This document shows positions 1 through 64,000 of a DNA stretch of 64,000 nucleotides, piece by piece; position 1 is the first letter of the stretch; each line of letters starts with the position of its first letter. Made by a program: the position numbers and the translations under genes. Below the pieces are notes generated by a model. The model was not told the DNA's origin and ran no database searches. It saw nothing but the letters and a program-made list of their open reading frames with translations. Source of the stretch: Halorubrum xinjiangense (lineage in GTDB: Archaea; Halobacteriota; Halobacteria; Halobacteriales; Haloferacaceae); contig NZ_FNBO01000005.1 in assembly GCF_900102375.1 (NCBI RefSeq), forward strand, positions 124,001 through 188,000, in the 5' to 3' direction.

Positions 1-434
1 TCGACCGCGCGCGGGTCCGCGACGCTCCCAAAACGCGTTGTCGACGCGATCGCTACCCCATCGTCCGCGAACGCGACGCGCTCGATCGCGCCGTTCTCGC
101 GCGCGACGATCACCCCCTTACGACCGCTCGCGACACCGACCGCGACCGCCGGATCGTCGTCGACGAACGCGAACTCCGGGTCGTCGCCGACAGCGGCGAC
201 AGAGAGACCGTCGGGCGCGGCCGCGACGACGAGGTCCGTACCGTCACCGCGCGCGAGGACGGCAACGTCGCGCGCGGGGTCCCGTGCGACCATGTCGAAC
301 GCGCCGATCTTGTCGGCCGACAGCGAGACCCGGACGATCCCAGCCCCGGTCGCGACGTAGGCGTCGGTGCGGCCGGCGCTGCCCGCGTACACGCGCTTTT
401 CGTCGATCGAGATGTCGTCCTCGGCGGGAGCCAT
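1..434 (-). CDS. Beta-propeller-like haloarchaeal protein, C-terminus off window
   Basis: An ATG at 434 on the minus strand opens a frame that stays open to the left edge (144 codons seen). It starts MAPAEDDISIDEKRVYAGSA and shows repeated blade-like strands: YVATGAGIVRVSL, VAVLARGDGTDLVVAA and GVIVARENGAIERVAFA. Short alternating beta segments with Asp-rich turns suit a beta-propeller and resemble, from memory, the haloarchaeal HVO_0234-type propeller family. No catalytic residue can be pointed to, so the function is unknown. It is divergent from the membrane protein gene that starts 58 bases away, so the two may share a promoter region. Confidence 0.6.
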   Translation of the reverse strand, partial: MAPAEDDISIDEKRVYAGSAGRTDAYVATGAGIVRVSLSADKIGAFDMVARDPARDVAVLARGDGTDLVVAAAPDGLSVAAVGDDPEFAFVDDDPAVAVGVASGRKGVIVARENGAIERVAFADDGVAIASTTRFGSVADPRAV

Positions 435-491
435 CGGGAGGCCGTTCTCCGCGGCGGGACATAAGCCCCGCGCGAGCGTTCCGACGGCCAT

Positions 492-1502
492 TTGGTCGCC
501 CCCGACGAACCGCAGTCCGTGCAATCGGTCGCCGCCGACCTCTCGACCCTGCTCGCGGACGTGGTCCCCCGGCTGGCCCGGATCACGGCGTTCATCGCGG
601 GCGGCGTCTTCGCCGCCAACGTCGCCGTCGCGTTCGGGCTGGTCCGGTACGTCGCCGGGATCGCGGGATGGCTCACGCGGCCGGCAAACCTCCCGGACGA
701 GGTCGGCACGGCGATCCTCACGACCGCGGCGTCGACGACCGCGGGCTACGCCACGCTCGCGGAGTACCGCGAATCGGGGCTGCTCGACGACCGGGCGACG
801 CTCGTCGCGGTCGTGATGAACACGTTCTTCGGCTTCGTCCAGCACGTGTTCACCTACTACGTCCCGGTGTTGATCCCGATTCTCGGCGTCACTACCGGCG
901 GCGTCTACGTCGGCGCGCGCGCCGGCATCGCGCTGCTCATCACCGTTACGGGCGTCCTCGCGGGCGGACTCCTGCTCTCCGAGTCCAACGTCGACCGCGC
1001 CGCGCTCGCCGACGTCGACGCGACCGGCCCGGAGGCCGACGAGCGCACCTCCCGAGAGCGCGTCCGCGACGCCGCCGGGAAGTCGTGGAAGACCCTCCGC
1101 CGGATCGTCCCGCGGCTCGCGGTCGTATACACGCTGGTCATCTGGCTCGTCACGACGTACGACGTGACGGCGCTGACGAGCGTCGCGGAGCCGATCACGA
1201 GCGTGCTGGGCCTCCCGGGCGCTGCGGTGCCCGTCATCGCGGTGTTCACGCTCGACACGACCGCGGGCGCGGCGACGCTCGCCGGGGCGGAGGCCGGGGT
1301 CTTCACCACCCGGACCGCGGTCGCGTCGCTGCTCATCGGGAGCATCCTCTCTTTTGCCGTCTCGACGTTCCGGCGCTCGATCCCGTTCCAGTACGGGATC
1401 TGGGGCGCCTCGTTCGGCACGAAGGTGATCGTCGTCAACACCGCCCTCAAGCTCGTCTTCATCTCGGCGACGGTCGCGCTGCTGCTCGCGCCGGTGTGGT
1501 GA
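492..1502 (+). CDS. Gate-domain (nucleoside-recognition type) membrane protein
   Basis: The 336-residue product is an integral membrane protein. Hydrophobic segments cluster at about residues 25-60, 100-160 and 210-335, with an acidic cytoplasmic stretch near 165-195. Small-residue, Thr/Ala-rich helices such as VFTLDTTAGAATLAGA and an FGTKVIVVNTALKL end resemble the archaeal gate (nucleoside recognition) domain proteins; members often come as two related halves, as seems the case here. The substrate is unknown. The first possible start is TTG 492; GTG 519 (giving MQSVAADLSTLL) is equally plausible, and no ribosome binding site separates them. Confidence 0.65.
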   Translation: MVAPDEPQSVQSVAADLSTLLADVVPRLARITAFIAGGVFAANVAVAFGLVRYVAGIAGWLTRPANLPDEVGTAILTTAASTTAGYATLAEYRESGLLDDRATLVAVVMNTFFGFVQHVFTYYVPVLIPILGVTTGGVYVGARAGIALLITVTGVLAGGLLLSESNVDRAALADVDATGPEADERTSRERVRDAAGKSWKTLRRIVPRLAVVYTLVIWLVTTYDVTALTSVAEPITSVLGLPGAAVPVIAVFTLDTTAGAATLAGAEAGVFTTRTAVASLLIGSILSFAVSTFRRSIPFQYGIWGASFGTKVIVVNTALKLVFISATVALLLAPVW

Positions 1503-1607
1503 GGCGGTCGCCCGCGGGCGCCGACGATCGCGCCGACGGCGGCGACCGACCGCGCCGGCGACGCCCGAATCAGTAGGTTCAACACCGCCCCGGACCGATC
1601 GGCGCGC

Positions 1608-1772
1608 ATGGCCCTCGAAAAGGACGTGGACTGTCCCGCGTGCGGCGAGACCCGTTCGTTCTACCGGACCGCGGCGATGACGCTTCACCTCGGCGAGAAG
1701 ACGAAGTGGCGCTGTCCCGACTGCGGGTACGGCTACGTCGAGATCGACGGGATCGACACGCTCCCGGCCTGA
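1608..1772 (+). CDS. Zinc-ribbon microprotein (two CPxCG motifs)
   Basis: ATG 1608 to TGA 1772 encodes 54 residues starting MALEKDVDCPACGETRSF. There are two Cys pairs, CPACG and CPDCG, about 26 residues apart, followed by a GYGYVEIDG beta strand. This is a single four-cysteine zinc beta-ribbon, of the kind found in many haloarchaeal small zinc-finger proteins. Such proteins are thought to bind nucleic acids or protein partners, but no specific role can be read here. It stands between the gate-domain protein and the CoA-transferase on the same strand. Confidence 0.75.
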   Translation: MALEKDVDCPACGETRSFYRTAAMTLHLGEKTKWRCPDCGYGYVEIDGIDTLPA

Positions 1773-1888
1773 CTCGGCTGGCACCCGCCCTTCCTCGTCA
1801 CCCCACCACGCCACAACACTCAGTAGCCCCGCGGCTGAGTCGGATCGCATGAACCGGACACGGCGACGGTCCGCGGAGGCGAGAGCGT

Positions 1889-3133
1889 GTGGTCGGTGAG
1901 GCGCGCGACCCCGAGAGCGACGTGGGCCCGCTCGACGGGCTCACCGTGCTGGACCTCTCGCGCGTGCTCGTCGGGCCATTCTGCACGATGCAGCTCGGCG
2001 ACCTCGGCGCGGAGGTGATCAAAGTCGAGCGACCCGGGCAGGGCGACCAGACGCGGACGTGGGTCCCGCCGGCGTTCAGCAAGGGCGACGACGAAGGGAA
2101 AGAAAGCGCCTACTACGTCAGCGTCAACCGCAACAAGCGCTCGATCCAGCTGGATCTCACGACCGAAGCAGGCCGTGCGGTCGTCCGCGACCTCGCGCGC
2201 GAGGCCGACGTGCTCGTCGAGAACTTCCGGGTCGGCAAGACGGAAGAGTGGGACCTCGGCTACGGCGACCTCGTCGACGAGAACCCCGGACTCGTCTACT
2301 GCGCGATCTCCGGCTACGGCGAGTGGGGGCCCGACCGCGACAGGCCCGCGTACGACATCATGATGCAGGCACGGGGCGGCTTCATGTCCTTCACGGGCGT
2401 CGAGGGCGGCCCGCCGGTCCGGATCGGCGTCGCGCTCGCCGACGTCGGGGCCGGGATGTACGCGACGCAGGCGATCCTCGCGGCGCTGCTCGAACGCGAG
2501 CTGGGCGACGGTCGGGGACAGAAGATCGACGTGAGCCTGCTGGACGGGCAAGCCGCCTGGACGAGCTACATGGCGACGAACTACTTCGCCAGCGGCGAGC
2601 CCCCGGGCCGGATGGGGAGCAAACACCCGAACATCGTCCCCTACCGGGCGTTCGAGACTGCGGACGACTACGTCGTCGTCGCCTGCTCGTCGGACCGGTT
2701 CTGGCCGCCGCTGTGCGAGGCGATCGACCGCCCCGACCTGCTCGCAGACGAGCGGTTCGAGACGAACGAGGGGCGCGTCCGGAACCGCGAAGAGCTCGAC
2801 CGCGAGCTTGAGGAGACGTTCGCCGCGCTGTCGACCGACGAGGCGGTCGAGCGGCTGGACGAGCACGACGTGCCCGCGAGCCGCGTCCGCGACGTGAGCG
2901 AGGTGTTCGCCGACCCGCAGATCGAGGCGCGCGGGATGCTCGCCGAGGCGGAACACCCGACCGCCGGAACCGTGCGGTTCCCCGGCTCGCCGATGCACTT
3001 CTCGCGGACGCCGACGACGGTCCGCCGCCATCCGCCCGCGCTCGGCGAACACACGGAGTCGGTGCTACGGGAGTACGGCTACGGCGACCGCGACATCGAC
3101 GAACTGCGGAGCCGCGGCGCGATCTCGGAGTAG
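1889..3133 (+). CDS. Family III CoA-transferase (CaiB/BaiF)
   Basis: The 414-residue protein begins with the family signature GPLDGLTVLDLSRVLVGPF, then LGDLGAEVIKVERPGQGD and NRNKRSIQLDL. The catalytic Asp that forms the acyl anhydride is D156 in RPAYDIMMQA, followed by GGFMSFTG. Family III enzymes move CoA between carboxylic acids, for example succinyl-CoA to mesaconate (Mct) or malate (SmtAB). The gene converges on the lyase and isocitrate lyase genes, which suggests malate, mesaconate or succinate as substrate; this is inference. The start GTG 1889 is uncertain: GTG 1921 (MGPLDGLTVLD) fits the family N-terminus better. Confidence 0.85.
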   Translation: MVGEARDPESDVGPLDGLTVLDLSRVLVGPFCTMQLGDLGAEVIKVERPGQGDQTRTWVPPAFSKGDDEGKESAYYVSVNRNKRSIQLDLTTEAGRAVVRDLAREADVLVENFRVGKTEEWDLGYGDLVDENPGLVYCAISGYGEWGPDRDRPAYDIMMQARGGFMSFTGVEGGPPVRIGVALADVGAGMYATQAILAALLERELGDGRGQKIDVSLLDGQAAWTSYMATNYFASGEPPGRMGSKHPNIVPYRAFETADDYVVVACSSDRFWPPLCEAIDRPDLLADERFETNEGRVRNREELDRELEETFAALSTDEAVERLDEHDVPASRVRDVSEVFADPQIEARGMLAEAEHPTAGTVRFPGSPMHFSRTPTTVRRHPPALGEHTESVLREYGYGDRDIDELRSRGAISE

Positions 3134-3232
3134 CGATATCGGAGTAGCGATACCAGCGAGCGCACGGCGAAAAAGAAGAGCGCACGGCAAAAATGATGCC
3201 CAGATGCCGCGGCGACCGCGGGGACGCCCGGC

Positions 3233-4153
3233 TTACAGGATCCCCGCCTGCTCGGCGCGCGCGACGATGCCGCGGGCCATCTTGTCGGTCGCCTCGTCGA
3301 CCATCTCGCCGTCGACCGAGACGGCGCCTTTGCCCTGTTCTTTCGCCTCCGCGTAGGCGTCGACGATCTGACGCGCCTTCTCGGCCTCCTCGGGCGAGGG
3401 CGCGAACGTCTCGTTGGCGGGCTCGATCTGGCTCGGGTGGATCGCCCACTTGCCGTCACAGCCCAGCTGGCTCGCCCACCGACAGGAGTCGCGGAACCCC
3501 TCCGCGTCCTCGATCTCGGCGTACGGGCCGTCGATCACCTGTAGCCCCTGCGCCTTCGCCGCGTGGGCGATGCGCGCGAGCTGGTAGTGCCAGTAGTGGC
3601 CGGGGTAGCCGCCGCCGGAGCCGATGGTGAGCCCGGCGGCGCCGACGTTGGCGGTGTAGTCGCCGGGGCCGAAGACGAGCGACTCCAGGCGGTCGCTGGC
3701 GCGGGCGATGTCGGCGACCTTCGTCATCGCCTCCGGCGACTCGATCTGCGCCTGGAGGCCGATGTCGCCGACCGGCAGGTCGTTGTTCTCCTCGACCTGC
3801 GTCAGCAGGTTATCGACGGTGGCGACCGTCTCCGGGTTGTTCGCCATCGGCACCATGATCGTGTCGAGGTACTCGCCGGCGCGCCCGACGACCTCGATCA
3901 CGTCGTCGTAGAACCACCTGGTGTCGACGCCGTTCATCCGGTAGCAGGGTCGGGTGTCGGACCAGTCGTACTCGATTAGCCCCTCGATGACGTTCTCGCG
4001 GGCGTCGACCTTCGCCGCGGGCGCGACGGAGTCCTCCAAGTCGAGGAACGCCTCGTCGGCGCCGGAGTCGGGCGCCCGCTCTATCATCTTCGGGTCGGAG
4101 CCCGGCGTCGCCAGCTGGCTCCGCCGGAGCGTGACGTCGTCCGGCCCGCCCAT
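3233..4153 (-). CDS. HpcH/HpaI-CitE family lyase, probable malyl-CoA or beta-methylmalyl-CoA lyase
   Basis: The 306-residue TIM-barrel protein has the CitE features: RRSQLATPGSDPKMIERA at the N-terminus, FLDLEDSVAP with the acidic metal ligands, QIESPEAM, and FGPGDYTANVG. Known haloarchaeal members cleave or form beta-methylmalyl-CoA and malyl-CoA. It is clearly not the longer haloarchaeal malate synthase of the Haloferax AceB type. Its ATG (4153-4151) overlaps the TGA of the isocitrate lyase gene by one base (TGATG), so the two are translationally coupled. That pairing suggests condensation of the glyoxylate made by isocitrate lyase with acetyl-CoA to malyl-CoA. Confidence 0.85.
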   Translation of the reverse strand: MGGPDDVTLRRSQLATPGSDPKMIERAPDSGADEAFLDLEDSVAPAAKVDARENVIEGLIEYDWSDTRPCYRMNGVDTRWFYDDVIEVVGRAGEYLDTIMVPMANNPETVATVDNLLTQVEENNDLPVGDIGLQAQIESPEAMTKVADIARASDRLESLVFGPGDYTANVGAAGLTIGSGGGYPGHYWHYQLARIAHAAKAQGLQVIDGPYAEIEDAEGFRDSCRWASQLGCDGKWAIHPSQIEPANETFAPSPEEAEKARQIVDAYAEAKEQGKGAVSVDGEMVDEATDKMARGIVARAEQAGIL

Positions 4154-5193
4154 CAGTCGTCGCCCTCCGAGGCCGTGATCGGGTCGTTCTCGTCTTCGGT
4201 GAAGCCGGCCGACTCCTCCTGGCGCCGCCGCGCCTCGGGGTCGAACTCGGCCTCGACCTCCTGATACCGCGGGACGAAGGATAGCTCGTGGTGGCTCTCG
4301 GTCTCGTGGCCGATGTACCGCTCCTCGAGGTCGAACTGCGCCGCCTCGTCGTTCTCTGCTATGTTCGCGAAGTCCTCGTAGGCGGCGTGGGCGCCGGAGT
4401 GGAGCCCGTACAGCGTGATGAAGATGTACTGGTAGCCTAAGTCGCCAAGCTCCTCGAACGTCAGCGGGTCCTCTTGGGCGCCCCACTCGAACGAGGAGGA
4501 GTAGTTGAAGGCGAGATCCAGGTCGGGGTGGGTCTCGTGGATCGTCTCGGCGTACTCGATCGCGTCCTCGCGCGAGGGGTCGGGCATCTCGGGCCAGACG
4601 AGGTCGACGCCGGCGTCGGCGTAGATCCGGCCGCGTTCGAGGTGCTCCTCCCAGTCGCCGTTCGCGGAGCCGTACGCGTCGGTGCGGGCGATAATGACGG
4701 TGTCATCGCTCTGCTTGGCGTCGACGGCCGCCTCGAACCGCGAGCGGGCCTGCTCGCGGGAGACGATCTGCTTGCCCGCGATGTGGCCGCAGCGCTTTGG
4801 CGAAGTCTGGTCTTCGATGTGGACGGCGGCGACGCCGGCCTTCTCGTACTCGCGGACCGCGCGCCGGACGTTGTGGACGCCGCCGTAGCCAGTGTCGCAG
4901 TCGGCGATGACGGGGAGGTTCGTCGCCTCGACCATGCGCTTGGCGTTCTCGACCATTTCCGACATCGTGACCATCTCCAGGTCGGGGAAGCCGAACTGGC
5001 CGAGGACGGTCGAGTAGCCGCTCATGTAGGCCGCGTCGAGCCCGGCCATCTCCGCGAGGCGGGCGTCGAGCGCGTGGTAGATCCCGGGCGCGAACGTGTA
5101 CTCCTGCTCCTCGAACAGCTCGCGGAGCCGCCGGCCGGCCGGGTTGTCGATATCTCTCGTGAAGACGTCGTCGTCGAGTTCGTTGGGATTCAT
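4153..5193 (-). CDS. aceA: Isocitrate lyase
   Basis: The 346-residue enzyme splits isocitrate into glyoxylate and succinate. It carries the catalytic-Cys signature KRCGH (residues 133-137, C135), the barrel strand [13 protein letters not shown] with metal-binding Asp residues, HIEDQ, and ARTDA. The short length and the C-terminal acidic tail suit archaeal isocitrate lyases. ATG 5193 lies 4 bases beyond the stop of a small upstream frame, and its stop overlaps the citE-like start, so this appears to be an operon read from an AT-rich promoter near 5850. A related lyase such as methylisocitrate lyase is possible but less likely, given KRCGH and the neighbours. Confidence 0.9.
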
Positions 5194-5197
5194 CGGA

Positions 5198-5401
5198 TTA
5201 CTGCGTGGAATCGTCGGCTGCGGTACGGTTCGTCGTCGCGCGTCGCCCGTCGGCTGCGGTACGGTTCGTCGTCGCGTGTCGCCCGTCGGCGCGGCGGCCG
5301 CCGTCGGTGCGGGCGGCCGATGCGAACGTCGTCGGATCCGGTCGCGGGCCGTCGCCGGTGCCCACCATGGGGACGGAACGGCGCGTCGCGTTCGCCCTCA
5401 T
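5198..5401 (-). CDS. Small hypothetical protein with internal repeat, upstream of aceA
   Basis: This 67-residue frame begins ATG 5401, overlapping the stop of the preceding 113-residue frame (ATGA), and ends 4 bases before aceA. It contains a near-perfect repeat of 13-14 residues, [11 protein letters not shown] then [11 protein letters not shown], coded by a direct DNA repeat at about 5212-5287. Its composition is unusual and no family is recognised. The tight coupling to its neighbours argues for translation; the low complexity argues that it could be a chance frame in a repeat-rich leader. Confidence 0.35.
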
Positions 5402-5739
5402 CGCGACCCCCCGTCGGTCCGCGTCCGCGAGGCGGGACGCAGATCGGGGACGAGCGGCGCGTCGCGCTCGCCGTCTGTCGGCGGACGCGTCGGCCGACGG
5501 TCGTCGGTCGTCGTCGGCTGTTGAGTGTCGGTCGCCGGCGAGGAACCGGGCGTCCGCGTCCCCGTCGTTCGGCGGGTCGGGATCGTCGGGACCAGCGGCG
5601 CACCGGCCTCCTCGGTGAGGGGCGTGCGGCCGGGGATCGTCCGCGGAGAAGTAGTCGTCGCGTTCGACTCGGTCGGTCGATCGGTCGTGTTGTCGGTGCG
5701 TCGGGTCGTGTCGTCGGGCGTGTCGTTAGGTGTCGTCAT
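5398..5739 (-). CDS. Thr/Pro-rich hypothetical protein, first frame of the aceA transcript
   Basis: This 113-residue frame starts MTTPNDTPDDTTRRTDNTTD and is rich in Thr, Pro, Asp and Arg. APLVP occurs twice (GAPLVPTIPT and DAPLVPDLRP), and the second DNA copy is echoed once more at the start of the next frame. The third-base GC preference fits the genome. A TTTATTA box on the minus strand near 5850-5857 would place a transcript start about 90 bases upstream of this ATG. No function is recognised, and it may be disordered. Confidence 0.4.
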   Translation of the reverse strand: MTTPNDTPDDTTRRTDNTTDRPTESNATTTSPRTIPGRTPLTEEAGAPLVPTIPTRRTTGTRTPGSSPATDTQQPTTTDDRRPTRPPTDGERDAPLVPDLRPASRTRTDGGSR

Positions 5740-6118
5740 CGGGTCGTGTGGGCGGTTGCGGCGGTCGTCTGGTGATCGAGTCCGTGCGTTGGGTCGCTGC
5801 GTGTCCGTGTACGGATACTACCATTGCGACCGAAGCAAATCGGAGGAGGATAATAAACATAATGATTGATAATGATAATATTCGTTATGTTGTTTTATCC
5901 GATTAAATGTTCCATGACAACACGCATCGTGATTTGGAGATTCGGTGCGCGTGACGGGAGCGCCGGCGACGTCGTTGGCGGTGTCGGCGGCGCCGGCGGC
6001 GAGGGCGACAGCGGCGAGAGCGCCAGTGGCGTGGGCGACAGCGGCAAAGACGCCGGTGGTATGGGCGACGGCGGCCCGGACCGATCGCTTATTGGCTCCA
6101 CGCGCGGAGCGTGGGGTA
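5740..6118. promoter_or_regulatory. AT-rich divergent promoter region between the aceA operon and thiL, with a Gly-codon repeat tract
   Basis: Bases 5817-5930 are strikingly AT-rich for this genome and contain several TTATTA/ATAATA boxes suitable for promoters on both strands. From 5945 to about 6080 the DNA becomes a quasi-repeat of GGCGRC/GGCGGC units. It keeps a Gly/Ser-rich frame open (GVGGAGGEGDSGESASG) and also an Ala-rich frame in phase with thiL. A TATA-like CTTATT at 6087-6092 lies about 27-32 bases before the preferred thiL start, so the tract is probably untranslated. Confidence 0.5.
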
Positions 6119-7030
6119 GTGAACGAGCGCGACGCCCTCCGGGCCCTCACGGCCGACCTCTCGCACGCGGGCGACGACGCGGCCGTCGTCGACGGGACGG
6201 TCATCACGACGGATATGCTCCACGAGCGGACCGACTTCCCGCCCGGGACGACGCGGTACACCGCCGGCTGGCGCGCGGTGGGCGCGTCGCTGTCGGACGT
6301 GGCCGCGATGGGCGCGGCCGCCCGGGCCGCAGTCGCCGTCTACGCCGACGAGGGGTTCGACCGCGAGGAACTGACGCGGTTCGTCGCGGGCGCGGTCGAC
6401 GTCTGCGAGGCGGTCGACGCCGAGTACGTCGGCGGCGACCTCGACGAGCACGTCGAGTTCACGACCGCGACCACCGCGATCGGGGACGTGACCGACGCAG
6501 GGCCGGTCACTCGCGACGGCGCGCGGCCGGGCGACGCGCTCTGCGTCACCGGCGGGTGGGGCCGGTCCGCGGCGGCGCTGCGGCTATTTAAAAAGGAGGA
6601 CGACGAGGCGTTCGAGCGCGCCAACGAGCTGTTCCGGTTCACGCCGCGCGTGGCCGACGGGCTGGCGCTGGCCCCGAGCGCGACGGCGATGATGGACTCC
6701 TCGGACGGGCTGGCGCGCTCGTGTCACCAGCTCGCCGAGGCGAGCGGGGTCGGGATCGAACTCGAGCGGGACGCGGTTCCGGTTCATCCGGCGGTCGAGG
6801 AGGTGGCCGCGGATTCGGCGGAGCGGTTCGAACTCGCGGCGCACTTCGGCGAGGACTTCGAGCTGTTGTGTGCGGTGCCGGAAGCGGAGGTTGATGCGGT
6901 CGAAGCGGCGTGTCCCGCCGGGTTGACGCGGATCGGGACGGTGGTCGAGGAGTCTGATGAGGGGGGCCCGCGCGTCCTCGCGGACGGCGAACCCCTGCCC
7001 GACCGCGGATTCACGCACGGCGACGAGTAA
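6119..7030 (+). CDS. thiL: Thiamine-monophosphate kinase
   Basis: From GTG 6119 the product is 303 residues and converts thiamine monophosphate to the diphosphate cofactor. Visible ThiL signatures are GDDAAVVDG near residue 18, TTDMLHERTDFP, SLSDVAAMGA, EYVGGDL, a CVTGGWGRS glycine loop, MMDSSDGLA, and HFGEDFELLC. The GTG start is preferred because a TATA-like box lies about 27-32 bases upstream and because the region before it is a low-complexity repeat; the same frame stays open to 5945. The window also holds thiE, but 25 kb away. A 57-bp repeat array begins right after the stop. Confidence 0.9.
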   Translation: MNERDALRALTADLSHAGDDAAVVDGTVITTDMLHERTDFPPGTTRYTAGWRAVGASLSDVAAMGAAARAAVAVYADEGFDREELTRFVAGAVDVCEAVDAEYVGGDLDEHVEFTTATTAIGDVTDAGPVTRDGARPGDALCVTGGWGRSAAALRLFKKEDDEAFERANELFRFTPRVADGLALAPSATAMMDSSDGLARSCHQLAEASGVGIELERDAVPVHPAVEEVAADSAERFELAAHFGEDFELLCAVPEAEVDAVEAACPAGLTRIGTVVEESDEGGPRVLADGEPLPDRGFTHGDE

Positions 7031-7047
7031 GTCGGCGAAGTCCCGGT

Positions 7048-7395
7048 CACTCACTTATAAATGATCGACCGCAGAGCGACGGTGAACATCACCGAAGCCC
7101 CGGTCGCTCGCTTATAAACGGTTGACTGTGGATCGGCGGCAAACACCTCCAAAGCCCCAGCCGCGAGGGACCCGTACGCTCGCTGTGCTCCTCGCTCAGT
7201 CACTACGCTCCTTCGCTGCGGTGCTTGGCGTCGCCTACGGGTCCCTCGCGGCTGCCCCTTTGAATCCCGCCCCGCACAGCAACCGCACCTCACACCTCCC
7301 CAGCCTCGCCGCTCGCGCCTTTATAAGGCGCTCGCGGCGTCCCTCGCGCGTGCGGTTCGCGCCCTTCGGGCGCTCACCGGCACGCGCCACCGCAG
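7048..7395 (+). repeat. Composite hairpin element, copy 1
   Basis: This fills the gap between the convergent thiL and thiolase genes. Two 57-bp modules start at 7048 and 7105 (period exactly 57), each with CTTATAA near one end and CCAAAGCCCC near the other. A long hairpin follows: arm 7150-7176 pairs with arm 7236-7262 (27 positions, all paired except a central CCC/CCC bulge) around a 59-base loop. The tail 7263-7395 contains two more stem-loops, one capped by TTTATAA near 7320 and one by CTTC near 7375. Related copies lie at 30254-30666 and 48050-48625. Confidence 0.85.
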
Positions 7396-7418
7396 AAATT
7401 CACCGCTTTTCGCGACGT

Positions 7419-8561
<1,143 letters not shown>

Positions 8562-8624
8562 GAAAGATAACAGGTGAGTCGGCCTATTAAAACGCCGTGG
8601 AACGAGCGGGAATCGATCCGAAGT

Positions 8625-10202
<1,578 letters not shown>

Positions 10203-10402
10203 ACGACCCGTTTCGCTCCCCGGACTAACTACTCTTCGCTCCGGCCGACCGGTCGGCGAGGACGCCGCGACCCGTCGTTGCCGGTCGCGGCGTGGGAGTC
10301 GCGGATTCCCTCGAGGGCGTGGGACCGGAACCGCGCACCGGACCTATCACCTCTACGTAACTATCCGATATTCTTATTATCCGAAAATCGAACAATTTTC
10401 GC

Positions 10403-12433
10403 ATGTCAGAACCGGTCCCCTCGATAACTCGTCGCCGACTGCTACAGACTGCCGGAACCGGAGCCGCGGTTTTGGCCGGTTTAACGCCTTTTACCGGGAG
10501 AGTTTCGGCACAGGACGGCGGCGGGAGACTCGTTTTCGAGCAGCAGGAGTCGGACGGGGACTCGATCACCGTCACGTCGGTGTCGGTTGAAAGTGAAGGA
10601 ACACTGATGATTCAGGATCAGGTCGAGAGCAACAACACCATCTTCGCGACGGAGTCCCTTCCGGCCGGAACGGACGAGACGGACCTAGCCGTCGAGTTGG
10701 ACGAGCCGCTCGAGGAGACCCAGGTCCTCGAGGCCTGGCTCTGGGACGGAGCGGTCCACGACTCGGAGGTGATCACGGTGAAACAGGCGTTGGTCGCCGT
10801 CGGCGAGGAGCTCGACGAGACGGTGGGGATCAGCCTCGTCGAAGCGGACCCCGAGTCCGGGTTCAACTACCCGTACTACCTCTTCAGCCCGACCGAGGCG
10901 CGCGACGGCTCCATCCCGATTCTCGTCGAATCGAACAACACGGGGACCGCGACGGACGACTTCGAGGAACACAGGTCGGCGGCCAAATCGCTCGTTCGGC
11001 GCGGGTCGTCGAGGCCGATCAGCGAGGCGCTCGGAGTTCCGCTCTTGGTGCCAGTGTTCCCGCGTCCGACCGAGGAGCCGGTGGACTGGTCGCACTACAC
11101 ACATCAGTTGGACAGGCAGACGGTAGCCATCGACGGCGGTCCGTTGGAGCGGATCGACGAACAGCTCCTGCGGATGGTCGAGGACGCGAAGGACCGGTTG
11201 GCGGGCGACAAGTACGCGTTCACCGACGAGATCATGCTCAACGGGTTCTCCGCGTCCGGGAACTTCGCGGACCGGTTCGCGGTGTTACACCCCGATCGCG
11301 TGCTGTCGGTCACCGCCGGCGGACTCAACGGCATGGCGCTGCTTCCACGCGAGGAGTGGAACGGGCACACACTGGAGTACCACGTCGGCATCGCGGATCT
11401 GGAGGCTCTCACCGGGGAGCCCGTCGACGTCAGCGGGCTCGCCGAGGTGAACCAACTGCTGTACATGGGGGCCGAAGACACCAACGACACGATCCCGTAC
11501 GACGACGCTTGGAGCGAGGACCTGCGGGAGTTGGCTTTGGCGGTCTACGGCGAGGACATGATCAACGACCGGTTCCCGCGGTGTCAGCGGGCGTACGACG
11601 ACGCCGGCATCGAGGCCCAGTTCAGGATCTACGACGACCGCGGGCATCGCCCCGCGGACGCCGAGGACCTCGTCGAGTTCCATCGGCGGAGTCTCGCCGG
11701 AGAGGACGTCGGCGAGTTCGGGGAGCGGCTCGGGATCGTGGGCGACATCCAAGCCGCACCGACCGAGCCCCGCGTCGGCGACGCCGTGACGTTCGACGCG
11801 AGCGACTCCCGACCGAACACGGGCGAGCTCGTGAGCTACTCGTGGGAGTTCGGCGACGGAGAGACGGCGGCCGGTGAGACCGTGACGCACGCGTACGAGG
11901 AGTCCGGGTCGTACCGGGTGACGCTCTCGGTGACAAGCGATCAGGGGACGACGAGGGAGACGACGCTGGAGATGACCGTCCGGACCGCGGACGGTGACGG
12001 CGACACAGAGGATGCGTCCGCCGAGCCGGAGATCACCCCATCGTTCACGGTCTCCCCGAGTCGGCCGTCGGCCGGGGAGGAGGCGGCGTTCGACGCCGGA
12101 GAGTCGAGCGCGGAGGGCGGCGAGCTCATCAGTTTCACGTGGGACTTCGACGACGGGAACACCGCCGCGGGCACCGACCCGCGGCACGCGTTCGGCGACC
12201 CCGGCACGTATCGGGTCACGCTCTCGGTCGTGAGCGACGACGGGGGCTCGGCGGAGACCACGAACGAGGTCACCGTCGAGGAGGCGACGGACGGCCGGCA
12301 GACCGAAGACGCCGACGGGTCCGACTATTCGACGCCCGGATTCGGGGTTCCCGGGGCGCTCGCGGGCCTCGGCGGAGCGGTTCATCTGCTGCGGCAGCGG
12401 TTGGTCGAGGCGGACGACGACCGGTCCGACTGA
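10403..12433 (+). CDS. Tat-exported hydrolase-like protein with two PKD domains and a PGF-type C-terminus
   Basis: The 676-residue protein starts with a twin-arginine signal (ITRRRLLQTAGTGAAVLAG, cleavage near residue 36). A DUF7282-like beta domain lies at about 40-125, then an alpha/beta hydrolase-like domain (about 135-440) with nucleophile elbow GFSASG near 280, an Asp-rich loop MGAEDTND and DRGHRP as candidate His. Two PKD domains follow (about 445-530 and 543-625; SYSWEFGDGE and SFTWDFDDGN). The C-terminus TPGFGVPGALAGL plus a basic end resembles the PGF-CTERM archaeosortase signal. It is likely exported folded and anchored at the cell surface. The substrate is unknown; depolymerase or esterase activity is a guess. 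Confidence 0.75.
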   Translation: MSEPVPSITRRRLLQTAGTGAAVLAGLTPFTGRVSAQDGGGRLVFEQQESDGDSITVTSVSVESEGTLMIQDQVESNNTIFATESLPAGTDETDLAVELDEPLEETQVLEAWLWDGAVHDSEVITVKQALVAVGEELDETVGISLVEADPESGFNYPYYLFSPTEARDGSIPILVESNNTGTATDDFEEHRSAAKSLVRRGSSRPISEALGVPLLVPVFPRPTEEPVDWSHYTHQLDRQTVAIDGGPLERIDEQLLRMVEDAKDRLAGDKYAFTDEIMLNGFSASGNFADRFAVLHPDRVLSVTAGGLNGMALLPREEWNGHTLEYHVGIADLEALTGEPVDVSGLAEVNQLLYMGAEDTNDTIPYDDAWSEDLRELALAVYGEDMINDRFPRCQRAYDDAGIEAQFRIYDDRGHRPADAEDLVEFHRRSLAGEDVGEFGERLGIVGDIQAAPTEPRVGDAVTFDASDSRPNTGELVSYSWEFGDGETAAGETVTHAYEESGSYRVTLSVTSDQGTTRETTLEMTVRTADGDGDTEDASAEPEITPSFTVSPSRPSAGEEAAFDAGESSAEGGELISFTWDFDDGNTAAGTDPRHAFGDPGTYRVTLSVVSDDGGSAETTNEVTVEEATDGRQTEDADGSDYSTPGFGVPGALAGLGGAVHLLRQRLVEADDDRSD

Positions 12434-12484
12434 TCCGTCTCGGGTAGATCAGCCTTTTACCTTCTCGACGCTAACCAGACGTTA

Positions 12485-13144
12485 ATGGACTCCGCGGTAC
12501 TGCTCGATCTCCTCGGCAACGAGAACCGGCGGCGCATCCTCCGGCTTCTCGCCACCAAGCCCTGCTACGTCACGGAGATCTCGGAGTACCTCGACGTGAG
12601 CCCGAAGGCGGTGATCGACCACCTGCGGAAGCTGGAGGAGGCCGGTCTTGTCGAGTCGACGACGGACGACCAGCGGCGGAAGTACTTCCGGATCGCGCGC
12701 AGCCTCCGCCTGGAGGTGAGCGTCTCGCCGTACGGCTTCGGCGCGAAGAGCGCGTACCCGGCGAAGAACAGCCTCGACATGTCGGGGCGCTGTCCCCACC
12801 TCTCTATCGAGACCCCCGACGGGTCGGGGGAGACCGGCGACCTCGCGGAGCTCGCCGAGGAGTTCGCGCGCCTCCAGGACCTCGACCGCGAGCTCTCGCT
12901 CGCCCAGCGGTGGGTCCAGGGGCGCGTCGAGGACGCCCTCGCCGAGATCGACGAGCGCCTCGGCGGGCAGGCCGACAGCCGCTTCTTCGCGGCCGTCATC
13001 GCCGCGGTGGTCGAGACCGACGGCACGCCGGCGGCGGTCGCCGACGAGGTCGGCGCGCGGGAGTCGACGGTCGAGGGCGCGCTCCGCCAACTCTCCGACG
13101 TCGGCGTCGTCGCGCGCGACGCCGACGGATACCGGGTCCGGTAG
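12485..13144 (+). CDS. ArsR-like winged-helix transcriptional regulator
   Basis: The 219-residue protein opens with LLDLLGNENRRRILRLLATK and YVTEISEYLDVSPKAVIDHLRKLEEAGLVES, a clear winged helix-turn-helix at residues 5-60 followed by a beta wing (DDQRRKYFRIA). The middle, with a single Cys-His pair near SGRCPHLSIETP, and the helical C-terminal half have a second HTH-like end, ADEVGARESTVEGALRQL. The organisation is common in haloarchaeal regulators; no ligand can be assigned. It lies just upstream of the EamA transporter on the same strand, a possible target. Confidence 0.8.
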   Translation: MDSAVLLDLLGNENRRRILRLLATKPCYVTEISEYLDVSPKAVIDHLRKLEEAGLVESTTDDQRRKYFRIARSLRLEVSVSPYGFGAKSAYPAKNSLDMSGRCPHLSIETPDGSGETGDLAELAEEFARLQDLDRELSLAQRWVQGRVEDALAEIDERLGGQADSRFFAAVIAAVVETDGTPAAVADEVGARESTVEGALRQLSDVGVVARDADGYRVR

Positions 13145-13233
13145 CGGGCCCAACCCCCCGCACCCGTCCGGGCGAATCCAGCGAACCGAACCGCTTCCGG
13201 AACCTTTTGGCGCGCCGCCGGGAGAGAGCGGAC

Positions 13234-14154
13234 GTGAGCCGCCTCAGAAATCTCTCGCTGTTCTTAGTCCTCGCCGCCGTCTGGGGGTCCGCGTTCGTCG
13301 CGATCAAGGCGGGGCTGGCGTATTTCCCGCCGGTGACGTTCGCGGCGCTCCGGTACGACGTGGCCGGCGTCGTAATGCTGGCCTACGCGGCGTACGCGGT
13401 CGACGACCCGATCCCCCGCGGCCGCGACCAGTGGCTGGAAGTCGCCTCCGGCGCCGTGTTCATCATCGCCGCGTACCACTCGTTCCTGTTCATCGGCGAG
13501 ACCGACCCGGCGGTGACGAGCGCCGTCGCGGCCGTCATCGTCAGCCTCTCGCCGCTCCTGACCACGGTGTTCGCGCGCGCCCTCCTGCCCGCGGAGCGGC
13601 TGACCGCCGTCGGCGCGCTCGGCCTGGCGATCGGGCTCGTCGGCGCGGTCGTCCTCGCGAACCCGGACCCCGCGAACCTGACCGGCGGCGGCACGGGCGC
13701 GAAGCTGCTCGTGTTGCTCGCGGCCGCCTCGTTCGCGCTCGGCTCCGTCCTCTCGCGGGCCTCCAAGGCCGACATCTCCATCGAGACGATGGAGGCGTGG
13801 TCGATGCTGCTCGGCGCCGGCCTCACCCACCTGCTCGCGTTCGGCCTCGGCGAGTCGGTCGTCGACACGGTCTGGACGACGGAGTCGCTGCTCGCCCTAG
13901 GCTACCTCTCGGTCGTCGCCAGCGGGATCGGCTTCCTCATCTACTTCGACCTGCTAGACCGGCTCGGCCCGATCGAGATCAACCTTGTCTCCTACGTCGC
14001 GCCGGTGTTCGCCGCCGTCGTCGGCTGGCTTCTCCTCGACGAGGGGATCACCGCAACGACGGTCGCCGGCTTCCTGATCATCTGTGTCGGCTTCGGCCTC
14101 GTGAAACGCGACGCTATCCGCGACGAACTGCGGGCGGCCGGCGTACTCGGCTGA
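13234..14154 (+). CDS. EamA/DMT family transporter
   Basis: From GTG 13234 the product is 306 residues with about ten hydrophobic helices in two EamA repeats: LVLAAVWGSAFVAIKAGLAYF opens the first, and SFALGSVLSRASK opens the second near residue 165. The repeats end with PVFAAVVGWLLLDEGIT, the usual EamA finish. It is a predicted drug/metabolite exporter of unknown substrate. The frame is open further upstream to 12910, but that stretch overlaps the regulator gene and lacks membrane helices, so GTG 13234 is preferred. Confidence 0.85.
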   Translation: MSRLRNLSLFLVLAAVWGSAFVAIKAGLAYFPPVTFAALRYDVAGVVMLAYAAYAVDDPIPRGRDQWLEVASGAVFIIAAYHSFLFIGETDPAVTSAVAAVIVSLSPLLTTVFARALLPAERLTAVGALGLAIGLVGAVVLANPDPANLTGGGTGAKLLVLLAAASFALGSVLSRASKADISIETMEAWSMLLGAGLTHLLAFGLGESVVDTVWTTESLLALGYLSVVASGIGFLIYFDLLDRLGPIEINLVSYVAPVFAAVVGWLLLDEGITATTVAGFLIICVGFGLVKRDAIRDELRAAGVLG

Positions 14155-14234
14155 CCGCCGCGGCCCCGACGCCCTCCCGGCCCGCTGCCGTCCCGCCGCA
14201 ACCGTCTTGTCGGCTCGGCGACGACTCTCACGGC

Positions 14235-15167
14235 GTGAGCGCCGACCAGATCGATCCACAAGCGAAGCGCGCCGCGGCCCGAAAGTCGCGGATTCCCCTC
14301 CCGCACGGAGGCTACAAGCTGAAACTGCTCCGGCTCCTAACCGACCCCCTGACGCGGCTCCAGAACCGGAACCCGCCGAGCGTCGGCGCGACCGAGTCGG
14401 TGAGCGTTCCCGGCCCGGAAGGGGATCTCGACGCGCGCCTGTACCTCCCCTCCGGCGACCCGCCCTATCCGACCGTCGTCTTCTTCCACGGCGGCGGGTT
14501 CGTCCTCGGGAGCGTCGAGACCCACGACCGGCTCTGCCGCCACCTGACGCGAGAGAGCGGCTGCGCCGTCCTCTCCGTCGAGTACCGCCTCGCACCCGAA
14601 CACCCGTTCCCGGCCGCCGTTGAGGACGCGTACGCCGCGGTCGAGTGGGCCGCGGAGTCGACGGACCGGCTCCGCGGGACCGGCGACGTCGCGGTCGCGG
14701 GCGACTCCGCCGGCGGCAACCTCGCGGCCGTGACCGCGCTGATGGCCGCCGAGCGGGACGGTCCCGATATCGAACACCAGGCGCTGCTCTACCCCGGAAT
14801 CGGCGTCGACCCCGAGCAGGAGTCGGTCCGCGAACACGCCGGGATCGTCCTCTCGCGGGAAGATATCGAGTGGTTCTCGGCGGCCTACTACCGGAGCGAT
14901 ATCCACCGCCGGAACCCGTACGCCGACCCGATCAACGCCGGCGACCTCTCCGGCGTCGCGCCCGCGACGGTCGTCACCGCCGGGTTCGACCCGCTCCGCG
15001 ACGGTGGAAAGGCGTACGCCGAGAAGCTCGTCGCGGACGGCGTGGCGACGCGGTACGAGACCTACCCCGCGATGGTTCACGGGTTCATGACGATGCGGGA
15101 GGTCGACCGCGCCCTCGACGCGGTCGCGAGCGTCGGCGCCGACCTCGCTGACGCGCTCGACGGCTGA
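14235..15167 (+). CDS. Alpha/beta hydrolase, hormone-sensitive lipase-type esterase
   Basis: From GTG 14235 the product is 310 residues. It has the oxyanion-hole motif HGGGFVLGS, the nucleophile elbow GDSAGGN, an Asp in TAGFDPLRDGG and His in MVHGFM, the full catalytic set of the HSL (family IV) esterases. Such enzymes hydrolyse short-chain acyl esters in the cytoplasm. The 80 bases after the EamA gene include no strong TATA box, so co-transcription is possible. A longer open frame upstream is a shadow of the EamA gene. Confidence 0.88.
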   Translation: MSADQIDPQAKRAAARKSRIPLPHGGYKLKLLRLLTDPLTRLQNRNPPSVGATESVSVPGPEGDLDARLYLPSGDPPYPTVVFFHGGGFVLGSVETHDRLCRHLTRESGCAVLSVEYRLAPEHPFPAAVEDAYAAVEWAAESTDRLRGTGDVAVAGDSAGGNLAAVTALMAAERDGPDIEHQALLYPGIGVDPEQESVREHAGIVLSREDIEWFSAAYYRSDIHRRNPYADPINAGDLSGVAPATVVTAGFDPLRDGGKAYAEKLVADGVATRYETYPAMVHGFMTMREVDRALDAVASVGADLADALDG

Positions 15168-15231
15168 GTCCCCGACGTTCGACGCGAGCCTCCGAGCTCG
15201 TCGTGCGAACGGTTCTCAGAGCGCCGGTGGG

Positions 15232-15238
15232 TTTTATT
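15232..15238 (+). promoter_or_regulatory. TATA-like box of the GNAT gene
   Basis: TTTTATT lies 24-30 bases before ATG 15262, the spacing expected for a leaderless haloarchaeal mRNA. Confidence 0.6.
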
Positions 15239-15261
15239 CGCGCGTCGTCGTCTTCGCCGGT

Positions 15262-15855
15262 ATGTTCCCGGAGACGATCGAGACGGACCGACTCCGACTC
15301 GAGGTCGGCGGCCCCGAAAACGTCGACCTCGACGAATGCTACCGGATCTGTTCGTCGGATCTCGGCATCGACGAGGTGACCGAATACGTCACCTGGGACC
15401 CCCACGAGACGAAGAAGGAGACGCTGGAGTTCCTCGAACGGAACCGCGAGCGGTTCGAGGAGGGTGAGGCCGCGGGCTACGTCATCCGACCCCGCGAAGG
15501 CGAGGACGGCGCCGGCGAGATCGCCGGCTTCGGCGGCTTCCACGTCGACTGGGAGAAACGGACCGCCCTTCTCGGTACGTGGCTCCGCAAGCGGTTCTGG
15601 GGCCGCGGCTACTCCGGCGAGCGCGCCGCCGCGCTCGTCGAGGTCGCGTTCGACGACCTCGACTTAGAGGTCGTCGCCGTGAGCCACCACCTCGACAACG
15701 AGAAGTCGCGGCGCGCGATCGAGCGGTACGTCGACAGGCTCGGCGGGCGGCGGGAGGGGCGCCTCCGCAACGCGCTCGCCTTCCCTGACGGCAGCGTCCA
15801 CGACGAGGTCCGGTACACGATCTCGCAGGCGGAGTGGCGGGAGGCGACCGCCTGA
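15262..15855 (+). CDS. GNAT acetyltransferase, RimJ/RimL type
   Basis: The 197-residue protein begins MFPETIETDRLRLEV, the usual opening of RimL-type N-acetyltransferases. It continues with GFGGFHVDWEKRTALLGTWL, the acetyl-CoA loop KRFWGRGYSGERAAALVEVAF, and VVAVSHHLDNEKSRRAIERYV. It would acetylate an amine, perhaps a protein N-terminus; the target is unknown. It has its own promoter box. Confidence 0.85.
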   Translation: MFPETIETDRLRLEVGGPENVDLDECYRICSSDLGIDEVTEYVTWDPHETKKETLEFLERNRERFEEGEAAGYVIRPREGEDGAGEIAGFGGFHVDWEKRTALLGTWLRKRFWGRGYSGERAAALVEVAFDDLDLEVVAVSHHLDNEKSRRAIERYVDRLGGRREGRLRNALAFPDGSVHDEVRYTISQAEWREATA

Positions 15856-15966
15856 TCGGCGACGGATTTCGCCGCGATCAGGAGGTTTCGACCGTCGTTC
15901 CCGTTGAATTACGGTGTCGATCCCGACCCAACAAACACTTACGGCGCCCGAAACGACAGCGAGCGC

Positions 15967-16569
15967 ATGTCCCCGTCATCACCCGGTGGAACGACCGCGA
16001 CGACCGGTTCGGATCCGAGCATCACCCGAGAGGCGACCGGGGGTGCGGTCGCCGGCGCCGCCGCCTACCTCCTCGGCTACCTGTCCGTCTACCTCACGCA
16101 AAGCGGCCGGATTGAGGAGGGGCTCTCCGGGCTCAACTTCCTCGCCGACCTGTTCGGGGGCGACCCCATCTCGGCGTGGCAGGTGTCGGGCTGGCTGTTC
16201 TACAACGCCCACTTCGTCGAGACCGTGTCGCCCGGAGTGCTCGGCGGCACGTCCTCGCGGAACCTCCTCATGGAGGCCGAGGGCGCGGGGTTCCTGCTCT
16301 TCGTCCCGCCGGTCCTCCTGTTCGTCGCGGGCCTCGTCGCTGGTCGGGTCGCCGGCGCCGACTCGCCCCTCGACGGCGCTCGCTCGGGCGCGCTCGTCGC
16401 GGCCGGCTACCTCCCGCTCGCGGTCGTCGGCGCGTTCCTGTTCCGGTACTCTGTCGGCGACGGGAGCGTGGCCCCCGACATCGTCACCGCCGTCCTCCTC
16501 GCCGGCGCCGTCTACCCGGCCGTCTTCGGCGCGATCGGCGGCGCGGGCTCGTCGCTGTTGAGCGACTGA
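15967..16569 (+). CDS. Haloarchaeal multi-helix membrane protein
   Basis: The 200-residue product has a disordered Ser/Thr-rich head (about 20 residues), then hydrophobic helices at about 30-50, 70-80, 105-130, 140-160 and 172-195. Features are AYLLGYLSVYLTQ, ISAWQVSGWLFYNAHFV and RSGALVAAGYLPLAVVGAF. It resembles small haloarchaeal membrane proteins sometimes annotated as transporters, but no known motif is visible. ATG 15967 is preferred to in-frame upstream codons because hydrophobicity and codon use begin here. Confidence 0.7.
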   Translation: MSPSSPGGTTATTGSDPSITREATGGAVAGAAAYLLGYLSVYLTQSGRIEEGLSGLNFLADLFGGDPISAWQVSGWLFYNAHFVETVSPGVLGGTSSRNLLMEAEGAGFLLFVPPVLLFVAGLVAGRVAGADSPLDGARSGALVAAGYLPLAVVGAFLFRYSVGDGSVAPDIVTAVLLAGAVYPAVFGAIGGAGSSLLSD

Positions 16570-16606
16570 ATCGGACCGTCGACACGCCCCCGCGCCGTTC
16601 AACGCC

Positions 16607-17059
16607 TCAGTACGCCTCGTCTTCGGGGTCGAACCGGTCGCCGTACTCGCGGGCGGGGTCGACGGGCTGCCCCTCGTCGGTCTCGGGCGCGACGTAGTTG
16701 ATGAACGACTCCACGTCCGGCTCGCGGACGCGTACCTCGACGTCGATCTCGCCGAGCTCGTCGGGTTCGCCGACCGCAAAGTTGACGACGCCTTCGAGCG
16801 CCGCCTGCTTCTTCAGGGAGAAGGCGAACCCCTCGTCGGTGCTGTTCTGCCGGAAGACGCGCCGGGCGGTGTCGAGGATCTCCTGTTCGTGGAGGACGTC
16901 GGAGAACGCGTCGAGGCTGTGCGTCTCGGAGACGAGCCGCCCCTCTTTGTGGACCGGCTCGGCGTCGGGGAAGACGTTCTCGACCGCGTCCGCGACCCGG
17001 TCGGTCACCTCCGTGTCGTGGACCGGCGCCTCGATCCGGACGTCGACGCTGTAGATCAC
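16607..17059 (-). CDS. UPF0201 family RNA-binding-like protein
   Basis: The 150-residue protein (MIYSVDVRIEAPVHDTEV start, FRQNSTDEGFAFSLKKQAA core, VNFAVGEPDELGEIDV) matches the archaeal UPF0201 family, a ribosomal L5-like fold suggested to bind RNA. Its ATG overlaps the stop of the UPF0200 kinase gene by four bases (ATGA, 17056-17059), so the two form an operon. This pairing suggests a shared function; the substrate is unknown. Confidence 0.85.
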   Translation of the reverse strand: MIYSVDVRIEAPVHDTEVTDRVADAVENVFPDAEPVHKEGRLVSETHSLDAFSDVLHEQEILDTARRVFRQNSTDEGFAFSLKKQAALEGVVNFAVGEPDELGEIDVEVRVREPDVESFINYVAPETDEGQPVDPAREYGDRFDPEDEAY

Positions 17060-17682
17060 GCGCCGTCACCCCCGGCCTCGGGCGCCTCGGGGTCGGCGTC
17101 GACGGCGTCGGGAGTCTCGCCGGCGTCGGCGTCCTCGACTCCCAACACCTCGCGGACGCGCTCGCGGAACGCCGCGAGGCTGTCGGTGTTGTCGATCTCC
17201 ACGTCGGCCAGCTCTAAGGTCTCGCCGAGCCCGAGGTCGATCTCGCGTTCGTCGCGTTCGCGGAGCGCCTCCAGGTCGGAGTCTGAGTCGTCGCGGCCGC
17301 GCTCGTCGAGGCGCTCGGCGCGGACCTCGAACGGGGCACGGATCGCGACGAGCGTGAAGTCGTCGCCGAACGCCTCGCGGAAGCGTTCGAGCTCGACGGT
17401 CGAGCGGAGGCCGTCGACGAGGACGGTCTCGCCGCGGTCGCTCTCGGCCGCGGCCTCCCGAATGCGGGGGAGCGTCCGCGCGGCGATGGCGTCGTCGCCC
17501 TCCTCCTCGCGGAGCGTGCCGGCCATCCGCCCGTGGTGTTGCGCCGGGTCGAGCCCGCGGCGGCGACACTCGGCGCGGATCACGTCGCCCATGACGACGA
17601 CGGGGATGTCCGCCGCCTCGGCCACGTTCGCCGCCTCCCCCTTTCCGCTGCCGGGGAGGCCGACGGTTCCGATGACGTTCAT
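17056..17682 (-). CDS. UPF0200 family P-loop kinase (dephospho-CoA kinase-like)
   Basis: The 208-residue protein starts MNVIGTVGLPGSGKGEAANV, a Walker A loop (GLPGSGKG, residues 8-15) of the adenylate/dephospho-CoA kinase type. It then shows VVVMGDVIRAECRRRGLD, a substrate-binding segment, and VLVDGLRS as Walker B. Archaeal members are annotated variously as dephospho-CoA kinase-related or nucleoside monophosphate kinases; which applies here cannot be settled. The C-terminus is an acidic Asp/Ala tail typical of halophiles. First gene of a two-gene operon with the UPF0201 protein. Confidence 0.82.
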   Translation of the reverse strand: MNVIGTVGLPGSGKGEAANVAEAADIPVVVMGDVIRAECRRRGLDPAQHHGRMAGTLREEEGDDAIAARTLPRIREAAAESDRGETVLVDGLRSTVELERFREAFGDDFTLVAIRAPFEVRAERLDERGRDDSDSDLEALRERDEREIDLGLGETLELADVEIDNTDSLAAFRERVREVLGVEDADAGETPDAVDADPEAPEAGGDGA

Positions 17683-17781
17683 TACCGGCGGATACTCCGC
17701 TCGCGGACTTAGGTCTGCTGTTGGCCCGCGGGCGGCGCGAACCGCGGGCGTTTTTTAGACTGGGGGATCAGGAGTTGATGA

Positions 17782-17856
17782 GGGCACATAGCTCAGCCCG
17801 GATAGAGCGTCGGACTTCTAATCCGACGGTCGTGGGTTCGAATCCCACTGTGCCCG
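17782..17856 (+). tRNA. tRNA-Arg (anticodon TCT)
   Basis: GGGCACA (17782-17788) pairs with TGTGCCC (17849-17855), followed by discriminator G. The anticodon arm is TCGGA-CTTCTAA-TCCGA, giving anticodon TCT that reads AGA. The T arm is GTGGG-TTCGAAT-CCCAC. CCA is not encoded. A T-rich box near 17748-17756 lies about 30 bases upstream. Its 3' 22 bases plus one flanking base are repeated at 18009-18031, marking it as an integration target. Confidence 0.95.
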
Positions 17857-17857
17857 T
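17835..17857 (+). repeat. Direct repeat, copy 1 (tRNA-Arg 3' end, att-like)
   Basis: The 23 bases covering the T-loop and acceptor 3' strand of tRNA-Arg recur exactly at 18009-18031. This is the usual attachment-site duplication left by an element that integrates into a tRNA gene. Confidence 0.85.
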
Positions 17858-18392
17858 ACAGCGAGGAGCGAAGCGACGAGCGAACCGGCACGCAGGGGAT
17901 TCGAACCCTATCAGTCGCGCGCAGCGAGCGGTGCGAGGTGCGAGCGAAGCGAGCACCTCGAAAAGCGAGCGGCGAAGCCGCGAGCAGTGAGCGAGCACGT
18001 CTGATTTTGGTTCGAATCCCACTGTGCCCGTGCCGAAACCGTTGGTTCTTGGGTTGTCCCAAACTCCAATAAACGGCTTCAAAAGGCGATTTACTACTAT
18101 ATTCTCAATCTGAGCTAGAATCCGTTATTTGGATTCTGTCCATCAACTTCCCCTCGGATCCGACACTATCTCGGCCATTTTTTCGACTCTGGAGTCGTCA
18201 GTCGCTCCAAGCGGTCGACGACCTTGCGGTCCGTGAGGTCCGCCGGAAGCCGATCAAACAGTTTTGTGATGAGTGTGTTCTTTGCTGTGTGACTCGGTTA
18301 TTGGTTCCTACTCAGCGCTTTGGGCGACCGAGATGAACTAGGATATTCCCAGAGACTTTTCACGTTCCGCTGAGTCTCTTTAGATAACCAAT
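17858..18392. other. Non-coding border of the tRNA-Arg island
   Basis: There is no supported gene in these 535 bases. Bases 17858-18008 are rich in GAGCGAAGCGAG-type palindromes (for example GAGGTGC pairing with GCACCTC near 17935-17960) and a T-loop-like GATTCGAACCC near 17900. After the second att-like repeat the base composition turns AT-richer. Bases 18205-18248 match a segment at about 48967-49010 next to the other tRNA island; on the minus strand both read as a protein remnant containing DLTDRKV. Confidence 0.6.
18009..18031 (+). repeat. Direct repeat, copy 2 (att-like)
   Basis: Exact 23-base copy of the tRNA-Arg 3' end (17835-17857), 174 bases downstream. The sequence to its right drops in GC and carries the defence genes. 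No third copy was seen near the right edge at 22.7 kb. Confidence 0.85.
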
Positions 18393-19283
18393 ATGTCTAA
18401 TCGCCCGGAAGAAATCAAGAACGAGCTTCAAGGAGACGGCTACCTGAAAGATCTGAGAGAGAGGGTCAACGAATCGGTTCAGGAAACAAGTGAGAAGGCG
18501 ATTGAGAAGTTCGAGGAGAATAATCGTGAAATTACAGCAGAGTACCTCCAAAACCATTTTAGTGAAGTCATTATCGGCCTAATTGGCTATGAGACGGATA
18601 TCTTCGAAAGTAGGTCAAATGAGGTCTATCCTCAAGCTCTGGTCAAATTTCTTGAAGAGGAATACAACTCCGGACAAGCTACTGTCTCATCCTACGCAAA
18701 ATCTGGAGACCCTGAGCTTACGGAATACTCCGCAATTCGAGAGACGTTTCGCGACATTGAGCAAGAGTTCAACGCTCATGACGACTTCTCGGAAGTTTTC
18801 AAGCGTGCGATCCCGGAACTCTACTACTTGATCAAGCCAATTGTCCAGTCTGCGGGCCAGTCCAGTTTCAAGCGTGCTGGGGGCGCTTTTCGACAGCAAT
18901 TCATCAACCTCGTAGAGATATCTGGCTATAATCTTCGGTCACAGACCAGTGAGGGGAGTGGTTATATTCTAATATTCTCTCCAGAAAATGAAGACGAAGC
19001 AAAGGAGATTTATTTTGGATTCCATACAACTCTCAAGGATCGTTTTCGTGCTACCTTGCCTGGCCCCGACAACATGCCGAACTATCTAGTCACAGCGGCG
19101 GGGGCAGATGCAATCAGTAACAACGATTCTGAAGATATCACCGCAGATCGGTTGGACCAAATCGCAGACGCAGGCGCGAAATTAATCGCAATTGACAAAG
19201 AAGCCGATCGGTATCCAAACAGGAACAAAATTATCAGCTACGAGACGTTTATTACAGAAGAACTGCCCAGCTATTTCGATTAG
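18393..19283 (+). CDS. Type II restriction endonuclease-like protein (EcoRII-C-like)
   Basis: The 296-residue acidic protein is helical for its first 150 residues. The C-terminal half has RAGGAFRQQF (residues 161-170), YILIFSPEN (191-199) and HTTLKDRFR (211-219), then MPNYLVTAAG and a DRLDQIADAGAKLIAID end. From memory, the order S/RAG...PD...K-TT-KDR-W is that of the EcoRII/PspGI catalytic domain, and a methyltransferase gene follows, so this looks like a type II restriction subunit. The Asp and first Lys expected in PD-(D/E)xK appear replaced (Ile or Ser, and His211). It may be inactive, or the alignment may be off. AT-rich codon use marks it as acquired. Confidence 0.5.
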   Translation: MSNRPEEIKNELQGDGYLKDLRERVNESVQETSEKAIEKFEENNREITAEYLQNHFSEVIIGLIGYETDIFESRSNEVYPQALVKFLEEEYNSGQATVSSYAKSGDPELTEYSAIRETFRDIEQEFNAHDDFSEVFKRAIPELYYLIKPIVQSAGQSSFKRAGGAFRQQFINLVEISGYNLRSQTSEGSGYILIFSPENEDEAKEIYFGFHTTLKDRFRATLPGPDNMPNYLVTAAGADAISNNDSEDITADRLDQIADAGAKLIAIDKEADRYPNRNKIISYETFITEELPSYFD

Positions 19284-19370
19284 TCCTCTAAAACAGCGAA
19301 ACCACATAGATAAAAAATAGGACTTCGGACGAAAACCGTTATACCTGGTCGGAGATTATCGATTGGTAGC

Positions 19371-20528
19371 ATGGGCGAGTCGCTGACGTGTATTGACTTA
19401 TTCAGCGGGGCTGGTGGGCTCAGTCTCGGTATGCAGCGGGCAGGCCTCGAGGTGCTTGCCGCCACAGATATTCACGAGACTGCAGCGAAGACTTATAAGG
19501 AGAACATTGGCTCGGAATGTGTCACCAAAGATATCCGTGACCTCTCTCCTAACGAGTTCTTTGAGCGTGGAAACTTCGAACCAGATGAAGTCGATCTGGT
19601 TGTAGGGGGCCCGCCCTGTAAAGGATTTAGCACAGCCGGCCCATTTGATGTTGATGACCCGCGGAATGACCTCTTTCGCCAGTATTTGGAAATTGTTGAG
19701 GAGATTCAACCAGATGCCATCCTGATGGAGAACGTTAAAGGGATACTGTCAATGCACGATGGGGCTTTTAAACAACAAATCCTAGAACATACAGACGAAC
19801 TCGGCTACAATACGGACTATATGAGGCTCAACGCGGCGAATTACGGAGTCCCTCAACTCCGAGAACGGGTGTTTTTCATCGGATATCAGAATGGTGAGAA
19901 AGTTTCTCGGCCAGAACAGTCACATACAGGATCAAAGCAGAAGCGTGTTACAGAGTACGACGCTGATAGCGATTTTAAACCATACGTCACAACTAAGTCC
20001 GCAGTTAACGATCTGGCATTCCTTGGGGTGGGCGAAGAGAGTTTAGAATATAAGCGAGACCCTGAAACAGATTATCAAGAGCGAATGCGAGGTGACCAAT
20101 CCGAACTATATAATCACAAAGCGCCCAATCACAGTGAGCGAATACAGGAGCGATTCGCCAAGTTCAGGCCGGGTGAATCAGTGGATGATGTCGAATCCAG
20201 AATTGGGGCCGATAAGATCAAGACTAAGAAACACACCATTCAGAAGTGGGATCCAGAGGCTCCGACAAATACAGTTACAACGCTACCAGAAGACTTCATC
20301 CACTACGAGCAGAACCGAATTCCGACCGTGCGTGAGTTAGCCCGTATACAATCATTCCCCGACTGGTTCGAGTTCAAAGGCCCGAGAACAACGGGGGGTA
20401 AACGGCGGAGTACAGCATTACCACAGTATTCTCAAGTTGGAAACGCTGTGCCACCCCTCCTCGCAGAAGCCCTTGGAAGAGAGATTCGTGTAACTCTACT
20501 TGGAGAGAAAAAGGTCGCACAGTCATAG
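19371..20528 (+). CDS. DNA (cytosine-5)-methyltransferase
   Basis: The 385-residue enzyme has the m5C motifs in normal order: I LTCIDLFSGAGGLSLGMQRA, IV GGPPCKGFS with nucleophile C83, VI LMENVKG, VIII QLRERVFFIG and X QVGNAVPPLL. The target-recognition region lies between about 165 and 330. It methylates cytosine in a short site that cannot be predicted here. A GTTATACC box lies about 29 bases before ATG 19371, so it may have its own promoter; the gap to the upstream nuclease-like gene is 87 bases. Confidence 0.92.
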   Translation: MGESLTCIDLFSGAGGLSLGMQRAGLEVLAATDIHETAAKTYKENIGSECVTKDIRDLSPNEFFERGNFEPDEVDLVVGGPPCKGFSTAGPFDVDDPRNDLFRQYLEIVEEIQPDAILMENVKGILSMHDGAFKQQILEHTDELGYNTDYMRLNAANYGVPQLRERVFFIGYQNGEKVSRPEQSHTGSKQKRVTEYDADSDFKPYVTTKSAVNDLAFLGVGEESLEYKRDPETDYQERMRGDQSELYNHKAPNHSERIQERFAKFRPGESVDDVESRIGADKIKTKKHTIQKWDPEAPTNTVTTLPEDFIHYEQNRIPTVRELARIQSFPDWFEFKGPRTTGGKRRSTALPQYSQVGNAVPPLLAEALGREIRVTLLGEKKVAQS

Positions 20529-20632
20529 ATTAGGATTGCGAAGCTGCCGCCTGTAGGAGTTTGGAGAATTTATGGAAGTACGGTTAGAATATCACGCAAA
20601 ATATAAGTGTTTAAGAAACTGTTAAATATGGT

Positions 20633-22543
20633 ATGCCAGAGATATCGGACTATATCCAGGATATAAACAAGAGAATCTTCCTTCCCGGACTCCAACGAGA
20701 GTATGTCTGGTCTGAAAAGCAGACGGAGAAACTCTTTGACTCTCTAATTCGTGGGTATCCAGTCGGCCAAATTACGCAGTGGGACGTCGCACACACCGAT
20801 ACCGATTATTATCCGTATAAGTTCATCCAGAAGTACGTCGACGATCGACGCGCTGTACCAGAATCCCTACGGGAGAAGGGCTACAGGAAATATAATGAGG
20901 AGGCGAGCAAAGACCAATCAAACCTTAGTTATCTCGTAATTGACGGTCAGCAGCGTCTAACATCTCTATTCATTGGACTTGTTGGACAGCGAATCCGATA
21001 TACAAAGGGAAAGGGAGGAAAACGCTCGAATATCCAACACTGGTCATCTAGAGAACTGTGTGTCAATCTTCTCGGTCATCCAGACTTTAATGACGATCAA
21101 CTATCTGGTGATTTTGAGTTTGAATTCAAACACACAGATGATTTTGATGACAAGTCTGGTTTCGGATTTACAGAGAATACTAAAGGAATAGAACGATATT
21201 GGTTCCCCCTACCTAATATGATGAATGAGAATCGTGAGGTCAAAAGCTCAAAGGAATTGATGGATATTACAGATGAAGAACTAAATAAGGCGAATTTATC
21301 GGAGGAGCGTCGACGACATTTGAAAGAAATTCGATCTCGCGTCATCCCCGAAATCAAATCCCAAATACTAAATGAGAAAATTAAGAGCGAAGAAGTGAAA
21401 AAAGAGGCGTCCGATATTAAAGAGATATTCCAACGTATCAATATCGAGGGTGAGGACCCTGATCCCCACCAATTGCTCCTTTCTAGGATGATGAGCACCT
21501 GGCCTTTCTCAGAACCCGAGGACGAGAAAATAAATCCCAGAGAACTGACCGAGAAGTGGGTACCAAGCTTCCAGCAGGAATATGAAGCATACAATACGAA
21601 AATTGACCGAGAGCTCTTTATGCGGTACTCGATGTACATTATTGGAAAGACACTAAAGACAAATCCGGTCACAGAACTTGGTGAATCTGAGTTACTTGAA
21701 ATCAGGGATAAATGGCTTAGAGATGGTCCTAAAGTCTCTAAGCATGAGTCAGGAGACGGAATATGGTTCTGTTACGGTCTCGATGCAGCATTGAAATCAG
21801 TTACCAAACTCGGATTCACTTCCGGCTCAATGTCCACAATGGCGATCATCGCTGCACTCGGCAAATTCTATTACTACAATCCTAATGCAGATCCTGATAA
21901 TGAGGAGAATCTCAGATCAATATACAATCTCCTCTCGAGACTACTACTATTGAAATCCTCCAAAGGTTCAATTAGTCGGGTTGAAGCAACTCGCATCTCT
22001 AATTTTATCCACGAAAATATAGACAAGGATTACACGATATTCCCAACTGATGAAGTCTTAGACTATCTCATGGACTACGTGGACGCTGAGATCACCGCTG
22101 AGATAGTGGAAAATATTGTTGAACAAGCAGAGTACCAGAATGCCACCTCAAGCAGTATCTTCTCAAATTGGGATGTCGCAGCTATTCTGGATTTATCGAC
22201 CCCGTACGCACAATATACGTCAGTCGACAAACTCGAAGTTGATCACATCTACCCCGAAGCCAGAGCAAGCGAGATCGCCAACGAGCTCGGTGTTGATGAA
22301 GAGGAGATCAACATCCACCGCATCGGGAACCTACAATTGCTACCCCGTGAAAAGAACCGCCAGAAGAGTGATAAACCACCCATCAAATGGCTACAGAATG
22401 GCCTTGGTGACGTAGAGAAGGACGAAATCAAACGGGTCAACAACTTCCCTGACGAGTACCCCTCAGTCGAGAATTATCAGGAATTCGTCGAGGCTCGTGA
22501 GAAAAAAATAATTGAAGCCGTCACAGAAGAAGTTCAGTCATAG
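20633..22543 (+). CDS. DUF262 and HNH (DUF1524) protein, GmrSD-like restriction factor
   Basis: The 636-residue protein has an N-terminal DUF262 domain with LQREYVW (residues 20-26) and VIDGQQRLTSL (102-112), the nucleotide-hydrolysing ParB-like motif, plus IFQRIN further on. The C-terminus has a DUF1524/HNH nuclease: LEVDHIYPEA near 535 and HRIGNLQLLPREKNRQKS. This fused S-D layout matches GmrSD-type type IV restriction enzymes, which cut modified DNA, and DUF262 proteins of phosphorothioate systems. An ATATAAG box 26-32 bases before ATG 20633 suggests separate transcription. It may act with, or independently of, the methyltransferase. Confidence 0.85.
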   Translation: MPEISDYIQDINKRIFLPGLQREYVWSEKQTEKLFDSLIRGYPVGQITQWDVAHTDTDYYPYKFIQKYVDDRRAVPESLREKGYRKYNEEASKDQSNLSYLVIDGQQRLTSLFIGLVGQRIRYTKGKGGKRSNIQHWSSRELCVNLLGHPDFNDDQLSGDFEFEFKHTDDFDDKSGFGFTENTKGIERYWFPLPNMMNENREVKSSKELMDITDEELNKANLSEERRRHLKEIRSRVIPEIKSQILNEKIKSEEVKKEASDIKEIFQRINIEGEDPDPHQLLLSRMMSTWPFSEPEDEKINPRELTEKWVPSFQQEYEAYNTKIDRELFMRYSMYIIGKTLKTNPVTELGESELLEIRDKWLRDGPKVSKHESGDGIWFCYGLDAALKSVTKLGFTSGSMSTMAIIAALGKFYYYNPNADPDNEENLRSIYNLLSRLLLLKSSKGSISRVEATRISNFIHENIDKDYTIFPTDEVLDYLMDYVDAEITAEIVENIVEQAEYQNATSSSIFSNWDVAAILDLSTPYAQYTSVDKLEVDHIYPEARASEIANELGVDEEEINIHRIGNLQLLPREKNRQKSDKPPIKWLQNGLGDVEKDEIKRVNNFPDEYPSVENYQEFVEAREKKIIEAVTEEVQS

Positions 22544-22721
22544 ACTCTGGATACTTCCGTTACTATTGGGGTACAAAATAGCTTCACCATTAGCGGACTC
22601 CAGTAGTATCATTTTCGTATAACAATCAGAGATATCGACTGGAAAACCGACGCTGCCTGACGGTTGTGAACAGTTCGAAAGCAACGACTCCGACAGCGAT
22701 GGGCCTGTTGTAGAAATTACC

Positions 22722-23726
22722 TCAGTCCGCCGCGCTCGGCGTCCCCAAGTACTTCTCGTTCAGTTCGTACTCGCCGTCCTCGCCCTCGACCAGGTACTCG
22801 CCGTAGTAGGGCACGCGGTTCGCTACCACTTCCTCGAAGGTTGCCGCGATTTCCTCGCGGGTCATCTCGCCCATCGAGCGGAGGTCGTCGTTGCGGTTGA
22901 GACACCCCTTCAGGTAGCCCTCGTGGGTGACGCGGACGCGGCCGCAGTTGGCGCAAAACTCCTCGTTCTCGACGGGGTCGACGATCTCGACCATGCCGCC
23001 CGTCTCGTCGTCGCTCTCCTCACCGACGAAGTAGCGCTTCCGGTCGTGCATCTCGCGGTGTTCGACGCGGTCGGCCTTCTCCGCGAGCCAGTCGTGGACG
23101 CGCCCGATGTCGACGTTCCACTCCGGCTTGCCGGTCAGCTCCGGCATGTACTGGATGAGCTGGAGCTGGAGCCCCTCGTTGTCGGCGACGTGCTCGACCA
23201 TCTCCTCGACGTAGCCCGCGGTGTGCGTGAACACGACCATGTTGAGCTTCACGGGGTCGAGCCCGGCGTCGACGGCGGCCTTCACGCCCTCGAGGACCTT
23301 CTCGTAAGCGCCCGATTTGGTCACCTCTGCGAAGTCGTCCGGGTCGAGCGCGTCCTGCGAGACGTTGACGCGGTCGAGGCCGGCGGCCTTCAGGTCTTCC
23401 GCGCGCCCGGGGAGGAAGGTGCCGTTCGTCGTCATCGAGACCTCCATCGAGTCGGGCGTGCGCTCGATGATCTCCTCTAAGTCCTGTCGGAGCATCGGCT
23501 CGCCGCCGGTGAACTTCACGGCGTCGACGCCGTACCCCTCGACGACCTCTAAGAAGCGGACCACGTCGTCGGCGCTCATCTCCTCGTCGCTTGGCTCCAT
23601 CGGCCCGCGCGTGTCGCCAAGCCCCTCGTTGTGGCAGTAGACGCAGTCGAAGTTACACCGGTCGGTGAGCGAGATACGCACCCCCGTCACCTCCCGTCCG
23701 AAGTCGTCCGCGAGTAGGCCGGCCAT
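22722..23726 (-). CDS. moaA: GTP 3',8-cyclase (molybdenum cofactor biosynthesis)
   Basis: The 334-residue radical-SAM enzyme makes the first molybdopterin precursor from GTP. The N-terminal cluster CNFDCVYC (C24, C28, C31) binds the SAM 4Fe-4S, then FTGGEPMLR and TTNGTFLPG. The C-terminal Cys set FCANCGRVR...KGCLN binds the second cluster. The very C-terminus lacks the usual GG but this varies in archaea. It points towards the tRNA-Arg island and ends right at the island border. Confidence 0.93.
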
Positions 23727-23751
23727 GGCAGAGGGAAGCGACTACGCGCGC

Positions 23752-23759
23752 TTAAATAT
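23752..23759 (-). promoter_or_regulatory. TATA box of moaA
   Basis: ATATTTAA on the minus strand lies 26-33 bases upstream of the moaA ATG (23726), consistent with a leaderless transcript. Confidence 0.65.
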
Positions 23760-23841
23760 CCGGGTCGAACGTGTGAGTACGTAACAGCCAGTGGTTACGT
23801 CGCGGTCACAGCGCGGCGAGCAACCGGCGACGAGTCCGACC

Positions 23842-24609
23842 TCAAAGCTCCACGCGGAGCCCGTCGGTCGCGGCCCGCACCTCGCCGTCGAAGCCCGCCT
23901 CGCGGACGCCGTCCGCCATCTCGCGCTCGCGGCCGCCGGTGTGCGGGTAGAGGTGCGAGAGGAGGAGCGTCCCGATCTCCGCGTCCGCGAGCGACTCGCC
24001 GAGGCTCGTCGGGTTCGGGTGGTTCGACACGTCGACGTCGTCCGGGAACGAGCAGTCGTGAACCAAGAGATCCGCGCCGTCCGCGAACCGCGCCATTCCC
24101 GCGAACGCTTCGGTGTCGCCCGAGAGCGCGAGCGGCCCCTCAGCCGGCGCCGCGTCCGAACTCGGCGGCGAGAAGCGGTAGGCGAACCCGTCCATCGAGT
24201 GGCGCGTCTCACGGGCCGCCACGTCGAACCCGCCGGCGGCGAACGGGCGCGACGCCGACACCTCGCGGACCGCTAGGTCGATCCGCCCGTCGAGGTAGTC
24301 GTGAACGTCGAGCAGGCCGTCGACGAGCGACTTCGTGCCCGCGGGGCCGACAACTTCGAGGTGCTCCTCGCCGGCGAGCCAGCGCGCCTTCAAGAGCGGG
24401 AGGAGCGCCGCGACGTGGTCGAGGTGGTGGTGGGTGAGGAGGACCGTCGAGACGCCCTCGTAGCCCGTCTCGGTGCCGGCGAGGCGCTGGAGGACGCCGC
24501 TGCCGCAGTCGACGAGCAGCGACCGGTCGCCGTCGTCGAGGAGGTAGCCGGCCTGCGCGCGGTCGGGGACCGGCATCGCGCTGCCGGACCCGAGCACGGT
24601 GAGTTCCAT
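23842..24609 (-). CDS. MBL-fold metallo-hydrolase (RNase Z-like)
   Basis: The 255-residue protein starts MELTVLGSGSAMPVPDRAQ and has the metal-binding signature THHHLDH (H60, H62, D64, H65), ETRHSMDGFAYRF, LSGDTEAF and a late LLLSHLYPHTGG. This is the short RNase Z/arylsulfatase-like branch of the metallo-beta-lactamase fold. No exosite loop typical of true tRNase Z is obvious, so a different phosphodiester or ester substrate is likely. It is transcribed towards moaA. Confidence 0.85.
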   Translation of the reverse strand: MELTVLGSGSAMPVPDRAQAGYLLDDGDRSLLVDCGSGVLQRLAGTETGYEGVSTVLLTHHHLDHVAALLPLLKARWLAGEEHLEVVGPAGTKSLVDGLLDVHDYLDGRIDLAVREVSASRPFAAGGFDVAARETRHSMDGFAYRFSPPSSDAAPAEGPLALSGDTEAFAGMARFADGADLLVHDCSFPDDVDVSNHPNPTSLGESLADAEIGTLLLSHLYPHTGGREREMADGVREAGFDGEVRAATDGLRVEL

Positions 24610-24704
24610 GGGGACGGATCGCGGCTGGACCCACCTAATTGGCTCGGACGCGCGGCGAGCGGCCGGGGGGCGGTCGGTCCGCTCGGGGACGCCTGACGAG
24701 CGGA

Positions 24705-25130
24705 CTACTTGATGAGGAACACCGGCACCGACGCGTCGTCGGCGACGCGGTCGGAGACGCTGCCGAGCGACTGAATCCGCTCGCGCGGCGTCTTCCCCTC
24801 CGGGCTCATCACGATCACGTCGATCCCGTTCTCCTCGGCGTACGCGACGATCTCGGCGTCCGGCGTGCCGTGCGCGACGTGCGTCTCGGCGTCGAGGCCG
24901 GCCTCGCTCGCCGCGTCGGCGACCGCCGCGACCGCGGCGTCGCCCTGCGATTCGAGGTCTTCGACTATCTCCTCGTGGAGGTCTCCCGAGTTGGCGGTGG
25001 TGACTCGCTGGTCGACGACGTACAGCGCGTGGATCGTCGCGTCGTGGTCCGTCGCGAGCCGGAGCGCGTGGTCGAGCGCGCGGTCGACTGCTTCGCTTCC
25101 GTCGGTCGGCACCAGAATCTCGTCGTACAT
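24705..25130 (-). CDS. Universal stress protein (UspA family)
   Basis: The 141-residue single-domain protein begins MYDEILVPTDGSEAVDRALDHAL and ends DASVPVFLIK. The ATP-binding loop G-2x-G-9x-G is only partly kept: the loop region reads SPEGKTPRERIQSLGSVSDRV. A CGTTAAGCC box on the minus strand at about 25153-25162 gives a leaderless start at 25130. The frame continues upstream but without Usp features. Confidence 0.9.
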   Translation of the reverse strand: MYDEILVPTDGSEAVDRALDHALRLATDHDATIHALYVVDQRVTTANSGDLHEEIVEDLESQGDAAVAAVADAASEAGLDAETHVAHGTPDAEIVAYAEENGIDVIVMSPEGKTPRERIQSLGSVSDRVADDASVPVFLIK

Positions 25131-25255
25131 GCGCGAGCGTTCGCCCGGTATCGGCTTAACGGTGGGGCCTCGGTGTCGGCGTTCGGGAGCGCCGCGCCGC
25201 CGAGCTGCCGTCCGGGAGCGCCGCGCCGCCGAGCCGGCGCCGGAGGCGGGGCGCG

Positions 25256-25813
25256 CTACTCGCCGCGCCAGCGGCCGCCGAGCGCCCCGCGTTTCATCGT
25301 GTCGGCCTCGCCGTCGCGGAAGACGCTGACGCGGCCGGTCTCCTCGCTCAGCGTCACCGTCGCGACGACCTCCGGCCGGACGGAGGTCTCGATCGCGCTC
25401 ATATGCCGCGATCCCATCCACGGCTCGTAGCTCACGTCGTCGACGAGGTCGGCCTCCTCGTCGCGAGTGCCGAGGTCGCGGAACCGAACCATCTGACTTT
25501 CGACCTCGCCGTCGACCGCGACGACGACGCCGCCGTCCTGCGCGACGCTCACCGACTCGGCCGCGGCGGCGACCCCGTCCGCGTCGAAGACGGACTGGCA
25601 GGTGTCCCGCGGCCAGCGGTTGTCGCCCATCGGGTCCGCGTAGGCCCCGTAGTCGCTGTCGCCGATGACGGCGAAGTACAGTCCCGGCCCCTTCACGTGC
25701 GGCTCACCCCACCCGTCGAAGGAGACGCTGACGTGTTCGGCGCAGTAGACCAGTCGGTCGACGACCTCGCGCACCCGCTCGTGGTCGCCATAGTCGATGG
25801 CGAGGTCGCTCAT
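25256..25813 (-). CDS. dacZ: Diadenylate cyclase (c-di-AMP synthase)
   Basis: The 185-residue protein resembles haloarchaeal DacZ and has a DisA_N-type domain. Visible are GPGLYFAVIGDSDYGAY, DGVAAAAESVSVAQDGG-VVVAVDGEV and EPWMGSRHMSAIE, the last corresponding to the RHR-type substrate motif with RHM here. DacZ joins two ATP into cyclic di-AMP, essential in Haloferax and linked to osmotic balance. It stands 125 bases downstream of cruF on the same strand; a GTATATAAG box near 25888-25896 lies in that gap, so it likely has its own promoter. Confidence 0.85.
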   Translation of the reverse strand: MSDLAIDYGDHERVREVVDRLVYCAEHVSVSFDGWGEPHVKGPGLYFAVIGDSDYGAYADPMGDNRWPRDTCQSVFDADGVAAAAESVSVAQDGGVVVAVDGEVESQMVRFRDLGTRDEEADLVDDVSYEPWMGSRHMSAIETSVRPEVVATVTLSEETGRVSVFRDGEADTMKRGALGGRWRGE

Positions 25814-25938
25814 CGCCGCCGGTCCTCTCGGTTCGGTCGTCCGCCGCGATTGCCGCCGTCGATCACGATCGGAAGAATGCGACCCCGGTATATAAGGGCA
25901 ACCGAGTCGCGCGAGCGTTACGCTTCCCCGGACTTCCG

Positions 25939-26874
25939 CTACCGCCGCCACTGCGTGAACAGCCGCGTATCGAAGCGCTCGGCGCGGACGAGGCCGACGC
26001 CGAACGCGGCCGCGACCGCCGCGGGCAGGAGGTTCCCGAACCAGAGGTTGATGCCACCCCAGAGGATCACGAAGCTCACCATGTCGTCGAGCATGAACTC
26101 GCAGTCGCGGAGGCGCTCGCGGATCCCGACCGCCGCGAACGCGCGGTCGAGCGTGACGACCGCGACGATCGCGGACAATACCCACCCGGCGTAGTTCGAG
26201 AGCGGCACGCCGTAGAACGCGCCGCCGCCGAAGTCCCAGAACCCGAGCGACACCGCGCCGGGGTCCAACACGACGTCCATCGCGACGACGACCGGGATCA
26301 CCGTCGCTAGCCGGACCCACACGCTGTCGGCGCGCGGCCCGAGCAACAGCAGACACAGCAGGTAGGCGTTGGTCACGAGCGGGATGAAGAAGACGGGGAG
26401 CGCGACCGGCACCCCGCCGAGCATCGGTCCGAGGTCGACCGTGTACGCGAACTCGCCGTACGGCCACCCGGTGGCGACGCCGACCGACTCGATGAGGTAC
26501 GTGTACGCGGTCAAGACGCCGATCCAGCCGAGCGCGCGACGGTCGATCGTCGGTAACACGCCGACCACCAGCGGCGAGCGCATCACGATCACGCCGAACA
26601 GCACGAACCACGGATGGAACGCGAACGGCTCCGGCACCCATCCCTCGGCGCTGCCGACGAGCGCGATCGCCCCGACGAGCGGGAAGACGACCGCGATGGT
26701 GAAGCGGTTCTCGCGGACGATCCGGTCGAGCAGCGCCTCGGCCTCCCGGCGCGTGTCCGGCGCGCGCTCGCGGAGCGCGTCGAGCCCGGGGGCGGTCCCG
26801 GGGGCGGCGGCGCTCTCGGCCGATCCGGTCCCCGCCGAGCCCCCCTCCGACCCCCCGCCGTCGCTGTCGGTCAC
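25939..26874 (-). CDS. cruF: Bisanhydrobacterioruberin hydratase
   Basis: The 311-residue membrane protein begins with an acidic Gly/Ser-rich head (about 50 residues), then seven or so helices (RFTIAVVFPLVGAIALVG, VPVALPVFFIPLVTNAYLL, MDVVLDPGAVSLGFWDFG, WGGINLWFGNLLPA). These match the DUF422/CruF carotenoid hydratases, which add water to the ends of bisanhydrobacterioruberin to give bacterioruberin. The GTG start 26874 overlaps the lyeJ stop by four bases (GTGA). Last gene of the crtD-lyeJ-cruF operon. Confidence 0.9.
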   Translation of the reverse strand: MTDSDGGGSEGGSAGTGSAESAAAPGTAPGLDALRERAPDTRREAEALLDRIVRENRFTIAVVFPLVGAIALVGSAEGWVPEPFAFHPWFVLFGVIVMRSPLVVGVLPTIDRRALGWIGVLTAYTYLIESVGVATGWPYGEFAYTVDLGPMLGGVPVALPVFFIPLVTNAYLLCLLLLGPRADSVWVRLATVIPVVVAMDVVLDPGAVSLGFWDFGGGAFYGVPLSNYAGWVLSAIVAVVTLDRAFAAVGIRERLRDCEFMLDDMVSFVILWGGINLWFGNLLPAAVAAAFGVGLVRAERFDTRLFTQWRR

Positions 26875-27833
26875 GGCAGCGCCTCCCAGAGCGGGTACAC
26901 CCGCCAGAGGCCGCCCATCGACAGCAGCGTGCCGACGACGGTGTTCAGCGCCGGGAACCACCAGTACGCGCGGTCGACCGAGACGGATGAGCGCGCGACC
27001 CACGCGACGAAGACCGGGTACACCGCGAGCAGCGCGCCGAGGCGCGGGTCGACGAGCCAGAACGCGGCGGCCGCGGCGGTCCACGCCGCGAAGCAGTAGG
27101 CGTACGTGCGGCTTTCGCCGAGGAACGTCGCGGTCGTGTCGATCCCCGCGGCCCGGTCCGGCTCGATGTCCGGGATCGCGGAGAACGTGTGCATCCCCAT
27201 CGTCCAGAGCCACGCCCCGGCGAGCGCCGCGAGCGGCGGGTGCGCGCCAGCGACGGTCGCGTACGCCGCCGCGCCGGGGAGCGCATACAGTCCGTTCGAC
27301 AGCGAGTCGAGGAACGGCGTCGTCTTGAATCGGGCGGGCGGCGCACTGTAGCCGACCGCTAAGACGAGGAAGCCGAGCAGGTACGGCCACGCGACCCGCG
27401 GCGTGATAGCGAGCGTCGCGAGCCCCAGCGCGCCGGACGCGACGACGGCGGCGACCACCGGTCGGCTCCCCTGCCAGCGCGCCTCGCGGCCCGCCTTCTT
27501 CGGGTTCAGCTCGTCGATGTCGGCGTCAAACACGTCGTTGACGCCGTAGAGGAATACGTTCGCGGGGACGAGGAAGTAGAGCGCGAGCGCGACGGTGGTC
27601 GGGGTGAACAGGCCGCTCACGTCGCCGATGCCGTAGGTGACGCCGACCGCGACCGGGCCGGCGAGGTAGAGCCAGAAGCGCGGCCGCGACAGCACCAACA
27701 GGTAGCGGAGGCCCTCGCTCCCGCTCCCGGCGGCCCGCTCCCGATCCTCTCCGGCGGGTCGGTGCTGCTCGTCGGCGGGTCGGCTCCCCTCGCCTTCGGC
27801 GGATCGGTTCTGGTCGCTCACGGCGCTGGTCAC
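26871..27833 (-). CDS. lyeJ: Lycopene elongase/hydratase, UbiA family prenyltransferase
   Basis: The 320-residue UbiA-type protein carries the two Asp motifs: NDVFDADIDELNPKK (first DxxxD) and AIPDIEPDRAAG (second), with eight predicted helices. In haloarchaea the homologue adds C5 prenyl units to lycopene and hydrates them on the way to bacterioruberin. GTG 27833 overlaps the crtD stop; GTG 27821 (giving MSDQNRSAEG) is an alternative. The first 45 residues are a disordered acidic tail. Middle gene of the operon, overlapping both neighbours. Confidence 0.9.
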   Translation of the reverse strand: MTSAVSDQNRSAEGEGSRPADEQHRPAGEDRERAAGSGSEGLRYLLVLSRPRFWLYLAGPVAVGVTYGIGDVSGLFTPTTVALALYFLVPANVFLYGVNDVFDADIDELNPKKAGREARWQGSRPVVAAVVASGALGLATLAITPRVAWPYLLGFLVLAVGYSAPPARFKTTPFLDSLSNGLYALPGAAAYATVAGAHPPLAALAGAWLWTMGMHTFSAIPDIEPDRAAGIDTTATFLGESRTYAYCFAAWTAAAAAFWLVDPRLGALLAVYPVFVAWVARSSVSVDRAYWWFPALNTVVGTLLSMGGLWRVYPLWEALP

Positions 27834-29332
27834 ACGTCGTCGTCGGCCATCGCTTCCGCGGTCAGCCCCCCGCTGATGAGACACATCGGGACGCCGATAC
27901 CGGGCGTCGTCGTCGACCCAGTGAAGTAGAGCCCGTCGACCGCGTCGGAGGTGTGCGGCGGGCGGAGCAGCGACGTCTGGGTGAGCGTGTGCGCTAACCC
28001 GAGCGCGCTGCCCGCGTAGCTGTTGTACCGGTCCGCGAAGTCGTCGACGGAGAACGTCTCCTCGACGACGATCCGACCCCGGAGGTCGGTGTCGGTGTTC
28101 GCCGCGATGTCGTCGATGACGAGGTCGCGGTAGCGGTTGCGGATCTCGGGGGTGTCTGCCAGCCCCGGCGCGATCGGGACCAAGGCGAAGAGGTTGCTGT
28201 GGCCCTCCGGCGCGACCGTGTCGTCGGTCTTCGAGGGGACACAGAGGTAGTAGGCGGGGTCGTCGGGCCACTCGGGGTCGTCGAATATCTGCTCGAAGTG
28301 CTCGTCCCAGTCGGTCGGGAGGACGAGCGTGTGGTGTTCGAGGTTCGGCACGTTGCCCTCGACGCCGAGGTACAGCAGGAACGCGGAGGGGGCATACGTC
28401 CGCGACTCCCAGTACTCCTCGGTGTACTGCCGCTTGCGCTCGGGGAGCAGCGCCTGCTCGGTGTGTGCGTAGTCGGCGTCGGAGACGACGCGGTCCGCGA
28501 GGTAGCGCTCACCATTCTCGGTGTCGACCGCGAAGGCGCCGTACCGGCCCTCGATGCCCGTCACCTCGGCGTCGGTGACGAACTCCACGCCGAGGTCCTC
28601 GGCGAGTTCGACGATGCCGTCGACGACGGCGCCGATCCCGCCGTCGGGGTAGTAGACGCCCATGTTGTAGTCGACGTGGCTCATGAGGTTGTACAGCGCC
28701 GGCGTGTTCGTCGGCGAGCCGCCGAGGAACACGAGGGTGTACTGCATCAGCTGCTGGAGCTTCGGGTGGTCGAAGTAGTCCTCGACGTGTCCCTGCATCT
28801 TGCCCAGAAGCGAGAGTCCCCACGAGTAGCGGAGGACGTCTTTGTCCACGTAGTCGCGCAGCCGCGGGCGGTCCTCGTAGACGAAGTGCTCCATCCCGAT
28901 CTCGTAGGTTCGCTGGGACTCCTCGAGGTACGCGTCGAACGCCTCGCCCGCGCCGGGCTCGTACGACTCGAATATCTCCCTGTTCTTCTCGCGGTCCGGC
29001 AGCACGTCGACCTTGTCTCCGTCCTTCCAGAACACGCGGTAGTGCGGGTCGAGCCGCTCTAACTCGTAGAACTCGTCGGGCGAACGGCCGAAGTGGCCGA
29101 AGAAGCGCTCGAAGACGTCCGGCATCAGGTACCACGACGGCCCCATGTCGAACCGGAAGCCGTCGACTTCGAGCCGGCTGGCGCGGCCGCCGAGCTGCTC
29201 GTTTTTCTCCAGTAGGGTGACGTCCGCGCCGCCGTCAGCGAGGTAACAGGCCGTCGAGAGACCGCCGAATCCGCCGCCGATCACGACGACCGACTCGCCG
29301 GCAACGCCGTCGATGTCCGGGACCACGTCCAT
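27830..29332 (-). CDS. crtD: Carotenoid 3,4-desaturase (phytoene desaturase family)
   Basis: The 500-residue FAD enzyme has the dinucleotide fold VVVIGGGFGGLSTACYLADGG (about 15-35), LLEKNEQLGGRAS, and the CrtI C-terminal signature YFTGSTTTPGIGVPMCLISG. Desaturases of this family include CrtI and CrtD. The direct overlap with lyeJ and cruF, the order known for the bacterioruberin pathway in Haloarcula, makes 3,4-desaturation of bacterioruberin precursors the best assignment. Confidence 0.9.
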   Translation of the reverse strand: MDVVPDIDGVAGESVVVIGGGFGGLSTACYLADGGADVTLLEKNEQLGGRASRLEVDGFRFDMGPSWYLMPDVFERFFGHFGRSPDEFYELERLDPHYRVFWKDGDKVDVLPDREKNREIFESYEPGAGEAFDAYLEESQRTYEIGMEHFVYEDRPRLRDYVDKDVLRYSWGLSLLGKMQGHVEDYFDHPKLQQLMQYTLVFLGGSPTNTPALYNLMSHVDYNMGVYYPDGGIGAVVDGIVELAEDLGVEFVTDAEVTGIEGRYGAFAVDTENGERYLADRVVSDADYAHTEQALLPERKRQYTEEYWESRTYAPSAFLLYLGVEGNVPNLEHHTLVLPTDWDEHFEQIFDDPEWPDDPAYYLCVPSKTDDTVAPEGHSNLFALVPIAPGLADTPEIRNRYRDLVIDDIAANTDTDLRGRIVVEETFSVDDFADRYNSYAGSALGLAHTLTQTSLLRPPHTSDAVDGLYFTGSTTTPGIGVPMCLISGGLTAEAMADDDV

Positions 29333-29356
29333 AGGCGATCGTAGGAGCGGCGACGG

Positions 29357-29363
29357 TATAAAT
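29357..29363 (-). promoter_or_regulatory. TATA box of the crtD-lyeJ-cruF operon
   Basis: ATTTATA on the minus strand, 25-31 bases upstream of the crtD ATG (29332). It is the only AT-rich hexamer in the region, so the three carotenoid genes are likely read from here as a leaderless transcript. Confidence 0.7.
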
Positions 29364-29477
29364 CCGGGCAGACGCGGCGAGGGGGACGCCTCGTCGCGCC
29401 GCGCGGAAGGGCGCCGACGCCCGCCCCTCGCACTGAGTGGATACCACTAAGTCGCCGACGCGCGTACTCGTTTCCAC

Positions 29478-30263
29478 ATGGATCTGACGGTCGCGATCAC
29501 CGGGGCAACGAGCGGGATCGGACGAGCCGTCGCCGAGGCGTTCGTCGACGAGGGGGCGTTCGTCGCCGTCTCCGGACGCGACGGCGCGGCCGTCGATCGG
29601 ACCGTCGCGGCGCTGAACGGCGAGGGCGGCGACTCCGGCGACGCGAGCGGCGATGGCGACGAGACGGATGACGGCGACGAGGCCGACGGCGGCTCGGCGG
29701 GCGAGGCCGGCACCGAGCGCGGCACCGCCTGGGGCGACCGCGTCGACGTGCGCGACGAGTTCGACCTCGAGCGCTTCTTCGAGCGCGTCGCCCGCGAGGC
29801 CGGCCCGGTCGACGTCGTGTTCGCGAACGCCGGCGTGTTCCACGGCGCGCCGGGCGAGCGGCCGACGACCGAGGTGGCGTACGCCGACTACGACGACACG
29901 ATGCGAACGAACGCGCGCGGCGTGTTCGCCACGATACGCGAGGCCGTTCCCCACCTCGCCGACGACGCGCGCGTCCTCGTCCCGTCGGGCGCGGTCGCGG
30001 CCGAGTCGAAGCCCGGGATGGGCGCGTACGCGGTCTCGAAGGCGGCCGCCGAGGCGGTCGCGCGTGGCTTCGCCGCCGACCTCGACGCGACGGTCGGCGT
30101 CGTCGACCCCGGCCTCGTCGCCACCGACCTCACCGGGAAGGAGCGCGCCCGCGACCCCGAGAGCGTCGCGCCGCTTTTCGTCTGGGCCGCCACCGAGGCG
30201 CCCGCCGAGGAGTTAAACGGCGAGCGGGTGGGGCTGCGCGAGTGGAAGTCCGCGACGCGATAA
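29478..30263 (+). CDS. Short-chain dehydrogenase/reductase with acidic insertion
   Basis: The 261-residue SDR has the Rossmann motif ITGATSGIGRAVAEAF, NAGVF, and the catalytic Ser...Tyr-x3-Lys in PSGAVAAESKPGMGAYAVSKAA, then VVDPGLVATDLTG. After strand 3 it carries about 35 residues of Gly/Asp/Ser/Glu (GGDSGDASGDGDETDDGDE) that normal SDRs lack, probably an extended surface loop. Substrate unknown. Its last codons run into the degenerate first module of the 57-bp array (copy 2). Confidence 0.88.
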   Translation: MDLTVAITGATSGIGRAVAEAFVDEGAFVAVSGRDGAAVDRTVAALNGEGGDSGDASGDGDETDDGDEADGGSAGEAGTERGTAWGDRVDVRDEFDLERFFERVAREAGPVDVVFANAGVFHGAPGERPTTEVAYADYDDTMRTNARGVFATIREAVPHLADDARVLVPSGAVAAESKPGMGAYAVSKAAAEAVARGFAADLDATVGVVDPGLVATDLTGKERARDPESVAPLFVWAATEAPAEELNGERVGLREWKSATR

Positions 30264-30666
30264 GACTGGATTACGTTCGGATCGGCGAGAGAGAGTGTTA
30301 CTGTCCCAACCGCTCGCTTATAAATGATTAACCAGAGGTCAGAGACGAACACCTCCAAAGCCCCAGTCGCTCGCTTATAATATCTGATCGCAGATCGGCG
30401 GCGAACACCTCCAAAGCCCCAGTCGGGAGGCGGGCGCACGCTCGCTGCGCTCCTCGGTCGCTCACTCCGTTCGCTCCCTGCGGTGCTTACGTCGCCTGCG
30501 CCCGCCTCTCGACTGCCCCTTTGAGTCCTCCCCGACTGCGACCGCACAGCAGCCTCACGCCTCCCCAGCCTCGCGGCTCCCTCCGCTTCGCTCCGGTCGC
30601 CGCGTCCCTCGCGCGTGCTCCTCGCGGCCGCCGGGGGCGGCCGCTCGCAGGCACGCGCCACCGCAG
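30254..30666 (+). repeat. Composite hairpin element, copy 2
   Basis: Modules start at 30311 and 30368 (57 bases apart), with a degenerate one at 30254 overlapping the end of the SDR gene; the module at 30368 is one base short. The main hairpin arms are 30412-30438 and 30497-30523; all 27 positions pair except the CCC/CCC bulge, one of them as G-T. The inner stem GGGAGGCGGGCGCA differs from copy 1 yet pairs with its own partner. Two more stem-loops follow, one with GCGGCCGCC facing GGCGGCCGC near 30625-30650. The element ends at CGCCACCGCAG. Confidence 0.85.
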
Positions 30667-30775
30667 TTGATATTTATAAGATATCGTCGCCCCGCTCGTC
30701 GGTATTTAAATATCGCATCGTCGATTCCGCGCTCGACCACCGAGAATTATCCCGCGGTCGGTCGAACAGGGGGGT

Positions 30776-31627
30776 ATGGCACTCGCGGACCCCGACCTCT
30801 CGGGCTCGACGGCGTTTATCACCGGAACGACTCGCGGCATCGGCAAACAGATCGCGCTCGCGCTCGCCGAGCGGGGCTGTAACGTCGTCTCGACGGGCAA
30901 GACGACCGACGACGACGACTCCGAGCTGGCGGGGTCGATCGAGCAGACGGCGCGCGAGGTGCGCGAGATCGGGTCCGAGGCGCTCGCGCTCGAACTCGAC
31001 CTCCGCGACGCCGAGCGCGTCGAGGCGGTCGTCGAGGAGTCGATCGACCACTTCGACGAGGTCGACATCGTCATCAACAACGCGAGCGCGATCCAGCTGG
31101 CGAACATCGCGGACCTCCCGGCGGACCGGTTCGACCTCCTCACCGACGTGAACGTCCGCGGCACCCACCTCGTCGCGCACGCCTTCGCCGACCACCTCGC
31201 GGGCCTCGACGGGGCGTGGCTGCTGTCGAACTCGCCGCCGATAACGACCGACCGCTCGCCGGGCAAGGCGCCGTACGCGTGGTCGAAGCTCGGGATGTCG
31301 TTCATCACGCTCTCGCTCGCCGAGGAGCTGGCGAGCGACGACGTGGGCTGTAACACCTTCTGGCCGGTGACGACCATCGACACCCGCGCGACGCGCTACT
31401 TCGGCCTGGGGACCGAAGACGACTGGCGCACCCCCGAGGTCGTCTCCGACGCGGTCCTCGAAATCCTCGCGCGCGACCCCGCCGAGTGTACGGGCAACAG
31501 CTTCTACGACGAGGACCTCCTCCGCGAGGCGGGCGTGACTGACTTCTCCGAGTACAACCTCACCGAGGGCGACCCGGCCCCGATGTCCGCGCGGCTGTTC
31601 GCCCCCGAGTTCGAACGCGAGGAGTAG
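30776..31627 (+). CDS. SDR family oxidoreductase
   Basis: The 283-residue SDR shows FITGTTRGIGKQIALALAERG, NNASAIQLANI, and the active site SNSPP...YAWSKLGM. The overall pattern resembles the HSDL2-like/citronellol-dehydrogenase-like SDRs, in which Ser-Tyr-Lys is kept and the C-terminal loop differs. The substrate is unknown. A TATTTAAATA box lies at 30706-30715, about 65 bases upstream of ATG 30776, with GGGGGG just before the ATG. Confidence 0.85.
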   Translation: MALADPDLSGSTAFITGTTRGIGKQIALALAERGCNVVSTGKTTDDDDSELAGSIEQTAREVREIGSEALALELDLRDAERVEAVVEESIDHFDEVDIVINNASAIQLANIADLPADRFDLLTDVNVRGTHLVAHAFADHLAGLDGAWLLSNSPPITTDRSPGKAPYAWSKLGMSFITLSLAEELASDDVGCNTFWPVTTIDTRATRYFGLGTEDDWRTPEVVSDAVLEILARDPAECTGNSFYDEDLLREAGVTDFSEYNLTEGDPAPMSARLFAPEFEREE

Positions 31628-31674
31628 GGGCTCGTCACTCCGCGACGCCGATACTCCGTCACGCCGCTACGCCG

Positions 31675-32307
31675 CTACTCTGTCACCGTCTCCCGCAGCG
31701 CCGCGGCCGCCGTCTCCGGGTCCTCGGCGGCCGTGATCGCCGACAGGACTGCCACGCCGGTCGCGCCCGCCTCGATGACGGGTGCCGCGTTGTTCGCGTC
31801 GATGCCGCCGATCCCGATCACCGGGAGCTCGACCGCGTCGGCGACCGCGGCGACTCGCTCGGTCCCGATCCCGTCCCGGTCGCCGGAGACGTCCTTCGAG
31901 TCGGTGCCGTAGACGGCGCCGACGCCGAGGTAGTCCGCGCCCGCCGCCTCGGCCGCCCTCGCCTGCTCGGCGGTCGAGGCCGAGACGCCGACGACGGCGT
32001 CCTCGCCGAGCTGTTCGCGGGCGACGGCGACTGGAAGGTCGGACTGCCCGAGGTGGACGCCGTCCGCGTCTATCGCGGCGGCGAGGTCGATCCGGTCGTT
32101 GACGAGCAGCGGTACTCCCGCGTCGGCGGTCAGCTCGCGCAGTTGGAGTCCGGTCTCGTAGCGCTCCCGCGCGCTCGTCGCCTTGTCGCGAAGCTGAACG
32201 ACGTCGACCCCGCCGTCGAGCGCGGCCCCGACGACCTCCGGGGTCGTCCGTCCCGCGGAACGGCTCTCGGCCGTGACGAGGTACGTCTGCCACTCGGTGG
32301 TATTCAT
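31675..32307 (-). CDS. thiE: Thiamine-phosphate synthase
   Basis: The 210-residue TIM-barrel enzyme joins the pyrimidine and thiazole halves of thiamine. Motifs are VQLRDK, LLVNDRIDLAAAI, DGVHLGQSDLP, VGVSASTAEQA, GADYLGVGAVYGT and IGIGGIDANNA. ATG 32307 is chosen because it gives the family N-terminus (WQTYLVTAE) directly. It is divergent from the MATE exporter 101 bases away. The archaeal ThiD-ThiN route is absent from the window. Confidence 0.92.
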   Translation of the reverse strand: MNTTEWQTYLVTAESRSAGRTTPEVVGAALDGGVDVVQLRDKATSARERYETGLQLRELTADAGVPLLVNDRIDLAAAIDADGVHLGQSDLPVAVAREQLGEDAVVGVSASTAEQARAAEAAGADYLGVGAVYGTDSKDVSGDRDGIGTERVAAVADAVELPVIGIGGIDANNAAPVIEAGATGVAVLSAITAAEDPETAAAALRETVTE

Positions 32308-32408
32308 ACATGGTTTTCGCACGCGAGTGGGTGAAAACGGTTGCGCTACGGTCGCGTCCCTGTCCGGGACGGACAGACACAAGCCCGCCCAGAGCGTATC
32401 ACTGTCCA

Positions 32409-33860
32409 ATGCTATCCCGGCTCCGGAACGGCGCCGTCCGCGTCGGCGAGGCGGTCGCGGGCGCGCTCGACCGGGCCGGCGTCATCGACCGGTCGCGGCT
32501 CGACGAGACGATGGGGCTCGCGTGGCCCCGGATCGTGACGGGGTTCGCGATCATGTCGAAGAACACCGTGGACCTCGCGGTGATCGGCTACGCGGTCGGC
32601 GTCTCGGCGGTTGCCGGGCTCGGGTACGCCTTCGCGTTCTGGCAGCTGGCGAAGTTCGTCTCCATCGGGCTCGCGGGCGGCACCGTCTCGCTCGTCTCGC
32701 AGAACTACGGCGGCGACGAGCGCGGGCGGGCGGGGCTCGTCGTCAAGCAGTCGCTGATCGTGGCCGCGCTCCTCGTCGCGCCGATCGTCGCGGGCTACGT
32801 CCTCGGCGCGGAGCGGCTGGTCGCCCTCGTCGGCGGCGAGGGAGCCGCGCTGTCCGCCGGGACGACCTACCTCGTCGTCACGGCGCCCGCGCTCGCCTTC
32901 GAGTTCTTCAACATGATCGCCAGCCGGACGTACGCCGGCGTCGGCGACACACGCACCCCGATGGTCGCGCGTGCCGGCGGCGCGCTGTTGAACGTCGTCC
33001 TCACGGTCTGGCTCGTCCTCGGCGCCGGGCTGGGCGTGTTCGGCGCGGGCCTCGGCACCGCGGTCTCCATCGCCGCCGTCGGGCTCGTGCTCGCGTGGGG
33101 GATGACCGGCCGCTCGTACTTCGGCCGCGGCGCCTCGCCAGTCCCGGTTGGGCGCTCCGGGCCGTGGTTCGACGCCGGACTGACCCGACAGCTCCTCCGG
33201 GTCTCTGCGCCCCTCGTCGCGCGCCGGGTGGCCGAGGGGGTCGTGGTGTTCCCGCTGCTGTGGATCGCCTCGTCGTTCGGCTCTGCGACGGTCGCCGCCC
33301 TGGAGGTCGGCCGCCGGGTGCGGGCCTTGCTGGGGAGCTTCAGCTGGGGCTTCTCGATCGCCGCGAGCACGCTCGTCGGCCAGCGGCTCGGCGCGGGCGA
33401 GGAGTCGCTCGCGACCGCGTACGGCCGCGACGTGATCGCGCTGTCGGCGGTCGTCTACGTCCTCGCGTCGGCCGCGGTGATCCTCGCCGCCACGCCGATC
33501 GCCGACGTGTTCGTCGACGACCCGGCCGCGGTGGGCGCGACCGCGGCGTTCGTCGTCGCGGCCGCGGTGAGCGCGGTGCCGCTCGGCGTCGACGGGTCGA
33601 TCACGGGCTCGCTGCGCGGCGCGGGCGACACGCGGTGGCCCTTCGTCGCGTCGATGATCGGGCTGTACGCCTTCGCGCTCCCGGTCGCGCTCGTCGGCCT
33701 CGTCACGCCGCTCGGCGTCGGCGGCCTCTACGCGGCGCTGGTGGCGGAGAAGCTCGTGCCGGCCGGCCTGAACGGCTACCGGTTCCGGTCGAACCGGTGG
33801 CAGGCGGTCAGCCGGCAGTACCGGCCCGACGCGGGCGACGTCGAGGAAGAGGTCGGGTAG
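32409..33860 (+). CDS. MATE family efflux transporter
   Basis: The 483-residue protein has 12 hydrophobic helices in two MatE halves: WPRIVTGFAIMSKNTVDLAVIG at the start of half one, and APLVARRVAEGVVVFPLLW at the start of half two. VSQNYGGDERG and VGQRLGAGEE are the equivalent loops after helix 2 and helix 8. It is an H+- or Na+-driven exporter of cationic compounds by family; the substrate is not predictable. Confidence 0.88.
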   Translation: MLSRLRNGAVRVGEAVAGALDRAGVIDRSRLDETMGLAWPRIVTGFAIMSKNTVDLAVIGYAVGVSAVAGLGYAFAFWQLAKFVSIGLAGGTVSLVSQNYGGDERGRAGLVVKQSLIVAALLVAPIVAGYVLGAERLVALVGGEGAALSAGTTYLVVTAPALAFEFFNMIASRTYAGVGDTRTPMVARAGGALLNVVLTVWLVLGAGLGVFGAGLGTAVSIAAVGLVLAWGMTGRSYFGRGASPVPVGRSGPWFDAGLTRQLLRVSAPLVARRVAEGVVVFPLLWIASSFGSATVAALEVGRRVRALLGSFSWGFSIAASTLVGQRLGAGEESLATAYGRDVIALSAVVYVLASAAVILAATPIADVFVDDPAAVGATAAFVVAAAVSAVPLGVDGSITGSLRGAGDTRWPFVASMIGLYAFALPVALVGLVTPLGVGGLYAALVAEKLVPAGLNGYRFRSNRWQAVSRQYRPDAGDVEEEVG

Positions 33861-33884
33861 GTGGGGTGCGGTCGCCGCTGCAGC

Positions 33885-34745
33885 CTACTCCTCGGCGGCG
33901 ACGTCTTCGATCACTTCCACGCTCCCGGTGAGCTGCCGGTGGACGTACGGCATGTCGATGCTGGCCTCGTCGAACGCCTCCTTCACCGCGGTGACGTACT
34001 CGGAGCGCACGCGGACGAAGTCGCCGCGGTCAGGGTCGGCGATCCACCAGCGCGACTGGAGCCCGACGGCGGAGTCGCCGAGCTCGACCAGCCGGACCGA
34101 GACGCCGGGGTCGTCGAGTATCTCCTCGTGGGCCTCGGCCTGCTCTACGATGATGTCCGTCGCCTGCTCGATGTCGTCGTCGTAGCCGATCCCGAAGACG
34201 AACTTCTGTCTGAGCGTGTCGTAGGCGACGGGGTTCGTGAGCGCGTTGTTCGCGAGGTCGCTGTTCGGAACCGTCACCAGCTCGTTGTCGAACGTCCGGA
34301 CGCGCGAGACGCGCAGGTCGATCTCCTCGACGCGACCGGCGTTATCGTTCCACTCGATCCAGTCGCCGACCTCGAACGGCTTGTCCTTGAGAATGAAGAC
34401 GCCGGCGACGAAGTTCCCGAGGAGGTCCTGGGCCGCGAAGCCGACCGCGAGCGCGATGGCGCCGCCGAACACCGCGAACGCCGAGAGGAAGCTCCCGTAG
34501 CCGGCCACCGCGAAGCCGATCGCGACCGCCGCCACCCAGACGACGGTGTTGAGGACGTTCGTGCCGAGGCTCAACACGGCCTCGTCGAACCCGCGAGCCC
34601 TGATGATCCGCCGAAGCCCGGGAAGTAAGACGAGCTTTCCGAGCAGCAACACGACGACGAAGCCGGCGACGAACCGGAGCGCCGTCGTCGCGATCGCCGC
34701 CACGTCGACCGCGTTCGTGACCGCGTCGGCCTGTAATGGGTACAT
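33885..34745 (-). CDS. Small-conductance mechanosensitive channel (MscS family)
   Basis: From ATG 34745 the product is 286 residues. Three hydrophobic helices (about 15-35, 50-75 and 80-105) precede the pore helix GGAIALAVGFAAQDLLGNFVAG. The beta domain PFEVGDWIEWNDNAGRVEEIDLRVSRVRTFDNELVTVPNSDL and an alpha/beta C-terminal domain follow, as in MscS. It relieves turgor at low osmolarity. The start is fixed by a TATA box 21-28 bases upstream; the frame is open further but lies in the promoter. Confidence 0.92.
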   Translation of the reverse strand: MYPLQADAVTNAVDVAAIATTALRFVAGFVVVLLLGKLVLLPGLRRIIRARGFDEAVLSLGTNVLNTVVWVAAVAIGFAVAGYGSFLSAFAVFGGAIALAVGFAAQDLLGNFVAGVFILKDKPFEVGDWIEWNDNAGRVEEIDLRVSRVRTFDNELVTVPNSDLANNALTNPVAYDTLRQKFVFGIGYDDDIEQATDIIVEQAEAHEEILDDPGVSVRLVELGDSAVGLQSRWWIADPDRGDFVRVRSEYVTAVKEAFDEASIDMPYVHRQLTGSVEVIEDVAAEE

Positions 34746-34765
34746 CGTCCCGTCTTTACGTCGAA

Positions 34766-34773
34766 TATATAAA
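34766..34773 (-). promoter_or_regulatory. TATA box of the MscS gene
   Basis: TTTATATA on the minus strand, 21-28 bases before ATG 34745, an excellent match to the haloarchaeal TATA element. It decides the start of this gene in favour of the leaderless position. Confidence 0.75.
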
Positions 34774-34853
34774 GAAGGTACTGGCACCGCGGTTGTTTAC
34801 GTCCGGTACGGCGGGCGACTGCGGCGTGAGCGGCCGATCGGGCCCGCGGAGCG

Positions 34854-36017
34854 TCAGTCGCTCCGCACCGCGAGCGGCCCGTCGCCGCGCGCGACCGCGC
34901 GCAGCCGTCGCCCGTGGACGTCGTCCGCGGCGATCCGCTCCCGGACCGCCGCCGGGATCCACGCCTCGCGGCCGTCGGGGTCGGGCGCGGAGCCAGCGCC
35001 GGCGGGCCGGACGTCGTCCGGGAGGTACCGGGCGTACGTCGGGAGGCGCTCGCGGAGCGGGGCGCCGCCAGCGTCGGCGACCGCTTCGAGCCCGCGGAGG
35101 TCGGGCCACTCGTACGCCGGGTTGATGTAGTCGTCCGTTACCGGCGAAACGCCGCCGAGGTCGTCGATCCCGCAGTCGACGAGGTCGGCCGCCGGGGAGA
35201 GGTTCGGCGGCACCTGAACCGACACCTCGGGCGGGAGCGCCGCGCGGGCCATCGCGACGACCCGCCGCATCGTCGAGAGGTCCGGCTTCGGGAAGTCGGA
35301 GCGCTCGTTGGGGACGACGTTCTGGACTATCACTTCCTGGACGTGACCGTGTCGCTCGTGGAGCTCGCGGATCGCGAGCAGACTCTCGGCGCGGTCGCGC
35401 CAGTCCTCGCCGATCCCGACCAATATTCCGGTCGTGAACGGGACGCCCTGCCGGCCCGCCGCGCGGATCGTGTTGAGCCGCTGGCCCGGCGTCTTCCGTC
35501 TGCCCCCCGAGTGCGCGTCGACGTCGGCGGTCGTCTCTAGCATGACGCCCATCGACGCGTTCACCTCCCGGAGGGCGGCGAACTGCGACTCGGTCAGGTC
35601 GCCGGGGTTCGAGTGCGGGAGCAGCCCCTCCTCCAAGGCGATCTCGCAGGCCCGGTAGAGGTAGTCGTGGATCGAGTCGAACCCCCACTCGGCGAGCGTC
35701 TCGTGGACCGCGGTGTACCGGTCGTCGGGCTCGTCGCCGAAGGTGAAAAGCGCCTCCGTACAGCCCGCGTCGGCGCCGACGCGGCACTGCTCGCGAACCT
35801 CATCGGGCGACAGGAGCGACGCCTCGCCGGGGACGTCGTAGTAGGTGCAGTACGTACAGGTGTACCGACACGCCGTGGTGAGCGGGATGAAGACGTTGCG
35901 CGCGAAGGTGAGCCGATCCGCGGCGTCGACGTCGCCCGGGCGGACCGAGAGCAGCCGCTCGACCGCCCGCTCGTCGACCGCGACGTCGACGTCGTACTTC
36001 TCGGCCCCGGCGAACAC
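34854..36017 (-). CDS. cofG: 7,8-didemethyl-8-hydroxy-5-deazariboflavin synthase subunit CofG
   Basis: The 387-residue radical-SAM protein acts with CofH to make the deazaflavin ring of coenzyme F420. The SAM-cluster motif is ACRYTCTYC (C50, C54, C57), followed by TEALFTFGDEPD, GVMLETT and VVPNERSDFPKPD typical of CofG. A TTTTTAAA box at 36039-36046 lies 22-29 bases upstream of GTG 36017, which favours that start; GTG 36026 would add three residues. cofC lies about 0.65 kb away on the same strand, separated by an oppositely oriented lipoprotein gene. Confidence 0.92.
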   Translation of the reverse strand: MFAGAEKYDVDVAVDERAVERLLSVRPGDVDAADRLTFARNVFIPLTTACRYTCTYCTYYDVPGEASLLSPDEVREQCRVGADAGCTEALFTFGDEPDDRYTAVHETLAEWGFDSIHDYLYRACEIALEEGLLPHSNPGDLTESQFAALREVNASMGVMLETTADVDAHSGGRRKTPGQRLNTIRAAGRQGVPFTTGILVGIGEDWRDRAESLLAIRELHERHGHVQEVIVQNVVPNERSDFPKPDLSTMRRVVAMARAALPPEVSVQVPPNLSPAADLVDCGIDDLGGVSPVTDDYINPAYEWPDLRGLEAVADAGGAPLRERLPTYARYLPDDVRPAGAGSAPDPDGREAWIPAAVRERIAADDVHGRRLRAVARGDGPLAVRSD

Positions 36018-36223
36018 GGGCGACACTCGCGGTCGGCGTTTAAAAAGAATCGCGGTTGCGGATCCCCCGTCGATACCGGATCCGGTTACGTCGCGGCCGC
36101 GGGGGGAGAACACGCATCGGCCGACGGCTCGGGCGGAACGTCCGGTCGCCGCGCGAGATAGGACGCGTGCGGTTCGAAAGCGAGCCGAAAAGCCGATACA
36201 CCGCGTCTCCCAATCGTAGGAGC

Positions 36224-36616
36224 ATGCCCTCCCGCCGCTCCGTTCTCCGGGCGATCGGTGTCGTCGCGACCGGTGCCTCCGCCGGCTGCTCGCGACTCCG
36301 ATCGCGCGACGCCCGGGTCGACGTGACCGTGTTCAACCAGACGGACGTCTCCTACGCCGTCGAAGTGGTGTTTTACGAAGACGGTGCGTCGGAGGCCGCG
36401 GCGAGGGAGTTCAGTTCGTCGTTCGACGTCGGACCCGACGGAACGGCGGCGGACGAGGGAGTCGTCGAGGCGCGACGGTATCTCGTCCGCTATCGCGCGT
36501 ACGAGGAGAACTCGAAACTGACCGACGAGGGTCACGTTCATTTCATCCCGTCGGGAGACGGGACGGAGGCCATTACCTTCGACATCCAAGAGACGGGCGA
36601 GCTAACTCGGCGGTGA
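36224..36616 (+). CDS. Small Tat-type lipoprotein
   Basis: The 130-residue protein begins MPSRRSVLRAIGVVATGASAGC. The twin Arg, hydrophobic run and lipobox GASAGC form the usual haloarchaeal Tat lipoprotein signal, with Cys22 as the lipid anchor. The mature part is a small beta protein (VDVTVFNQTDVSYAVEVVFYED, EARRYLVRYRAYEE) of unknown role, perhaps an immunoglobulin-like fold. It sits between the F420 genes cofG and cofC but on the other strand, so a functional link is not implied. Confidence 0.72.
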   Translation: MPSRRSVLRAIGVVATGASAGCSRLRSRDARVDVTVFNQTDVSYAVEVVFYEDGASEAAAREFSSSFDVGPDGTAADEGVVEARRYLVRYRAYEENSKLTDEGHVHFIPSGDGTEAITFDIQETGELTRR

Positions 36617-36660
36617 ACGCCGCCGGGACGGACACACGTCTGACGCAGTCCAGCGGCGGC

Positions 36661-37308
36661 TCAGTCTCGAACCGCCGCCACGCGCCCCTCGGACGCGTCG
36701 AGTTCGAAGCCGGCCTCGCGGAGCCACGACGCCGCCCGCCCCTCGCCGTGGATCAGCACCTCGGCGAGGTCGTCGGGCTCGTCGACGTCGGTCCCGAGGC
36801 GCCGGGAGTCGACCGCGGCGAACGCCGCGCCGATTTCGCTCGCGATCTCGCGGTGGTCGAGGTACGACGCGCCGTGGTAGTCCACCCGGAACTCCGGGTG
36901 CGAGGCGACGAAGGCGTTCGTGCCGCCCCCGCGGCCCGGCGCCATCGCGACGTCCGTATCTCGGCCGGCTTCGAAGAGCCGGTCGAGCGCCGCCGGGGTC
37001 GCGAGCGCGAGGTCCGCCATCACGACGGCGACCGGCTCAACAGCTTCTCCGCGTTCGCCGTCCGCTCCCAGCCGCGCGTCCAGCGCCGCGTTGACGGCGG
37101 TCGTCAGCGGGCGGTCGTCGACGGTGACCGGGGGCTCAACGTCGACCGCGTCGGTGGCGAGGACTCGGGGGTCGCCCCCGGCGGCGGCGACGGCGTCGAG
37201 CACGTCGTCGAGCATCGCCCTGGCGAACTCGCTTCGCTCGTCCGGCGAGAGGACGTCGGAGAGTCGGGACTTCGGACGGTCGGTCGAAAAGGGGACGATG
37301 ACCTCCAT
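36661..37308 (-). CDS. cofC: 2-phospho-L-lactate guanylyltransferase
   Basis: The 215-residue protein starts [20 protein letters not shown], the nucleotide-binding opening of CofC. It continues with [32 protein letters not shown], and [13 protein letters not shown], then [14 protein letters not shown]. CofC activates 2-phospholactate (or phosphoenolpyruvate) with GTP in F420 synthesis. The nearby cofG supports this. Confidence 0.92.
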
Positions 37309-37326
37309 CGCGAGGAGCGGAGCGCC

Positions 37327-38505
37327 TTAGAACAGGGATTCCAGCTCGTCGCTGTCGTCGCTGACGAGCTCGTCGAGGTTCTCGTCGCTCTCCTCGCGGA
37401 TCTCGTCTAAGTTGTCCTGCGCCTCGATGGCGACCTGCTGGAGCTCCTTGATCCGCGGGACGTTCGTGACGCCCGCGAGCAGGATGACCGTCGCGACGAA
37501 GCCGGCGCCGCGGTACGGGTAGTCCCCGCCGCGGACCTCCATCGAGCCGGTCTGCTCTTCGAGCCACTTGCGGCCGCGCTCGATGCCCTTCCGGTTGAGG
37601 TACTCCGGCGGGCCGGCGAGCACGAGCAGCGCGCGCTCCGCGCCCTCGATCTCGCAGGGGAGCGTGAGCCGGCCGAGCGCCGCCTTGCGGACGAGGCTGG
37701 TGATCCGGTTCGTGGTGTGTGCGCTGTCGAGCTCTTCGTCGTTGCCGTCGTCGCGCAGCCGCGAGAGCAGGCCGCCCGAGGAGCGCTCCTCGACCTCCTC
37801 CTCGGCGTAGCCGACGGTGGAGACGCCGCCGCCCGATAGCGTGTTGATGATCTCGGAGGAGTCGACGACGCTCTCGGCGATCTCCTGTCCCTGCTGGATC
37901 TCGCCGGCGCCGAACAGAATTCCGAACCGCCGGACGATCTCCTCGTTGATCTCCTCGTAGCCGCCCTGGACGGACTCGCCCGTCTTCCGCCAGGCGTCGT
38001 TGTCGAACACCATGAGGTTGTCCACCTCGCGGACGAACGTCTGGAACGAGCGGGCCGCGTTGAGGGTGTAGATGCCCCCTTCGTCGCTGCCCGGCAGGAT
38101 GCCCAGCCCGTAGACTGGCTCGGTGTAGATCCGCTTGAGGTGTTTCGCGAGCACCGGTGCGCCGCCGGAGCCCGTCCCGCCGCCGAGCCCGGCGACGACG
38201 AGGAAGGCGTCGACCTCGTGGACCGGGATCGAGTCGATCGCGCCCTGAACCTCATCGATGTCCTCCTCGGCGATCTCCGCGCCCAGCTCGTTGTCCGCGC
38301 CGACGCCGTGGCCCTTCACCCGGGACTGGCCGATGAGGACGCGCTGGTCCTCGGAGATGTGTTCGAGTCCCATGAGGTCGGCCTTCGCGGTGTTGACGGC
38401 CGCCGCGGCCCGAACGATCTCGGAGCCCGTCCGCTTATCGTACTCCAAGAACTTGTCAACTACTTTACCCCCCGCCTGTCCGAATCCGATCATTGCGAGT
38501 TTCAT
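37327..38505 (-). CDS. cetZ: Tubulin-like protein CetZ
   Basis: The 392-residue GTPase starts MKLAMIGFGQAGGKVVDKFL and has the tubulin signature GGGTGSGG (108-115), NTAKADL, and an acidic C-terminal tail (EESDENLDELVSDDSDE). CetZ proteins form cytoskeletal filaments that control haloarchaeal cell shape; the N-terminus and length match the CetZ1 group rather than FtsZ. A GGCTTATATACG box near 38548-38558 implies a 5' leader of about 20 bases. Confidence 0.92.
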   Translation of the reverse strand: MKLAMIGFGQAGGKVVDKFLEYDKRTGSEIVRAAAAVNTAKADLMGLEHISEDQRVLIGQSRVKGHGVGADNELGAEIAEEDIDEVQGAIDSIPVHEVDAFLVVAGLGGGTGSGGAPVLAKHLKRIYTEPVYGLGILPGSDEGGIYTLNAARSFQTFVREVDNLMVFDNDAWRKTGESVQGGYEEINEEIVRRFGILFGAGEIQQGQEIAESVVDSSEIINTLSGGGVSTVGYAEEEVEERSSGGLLSRLRDDGNDEELDSAHTTNRITSLVRKAALGRLTLPCEIEGAERALLVLAGPPEYLNRKGIERGRKWLEEQTGSMEVRGGDYPYRGAGFVATVILLAGVTNVPRIKELQQVAIEAQDNLDEIREESDENLDELVSDDSDELESLF

Positions 38506-38629
38506 CGTGTGCTCCCTCCGCGTTTGAACTGAACAGAGCGCGATCTCGTATATAAGCCTTCGGTTGCCGTTACCAGCGCTGAGATTAGCGCAGTTGACAC
38601 GTTCGGTCCACCGGTCATCGGATCCCCGG

Positions 38630-39535
38630 TCATCGGATCCCGAGGTGTTCGCCGAGCGTCGTCAGTTCGGCCGTGTCCGCCCCGAACGCCTCAACGTCGT
38701 TGTCGGCGGTCGTGTTGTCGAACTTCAGCGACCGGTACTGGTCCGCTCCCATCGGGAAGCCGGGGACCGCGCCGAGGACGGAAAGCCCGATCTTCGCGAG
38801 CGGCATGGGGAGCGGGACGATGGTGACGCCCTTCTTCTCCGCCTCGTAGACGAGGTCCGTCACCTGCCGGAGCGTGAGCACCTCCGGGCCGCCGATCTCG
38901 TACGTCTCGCCGGCGTGCGCGTCGTCGGTCACCGCGGCGGCGATCATCGGGACGAGGTCTTCGACGTGGATCGGCTGGAAGCGCGTCTTCCCGCCGCCCG
39001 GAAGCGGGTACAGCGGGACGCCCGGCGCGAACATCCCCTTCAGGCGCTTGGTGAACGAGACGAACTCCCCTCCCTCGCCGAAGACGACGGAGGGGCGGAA
39101 GATCGTCCAGTCGAGGTCGCTCTCGCGGACGATCTCCTCGGCCTCGCCCTTCGCGCGAATGTACGCGGTGTCGCCGTCCGGGTCCGCGCCGAGCGCGCTC
39201 AGCTGGACGAACCCGTCGACGCCGCCCGCCTCCGCCGCGCGGACGAGGTTCGCGGTCCCGCCGCGGTGGATCCGGTCGTGCATCCGGTTGCCGCCGTCCG
39301 GTTCGAAAAGCGGCGAGAGCGCGACTAAGTTCACGACCGCGTCGTGCCCCTTGACCGCCGACTCGATGGAGTCGTAGTCGGTCACGTCGCCGGTGACGCC
39401 CGACACGCCGTCCGGCGTCTCCTCCGGCGAGCGGGAGAGCGCGGTCACCGCGTGGCCGTCGTCCGCGAGCGCCCGACAGAGGTACGATCCGATGAACCCG
39501 GTCCCGCCGGCTACCAACACTTTCATGCGATTCAT
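38630..39535 (-). CDS. NDUFA9-like NAD(P)-binding protein (atypical SDR)
   Basis: The 301-residue protein has KVLVAGGTGFIGSYLCRALADDGH (the atypical SDR motif) and VVNLVALSPLFEPDG. Its other conserved segments are FVQLSALGADPDG, YIRAKGEAEEIVR (Tyr-x3-Lys), FRPSVVFGEGG and FQPIHVEDLVPMI. This is the family of the complex I NDUFA9 subunit and sugar/flavonoid reductase-like proteins. The role in archaea is not established. Two starts fit equally (39535 MNR..., 39526 MKV...). Confidence 0.85.
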   Translation of the reverse strand: MNRMKVLVAGGTGFIGSYLCRALADDGHAVTALSRSPEETPDGVSGVTGDVTDYDSIESAVKGHDAVVNLVALSPLFEPDGGNRMHDRIHRGGTANLVRAAEAGGVDGFVQLSALGADPDGDTAYIRAKGEAEEIVRESDLDWTIFRPSVVFGEGGEFVSFTKRLKGMFAPGVPLYPLPGGGKTRFQPIHVEDLVPMIAAAVTDDAHAGETYEIGGPEVLTLRQVTDLVYEAEKKGVTIVPLPMPLAKIGLSVLGAVPGFPMGADQYRSLKFDNTTADNDVEAFGADTAELTTLGEHLGIR

Positions 39536-39624
39536 ATCGCGTGGAAGCCCCGTAAACCTACCGCGGCGTCAGACGCTCCCGAAATCCGACGCGTTGGCGG
39601 CCGACGCGAACGCGAACGGCCGGA

Positions 39625-40488
39625 CTACTCCCCGTCTGGAACCGGGACCGTCAACACCGGCACGGGGGCGCTGCGGAGGGTGCGCTCGGCGACGCTCCCC
39701 AGCAGGTACCGTCCCACGCCGGTCCGGCCGTGGGTCCCCATCGCCACGAGGTCGACGCCGGGGTCGTCGACGTACGCTCGGATCCCGCGCGCGGCCGAGG
39801 AGGCGACTTCGACGGCGCCGACCGCCTCCAACCCGGCGGCCTCGACGCGCTCGACGCCCGCGGCGACCGCGTCGTCGGCGTACTCCGAGAGGACGTCCAC
39901 CTCGACGTGGTCCCCGATGCCGATCCCGCCGGTGTCGACGACCGAGAGGACGTGGACCGTCGCGCCCGCGCGCTCCGCGACCGGGAGCGCGCGGTCGAGC
40001 GCGGCGGTCGCGGCAGGGCTCCCGTCGGTCGGTACCAGGACGTCCTCGTACGGGTACGGGACCGATTCGTCGCCCGGGCGGAGGGCCAGCACTGGCACCG
40101 GCGACCGCCGGACGACGCGCTCGGTGGTGCTGCCGACGAGGCGCTCGACCCCCTGCCGCCCGCGCGTCGACATCGCGACGAGGTCGGCGTCGACCTCCTC
40201 GGCGTACGCGGCGACCGTCTCGGGGACGCCGCCCTGTCGGACAGCGGTCTCAGCGTCAACGCCCGCCTCGGCGGCGCGGGCGGCCGCCTCCTCGACGATC
40301 GACTCGCCCTCGCGCTCAAGCACGTCGACCACGTCGCCACCGATCCGCGTCACGCTGTCGCGGGTCGTGTCCGCGACGTGGAGGAGGTGGACCGTCGCGC
40401 CGTGGTCGGCCGCGACCGCCAGGACGTGCTCGAAGGCCGCCGCGGCCGCGTCGCTGCCGTCGGTGGGGACGCAGATCCGGTCGAACAT
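39625..40488 (-). CDS. Tandem universal stress protein (two UspA domains)
   Basis: The 287-residue protein is two Usp domains: [20 protein letters not shown] (1-140), ending VPVLALRP, and [22 protein letters not shown] (149-287), ending VPVLTVP. Both keep the ATP-binding GxxGxxxxxxxxxGS(T) loop: [19 protein letters not shown] and [20 protein letters not shown]. It is expected to bind ATP. It is the second Usp locus of the window; both lie alone. Confidence 0.92.
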
Positions 40489-40584
40489 ACGCGACCGGTC
40501 GCGGCCACAGGTGAAAAACGCTCGCGTCGTCGCCGCGCCGCGGGACCGTCCGGTCCCGGTCACGGGAGGGCCCGCTCGACGCCG

Positions 40585-41952
40585 TCAGGCCGCGTCGTCG
40601 CCGGGGGCGTCCGCGTGCTCGGCGGCCGCCGATCCCTCGGGGTCGTCGCGCCGCGTGACGCGGACCGTCGAGATGCGCGCGCCGTCGACCGCGGTGACCT
40701 CGAAGGCGAACCGCTCCGTCTCCGCGACGTCGCCCACCTCGGGCGAGCGCCCGATCCGGTCGAGGACGAACCCGCCGAGCGTCTCGTAGCCGTCGCCGCT
40801 GAGGTCGGTGCCGAGCGCGTCGTTGACGTCGGCGAGCGCGACCGACCCGTCGGCCTCGTGCGTCCGGTCGCCGGTCCGCTGGACCGTGTGGCGGCGCTCT
40901 GCGACGTCGAACTCGTCGCGGAGGTCGCCGACGAGCGCCTCGGCGACGTCCTCGACGGTCGCGATCCCCTCGAAGGCGCCCCACTCGTCGATCACGGCCG
41001 CCATCTGCCGGCGCTCGTCGCGAAACTGGACGAGGAGGTCGCTCGCGCTCGTCGTCTCCGGGACGACGAGGATCTCCCGCGCGAGGTCGGTCGCGGTCGC
41101 GCCGTCGTCGCCCGCCTCGGTCGCGCGCAGCACGTCCTTCACGTCCACGAAGCCGACGACGCGGTCGGCGTCGTCGTTCTCGACGACCGGGTACCGAGTG
41201 TGGCCGGCGTCGAGGACCGTCCCGCGGATCGCCGAGAGCGACGCGTCCGCGGGCAGCGAGACGACGTCCGGGCGGGGGACCATCAGCTCGCGGGCCGCGG
41301 TGTCGTCGAGCTCGAAGACGCCCTCGATCATCGCGACCTCGGACTCGTCGACGTGGCCGGCCTCGCCGGCCCGAGCCAGCACGCGCCGGATCTCCCGCTC
41401 TTCGAGCGTCTCGTCGCTCTCCGAGGCGGGCGGCACGCCGATCAGGCTCGTGAAGGCGTTCGCCGTGCCGTTGAACACCGCGATACCGGGCGAGAAGATC
41501 AGGTACGAGAGCTTCATCGGCGGCGCGAGGAGCAGCGAGATCCGCTCCGCCTGCGCGATGGCGATGGTCTTCGGCGCGAGCTCGCCGAAGACGACGTGGA
41601 GGAAGGTGATAAAGGAGAACCCGATCGCGAACGCGACGAGGTGAACCAGCCCCTCGGGCAGCAGCGGGCCGAGGACGGGTTCGATCAGCGCCGCGACCGC
41701 GGGCTCGCCGATCCACCCCAGCCCGAGCGACGCGAGCGTGATCCCGAGCTGGGTCGCCGCGAGGTAGTCGTCGAGGTTGGTCATCACCTCCTGGAGCGTC
41801 TCCGCGCCCGCCTTCCCCTCCTCGACTAGCTGGTCGACCGAGGTGGCCCGGATCCTGACGAACGCGAACTCCGAGGCGACGAAGAAGCCGTTCAGAACGA
41901 CCAACACGAGGGCGGCCGCCACCCGCGAGAGCGAGACGGCGACGGCTACCAT
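40585..41952 (-). CDS. CNNM/CorC-type membrane protein (DUF21, CBS pair, CorC_HlyC)
   Basis: The 455-residue protein has an N-terminal DUF21 transmembrane domain (about 10-180, VLNGFFVASEFAFVRIR and FITFLHVVFGELAPKTIAIA). A CBS pair follows near 205-330 (ELMVPRPDVVSLPAD, RYPVVE, GFVDVKDVL, AAVIDEWGAFEGIATVEDV), then a CorC_HlyC FAD-like domain (YETLGGFVLDRIGR). The family transports or regulates Mg2+ in other organisms; hemolysin annotation is historical. Confidence 0.9.
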   Translation of the reverse strand: MVAVAVSLSRVAAALVLVVLNGFFVASEFAFVRIRATSVDQLVEEGKAGAETLQEVMTNLDDYLAATQLGITLASLGLGWIGEPAVAALIEPVLGPLLPEGLVHLVAFAIGFSFITFLHVVFGELAPKTIAIAQAERISLLLAPPMKLSYLIFSPGIAVFNGTANAFTSLIGVPPASESDETLEEREIRRVLARAGEAGHVDESEVAMIEGVFELDDTAARELMVPRPDVVSLPADASLSAIRGTVLDAGHTRYPVVENDDADRVVGFVDVKDVLRATEAGDDGATATDLAREILVVPETTSASDLLVQFRDERRQMAAVIDEWGAFEGIATVEDVAEALVGDLRDEFDVAERRHTVQRTGDRTHEADGSVALADVNDALGTDLSGDGYETLGGFVLDRIGRSPEVGDVAETERFAFEVTAVDGARISTVRVTRRDDPEGSAAAEHADAPGDDAA

Positions 41953-42069
41953 CCGTCACCTCCGAACGCGCGAGCGGCTGACGAGTCGACGACCATGCGG
42001 GCCGTTCGGGGAGGGGTAACTAAAAAGATGGTCGGGCGGGGCCGGCAGGCGCCGTCTCGACCCGGGCCG

Positions 42070-42075
42070 TTTATT
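42070..42075 (+). promoter_or_regulatory. TATA-like box of tmk
   Basis: TTTATT lies 24-29 bases before ATG 42099, so tmk is probably transcribed as a leaderless mRNA, separately from the divergent CNNM gene. Confidence 0.55.
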
Positions 42076-42098
42076 CCTCGCCGCGGCGGAACGCGACC

Positions 42099-42692
42099 AT
42101 GCTGATCACGCTGGAGGGGCTCGACGGCAGCGGCAAGACGACGGTCTGGGAGGCGCTCCACGACGTGTACCCCGACGCGACGTTCACCCGCGAACCCACC
42201 GACAGCTGGTACGGGGAGGCTGTGGGGCGCTCGATGGGCGACCCGGACGCCGACCCGCTCGCGGAGCTGTTCTTATACACCGCCGACCACGCGAACCACC
42301 TCTCGGAGACGGTGCGGCCGGCGCTCGCCGGCGGCGACCTCGTGGTCTCCGACCGCTACTCGGACTCGCGGTTCGCCTATCAGGGGGCGACGCTCGCGCG
42401 CGCCGACACGGAGATCCAGCGCCCGCTGGAGTACGTCCGGGGGATCCACGCCGCGTTCTCGCGTCCGCCGGACGCGACCATCTACCTCGACGTAGACCCC
42501 GAGACCGGGGCCGAGCGCGCCGGCCGGAGCGACAAGTTCGAGCGCGGCGGCTACCTCGCCGCCGTGCGCGACAACTACGAGCGCCTGATCGACGCCGACC
42601 CCGGTCGGTTCCACCGGGTCGACGCCGCTCGCGCGCCCGAGGACGTGGTGGCGCGCGTCGAGGACATTGTGGCCGGGCTGGTCGACCGCTGA
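42099..42692 (+). CDS. tmk: Thymidylate kinase
   Basis: The 197-residue kinase phosphorylates dTMP to d[23 protein letters not shown] carries the P-loop (residues 7-15), [10 protein letters not shown] binds substrate, [16 protein letters not shown] is the DR(Y/H) motif, and the lid is represented by [12 protein letters not shown]. Normal length for the family. Confidence 0.94.
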
Positions 42693-42713
42693 CGCCGTCT
42701 CGTCCGAGGATTC

Positions 42714-43061
42714 TCAGCGCGTGTCTGGAAGCTCGTACTCGTCAGGCGACGGGACGTAGAGGTAGTCGATAGCGACGCCGAGCGCCAGCGGAAGCGCGAT
42801 CAAAAGCGCCAGCAGGATCGTCGAGCTCCCGACGTTGATCCCGGTCCCGACGCCGAGCGCGCCGGTGAACACGAGCGTCGAGACGAGCAACAGCAGGGGG
42901 GTCAACACGAGCGTGTAGACGACCGACCCCCACGACGTCGAGAGCTGAATCCGAAAGAACCGGGTCGCGACCCCGGCGAGGAACGTGTGGAACGCGACCA
43001 GGGCGAGGAGGCTGCCGAACCCGAACAGCGCGAGCATGGTCGCCGTACGGACCGGCGACAC
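42714..43061 (-). CDS. Small membrane protein, haloarchaeal
   Basis: The 115-residue product has three or four hydrophobic helices (MLALFGFGSLLALVAFHTFL, VVYTLVLTPLLLLVSTLVF, ILLALLIALPLALGVAIDYL) and ends in an acidic PSPDEYELPDTR tail. No known motif. ATG 43061 and ATG 43037 (MLALFGFG) both fit; the second gives a start at the helix. It lies between tmk and a DUF5813-like gene, all three divergent or convergent, so it stands alone. Confidence 0.7.
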   Translation of the reverse strand: MSPVRTATMLALFGFGSLLALVAFHTFLAGVATRFFRIQLSTSWGSVVYTLVLTPLLLLVSTLVFTGALGVGTGINVGSSTILLALLIALPLALGVAIDYLYVPSPDEYELPDTR

Positions 43062-43081
43062 TTCCCGCTATCGGCCGCACC

Positions 43082-43185
43082 CGGACCGCCGTCGCTCGCC
43101 TTGGGCGGACCTCCATCAGATCGGACCGCCGTCGCTCGCCTTGGGCGGACCTCCCTCAGACCGGACCGCCGCCGCCCTGCTGTCG
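43082..43185. repeat. 40-bp tandem repeat at a gene 3' end
   Basis: A 40-base unit beginning CGGACCGCCGTCGCTCGCC starts at 43082, 43122 and, partly, at 43162, with only single-base changes. It covers the spacer before the small membrane protein and the stop of the DUF5813-like gene (43156), whose last codons (QQGGGGPV) are made from the third copy. Confidence 0.8.
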
Positions 43186-43713
43186 CGCTGCCGAGAGCAG
43201 GTCCGAGACGGGCTCGGTGTACTCGTACCCCGGGATCACTCCCTGAACGTACGTCCCCTCGACGAAGTCGATCAGCGCGCCCGCGTCGTCGACACCCCGC
43301 CGCTCGTTGATATCCGTGAGCGCGTACGCGACCGTGATCTCGTCGACCTCGCCCTCGACGACCGGGTCGAACTCCCGATCCGTTCGGGTGACGCCGCCGA
43401 CGTCGACGACGCGGCGTTCGAACGTGTCGGCCCAGCCGTCCCCGACCACGTCGGCGACCTCGTCGGCGGTGACCGCCGAGAGCGTCGGCACGCGGACGGT
43501 GACCGCAAAGCGGATCCGGCCCTCCTCGGCGGGCGCCGCGCGAACGCGCCCGTCGAACGCGGTCGTCGTCGAGACCCAGCCGTCCCCGTCGCGCTCGAAG
43601 GAGCCGTGGTCTGCGAACGCCCGCCGGACCCGGTCGGGGAGTTCGTCCGTCGGGTCGGGCTTGTCGCCCGCGCCGTCGTCGCGCTCGGCGTCGTCGTCCT
43701 CGGTTTCGCTCAT
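43156..43713 (-). CDS. DUF5813-like haloarchaeal protein
   Basis: The 185-residue acidic protein has a disordered head (MSETEDDDAERDDGAGDKP), then RRAFADHGSFERDGDGWV, FAVTVRVPTLSAVTADEVADVV, TFERRVVDVGGVT and GTYVQGVIPGYEYTEPVSDLL. The pattern is that of a conserved haloarchaeal family (recalled as DUF5813) of unknown function. The last residues come from a tandem repeat, so the C-terminus is probably recent. Confidence 0.72.
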   Translation of the reverse strand: MSETEDDDAERDDGAGDKPDPTDELPDRVRRAFADHGSFERDGDGWVSTTTAFDGRVRAAPAEEGRIRFAVTVRVPTLSAVTADEVADVVGDGWADTFERRVVDVGGVTRTDREFDPVVEGEVDEITVAYALTDINERRGVDDAGALIDFVEGTYVQGVIPGYEYTEPVSDLLSAARQQGGGGPV

Positions 43714-43863
43714 ACCGATCCGGAGGCGACGCGCCGTGAAAAGCCGCTCGCGTCGCCCGCGCGAGCCGCGACGCCGACGCGGTTCGCGCCGGCCCCGTCA
43801 CCGATACGGGCACTCCGGGCCGGTACGTCGGGCCCTTTTGTGCGTCGACCGCCGAGACCGGGT

Positions 43864-45177
43864 ATGGCAGACACGTTTCGGTCCACGGAGGGACTGATCG
43901 ACGCGCTCGCGGACGCCGACTTCGACCGCCCGCCGGCGCTCGTCAGCAACGCGCACATCACCGGGCTCGGCGTCGCTCGGGCGCTCGACGCCCACGACGT
44001 GCCCGTGATCGCGCTCGACCGAGCGGGCGGGGACGCCGGCGGCGCGGGAGCCGAGACGGGGACCGTCACGCACGACGGGCTCGCGCCGCCCTCGGACGCG
44101 GTCGACTTCGCGGGCGCGGTGACGTACCCGCTCGACGACCTCGACGGGTTCCGGGAAGACGTGGAGGCGATCGTCGACGCCGCGGGCGCGGAGGCGGTCG
44201 CGTTCGGCTGTATGGACGAGTGGGCGCTCTCGTACGCCGAGGCCGACCCCGACGGCGTCCGGCTCCCCTTCGCCGGGAGCGACACGCTCGACGACGTATT
44301 GAACAAGTCCGAGCTGTACGCGACCTGCGAGCGGCTCGGCGTCCCCTATCCGGAGACGTACCGGCTGGCGGAGACCGCGGCGGCCGGGACCCGCGAGGCG
44401 GACGCGACGGTCGACGAGGCCGCGGAGGCGCTCGGCTTCCCGCTGGTGGTGAAGCCCGAGCTCAAGCGCGATTTCGAGGAGGCGTTCGGTACCAACGTGA
44501 TCGAGGTCGCGGACCGCGGGGAGTTCGCGGACGTCGTCGCGGCCGCGAGCGACGCGGGGATCGCGGTGATGGCCCAGAAGCGCGTCGACATCGCGACCGG
44601 GAGGGACCACTCGCTGGCCTCCTACGTCCCCCCGTCCGGGCGCGATGACGCGCTCGCGGTCGTGGGCAACGCCGCGGTCCGGTACCCCCGCAACTTCGGC
44701 ACGTCCTGTCTCGTGGAGACGGCCGACGAGCCGGCGATCGAGGAGCGCGCGCTGGCTGTCCTCGACGACGCGGACTACCACGGCATCAGCGAGGCGGAGT
44801 TCGTCTACGACGAGGCCCGCGGGGAGTTCCTGCTGCTCGACGTCAACACCCGGCCGTGGAAGTGGATCTCGATGCCGGTCGCCGCGGGCGCGAACCTCCC
44901 GATGGCCGCCTACGCCGCGGTCACAGACGCGAGCTACGAGTCCGACGGCGTCGAGCTGACGCGGTGGGTGTACCTCCGCGACTACCTCTCGCTTTTAGCG
45001 GGCGACGACGCCTTCTGGGACCAGCTGTCGGCGGCCGACTGGCGCCGGCTCGTCTCCGGCGCGTTCGAGCGCGAGGGGAACCTCACGACCGGCGTCTACC
45101 GGCCCTCCGACCCGGGCCCGGCCGCGAAGCTGTTCGAGACCGAGTTCGTTGACCGCGAGTACTACTGCTCCTGTTGA
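43864..45177 (+). CDS. ATP-grasp family ligase
   Basis: The 437-residue protein has an N-terminal Rossmann-like part (PALVSNAHITGLGVARALDA). The ATP-grasp fold follows: FAGSDTLDDVLNKSELYATCERLGVPYPETY, ALGFPLVVKPELKRD, ISEAEFVYDEARGEFLLLDVNTRPWKW with the metal-binding Glu and Asn. It joins a carboxylate to an amine or thiol via an acyl-phosphate. It resembles predicted carboxylate-amine ligases of COG3919 type; the substrate is unknown. Confidence 0.82.
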   Translation: MADTFRSTEGLIDALADADFDRPPALVSNAHITGLGVARALDAHDVPVIALDRAGGDAGGAGAETGTVTHDGLAPPSDAVDFAGAVTYPLDDLDGFREDVEAIVDAAGAEAVAFGCMDEWALSYAEADPDGVRLPFAGSDTLDDVLNKSELYATCERLGVPYPETYRLAETAAAGTREADATVDEAAEALGFPLVVKPELKRDFEEAFGTNVIEVADRGEFADVVAAASDAGIAVMAQKRVDIATGRDHSLASYVPPSGRDDALAVVGNAAVRYPRNFGTSCLVETADEPAIEERALAVLDDADYHGISEAEFVYDEARGEFLLLDVNTRPWKWISMPVAAGANLPMAAYAAVTDASYESDGVELTRWVYLRDYLSLLAGDDAFWDQLSAADWRRLVSGAFEREGNLTTGVYRPSDPGPAAKLFETEFVDREYYCSC

Positions 45178-45214
45178 CCCGGTCGACCGAGTGTGGCCCG
45201 CCGGGGGGAGCCGG

Positions 45215-45661
45215 TCAGTTCAACGTCTTTCGCATACAGACGGCGGACGCCGGACAGAGGTCCGCGAACTCCGTCGTGTTCCGGATCGCCTCCGGAGCGT
45301 CCGTCCGCTCTATCGCAGCGTATCCCCGCTCGGAGAAAAACCCCGACGCGGTCGTCGTGAGGAGGTAGAGCTCTTTAACCCCCCCCTTCCGTGCTCTCGT
45401 TTCCAACGCGTCACAGATCGCGCTCCCGTAGCCGACCCCGCGCTTCCGGGCGTCCACGACGACCGATCGGAGGAGCCCCACGCGACCGTACGGCTCGATC
45501 CCGCCGACCCCGATCCGCTCGCCGCCGACTGTGGCCACGTAGAAGTTCGCCGGGGAGTCTCCCACGTCCTCGGCGGGGAGCCCGTTCCGCTCCAGAAGCG
45601 TCTCGACGTAGTCGAGCTCCCCCGCGGCAGCGTCGAGCCGTATCGACGACACACTTGCCAT
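45215..45661 (-). CDS. GNAT acetyltransferase, ArsN2-like
   Basis: The 148-residue protein is a short GNAT: FYVATVGGERIGVGGIEPYG, LRSVVVDARKRGVGYGSAICDALE (acetyl-CoA loop), KELYLLTTTASGFFSERGYAAIER. The LYLLTTTA...FF..RGY segment is the hallmark, from memory, of the ArsN2 arsenic-resistance acetyltransferases. No other arsenic genes are nearby, so the substrate stays open. Confidence 0.8.
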   Translation of the reverse strand: MASVSSIRLDAAAGELDYVETLLERNGLPAEDVGDSPANFYVATVGGERIGVGGIEPYGRVGLLRSVVVDARKRGVGYGSAICDALETRARKGGVKELYLLTTTASGFFSERGYAAIERTDAPEAIRNTTEFADLCPASAVCMRKTLN

Positions 45662-45710
45662 GGGCGGCCGATCGTATTCAACCCAAGGGCGATCGGCGGC
45701 GGTCGGGGCT

Positions 45711-45829
45711 GGTCAGCAGGCGGAGTCGGTCAGCAGGCGAAGTCGGTCAGCAGGCGAAGTCGGTCAGCAGGCGAAGTCGGTCAGCAGGCGAAGTCGGTCA
45801 GCAGACGGAATCGGTCAGCGGGCGGTACG
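45711..45829. repeat. 17-bp minisatellite (7 copies)
   Basis: The unit GGTCAGCAGGCGAAGTC is repeated head to tail from 45711 with starts at 45711, 45728, 45745, 45762, 45779, 45796 and 45813; the inner four are identical and the outer ones diverge. It lies between an acetyltransferase gene and pyrF. Being 17 bases long it cycles through all three frames, so it is not a coding repeat. Confidence 0.92.
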
Positions 45830-45917
45830 AACACACCGGCGGTCGACGCGCGCGACCACTGTGAGTCGCCCTACCGCGGAACACAACGGTTAGTGCGCCC
45901 GCCGACGCAGGGCGCGT

Positions 45918-46748
45918 ATGGGCTTCTTCGAGACGCTCGCGGACCGGATTGACGCGGTCGACAGCGTCGTCTCGGTCGGGCTCGACCCCGACCCGAGCCG
46001 GCTCCCCGAGACCGTGATCGACGCCGACCTCCCGCGGTGGGCGTTCAACCGCCGGATCATCGACGCGACTCACGAGCACGCCGCCTGCTACAAGCCGAAC
46101 GCCGCCTTCTACGAGGACCCCGACGGCTGGCGCGCCCTCCGGGAGACCGCGGCGTACGCCGAGGGAAAGGGCGTCCCCGTCCTCCTCGACGCGAAGCGCG
46201 GCGACATCGGAAACACCGCGCGTCAGTACGCCGAGGTCCTCGACTGGGTCGACGCGATCACCGTGAATCCCTACCTCGGGCGCGACTCGCTCCAGCCGTT
46301 CCTCGACCGCGCGGACAAGGGCGTGTTCGCGCTCTGTCGCACCTCGAACCCGGGCGGGGCCGACCTCCAGGACCTCGAACTCGCCTCCGGCGAGCCGCTC
46401 TATGAGCGCGTCGCCGCGCTCGCGGACGTGTGGAACGCGAACGACAACGTCGGCCTCGTCGTGGGCGCGACGACGCCCGAGGAGCTGGAGGCGGTCCGGG
46501 AGATCGTCCCGGAGATCCCCTTCCTCGTCCCCGGCGTGGGCGCGCAGGGGGGCGACGCCGAGGCCGCGGTCGAGCACGGGTTGGCCTCGCGGCCGGACCT
46601 CCCGGTCGACGTCGGCCTCGTGAACTCCTCGCGCGGGATCATCTTCGCCGGCGAGGAGTCGAGCCGCCCCGGCGACGAGGCGACGTACTTCGGCGCCGCC
46701 GGCGACGCGGCCAAGCGGCTCACGAAGCGGCTGAACCGACACCGCTAG
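45918..46748 (+). CDS. pyrF: Orotidine 5'-phosphate decarboxylase
   Basis: The 276-residue enzyme makes UMP from OMP. Signatures: VVSVGLDPDPSRLP, CYKPNAAFYE, VPVLLDAKRGDIGNTARQYA (the catalytic Asp-Lys-x-x-Asp core), TVNPYLGRDSLQPFL, LVPGVGAQGGD and VNSSRGIIFAG. This is the longer OMP decarboxylase type found in haloarchaea and some bacteria. Normal length. Confidence 0.94.
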   Translation: MGFFETLADRIDAVDSVVSVGLDPDPSRLPETVIDADLPRWAFNRRIIDATHEHAACYKPNAAFYEDPDGWRALRETAAYAEGKGVPVLLDAKRGDIGNTARQYAEVLDWVDAITVNPYLGRDSLQPFLDRADKGVFALCRTSNPGGADLQDLELASGEPLYERVAALADVWNANDNVGLVVGATTPEELEAVREIVPEIPFLVPGVGAQGGDAEAAVEHGLASRPDLPVDVGLVNSSRGIIFAGEESSRPGDEATYFGAAGDAAKRLTKRLNRHR

Positions 46749-46772
46749 GCTCGCGTGCCGCTCGGGGGCCCG

Positions 46773-46913
46773 CTACCCGCGTCCGGCGGCACACCCGGAA
46801 CAGGCGCGGGCCGACTCGTCCCAGTGGTCGTCGCAGACGGCGCGGCCGCAGCGGTCGCAGGTGCGGGTCGCGGTGGCCGCCTCGCAGACCTGACAGAGTC
46901 CGGTGAGGCTCAC
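46773..46913 (-). CDS. Zinc-finger microprotein
   Basis: GTG 46913 to TAG 46773 encodes 46 residues starting MSLTGLCQVCEAATATRTCD. Eight candidate zinc ligands occur in a B-box-like order: CxxC, CDRC, CDDH and CSGC (CGRAVCDDHWDESARACSG). This small double zinc-binding protein is convergent with pyrF and divergent from trmY. No function is recognised. Confidence 0.7.
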   Translation of the reverse strand: MSLTGLCQVCEAATATRTCDRCGRAVCDDHWDESARACSGCAAGRG

Positions 46914-46934
46914 GGCGGCAGTTGGGTCGCACGC

Positions 46935-46940
46935 CTTATC
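46935..46940 (+). promoter_or_regulatory. TATA-like box of trmY
   Basis: CTTATC lies 24-29 bases before ATG 46964 and is the only AT-rich stretch between the microprotein gene and trmY. Confidence 0.5.
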
Positions 46941-46963
46941 AGGATCGGGGGCGAGCCCCGGAT

Positions 46964-47578
46964 ATGCGCCAGTTCGTCGTCATCGGCCGCGACGTGCCCA
47001 TCGACCCCGACGCGATCTCGCTGTCGGACGTCCCGGGCGCCGGGCGGCTCGACCTCCTCTGTCGGTGCGTCAGCGCCGGCGTCTTCCTCTCGCACGGGAT
47101 CCGCGAGTCGGTCCGGGTCCACCTCGTCGTCGCCGACGAGTTCACCGTCACCTTCGATTCCGACACGCTCCGGCACCTCCACCCCGACGAGCGCAACGTC
47201 GCCGCGCGGGTCCGCGACGCGCTCGCCGCGAAGGCGGACGCGATCGGGCACATGCCCGCGGACGTCTCCCCGGGCGTCGAACTCCGCCGGATGGGACTCG
47301 ACGCGACGCTCGACCGACTCGTCGGCGACGACGGCCGCGGCCCGGACGGAACGCTCGTCCACCTCCACGAGGAGGGCGACCCGCTCGTCGACGCCGAGCC
47401 ACCGACCGACCCCGTGTTCGTGCTCTCGGACCACCACGACTTCGCCGACACGGAGGCGGCGGCGATCGCCGACCGCGCCGAGCGACGGCTGCGCGTCGGG
47501 CCCGAACTCCTCCACGCAGATCACACGATCACGGTGGTCCACAACTGGCTCGACACCGACGGGTACGCCGAGTACTGA
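46964..47578 (+). CDS. trmY: tRNA (pseudouridine(54)-N1)-methyltransferase
   Basis: The 204-residue protein starts MRQFVVIGRDVPIDPDAISL and contains RLDLLCRCVSAGVFLSHGIR, FDSDTLRHLHPDERN, VFVLSDHHDF and HNWLDTDGY. These are features of the SPOUT-fold TrmY, which N1-methylates pseudouridine 54 in archaeal tRNA T-loops. The CHY zinc-finger gene follows 11 bases downstream and is probably co-transcribed. Confidence 0.92.
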   Translation: MRQFVVIGRDVPIDPDAISLSDVPGAGRLDLLCRCVSAGVFLSHGIRESVRVHLVVADEFTVTFDSDTLRHLHPDERNVAARVRDALAAKADAIGHMPADVSPGVELRRMGLDATLDRLVGDDGRGPDGTLVHLHEEGDPLVDAEPPTDPVFVLSDHHDFADTEAAAIADRAERRLRVGPELLHADHTITVVHNWLDTDGYAEY

Positions 47579-47589
47579 CCCCGAGACCG

Positions 47590-48036
47590 ATGCCGACCGA
47601 TTCCTCCGACCCCTCCGACCGCGAGACGACGCCGCCCGCCGACCGAAAGACGACGACCGCCCCGGACACCGACCCGCGCTTCGAGGTCCCCCTGCGCGGA
47701 ATCGACGTCGACCCCGAGACGCGCTGCGCGCACTGGGACGCCCCCGTCGACGTGGTCGCGCTCCGGTTCGGATGCTGTGAGACGTACTACCCCTGCGACG
47801 CCTGTCACGACGCGGCCACCGGCCACGAGGCGGTCCCGTGGCCCCGCGAGCGCTTCGACGAGCCGGCGGTCCTGTGCGGCGTCTGCGGGGCGACGCTCAC
47901 CGCCCGGGCCTATCTCGACGGAACAGACGCCTGTCCCGCGTGCGACGCGCGGTTCAACCCCGGTTGTCGAAAACACCGCGACCGGTACTTCGAGGTGAAA
48001 GGGTCGGACGGCGGGGAGGACAAGGACGATTTATAA
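47590..48036 (+). CDS. CHY zinc-finger protein
   Basis: The 148-residue protein has a disordered 30-residue head, then RCAHWD, FGCCETYYPCDACHD, LCGVCGATLTARAYL and DACPACDARFNPGCRKH. These Cys/His clusters form the CHY zinc finger known from RCHY1-like proteins and found alone in microbes. It follows trmY by 11 bases. The C-terminal DDL* stop overlaps a TTTATAA motif that marks the edge of the hairpin element. Confidence 0.85.
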   Translation: MPTDSSDPSDRETTPPADRKTTTAPDTDPRFEVPLRGIDVDPETRCAHWDAPVDVVALRFGCCETYYPCDACHDAATGHEAVPWPRERFDEPAVLCGVCGATLTARAYLDGTDACPACDARFNPGCRKHRDRYFEVKGSDGGEDKDDL

Positions 48037-48049
48037 GTGACGAGCCGGT

Positions 48050-48625
48050 GCGGTGGCGCGCGCCTCCGAGCGCCCATCGGGCGCGAGGAGCGCGTGCGAG
48101 GGACGCGGTGAGCGCTCGCAGAGCGCGAACCGCGAGGCTGGGGAGGCGTGAGGTGCGGTCGCGGTGCGGGGCGGGGCGGGGCGGGACTCAAAGGGGCAGT
48201 CGCGAGGCCGCAGTAGGCGTTCACGAGAGCGGAGCTCTCGTGAGCCAATCAGAACGCGAGGCGTTCTGATGACGACGTAAGCACTGGAAGGAGCGAACGG
48301 AGTGAGCGACTGAAGCGCGCAACGAGCGTACTGCGGCCTCGCGGCTGGGGCTTTGGTGGTGTTCGTCGTCGATCAGCAGGCATCTACGTATAGCCGAGCG
48401 GCTAGGGCTTTGGTGGTGTTCGTCGTCGATCAGCAGGCATCTACGTATAGCCGAGCGGCTAGGGCTTTGGTGGTGTTCGTCGTCGATCAGCAGGCATCTA
48501 CGTATAGCCTCGCGACTGGGGCTTTGGTGATGTCCACCGACGATCCGAGATCACCCATTTATAAACAACTGAAAGTGACCTTGGCTCTGTCACCTGTCGA
48601 TCTGCGTTCTATCATTTATAACTAA
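48050..48625 (-). repeat. Composite hairpin element, copy 3 (inverted)
   Basis: Read on the minus strand it is in the same order as copies 1 and 2. The module array (48341-48625) has five 57-bp units starting at 48341, 48398, 48455, 48512 and 48569; the second and third are identical and the first differs at few bases. The main hairpin arms are 48329-48355 and 48189-48215, with inner stem GCGAGGCCGCAGTA and one C-A mismatch besides the CCC bulge. The loop holds two extra perfect hairpins (48221-48243 and 48249-48269). The tail (48050-48188) has the two further stem-loops. Plus-strand reading of the array keeps a 19-residue repeat frame open. Confidence 0.85.
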
Positions 48626-48759
48626 ACTGCCTGACTTTTGGCGGTGGCCGTGGCTGCCGCCAATTTGCCCGGTCCTCACCGATTCTCGTTCTATCTGATC
48701 TTCTCTGATCGCCCCCCTTTCGGAAGGATTAAAAGAACGAGCGGCCTTCTGTCGAGTGC

Positions 48760-48832
48760 GGGCCGGTGGGGTAGCTTGGTATCCTTCGGCCTTCGGGTGG
48801 CCGTAACCACGATTCAAATTCGTGCCGGCCCA
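48760..48832 (+). tRNA. tRNA-Pro (anticodon CGG)
   Basis: GGGCCGG (48760-48766) pairs with CCGGCCC (48825-48831), discriminator A. The anticodon arm is CGGCC-TTCGGGT-GGCCG, so the anticodon is CGG. The T arm is CACGA-TTCAAAT-TCGTG. A TTAAAAG box lies at 48729-48735, about 28 bases upstream. The last 13 bases of the tRNA and two more recur at 49694-49708, marking an integration target. Confidence 0.95.
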
Positions 48833-48834
48833 CT
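48820..48834 (+). repeat. att-like repeat a (tRNA-Pro 3' end)
   Basis: TCGTGCCGGCCCACT occurs here and, identically, at 49694-49708. It includes the tRNA acceptor strand. Confidence 0.75.
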
Positions 48835-49202
48835 ACCCCCTTATACTTTTTCCAGCCTCAGAGACCTCTCTTCGCCCGGCAGTCCAGCTGTTTCGCCAGC
48901 TGGACCGCCCGGCAGTCCGCCCGCTACTGCTGGCAGACCGCCCGACGTGAGCTCCCGCCTTCTCTCCAAGCGGTCGGCAACCTTGCGGTCCGTGAGGTCC
49001 GGCGGACCCGGACCGAACGGTGCCGACCGCGCACCGGCGACCGGAGGGAGCCGAACGGGTGGCGGTGCGGTCCGCCTTGGCCTTCCAAGGAGACTAACTC
49101 TGTAAACGACTGTACCGGCTGTTTTCAGGCACTTCAGGAATTTACAGTACAGAATACAGTAAGAGATAGTTATTTACGGTATCGGGCGATTTGTTCACCC
49201 GC
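48833..49202. other. Intergenic stretch after tRNA-Pro
   Basis: No gene. It holds GC-rich hairpins such as CCAGCTG-TTTCG-CCAGCTGG near 48888-48905, a segment at about 48967-49010 shared with 18205-18248, and an AT-richer promoter region with TACAG repeats (49100-49175). Confidence 0.5.
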
Positions 49203-49457
49203 ATGCCACCTGAAGGCTACCAGTCGATCACGGTCTCCGACGAGACCGCCAACCTGCTCGCACAGGTCATGATTTCCGGCGATTTAGACAACATGTCGGA
49301 GGCTGTCACGGTTTCTGCCAAGGCCGCTCTGGACCAAGATCTCGGTCGTGGCCCCGACCTCGAAGACGTCGACGACCTCGACCGGACGCTTCAGCAACTC
49401 CATGAGGCGCATCTACAGATCGCCAGTAGCCTCGGAGAGCTACAAGAGCGCCTGTGA
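49203..49457 (+). CDS. Small ribbon-helix-helix-like protein, island gene
   Basis: The 84-residue protein starts MPPEGYQSITVSDETANLLA. A short beta strand (QSITVSD) followed by two helices suggests a ribbon-helix-helix DNA-binding fold like small antitoxins or plasmid regulators; the rest is a helix rich in Asp/Leu (EDVDDLDRTLQQLHEAHLQ). A TTATTTA box lies about 30 bases before ATG 49203, with TACAG repeats further upstream as possible operators. No toxin partner is visible. Confidence 0.6.
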   Translation: MPPEGYQSITVSDETANLLAQVMISGDLDNMSEAVTVSAKAALDQDLGRGPDLEDVDDLDRTLQQLHEAHLQIASSLGELQERL

Positions 49458-49900
49458 CCCTGTTGTGGGGGATTCGGTGGTAACACCGAACCCACCCACC
49501 TGCCGACCCACCCATACCCCCTGTCGGCCGCCTGCGGCCCGAGACGGCCCGCGTCGAGGGGCGCGGGCCCCCCTCAATGGGGGGTCCGCGCCGCCGACCG
49601 GGCAGGTGGTGGTCTCTCGGTGCCCTGGACTCGTGCTATCTCTCTGTACACCCGTTAGAGCCTGTCACGGTCGATTTCTGTCGTAATTCCCCGTCGTGCC
49701 GGCCCACTTCTCCCGCACTTTGTTCGGAGCCGACGAAACCGCAACACAGCGTCGGCTCCGACATCACAGCACCGCACCGCCGTGGTTGATTCGAATCGCG
49801 TCGCAACCTGGAGTCCCCGCGTTCATGGGTTTTGCTCTGGAGTCGAACAGCGATCGCGTTCGAACCATAATAAACCGTCACACAGCCTGATCCCTCGTGT
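49458..49900. other. Gene-free stretch with strong hairpins and att-like repeat
   Basis: No supported gene. A hairpin TTCGGTG-GTAA-CACCGAA follows the stop at about 49474-49491 and may act as a terminator. A very GC-rich hairpin CGCGGGCCCCCC-TCAAT-GGGGGGTCCGCG lies at about 49561-49590, and GGAGCCGAC...GTCGGCTCC at about 49726-49762. The hybrid att-like unit is at 49694-49718. Confidence 0.5.
49694..49718 (+). repeat. att-like repeat b (hybrid)
   Basis: Bases 49694-49708 equal the tRNA-Pro end; bases 49703-49718 (CCCACTTCTCCCGCAC) equal 52910-52925. The unit therefore carries both halves of a former junction. Confidence 0.75.
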
Positions 49901-50534
49901 TCAGATAAGCTGATTCCATGCGAGCGCGAACGATCTCAGCCACTCGTCAGCAGTTTCTGCTTCGGCGTTGTTGAAACAGTTTGAAAAGTGGTAGTTCTAC
50001 GTTTTACCTCACGAAAGACACGTTCGACGCTGTTCCGATTTCCATGTCGTTCGTATCTGAAATCGAGGCCACGGTTTTCACATGCTCGCTGAAGTGGAAC
50101 CGCACCATCAACGAGAAAGATCGCGTCATCCACGTCGTGTTTTTCGCGGCGTTCCGCGAAGAACTGATCTGCGATCACGTTCGTTCTTGTCGGCTCAAGC
50201 TTTGTGTAAAGTAAATCGTTTGAGTCAGGATCGACGGCAGCGTACGGCCAATATTTTTATCGTCAAGCTGAATCACCGTTTCATCAACCGCAACGTGATT
50301 CGGGCTCCGACCAGATTCCGGCTGTCGATCGGCCTTGTGAACCCAGTTATGAACAGTGGATCGAACCCGATCAACACCAAATACCCCAAGAAACGAAACA
50401 GTATTCGAAAGCGATAATCCAGACAAGTGTTGCTGAATACTGAGCTTCATCAACAGTTTCGGTGTTGCCTCGCGCTCCACAAACTCTAAGCTGATCCCGT
50501 TTAAACAGCCGTTGAGACGGTCATTTTCGGGCAT
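49901..50534 (-). pseudogene. IS6-family transposase, frameshifted
   Basis: Read on the minus strand, the protein is recognisable in three pieces. The first is KLSIQQHLSGLSLSNTVSFL...VHNWVHKAD...HVAVDETVIQLDD with the first catalytic Asp. After a frameshift near 50260 comes YWPYAAVDPDSNDLLYTKLE and IFLVDGAVPLQRACENRG with the second Asp, then RNSVERVFREVKRR with Glu. After a second shift near 49985 the normal end AEAETADEWLRSFALAWNQL is found. This is the haloarchaeal IS6 group, and the two shifts make it non-functional. Terminal inverted repeats were not located. Confidence 0.85.
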
Positions 50535-50693
50535 AGATCACAACCACCCCCACATGTGGTACCGCGAGTTCCGCGAACTCGTGTTAACCACCGCAGTCTA
50601 CAACCCCGGGCAATCGCTCAAACAGTGCCCCGGGGCCGGCATCGGGTTCACCAAAACAAACAGTTCTCAAAAACGAGAACCCGACGAGAGGCG

Positions 50694-50700
50694 TTAAATA
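50694..50700 (+). promoter_or_regulatory. TATA box of the transducer gene
   Basis: TTAAATA lies 23-29 bases before ATG 50723. Confidence 0.6.
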
Positions 50701-50722
50701 GCGGATCGAGCAGTATCAAGAT

Positions 50723-52621
50723 ATGGGCTTGGAAAACACCGAATCGGCGCTTCAGCAGTACATAGAGAACACGCCGAATGGCACAGAGATTCCTGACGAG
50801 ACATTCAGCCGGCGGCACATCGGTGTGTTGGCGTTCACGCTCGCGTTGCTTCCGTTTGTCTTCGGAGTCAGCCGGATGACCGGAATGGAGTCGATCACTG
50901 GTGCCGAATTACCGGTCATCCCACTGCTCCACTCCGTTGTTGGCACTGGTATCGTGTTTGGATTGGTGGTGATAGCTGTACTCCCGGTACTCCCTCGCAG
51001 AATTAGCGCAGCTACCGGCTCGATTGCGTTCATGGTACAAGGGTCGGTGCTAGCCTACTTTACAGGCGGATTCATCGAGGCACATTTCCTCTACTTTGTG
51101 GGAGTCGGGCTTGTCGCACTCTACGAAGACTGGGTGCCGTTCGCGATCACAATCGGATATGTCGCCCTCCAACACAGCGTCTTCGGGCTCCTAGAGTGGT
51201 TCACAGTCTACAATCATCCGGCAGCGATGGCTAACCCAATCGTCTGGGGCGGGATACACGCTCTTGGGGTGCTGATGCTTGCGGGGACAATCACGTTCCT
51301 TTGGCAGTCGCTCGCGATTCAGCGACAACAGGCCCGCGAGAAGGTCCAAGAGAAACTGGAAGAAGCAAAGGAAGCGAGAGATCGCGCCAAGGATAAAGAA
51401 GAGGAGGCGGCCGAACAGCGCCAGGAGATGCAGGAGCTTAACGCGGAACTTGAGCAGGCCGCTGCCGATTACCAGTCGGTCATGGTCGAGTGTGCAGCCG
51501 GTGATTTCACCCGGCGACTCGATACCGACGTGAGCAACGAGGCAATGGGGGACATCGCCACCACGTTCAACGATATGGTAGAAGATCTTGAACTGACGTT
51601 CGCGCAGATCCAAAATTTCGCAGATGAGGTGGCGTCCGCAAGTGAAGACGTGAGTTCATCGACGGCAGAGACACAGCGTGCGAGCGAGCAGGTCGCGGAC
51701 TCTATCCAAGCGATTTCGGCAGACGCGGATACACAGCACGGGCAGAGCCGAGAGGCGTCGAACGAGATGCAGAATCTCTCTGGGACAGTTGAAGAAGTTG
51801 CGTCCTCAGCAGACGAAGTTGCTACAGCCTCGGAGGATGCAGTTGAGCTCAGTAATAACGGCCAAGCCGCGGCGTCAGAAGCGATTGATGAGATGGAAGA
51901 TATCGAGTCTCAGTCTGAGCAGACGGTCGATCAGGTCAACACGCTGGCGAGCGAGCTCGATGAAATTGGAGAGGTTGTGGAGTTGATCGAGGATATTGCT
52001 GGGCAGACGAACTTGCTCGCGCTGAATGCCTCGATAGAAGCGGCTCGTGCTGGTGAGGCCGGGTCAGGGTTCGCGGTGGTGGCGGACGAAGTGAAAGGGC
52101 TTGCAGAGGAGACTGCGGAGGCGGCGGATGACGTTACTGAGCGTATCGAGCGCGTCCAGTCTAACTCCGATGAGACTGTTGAGGATATGGAGGCAATGCA
52201 GGAGCGGGTTCGTTCGGGTGCTGACACGGTTGAGTCGGCTCTCACTGCGCTCGATGGGATCACAACTACCGTCGAAGGAGTTAATGATGGTATCCAAGAG
52301 ATTAGCGACGCAACAGACAGTCAAGCTGCCTCTACAGAGGAAGTCGTGAGCATCGTCGAGGAGGTCGCTAACGCGGCAAATGAAGTGAACAGCGAATCCG
52401 ATAACGTTTCAGCAGCAGCCGAGGAACAAACCTCATCGCTTGCGGAGGTCTCTCAGAACGCAGAGAATCTCACAGAGCGAGCAGAGAAGCTTCAAGACCG
52501 CCTCAGTGGGTTAACTATTGATGTGGACCCTCAACGGGGTAGTGCTGCAACGGGCGAACAGGTAGGGATTCAAGCCGGTAGTTCGCTCACGGCAGTGGGT
52601 GACGGTGGCAGCATGGAGTGA
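50723..52621 (+). CDS. Methyl-accepting chemotaxis transducer, Htr8-like six-helix sensor
   Basis: The 632-residue transducer has six hydrophobic helices in residues 35-195. They include [41 protein letters not shown] and [13 protein letters not shown]; the conserved His residues recall the HtrVIII aerotaxis sensor. A HAMP-like segment ([21 protein letters not shown]) follows, then the signalling coiled coil with hairpin [20 protein letters not shown] and [12 protein letters not shown]. Methylation-site Glu/Gln pairs are plentiful. It would report oxygen or a redox signal to CheA. It lies inside the tRNA-Pro island, without che genes. Confidence 0.85.
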
Positions 52622-53007
52622 CGTTCAGCTACTGAACGCCCTGCGGGCGTTCCCGGCACTCATGTGTGTGAGTCGAAGGCTGAGAGGGTCGCAGTAAGTT
52701 AGTACCAACATGGCTACAGTCATGCGATTTCTCTGAAGTGTTCTAGAATGTTGTAGCTGATCGTGTTCTGACGATCAACGGGAAGGAGAACTGAGAAGCT
52801 ATATCCTGTTTCTCCCGGAGCTACTACCCGTCTTGAGTATATAAATTGGTTTTCCCAACTCGCAGGATACTCTCGCAGTCTTGCGTTTCTGCTTAACTTA
52901 ACGCGATCGCCCACTTCTCCCGCACCTTTTAAATAGACGAGCGATAGCGCCCTCCCTCGTTCGACGCACCGAACCGGTTGAGTGTCCAGAGCCCGAACCG
53001 GTTAGCG
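52622..53007. other. Right border of the tRNA-Pro island
   Basis: ACGCCC-TGC-GGGCGT at about 52636-52650 is a likely terminator hairpin for the transducer gene. The remainder is AT-richer. A minus-strand frame of 64 codons (GTG 52914 to 52720, MGDRVKLSRNARLREYPASW) is open with a TATTTAAA box 15-23 bases upstream, but its reality is doubtful. The att-like repeat 52910-52925 is followed by core sequence; the CCGAACCGGTT palindrome occurs twice near 52970 and 52995. Confidence 0.45.
52910..52925 (+). repeat. att-like repeat c
   Basis: CCCACTTCTCCCGCAC, identical to 49703-49718, at the point where GC-rich core sequence resumes. Confidence 0.7.
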
Positions 53008-53781
53008 ATGCCAACCAAGACCGTCGCGGGCGTCGACTGGGCGGGCGGCGCGTGGCTCGCGGTCGTGTTCGACGGCGACAACGAACCAGCGGCGCGCCTC
53101 GAACGCGACCTCGAAGCGCTGTGGAACGCCGGCGTCGACCGACTCCTAGTCGACGTGCCGATCGGGCTCCCGGACGACGCGGAGACCCTGGCCGCCCGCG
53201 AGGCGGTCGACTCGGCCGCGCGGTCGGCAGCGGAGCGCCCGAGCAGCGTCTTTCCCGTTCCGTCGCGGCGCGCGTGCGAGGCCGCGATGGAAGGGGCGGA
53301 CTACGAGGCGGTGAACGAACGGAACCGCGCGGACCTCGACAAGGGACTCAGCCGCCAGTCGTACCACATCGCGCCGGCGGTGGGCGAGGTGGACGCGTTC
53401 CTCCGGCGCGACGAGGCGGCCCGCGAGAGCGTGATGGAGGCGCACCCGGAGGTGTGCTTCCGCGGACTCAACGGCAGCCCGCTCGAACGCTCGAAGACGA
53501 CGGCGCCGGGCGTGGGCGAGCGACTCGGCGCGCTCGACGGTCACCTCGACGACCCGGGCGCCGCGCTCGGCCGGATCTGCCGACAGCTCACGGACGCACC
53601 GGCCGATGTCGCGGCCGACGCGGACCCGACAGTCGACGACGCCGTCGACGCACTCGGGCTGGCGGTCGTCGCTCGCCGCCCGGTCGACGACCTCCGGTTC
53701 CTCCCGGAAAGAGAGACGCACCGCGACAGCGAGGGAATTCCGATGCGGATGGCGTACTGGAGCGCGGCGCCGCTGGCGTGA
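53008..53781 (+). CDS. DUF429 family protein (predicted RNase H-like fold)
   Basis: The 257-residue protein starts MPTKTVAGVDWAGGAWLAVV, the DUF429 opening with an acidic residue on the first strand. It has DRLLVDVPIGLPD, SSVFPVPSRRACEA, EAHPEVCFRGLNG and VDDAVDALGLAVVA. These fit a predicted RNase H-like nuclease family of unknown role. ATG 53008 is preferred over an in-frame GTG 52978. Confidence 0.82.
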   Translation: MPTKTVAGVDWAGGAWLAVVFDGDNEPAARLERDLEALWNAGVDRLLVDVPIGLPDDAETLAAREAVDSAARSAAERPSSVFPVPSRRACEAAMEGADYEAVNERNRADLDKGLSRQSYHIAPAVGEVDAFLRRDEAARESVMEAHPEVCFRGLNGSPLERSKTTAPGVGERLGALDGHLDDPGAALGRICRQLTDAPADVAADADPTVDDAVDALGLAVVARRPVDDLRFLPERETHRDSEGIPMRMAYWSAAPLA

Positions 53782-53917
53782 GACGGAGCGGGAACCGAGG
53801 CATACGGCCGCGTGTCGGAGCGGGAAACGAGGCATGCGGTCGCGTGTCGGAACGCGCGGTCGATCCGATCCCGGCGTTGGTAAGGTTCAAGACCCTCTGT
53901 CACCCGCTACGACACGA

Positions 53918-54619
53918 ATGAAACTCTTCTCCTCGCGGGCGGACCGCCGGCGGGGGATCGCGGCCGCGGTCGGCGTCGCGGTCCTCGCGGTCGGTCTCTA
54001 CGTCGTCGTGAGCCGCTACGCGGGCTTCATCACCGACGCGCGGGCCCTCCGGACGTGGCTCGACCAGTTCGGCGTCTTCGCCCCCATCGTCTTCATCGGC
54101 ATCCAGGCCCTCCAAGTCATCGTCGCCCCGATTCCGGGACAGGTCGTCGCCCTCGTCGCAGGCTACCTCTTCGGCCCGGTGGCCGGGACCGTCTACAGCC
54201 TCACCGGCGTCCTCATCGGCAGCGCGGTCGCCTTCTCGCTCTCCAAGCGCTACGGTCGCTCCTTCGTCGAGAAGGTCATCCACGAGGACGTGATCGAGCG
54301 GTTCGACGGGTTCGTCGACACCGTCGGGATCCCCGGGCTGTTCGCGTTCGTCATCATCCCCGGGCTCCCCGACGACGCCATCTGCTTCCTGAGCGGGCTC
54401 ACCAAGTGGTCGCTCCCCACCTTCATCGCCGTCATCGCCGTCGGCCGCCTCCCGGCGTACGTCCTGACGGTGTACGCCGGCGGGGAGCTCGCGAGCGGGC
54501 GGTTCATCTCGGCGATGGCGCTCGTCGCGGTCGTCGTGGTCGCGTCCGCGGTCGGCTACTACAAGCAGGAGGCGGTCCGCGACCTCGTCGAGCGCGTCGA
54601 GCCCCGGCTCCCCTTCTGA
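53918..54619 (+). CDS. TVP38/TMEM64 family membrane protein
   Basis: The 233-residue protein has about six helices, with the SNARE-associated core FGVFAPIVFIGIQALQVIVAP, IPGQVVALVAGYLFGPVAGTVY, GSAVAFSLSKRYGRSFVEK and the re-entrant PGLPDDAICFLSGLT. These are DedA/VTT-domain proteins thought to scramble lipids. ATG 53918 is in frame with a longer GC-rich shadow upstream. Confidence 0.88.
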   Translation: MKLFSSRADRRRGIAAAVGVAVLAVGLYVVVSRYAGFITDARALRTWLDQFGVFAPIVFIGIQALQVIVAPIPGQVVALVAGYLFGPVAGTVYSLTGVLIGSAVAFSLSKRYGRSFVEKVIHEDVIERFDGFVDTVGIPGLFAFVIIPGLPDDAICFLSGLTKWSLPTFIAVIAVGRLPAYVLTVYAGGELASGRFISAMALVAVVVVASAVGYYKQEAVRDLVERVEPRLPF

Positions 54620-54658
54620 GGGGCTCGAAACGGGCGTGGCCGTGTCACCCCGACGCTG

Positions 54659-55084
54659 TCACCCCCACGTCCACTGCGAGTCGAGCACGAAGCGGTAGAG
54701 GCCGCTGACGACGATCGCGATCACGTTCGCGATCAGGTACATCACCCCGCCCCACTCGACGAGCGCGGCGAGCACGCCGAGCTGGATCGGGATCGCGGTG
54801 CCGCGGACGAGGTTCGTCTTCAGCAGTCCGGCGAAGTACTCGGAGACGCCCGTGTTCTGACTCGCGCGGAACGTCCACGCGTTGTTGAGGACGTACGAAC
54901 AGATGATCGTTATCTCGATAGCGATCGTTGCGCCGATGATGTAGTTCAGCCCGGCGACGTCGACGAACAGCCACAGCAGCGCCAGCTGGAGCCCCGCGGT
55001 GAGCGCGCCCACGACGAGGAACCGGCGCATCTGAACCGCGATCGGCCCGCTCGCGAGGTCGCGAAGGACCGATCGAATCATCAC
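54659..55084 (-). CDS. GtrA family membrane protein
   Basis: The 141-residue protein has four helices with the GtrA pattern FLVVGALTAGLQLALLWLF, YVLNNAWTFRAS and LYRFVLDSQWTWG. GtrA proteins help move polyprenyl-linked sugars or modify surface polysaccharide. Its ATG overlaps the sulfatase-like stop (ATGA), so it is translated with that gene. Confidence 0.88.
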   Translation of the reverse strand: MMIRSVLRDLASGPIAVQMRRFLVVGALTAGLQLALLWLFVDVAGLNYIIGATIAIEITIICSYVLNNAWTFRASQNTGVSEYFAGLLKTNLVRGTAIPIQLGVLAALVEWGGVMYLIANVIAIVVSGLYRFVLDSQWTWG

Positions 55085-56673
55085 TTATACCCGAGCGCTT
55101 CGAGGCGAGCCTCGAGGTCTTCGTCGACCTCCTCCTCGCCGCGCTCGGCCGCGGCCGCTTCGGCCGCGGCGCCGCGCTCACGGAGCAGCTCCGCGTGGGC
55201 GTCGACGACCGGCGCGAACCGGTCGATGACCGCCTGTTCCTCCTCGTTCGGGTCGACCGCGAGGTTCTCCTGTTGGGTGGGGTCGGCGGGGCGGTGGTAT
55301 AACTCCCGCTCCCCGGCGTCGACGTTCTCAATGTACGTCCAGTCGTCGTCGCGCGCGCTAATGAACAGGTCGCCGTCGGACAGCGACCGGGGGATCGGCT
55401 GCTGGGTCACCTCCTCGCCGCGGACGGTCACCGAGACGACGGGGTCGTCGGGGACGCTCGTGCCGTCGTCGACGTCGTCGGTTTCGGACCCGGCGTCATC
55501 GACGGCGGCGGTTTCGGACGCTGCGCCCTCGGCGTCGGCGGTTTCGGGCGAAGCCCCGTCGCCAGCGAGCGCCGGCACGAGCGACTCGCCGTGCCACTCG
55601 GGGGCCGGGTCGACGCCGAGCAGGTCGGCGACCGTCGGCGGGATGGCGTCGAGCCCGACGTGGCCGTCGACGCGCCCGCCGTCGAGCCCGGGCACGTCGG
55701 CCAGGAAGGGGACGTGGATCAGCTCGTCGTACAGCTTCGGGTAGTGGGCGAGGTGACCGTGTTCCTGGAACTCCTCGCCGTGGTCGCCCGCGAGCAGCAC
55801 CGCGGTGTCGTCGGCGACGCCGGCGGCGTCCAAGGAGTCGAGCAGCCGGCCGATGCTGGCGTCGACCTGCCGCACCGTCGCCTGGTACAGCGTCCGGAGC
55901 TCGCGGAGGGTCCGCTCGCCGACTTCGAGGCCGAGGCTCGTCCGGGCGTGCGCGTGGAGCATCTGATGGGTGCCGACGAGGCCGTCCGACACCTCGCGGA
56001 TGTACCGCGGCGCGGGGACGTACGGGGTGTGGGTGTCCATGTAGTGGACCCACAGGAAGAACGGCTCGTCGGTCTTGTCGACGAAGCCGGTCGCGGCGTC
56101 CTCGACGTCGAACATGCGCGAGGCGTCAAGGAACGGGCGGTCGTCGCTATCGCCGCGGAGCTTCGAGCCCAGCCGCCGGATCGGCGAGGTCGCGAGCTGG
56201 ATCCACGCCTCGACGGTCGGGTGCGCGGCCAGATATCGGCTGTAGACGCTGGAGCCGACGCTCGTGACGAACGGCTCGAACTCGTCGAACCCGTCGGGAT
56301 ACCCCCAGTGGTCGGTGAGGAAGCCGTTCGCGGCGTTGAACCCGCCGGTCGCGATCCCGGCGTCGGAGAGCACCTCGGCGAGCGTCACCGACTCGTCGAC
56401 ACCGATGTCGCCCGTCCTGGCGAACACCGGCTCCGAGGCGAGGATCGAGGGGAACGAGAACGGCGTCCAGTTGCCGGTCGCAAAGGCGTGGTCGAACACG
56501 GTCCCGCCGTCGGCGAGGCCGTCGATGACGGGCGAGCGGCGCTCGGGGTCGTACGGGGAGACGGCGTCCGCGCGCAGCGAGTCCACCGTGACGAGGACGA
56601 CGTTGGAGACGGACGCGTCATCGCTCGACGCGTTTGCGTCAGCGGCTGAAGGGGTCGACGAATCGGATGTCAT
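55081..56673 (-). CDS. Sulfatase-like (alkaline phosphatase superfamily) hydrolase
   Basis: The 530-residue enzyme has the metal-binding start VVLVTVDSLRADAVSPYD, then TGNWTPFSFPSILASEPVF with the possible nucleophile region, MDTHTPYVP and AGDHGEEFQEHGHLAHYP. The C-terminal part is EEVTQQPIPRSLSDGDLFI and EERELYHRPADP-like. An acidic linker (DDAGSETDDVDDGTS) is inserted near residue 400. It belongs to sulfatase/phosphotransferase-like enzymes of archaeal surface glycans. ATG 56673 is preferred; the frame upstream lies in the promoter region. Confidence 0.87.
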   Translation of the reverse strand: MTSDSSTPSAADANASSDDASVSNVVLVTVDSLRADAVSPYDPERRSPVIDGLADGGTVFDHAFATGNWTPFSFPSILASEPVFARTGDIGVDESVTLAEVLSDAGIATGGFNAANGFLTDHWGYPDGFDEFEPFVTSVGSSVYSRYLAAHPTVEAWIQLATSPIRRLGSKLRGDSDDRPFLDASRMFDVEDAATGFVDKTDEPFFLWVHYMDTHTPYVPAPRYIREVSDGLVGTHQMLHAHARTSLGLEVGERTLRELRTLYQATVRQVDASIGRLLDSLDAAGVADDTAVLLAGDHGEEFQEHGHLAHYPKLYDELIHVPFLADVPGLDGGRVDGHVGLDAIPPTVADLLGVDPAPEWHGESLVPALAGDGASPETADAEGAASETAAVDDAGSETDDVDDGTSVPDDPVVSVTVRGEEVTQQPIPRSLSDGDLFISARDDDWTYIENVDAGERELYHRPADPTQQENLAVDPNEEEQAVIDRFAPVVDAHAELLRERGAAAEAAAAERGEEEVDEDLEARLEALGYK

Positions 56674-56832
56674 AGGGTACGGTGCGAACCCCGGGAGAAC
56701 GCGCTCACCGCGGGCGGACGCCGGAATTCGCGAATATACCCGGAACGGCGGTTGCCAGCGGCTTGAGGATTTCGATCCCCGGCATCCCCCGGCGAGCGTA
56801 CCTATTTGGCGGTGCCGACGCACGTGACCGGT

Positions 56833-57789
56833 ATGGACGACGCGCCCACGGGCCGACCGGTCGACGAGGCGGCGCTGCCGGAACCGATCCCGGACGACGA
56901 GATCCCCGAGTCGGTTCCGGGTCGGTCCCGCGCGATAGAGGCGAACGGCGTGCCGCTCCACGTCGTCGAGGCCGGCCCCGAGGACGGGAAGCTCCTCGTC
57001 CTGCTCCACGGCTTCCCCGAGTTCTGGTACGGCTGGAACGAAGCGATTGCGCCGCTCGCGAACGCGGGCTACCGCGTCGTCGTTCCCGACCAGCGCGGCT
57101 ACAACTGCTCCGCGAAGCCGCCGGCGGTGCGCGACTACCGGATCGGCGAACTCGCGCGCGACGTCGTCGGCCTGATCGACGCCTATGACCGCGAGACGGC
57201 GGCCGTCGCGGGCCACGACTGGGGCGCGGCGGTGGCGTGGTGGCTCGCGCTCCATCACGAGGACCGCGTCTCGGAGCTGGTCGCGGTCAACGTCCCGCAC
57301 CCGAGCGTCTTCGAGGAGGCGCTCCGGAGTTCGTGGGACCAGCGGCTCAAGAGCTGGTACATGCTCGCGTTCCAGCTGCCGAAGCTGCCCGAGGCGGTCG
57401 CGAGCGCGGGGAACTGGCGGCTCGCGACCAACGCGTTACGCGACACGAGCGCGCCCGGCACGTTCACCGACGAGGACCTGCGGCGGTACCGACAGGCGTG
57501 GGACCGCGACGGCGCGTTCGAGGCGATGGTGAACTGGTACCGGGCGATCGTCCGCGACCGCCCCGAGCCGGCGAAGACGGAGGTGGCCGTCCCCACGCTC
57601 GTGATCTGGGGCGGCAGGGACCGGTTCCTCGCGCGTCGGCTGGCCAACGAGAGCGTCGAGCGCTGCGCCGACGGGCGGCTGCTCGCGATCGACGACGCGA
57701 CACACTGGGTCGTCCACGAACACCCGCACCGCGTCGCCGAGGCGATCGCAGACCACGCGGACCCGCTGCCGCCGGGCGCGCGGGAGTGA
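56833..57789 (+). CDS. Alpha/beta hydrolase, epoxide hydrolase-like
   Basis: The 318-residue protein has HGFPEFWYGWNEAIAPL (oxyanion HGFP motif of epoxide hydrolases), the nucleophilic Asp elbow GHDWGAAVAWWLALHH, PTLVIWGGRDRFL, and His in DDATHWVVHEHP. A cap region with two Tyr (RYRQAWDRDG, MVNWYRAI) suits an epoxide hydrolase or dehalogenase. The substrate is unknown. Confidence 0.88.
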   Translation: MDDAPTGRPVDEAALPEPIPDDEIPESVPGRSRAIEANGVPLHVVEAGPEDGKLLVLLHGFPEFWYGWNEAIAPLANAGYRVVVPDQRGYNCSAKPPAVRDYRIGELARDVVGLIDAYDRETAAVAGHDWGAAVAWWLALHHEDRVSELVAVNVPHPSVFEEALRSSWDQRLKSWYMLAFQLPKLPEAVASAGNWRLATNALRDTSAPGTFTDEDLRRYRQAWDRDGAFEAMVNWYRAIVRDRPEPAKTEVAVPTLVIWGGRDRFLARRLANESVERCADGRLLAIDDATHWVVHEHPHRVAEAIADHADPLPPGARE

Positions 57790-57832
57790 GCCGGCGGGAT
57801 CGAATACTGTCCCCGCCGCGCCGCCACAAAGA

Positions 57833-57838
57833 TTATAT
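57833..57838 (+). promoter_or_regulatory. TATA-like box of the coiled-coil gene
   Basis: TTATAT lies 24-29 bases before ATG 57862. Confidence 0.6.
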
Positions 57839-57861
57839 CTGCCCTCGACCAAAGGACAGAT

Positions 57862-58140
57862 ATGAGCAAACACTTCGAGGACGCGCGGTACTACCTCGGT
57901 CGAGCGGCGGAACACGCGAAGGCGGGCGTGGTCGAGGAGTTAGAGCCGGTGGAGGCCCGCGTGAAGGAGCTCGTCGGTCGGGAGGACGAGGAGCCGGAAC
58001 CGGAGCCCTCGCGGCTGGACAAGCTTCAGGCGGACTTAAAGGAGCTCGAAGAGCGCGCCGAGGGCGAGGCCCGGGAGGCGGTCGCGTCCGCCCGGAAGCG
58101 CGTCGCCGAGTACCGCGGCAAAGACGCCGCCGCGGAGTAA
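57862..58140 (+). CDS. Small coiled-coil haloarchaeal protein
   Basis: The 92-residue highly charged protein starts MSKHFEDARYYLGRAAEHAK and is one long amphipathic helix with an acidic linker (GREDEEPEPEPSR) in the middle; the second half LDKLQADLKELEERAEGEA is a coiled coil. It matches a family of small conserved haloarchaeal proteins (recalled as DUF7553) of unknown function. Its own TATA box gives a leaderless start. Confidence 0.78.
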   Translation: MSKHFEDARYYLGRAAEHAKAGVVEELEPVEARVKELVGREDEEPEPEPSRLDKLQADLKELEERAEGEAREAVASARKRVAEYRGKDAAAE

Positions 58141-58169
58141 TCGCGTCACGGAGTAGTCGCGCCGCGAAC

Positions 58170-58960
58170 GACTTCTGAGGATGTTGCCAGCCACGGCGGT
58201 ATCGCTCGGTTCGACATCGCTACTGCCGAGATGGCCGCAGTCCTCCATCCCGATCAGATTGAACAGGTCCTCGTTGAGGAGTTCGATAATATGGGAAGCC
58301 AGATAGTGCTGGTGGCGTCGACATCCTCGGAGACGGGTTGCTGTTGACCGACGGCGAGCGATGGCAGCAACAGCGGTCATGGCCTCAGCCACTGTTCTAT
58401 CGCGAGCGGATCGAAACGTATGCCGAGACGATGGGGGCGTACGCGGCCGCGGCGGCCGACGAGTGGTGTGGTGCTGACGGCCCCGTCGACGTCGCCGATG
58501 CCACGGCCGAGTATACGCTTCACGTCCTCGGCAAGACGCTGTTGGGTATCGAAACGGATGACCGCCGAGAGGCGGCCGGGCTGGTGCCCGGGCCATCCGG
58601 GAACGCAGCAGCGACACGCCGGGTTGCGTCGCCGTTCCGGAGTGGCTCCCTCCGCCCGGCAATCAACGGTATCACCACGGTATCTCCCGACTCGAGTCCG
58701 TCGTTGATGAGCTCCTCGCCGAGCGGGAGTCGACCGCCGACGGCGAAGACCTCCTGTCGCTGTTGCGGGCGGCGACCGGTCCCGACGGGCCGAGCGAGAA
58801 CGAAATTCGGAGTCAGCTGGCGAGGGTCCTGTTCGCCGGCCACGAGACAAGCGCGACGGCGCTCACGTGGCCGCTATACGAGATCTGTCGGCGCCCGGAG
58901 ATCGCGCTCGCGACGTTCGTCCACCGCTGTCGGGTCGACACGATATCTGCGAGGTCGGCG
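58170..58960 (+). pseudogene. Cytochrome P450 relic
   Basis: P450 sequence can be followed across shifting frames. VLHPDQIEQVLVEEFDN near 58235-58290 is followed by DILGDGLLLTDGERWQQQR (substrate-entry region) near 58320-58375 and FYRERIETYAETM, then DVADATAEYTLHVLGKTLLG. After another shift comes ELLAERESTADGEDLLSLL, and ARVLFAGHETSATAL at about 58825-58865, the I-helix oxygen-binding motif (A/G-GxE/D-T). The K-helix ExxR and heme Cys loop are missing. It is a decayed gene of a haloarchaeal P450. Confidence 0.85.
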
Positions 58961-59122
58961 CCGACATCGGCTCGACCGTCCGGCCGGCGACCGAGATTGA
59001 CGCGCGTCTCAGTCCGCGGTCGCCAACCGAGGCCCCCTAGCCTGGGAGCCGTCGACGACGGTTAGCGATCGATGGTCGCCTCGAACTGCGGCCGAGCGGG
59101 ACGAACTGAGCGCTTGCTCGTC
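58961..59122. other. Remnant spacer after the P450 relic
   Basis: No gene, repeat or clear terminator is seen in these 160 bases. Confidence 0.4.
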
Positions 59123-59458
59123 TCAGAATCGAATCACGACTTCGTGGGTTCTGAGGGCGTAGACGGTCATCTCTCGGCCCTTCTTCGAGTACCACGTCTC
59201 GGTGGGCTCGACGAGGTCCCCTTCGACGAGGCGGTCGAGGTGATAGCTCGTGTTCTGGAGCGATGTCCCGACCGCCGTAGCGATCTCGGAGGCCGGTTTG
59301 GGGCCTTCCTTGAGTGCGGCGACGATTTGCCGTGCCGTCGTCGAGGATAGCAACTCACAGATTGTCGCGGACTCCTCGCCAGTGACGGAGAGTTGTACCC
59401 GCTCTCGCGGTGCGTGGTCGACCGGCGGCTGTCGCGGTAGCACACTATTCATTGTCAC
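59123..59458 (-). CDS. Winged-helix regulator (ArsR-like)
   Basis: The 111-residue protein has a single HTH: ICELLSSTTARQIVAALKEGP followed by KPASEIATAVGTSLQNTSYHL and the wing DLVEPTETWYSKKGREMTVYAL. These match archaeal ArsR-family regulators with a helical N-terminal cap. Two in-frame ATGs (59458, 59452) are possible. It could regulate one of the two divergent or nearby accessory genes. Confidence 0.78.
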   Translation of the reverse strand: MTMNSVLPRQPPVDHAPRERVQLSVTGEESATICELLSSTTARQIVAALKEGPKPASEIATAVGTSLQNTSYHLDRLVEGDLVEPTETWYSKKGREMTVYALRTHEVVIRF

Positions 59459-59560
59459 GTCTCGGATGGTCGGTCACCATCGGCTTGGGTGGTCGTGACG
59501 GGCACGATTTGCATAAAAATCGATCCAGGGCTTCTGAGCCAGAGACTGCGCCTGTCTTCG

Positions 59561-59965
59561 TCATTGGTCGCTGTGGGTACCGTCGTTCTCGGTCGTCGAC
59601 CGTACCGTGACCGACACCGTGCCCGACTCGACCGCCACGCGAAGCCGATCTAGCCGCAATCGGTACGTTTCACAGTGGTGTCCGTCGGGGTCGACGTACA
59701 GCCCGGTCGCGACGAGCCCGACAGCTTCGAGCCGGTCAAGCCGACGATAGATCGTCGCCCGCGACGCCTCGCATGTGTCTATGAGGTCTCGTCCGCGCTG
59801 GGGCCCCCGACAGAGCGCTTTCAGTATATTCCGCGTGTGCTCGTTGTCTAACAGTTCGAGCAGCCTCGGGGCGGAACCGGCCTTCCGACACCTGTCGGAC
59901 TCTCCCGCGGACATACTCTCACCGTCCGGTGACGGTTCGGTAGCCACATCGGCAGTCGTCGCCAT
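59561..59965 (-). CDS. Winged-helix regulator
   Basis: The 134-residue protein has a disordered head to about 30, then LLELLDNEHTRNILKALCRGP and RDLIDTCEASRATIYRRLDRLEAVGLVAT, an ArsR-like DNA-binding domain, and a Tyr-rich wing DGHHCETYRLRLDRL. It is strikingly similar in the recognition helix to the regulator at 61510-61890 (TVYRRLNRLADAGL), suggesting they are paralogues. The target is unknown. Confidence 0.78.
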   Translation of the reverse strand: MATTADVATEPSPDGESMSAGESDRCRKAGSAPRLLELLDNEHTRNILKALCRGPQRGRDLIDTCEASRATIYRRLDRLEAVGLVATGLYVDPDGHHCETYRLRLDRLRVAVESGTVSVTVRSTTENDGTHSDQ

Positions 59966-60065
59966 CGTACCACACCGTTGTCGCTCTCCCCCCCTAGCCC
60001 TGCTGGCTACGTGTACTACCGGTGACCGCCAGACGGGGCTATTCAGATAGCTGTGAGAGACGCTG

Positions 60066-61235
60066 TCAACGATCCGCGTCGATTGCGTATTTAACTGAAC
60101 GGGCGGTTCCGGTCACATGACTGAACGCGAGTCGCCGAGCGGAAAACAGGAGTCGGAACTCCGGGGACAGCACCGGATCGGACATACTTTCATCGTCGAG
60201 CCAGGTCCGGAACCTACCCGAGAGATCCCGCCGACGCCGCTCGTACGCCGAGAGCGCCTCGTTTATACCTGACGCGTTCGCGAGCGCCGTCGCGAGCGCC
60301 CAGGCCGTTTCGATGTCCGTGCTGGGCCCGAGATGCGTTCCGGGGAGGGCCGTCCGCGCGGACGGCCCGACGAGCCCGATCCGGCCGGTCGCTACGGACG
60401 CCGGCGCGGCGAGACGTACCCGCCGGTACTCGAATCCGCTATCTCTGAGCGCCCGTCCGAGGTCAGCGGTCGGCGGACCGAGGTGGCTGAACCGATCGAC
60501 GATGTCGTCGACCGATACGGCCGCGCGAGCGGGGGTCTCCGCCGTCGTAACCAGCCGCAGGGAGGTGCTGTCACCGGTCGGAGTCGCGAACGCGGCCGCC
60601 GAGGCGCCCCACGACTCGGTCGCTTTCGCCGTCGTTTCGAGCTGGTGACATTTCCACGTGTGGACCCGCCCGTCGGGTTCCGGCGCATGGTCGGCGCTGA
60701 GGGACCGATCCGCCGTCACCGCGACGTCGAACGACTCTGTCTCTTCGTGATCGAAGGTCGCCCTGACCCCCGATGCGGCCGACTCGAGTGCCGTCACGAC
60801 TCGGTCGGTCTCTCGAGCACGGCTCCGGACGGCCTGATCGAGGAGGGCCCGTAGCTGGTCTCGGCCGACGGCGACCAGTGCGATCTCGCTCGACGCGTCC
60901 GCCTCCCAAGACTTCTCGCTGCCGGGCCGACCGAGCTCAGTCACCCGGGTACCACGCCGTTCCACCGACCTCCGGAGCCCCAACCGTTCCAGGACGCGCA
61001 ACCCGGGCTCCCAAACGACGGTGACGCGCGGCGGTGACCGGTCGCTCGGCGACGGAGCGACCAGCGGATCGAACCCGGCTCGGTCCAGCAGTCCCGCCGT
61101 GACGAGCGCTGCGAGGCCGGTGTCGGCTATCAGGATCTCATGCTCTTGAGTGCGGTGTGTGCCAGAGACGGCGTCGTCGTACCGCGGCGTGACGACGGGC
61201 GGTGTTCGCGTCGACCGTTCCTCTCCGGTCTTCAT
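60066..61235 (-). CDS. FAD-monooxygenase-like protein with eroded cofactor motifs
   Basis: The 389-residue frame resembles UbiH/PHBH-type FAD monooxygenases: LGLRRSVERRGTRV, VGRDQLRALLDQA (FAD-binding DG-like region with Arg kept), and GRIGLVGPSARTALPGTHLG...IETAWALATAL at the place of GDAAH...GxG. The N-terminal GxGxxG is degenerate (LIADTGLAALVTAG), and the GD motif lost its Asp (VGPSA). It is therefore probably a pseudoenzyme or recently inactivated; the frame is intact with no stops. It stands among three winged-helix regulators. Confidence 0.7.
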   Translation of the reverse strand: MKTGEERSTRTPPVVTPRYDDAVSGTHRTQEHEILIADTGLAALVTAGLLDRAGFDPLVAPSPSDRSPPRVTVVWEPGLRVLERLGLRRSVERRGTRVTELGRPGSEKSWEADASSEIALVAVGRDQLRALLDQAVRSRARETDRVVTALESAASGVRATFDHEETESFDVAVTADRSLSADHAPEPDGRVHTWKCHQLETTAKATESWGASAAAFATPTGDSTSLRLVTTAETPARAAVSVDDIVDRFSHLGPPTADLGRALRDSGFEYRRVRLAAPASVATGRIGLVGPSARTALPGTHLGPSTDIETAWALATALANASGINEALSAYERRRRDLSGRFRTWLDDESMSDPVLSPEFRLLFSARRLAFSHVTGTARSVKYAIDADR

Positions 61236-61509
61236 TGCCGGTCACACAGGGATCGAAGCATCCGATCGCTCGGACCGGTACGGCACGCAGATCGACTGGA
61301 CGACAGCATATACCGGTCGATGGACGACGGCCTCCCTAAATCGGCGACCGCTGTTTCTGTCAATGAGAGGGTGACGGTTGACATCCTCCCCGCGCTAAAG
61401 CACGGGGCTTTCTCCTCGCACTTCCGTAATATGAATAGCCCCGTCACTCCGTCCCAATCAGTTCAGACTGCCAGTACGCTTGGGTGATGCGACGTCGTTC
61501 TAGTGTCTT
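61236..61509. other. Intergenic with IS200/IS605-type end hairpin
   Basis: No gene. Bases 61378-61407 read TTGACATCC-T-CCCCGCGCTAAAGCACGGGG, see the mobile element entry. No promoter-like AT-rich box stands out for the regulator starting at 61510. Confidence 0.5.
61378..61412. mobile_element. IS200/IS605-family end remnant
   Basis: TTGACATCCTCCCCG-CGCTAAAGCA-CGGGG followed by CTTTCTCC is typical of the hairpin end of haloarchaeal IS200/IS605 (TnpB/IS1341-type) elements. No TnpA or TnpB sequence is nearby, so only the end remains, perhaps as a MITE or excision scar. Confidence 0.6.
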
Positions 61510-61890
61510 ATGACGGCGCACTCCATACCGGCCGACCCGGATGAAAAAGCAGACACTCCCGGTACCGACGCGAACGGCGCCCCGGAGGCCTCGGCGGAAG
61601 AGTTATTCGCCCTGTTCGGAGACGAGTACACGTGCGACATTCTCACGTCACTCGAGCAGGAGCCGAAGCCCGCGCGGGCGCTAGCCGAGGACTGTGGGAT
61701 GTCACGTCCGACCGTATACCGGCGTCTCAACCGCTTAGCCGACGCCGGCCTCGTCGACGATCGGCTGCGGGTTGCCTCGGACGGTAACCACCGAAAGGAG
61801 TTCCACCTCGTGGTTTCCGCCGTCTCGTTCGACCTGAGTGAGGACGGATTCGCCGGCTACCTCGATCCCTCCGGCCGGGACATCGACTAA
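61510..61890 (+). CDS. Winged-helix regulator
   Basis: The 126-residue protein has an acidic disordered head (to about 30), then ELFALFGDEYTCDILTSLEQ and ARALAEDCGMSRPTVYRRLNRLADAGLVD with a beta wing GNHRKEFHLVVS. The recognition helix is nearly the same as in the regulator at 59561-59965. It is divergent from the FAD-monooxygenase-like gene, which could be its target. Confidence 0.78.
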   Translation: MTAHSIPADPDEKADTPGTDANGAPEASAEELFALFGDEYTCDILTSLEQEPKPARALAEDCGMSRPTVYRRLNRLADAGLVDDRLRVASDGNHRKEFHLVVSAVSFDLSEDGFAGYLDPSGRDID

Positions 61891-61939
61891 CCGTCGCTCG
61901 GGTCGAGATGAGCCGGAGCGAGGCGACCACGCGAGCCAC

Positions 61940-64000
61940 TTACCCCGACTCCGTGTCGCCGAACAGCAGGTCGAACACCTTACGCTCGCCGAGGCGGATG
62001 TGCTTGTTCACCGTCGGCTGCGTGATTCCGAGCGCGTCCGCCACGGCCTCCCCGCTGCTGTCGCGGGGCCAGTTGAAATACCCCATCGCGTGACCCGTCT
62101 CGAGAGCCTCGTGCTGCCGCTCGCTCAACCGCTCTTCGAGCCGGCTTCGGATCCCTCCGGGGGTGCGATCGGTCTGGCGATGCTGGCGTTGGGCGGTGAG
62201 TTCGAACGCCGGGAACGAGTCCGTAATGCGATCGACGATCGTGCGAGTGTCCGCTTCTCGCGGAAGTTCGACGATCAGTTTGACGGTCTCCGGCGTCGCT
62301 CGGCTGTGACGAACGACGCCCCCGTACTCCGGAATCTGGGACCCGAACCACGACGAGCCGCGACGTTCGAGGACGGTCTGCCCCCCGCCACGTGACACGA
62401 CGGAGACCGTTCCGGGGAGTAGCTCGTCGGCCCGTTCCTCGATATTCGACGGTGGATCCGACTCGAGCGCGTAGTAGACGCTTATCGACTCGTTTTGCCG
62501 CCGGACCGTCCGTTCGAGCCGGACCGGACACTCGAACTCCCGGGCGAGCCGAGCGAACGGGAGGTCCGTATCGCTCCCCTGGAACTCCAGTTCCAGCGTG
62601 TCGTCAGACTCCAACGCGCGACGCCGTTCGATAGCGGTGATCGCGTACCCGATCGAGGTGCCAAGCTGTGAGAGGATATCTCTCTCCCGGTCGCCGAACG
62701 CGTCGGTCTCGTCGGCGATGACGGTCAACACGCCATAGGTGATACCGTCGTACGCGAGCGGCACCGCACAGACCGCGCCCGATCCCGCACGCAACAGGTC
62801 ACGCCGCCAGTCGCTCCGGCGACCCCCCGCAGCGGGATCGGTCACGACGCGCGGCTCGCTCTGTCGCCACGCGTCTCTCGCCGGATGGGGGTCCGATCGA
62901 TCACGGTCGCCCCCGAGGGCTTTTTCAACGTGTTCGCGCGTCGTGCCGACGACCGCTCGAGGCGTCAGTCGGTCAGTTCCTATCTCGGCCGTGGCGACCC
63001 ACGCTGCGGTAAACGGGCCCGTCTCCACCAGCTCTTCACAGACGGCCTCCTGAATCCCCTCTTGGGAGGAGCGAGTCGTAATTGCGGCCTCGACACGGCT
63101 CGTTACCTCTGTGATAGATTCCAAGCGTTCGGCACGCGCCGTCTGTTTCGCCAACTCTTCACGTCTGTCTGCCAGTTTGCGCTCTCCGTGAAGCCGATTC
63201 AGTGCGGCCTCGAGTGTCGCGGCGACAATGCTCGCGGCCTCCGTATCAAACGCCTTATCGGACCTCCACACGGCGAGGATGCCGTTCCCGCCGAGCGGGA
63301 CCAACAACACGGTCTCGTCACTCTCGATGTCAAGCACGGGTGCCGCCTCTGTTTCCACGTGCCGTATAGTTTCGTCGACGAACACCTCCCAGACTGCGGT
63401 ATCGGCGGCCGTTACCGGGTCTAACTCGCTCGCGGGCGGCGCCTTCGGGCCCGTTGCCACCGGCTCGAGCTCTCCGGCCGCCGATCCGTAGTGGTAGACG
63501 GCGGTCGTTGGCATATTAAACACCGCTGCCGCAGCTTCGGCCGCAACGGTACCGGCCTCGGTCACGGTTTCGGCCGTGGTCAGCTCCGCGGTCGCGTCGT
63601 GGAACGACTCCAATGACCGCTCGCGTTCTTTCTGCTGCGTGACGTCGCGGCTCACGACGACGACTCGCGGCGGCCCACCCTCCCACTCGGTCGGATAGAA
63701 GTCTGAGCGGACCCATCTTCTCTCTCCGTCGGGCCGTTCTATACGGAACTCTGTCGTGTACCGCTGGTCCGCGTCGCCCCGCGCGGCGGCGTCGCTCACG
63801 CGCTCGATGAACGCTATGTAATCCTCGTAGTCGTCGGGGTGGAGCGTCTCGAAGAACCCCTCTTCGTGTGTCCGTTGGATTTCGTCGAGCGATCGCCCCC
63901 AGATCTGGTCATATCCGGAACTGACGAAGTCCGGGGCGGGCTCCGGCTCCGTCAGTTCGGCGGCCGGTGCGAGGAAGATGGTCTCGTCGATACGGTCGAC
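61940..64000 (-). CDS. PAS-GAF-GAF-HTH_10 (bacterio-opsin activator-type) regulator, N-terminus off window
   Basis: The frame runs to the window edge, so at least 686 residues belong to it. In order from the edge: a PAS domain (FVSSGYDQIWGRSLDEIQ, LHPDDYEDYIAFIERV, EFRIERPDGERRWVRSDFYP), a GAF-like domain (SLESFHDATAELTTAETV...VLLVPLGGNGILAVW), and a second GAF (EELVETGPFTAAWVA...LAYDGITYGVLTVIAD). A bat-type domain and HTH_10 follow: LSERQHEALETGHAMGYFNW, EAVADALGITQPTVNKHIRLGE. It is a light/redox-type regulator by family; the target is unknown. Confidence 0.85.
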   Translation of the reverse strand, partial: VDRIDETIFLAPAAELTEPEPAPDFVSSGYDQIWGRSLDEIQRTHEEGFFETLHPDDYEDYIAFIERVSDAAARGDADQRYTTEFRIERPDGERRWVRSDFYPTEWEGGPPRVVVVSRDVTQQKERERSLESFHDATAELTTAETVTEAGTVAAEAAAAVFNMPTTAVYHYGSAAGELEPVATGPKAPPASELDPVTAADTAVWEVFVDETIRHVETEAAPVLDIESDETVLLVPLGGNGILAVWRSDKAFDTEAASIVAATLEAALNRLHGERKLADRREELAKQTARAERLESITEVTSRVEAAITTRSSQEGIQEAVCEELVETGPFTAAWVATAEIGTDRLTPRAVVGTTREHVEKALGGDRDRSDPHPARDAWRQSEPRVVTDPAAGGRRSDWRRDLLRAGSGAVCAVPLAYDGITYGVLTVIADETDAFGDRERDILSQLGTSIGYAITAIERRRALESDDTLELEFQGSDTDLPFARLAREFECPVRLERTVRRQNESISVYYALESDPPSNIEERADELLPGTVSVVSRGGGQTVLERRGSSWFGSQIPEYGGVVRHSRATPETVKLIVELPREADTRTIVDRITDSFPAFELTAQRQHRQTDRTPGGIRSRLEERLSERQHEALETGHAMGYFNWPRDSSGEAVADALGITQPTVNKHIRLGERKVFDLLFGDTESG

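Follow-up and report, generated by a model that had tools for sequence, protein, structure and literature searches.

A dispersed intergenic repeat family of haloarchaea with three hairpins, freely varying stems and a covarying, strand-specific fold

The window considered here is the whole analysed stretch of 64,000 nucleotides (G000:C5:124001-188000), part of a 3.26-Mb draft genome of Halorubrum. It contains copies A (7048-7395), B (30254-30666) and C (48050-48625, inverted) of a structured element, and all three lie where the preliminary description had placed them. Their parts are listed below, with the hairpins assigned to the strand on which they are predicted to fold.

7048-7149, plus strand: copy A, tandem units of about 57 bp that contain TTATAA and end in (C)AAAGCCCCAG/GAAGCCCCGG (TRF: 7038-7158, period 57)
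7150-7262, minus strand: copy A, main hairpin hp1, arms 7150-7176 and 7236-7262, with a loop (7177-7235) that is itself structured
7307-7339, minus strand: copy A, tail hairpin hp2
7346-7388, minus strand: copy A, tail hairpin hp3 (GGCGCGTGCC...GCACGCGC)
30311-30411, plus strand: copy B, two tandem units of about 56-57 bp (TRF)
30412-30523, minus strand: copy B, main hairpin hp1, arms 30412-30438 and 30497-30523, with orthologues in congeners
30560-30664, minus strand: copy B, tail module, hp2 and hp3
30673-30679, no strand assigned: copy B, right-flank TTTATAA box a few nucleotides past the tail
48055-48146, plus strand: copy C, tail module (hp2, hp3)
48189-48355, plus strand: copy C, main hairpin hp1, arms 48189-48215 and 48329-48355
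48220-48274, plus strand: copy C, nested 55-bp double-hairpin insert (TTCACGAGAGC..GCTCTCGTGAGCCAATCAGAACGC..GCGTTCTGATGACG) on the 5' side of the hp1 loop
48356-48533, minus strand: copy C, array of 57-bp units with 95% matches between units (TRF: 48341-48533)

A tRNA-Pro (CGG) gene at 48760-48833 on the plus strand, near copy C, is called by ARAGORN and is absent from the Rfam scan at the gathering threshold.

The strand that folds is the complement of the one used in the preliminary description (hereafter the original strand). On the folding strand the order is 5'-hp3-hp2-hp1-(57-bp units)-3', and a Halorubrum copy reads GCGGT-hp3-GAGGGA-hp2-GAGGCTGGGGAGG-spacer-GGGYGGGACTCAAAG-hp1-CTTTGGAGGTG-(57-bp units)n. 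The base of hp1 is constant, CAAAG-GGG-CAG facing CTG-GGG-CTTTG with a GGG/GGG internal loop; in other families it is ACTGAAAGGGGC...GGGGCTTTC, and there hp1 is frequently an inverted head-to-head pair. It is followed by a variable stem of about 20 bp, either continuous or with a GAA/GA internal loop, which defines two classes. The loop above this stem is structured as well: 2-bp Watson-Crick steps and tandem G.A mismatches follow each other in turn, like the rungs of a ladder, up to the tip, which is a GNA triloop in 31 of 49 copies and GNNA in five. On the original strand hp1 is preceded by the tandem 57-bp units, the number of which varies among copies. Of 59 copies that were scored, 43 have a TTATAA box at a distance of 38 nt before hp1, and a TTTATAA box stands 5-8 nt from the tail in the right flank of many copies. 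A long reading frame in the unit (57 = 3 x 19) was considered and rejected, as the spacing departs from multiples of three in several copies.

Copies with different stems carry nested double-hairpin elements of small size (about 50-110 bp), whose own stems are variable too. These inserts sit in the linker between hp2 and hp3 and at two fixed sites in the hp1 loop; they are present in L002, L003, L009, L016, L026, L028, L044, L058, L059, L060 and copy C. The insert of the copy C kind occupies the same place of hp1 in L002, L009, L044 and L059.

The element had been presented as a three-copy one; the real count is about 159 per genome. The constant right-arm 16-mer CTGCCCCTTTGAGTCC occurs 159 times in the own genome with up to two mismatches, against two occurrences of the reversed-pattern control. 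With one mismatch it was found in 33 other genomes of the genus, at 5-176 copies each, and was absent from the congener G034 and from 24 genomes of other families. At least 150 copies lie on a congener chromosome that is assembled as one 3.0-Mb contig. G034 with no copy, and G018, G020 and G032 with 5-10, can be set against congeners with up to 176, and a comparison of gene content between low- and high-copy congeners could reveal what sustains the element.

For the three copies of the window it had been claimed that the 14 bases following the constant base differ and nevertheless pair with their own far arm. This is correct: outside the CCC/CCC loop, which is constant on the original strand as had been noted, 24 of 24 positions are paired in copy A, while copy B has 23 pairs and one G-T and copy C has 23 pairs and one C-A. 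The larger samples were compared with shuffled controls, which ignore phylogeny and therefore make strong rather than formal tests. Over 61 own-genome copies with 42 distinct 14-mers, a mean of 12.34 positions pair with the own arm, compared with 9.88 +/- 0.16 after the right arms have been exchanged among copies (the highest of 500 shuffles reached 10.34). When hp1 is aligned over 49 copies of the own genome, standard pairs fill 94.3% of the pair cells (82.0% with reshuffled 3' letters), and double compensatory changes occur in 23 of 39 pairs, amounting to 207 cells where 66 are expected; none of 500 shuffles reached this value, and slid partners are paired in less than 45%. The same holds for 69 matches in named haloarchaeal records, an alignment that was fitted to a covariance model and is thus biased toward it: 89.7% of cells are paired (66.0 when shuffled), 33 of 39 pairs are doubly changed, and 537 cells stand against 161 expected (0/500 shuffles).

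Both tail hairpins behave likewise, in agreement with the preliminary description. Double changes are found in 10 of the 17 pairs predicted for hp3. The lower stem of hp2 has 6.54 of 7 positions paired (4.49 shuffled, maximum 5.17 of 1000); it was tested separately, since RNAalifold on the tail missed hp2 owing to misaligned length variants.

Covariation is also observed among orthologues at fixed loci. At locus A, the gap between thiL and an acetyl-CoA acyltransferase gene, 16 matches (a set that takes in damaged copies and L073, the latter matched on both strands) have 98.6% of cells paired and 20 of 39 pairs doubly changed (0/500 shuffles). At locus B, 12 matches, including L340, again matched on both strands, have 96.0% paired and 22 of 39 pairs doubly changed (0/500 shuffles). 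The fold is therefore kept in place. Two outcomes that would have spoken against a selected structure, non-compensatory changes in a genome-wide alignment and arms that match through recent inversion of one of them, can be dismissed: the changes are compensatory, and double changes in most pairs of many copies exclude the inversion. We thus uphold the view that changing sequence with kept pairing indicates a selected fold.

The choice of strand is supported by several observations. On the complement strand, in class I copies and with a symmetric choice of columns, G.U pairs number 34 and A.C combinations 4 (p = 6e-7); without the most wobble-rich pair the counts are 25 and 5, and order-wide they are 87 and 16. 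The complement strand has the lower predicted free energy in 49 of 49 copies, whether RNA parameters are used (-71.8 vs -59.9) or DNA ones (-37.4 vs -33.5). The internal loops are tandem G.A and G.G on this strand and C.T and C.C on the original one; the G.A and GGG/GGG loops stay unpaired in nearly all copies and genera.

These observations bear on two explanations that do not involve a single strand. The element could be a double-stranded DNA site, i.e., a cruciform that serves as an architectural or recombination landmark and is recognised by a chromosome protein; a density of about one copy per 20 kb, the intergenic position and the occurrence in both orientations would suit it. A cruciform uses both strands alike, whereas the wobbles and the stable internal loops are confined to one of them, and the copy number ranges from 0 to 176 between congeners, so we hold this explanation to be improbable. 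Still less probable, in our opinion, is neutral correction of palindromes, in which template switching keeps the arms complementary with no selection. Template switching is known to perfect quasi-palindromes, and flipped hairpins in the genome G007 (L340 and L073) suggest that recombination between arms does happen; but such correction would also erase the mismatches of the GGG/GGG and G.A loops, and it would be expected to leave the two strands alike. From the sequence evidence we firmly conclude that this dispersed repeat family, which extends through the whole order, has a strand-specific fold that selection maintains.

As to the form of the folded strand, RNA or DNA, we lean slightly toward single-stranded DNA on account of the GNA tips, which are known to be stable as DNA, the low fraction of G.U (3-4.5% of pairs) and the want of a consistent promoter for the folding strand. 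Tandem G.A motifs suit RNA and DNA alike.

As to the flipped hairpins, in both L340 (about 1997-2131) and L073 (1-132) the inner part of hp1 is inverted relative to its flanks, and the former GGG/GGG loop now pairs; this may be either a natural arm-to-arm inversion or an assembly artefact. In L066 and L045 (11140-11247) hp1 is deleted from the stem to a matching stretch of the 57-bp unit, which suggests repeat-mediated deletion.

A covariance-model search had been proposed as a check, and it extends the family well beyond Halorubrum. The model R1, built on hp1, has matches in 111 of the family's 148 sampled genomes, spread over 21 of 28 genera, and in 171 of 243 genomes of the order (60 of 78 sampled genera). 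In a sample of the phylum 16 of 120 genomes have a match, every one inside the order, and about 101 genomes outside the order gave none. A related 15-mer, GGGACTGAAAGGGGC, is found in named records of Haloarcula, Natrinema, Natronococcus, Halorussus, Haladaptatus, Halobaculum, Halovenus and others; a few exact bacterial matches, as expected by chance, were left out. Carriage by viruses is unsupported: among the 31 viral loci that bear the 15-mer, which were the ones scanned, none has a model match.

All 30 copies in 464 kb with home-made gene calls lie between genes. Ten are flanked by genes in the direction of the original strand, nine by genes in the opposite direction, seven by convergent and four by divergent genes; in this sample the contexts resemble those of all gene junctions, and no preference for gene orientation is seen. 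A transcription terminator, a leader or a 3' UTR repeat was accordingly rejected, there being no preference for gene 3' ends or orientation. Along the chromosome the copies take either strand at random: the runs test gives z = 1.5, and the two-domain bias is 34 where shuffling gives 30.2. The same figures speak against a replication-strand effect.

Individual loci are retained vertically and are also lost. At locus B ten congener loci have the element in the same gap, nine of them in the same orientation; L339 is this gap with no element, and L340 has its hairpin inverted with respect to the flanks. At locus A there are losses or partial deletions in L074, L077 and L066, that of L077 being a loss. 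Orthologous copies share up to 97% in close species; overall, their similarity is 0.803, compared with 0.795 and 0.780 for non-orthologues, the former value being that of different loci of one species. Orthologues are thus hardly more alike than paralogues, which points either to very fast compensatory drift or to conversion between copies.

In our opinion the best explanation, to which we give about an even chance, is one family of non-autonomous dispersed structured repeats across the haloarchaeal order, in which the folded single strand is selected. The functional form would be the strand complementary to the original one, folded into three hairpins. The element would spread and persist as a mobile or recombining repeat, and its propagation, or its recognition by a protein, would depend on the fold and not on the sequence. 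Only foldable copies would then persist and seed others, and each locus would be renewed again and again by ectopic conversion between copies. Such fold-dependent propagation or recognition is what we infer as the reason why the fold is kept.

The main competitor is a family of structured RNAs that serve the host: each copy would be a transcript of the complement strand, or a part of one, whose fold is selected for binding a protein or for a role in cis or trans, and a genome would have many such paralogues. Covariation at orthologous positions, the bias of G.U over A.C, conservation across the order, and tandem G.A and GNRA-like tips, which are classical RNA motifs, all agree with it, and the persistence of paired copies at orthologous loci is explained by a host function no less well than by selfish spread. 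Nevertheless, we consider it rather doubtful and favour the fold-dependent repeat, because the copies ignore gene direction (and direction along the chromosome), are singly dispensable, their loci being easily lost, and lack a promoter at a constant position for the folding strand. The right-flank TTTATAA box would start transcription inside hp3; the TTATAA box before hp1 might act as a promoter, but for the other strand, whose fold is the poorer one. The small share of G.U pairs also argues against RNA. A broader wording of the host-side proposal, that these are order-wide archaeal folded RNAs (or single-stranded DNA hairpins), numbering as many as about 160 in a genome and built on a (2 bp + tandem G.A)n ladder with GNA tips and a GGG/GGG junction, with free stems, a fold held by selection at the locus and a host function so far undescribed in archaea, we put forward tentatively, as a possibility short of probable.

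Marks of mobility were looked for on the side of the fold-dependent repeat. Like a MITE, the element is short, non-coding, multi-copy and intergenic. The nested inserts, the empty gap at L339 and the loss at L077 also resemble the behaviour of non-autonomous mobile repeats. In other genera, TIR-like inverted repeats GGTACTGTTCAG bound four inverted pairs (L156, L215, L321 and L322), where 7 of 8 flank bases match at offsets optimised in the search, and L151 has GCGGTCGG on both sides, as read by eye. In degenerate form the end pattern is GGTACTGTT(C/T)AG. These signs come from five old copies, all outside Halorubrum, and from a search over offsets; in Halorubrum itself neither TIRs nor target duplications were recognised. 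At the solo TIR sites of G118 (L315, L316, L318 and L319), where the reading frames were read by eye, no parent transposase sharing this TIR could be recognised.

A more specific route of mobility is that of a palindromic element of the IS200/IS605 type (PATE- or REP-like), which a Y1 (HUH) transposase or a RAYT would move in the form of single-stranded DNA. Hairpins of the folding strand with GNA tips fit this route, as do the Haloquadratum PATEs, the near-terminal palindromes of which are invaded by SMR-A repeats of about 110 bp (PMC3119063); the nested inserts described above resemble these repeats. We find it unlikely, because five congeners that lack a Y1_Tnp gene (G016, G028, G019, G005 and G002) hold 58-100 copies each. 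Moreover, a Y1_Tnp gene is present in G034, where the element is missing, some relatives have TIRs and flanking duplications that PATEs lack, and there is no strand bias along the chromosome. A Y1 or RAYT partner was rejected on the evidence of the same five genomes.

With respect to known systems, the earlier remark that no named haloarchaeal element of this kind is known agrees with our searches of Rfam and of the open-access literature. The Rfam scan of the window gives no family at the element; its one match at the gathering threshold is a tRNA, and the best sub-threshold match at copy A has 15 bits, the cut-off being 45. No description was found in the open-access literature on the sequence and on haloarchaeal repeats, and the archaeal set of RepRanger includes no haloarchaeon. 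Some copies may possibly have been mentioned before as anonymous repeats.

REP/BIME, ERIC and BOX are dispersed intergenic hairpin repeats of bacteria, with tens to hundreds of copies per genome and largely conserved stem sequences; BOX is modular and has a variable number of a middle repeat, which parallels the variable 57-bp units. The present family differs from them in that the stem sequence is free and only the pairing is kept, and in that it shows no dependence on RAYT or Y1. By analogy, attC sites of integrons are also similar: their bottom strand folds and is recognised by structure, and the stem sequence varies freely. The tandem G.A and GGG/GGG features and the location of copies between ordinary genes distinguish our element from attC.

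Together with these bacterial repeats, the PATEs, MITEs and SMR-A repeats of Haloquadratum, described in the text of PMC3119063, come closest among published elements. They too are haloarchaeal, transposase-free, multi-copy and palindrome-bearing, and small inverted-repeat elements are inserted there in the palindromes of other elements. PATEs are presented in that text as short near-terminal palindromes related to IS605 ends, with no flanking duplication; a covarying G.A-ladder hairpin of about 110 nt and a tail with hp2 and hp3 are not among the features that it gives for them. The class I intergenic repeats of the halovirus HF2 (56-58 bp, with a TATA box; PMC8707807) are similar to the 57-bp units in size, in the TATA box and in belonging to Halorubrum biology, but they are viral, have no large hairpin, and their motif TCTTTAAGTC is unrelated in sequence. 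The 58-bp HF2 promoter repeats were for this reason rejected as the source of the units.

The family would be the most abundant covarying nucleic-acid fold in an archaeal genome known to us. It spans an order that includes genera with laboratory models, it is unannotated in Rfam, and it gives annotators an explanation for many haloarchaeal intergenic regions. Since the stem is free and the fold is kept, the question why dispersed hairpin repeats persist (as selfish elements, as structural RNA or as chromosome landmarks) can be answered directly by experiment.

A minor observation concerns the base of hp1, which is surrounded by four conserved G-tracts (complement strand, GGGYGGGACTSAAAGGGG-hp1-GGGG, e.g., 7140-7273); judging from their arrangement, they could form a candidate quadruplex-duplex junction.
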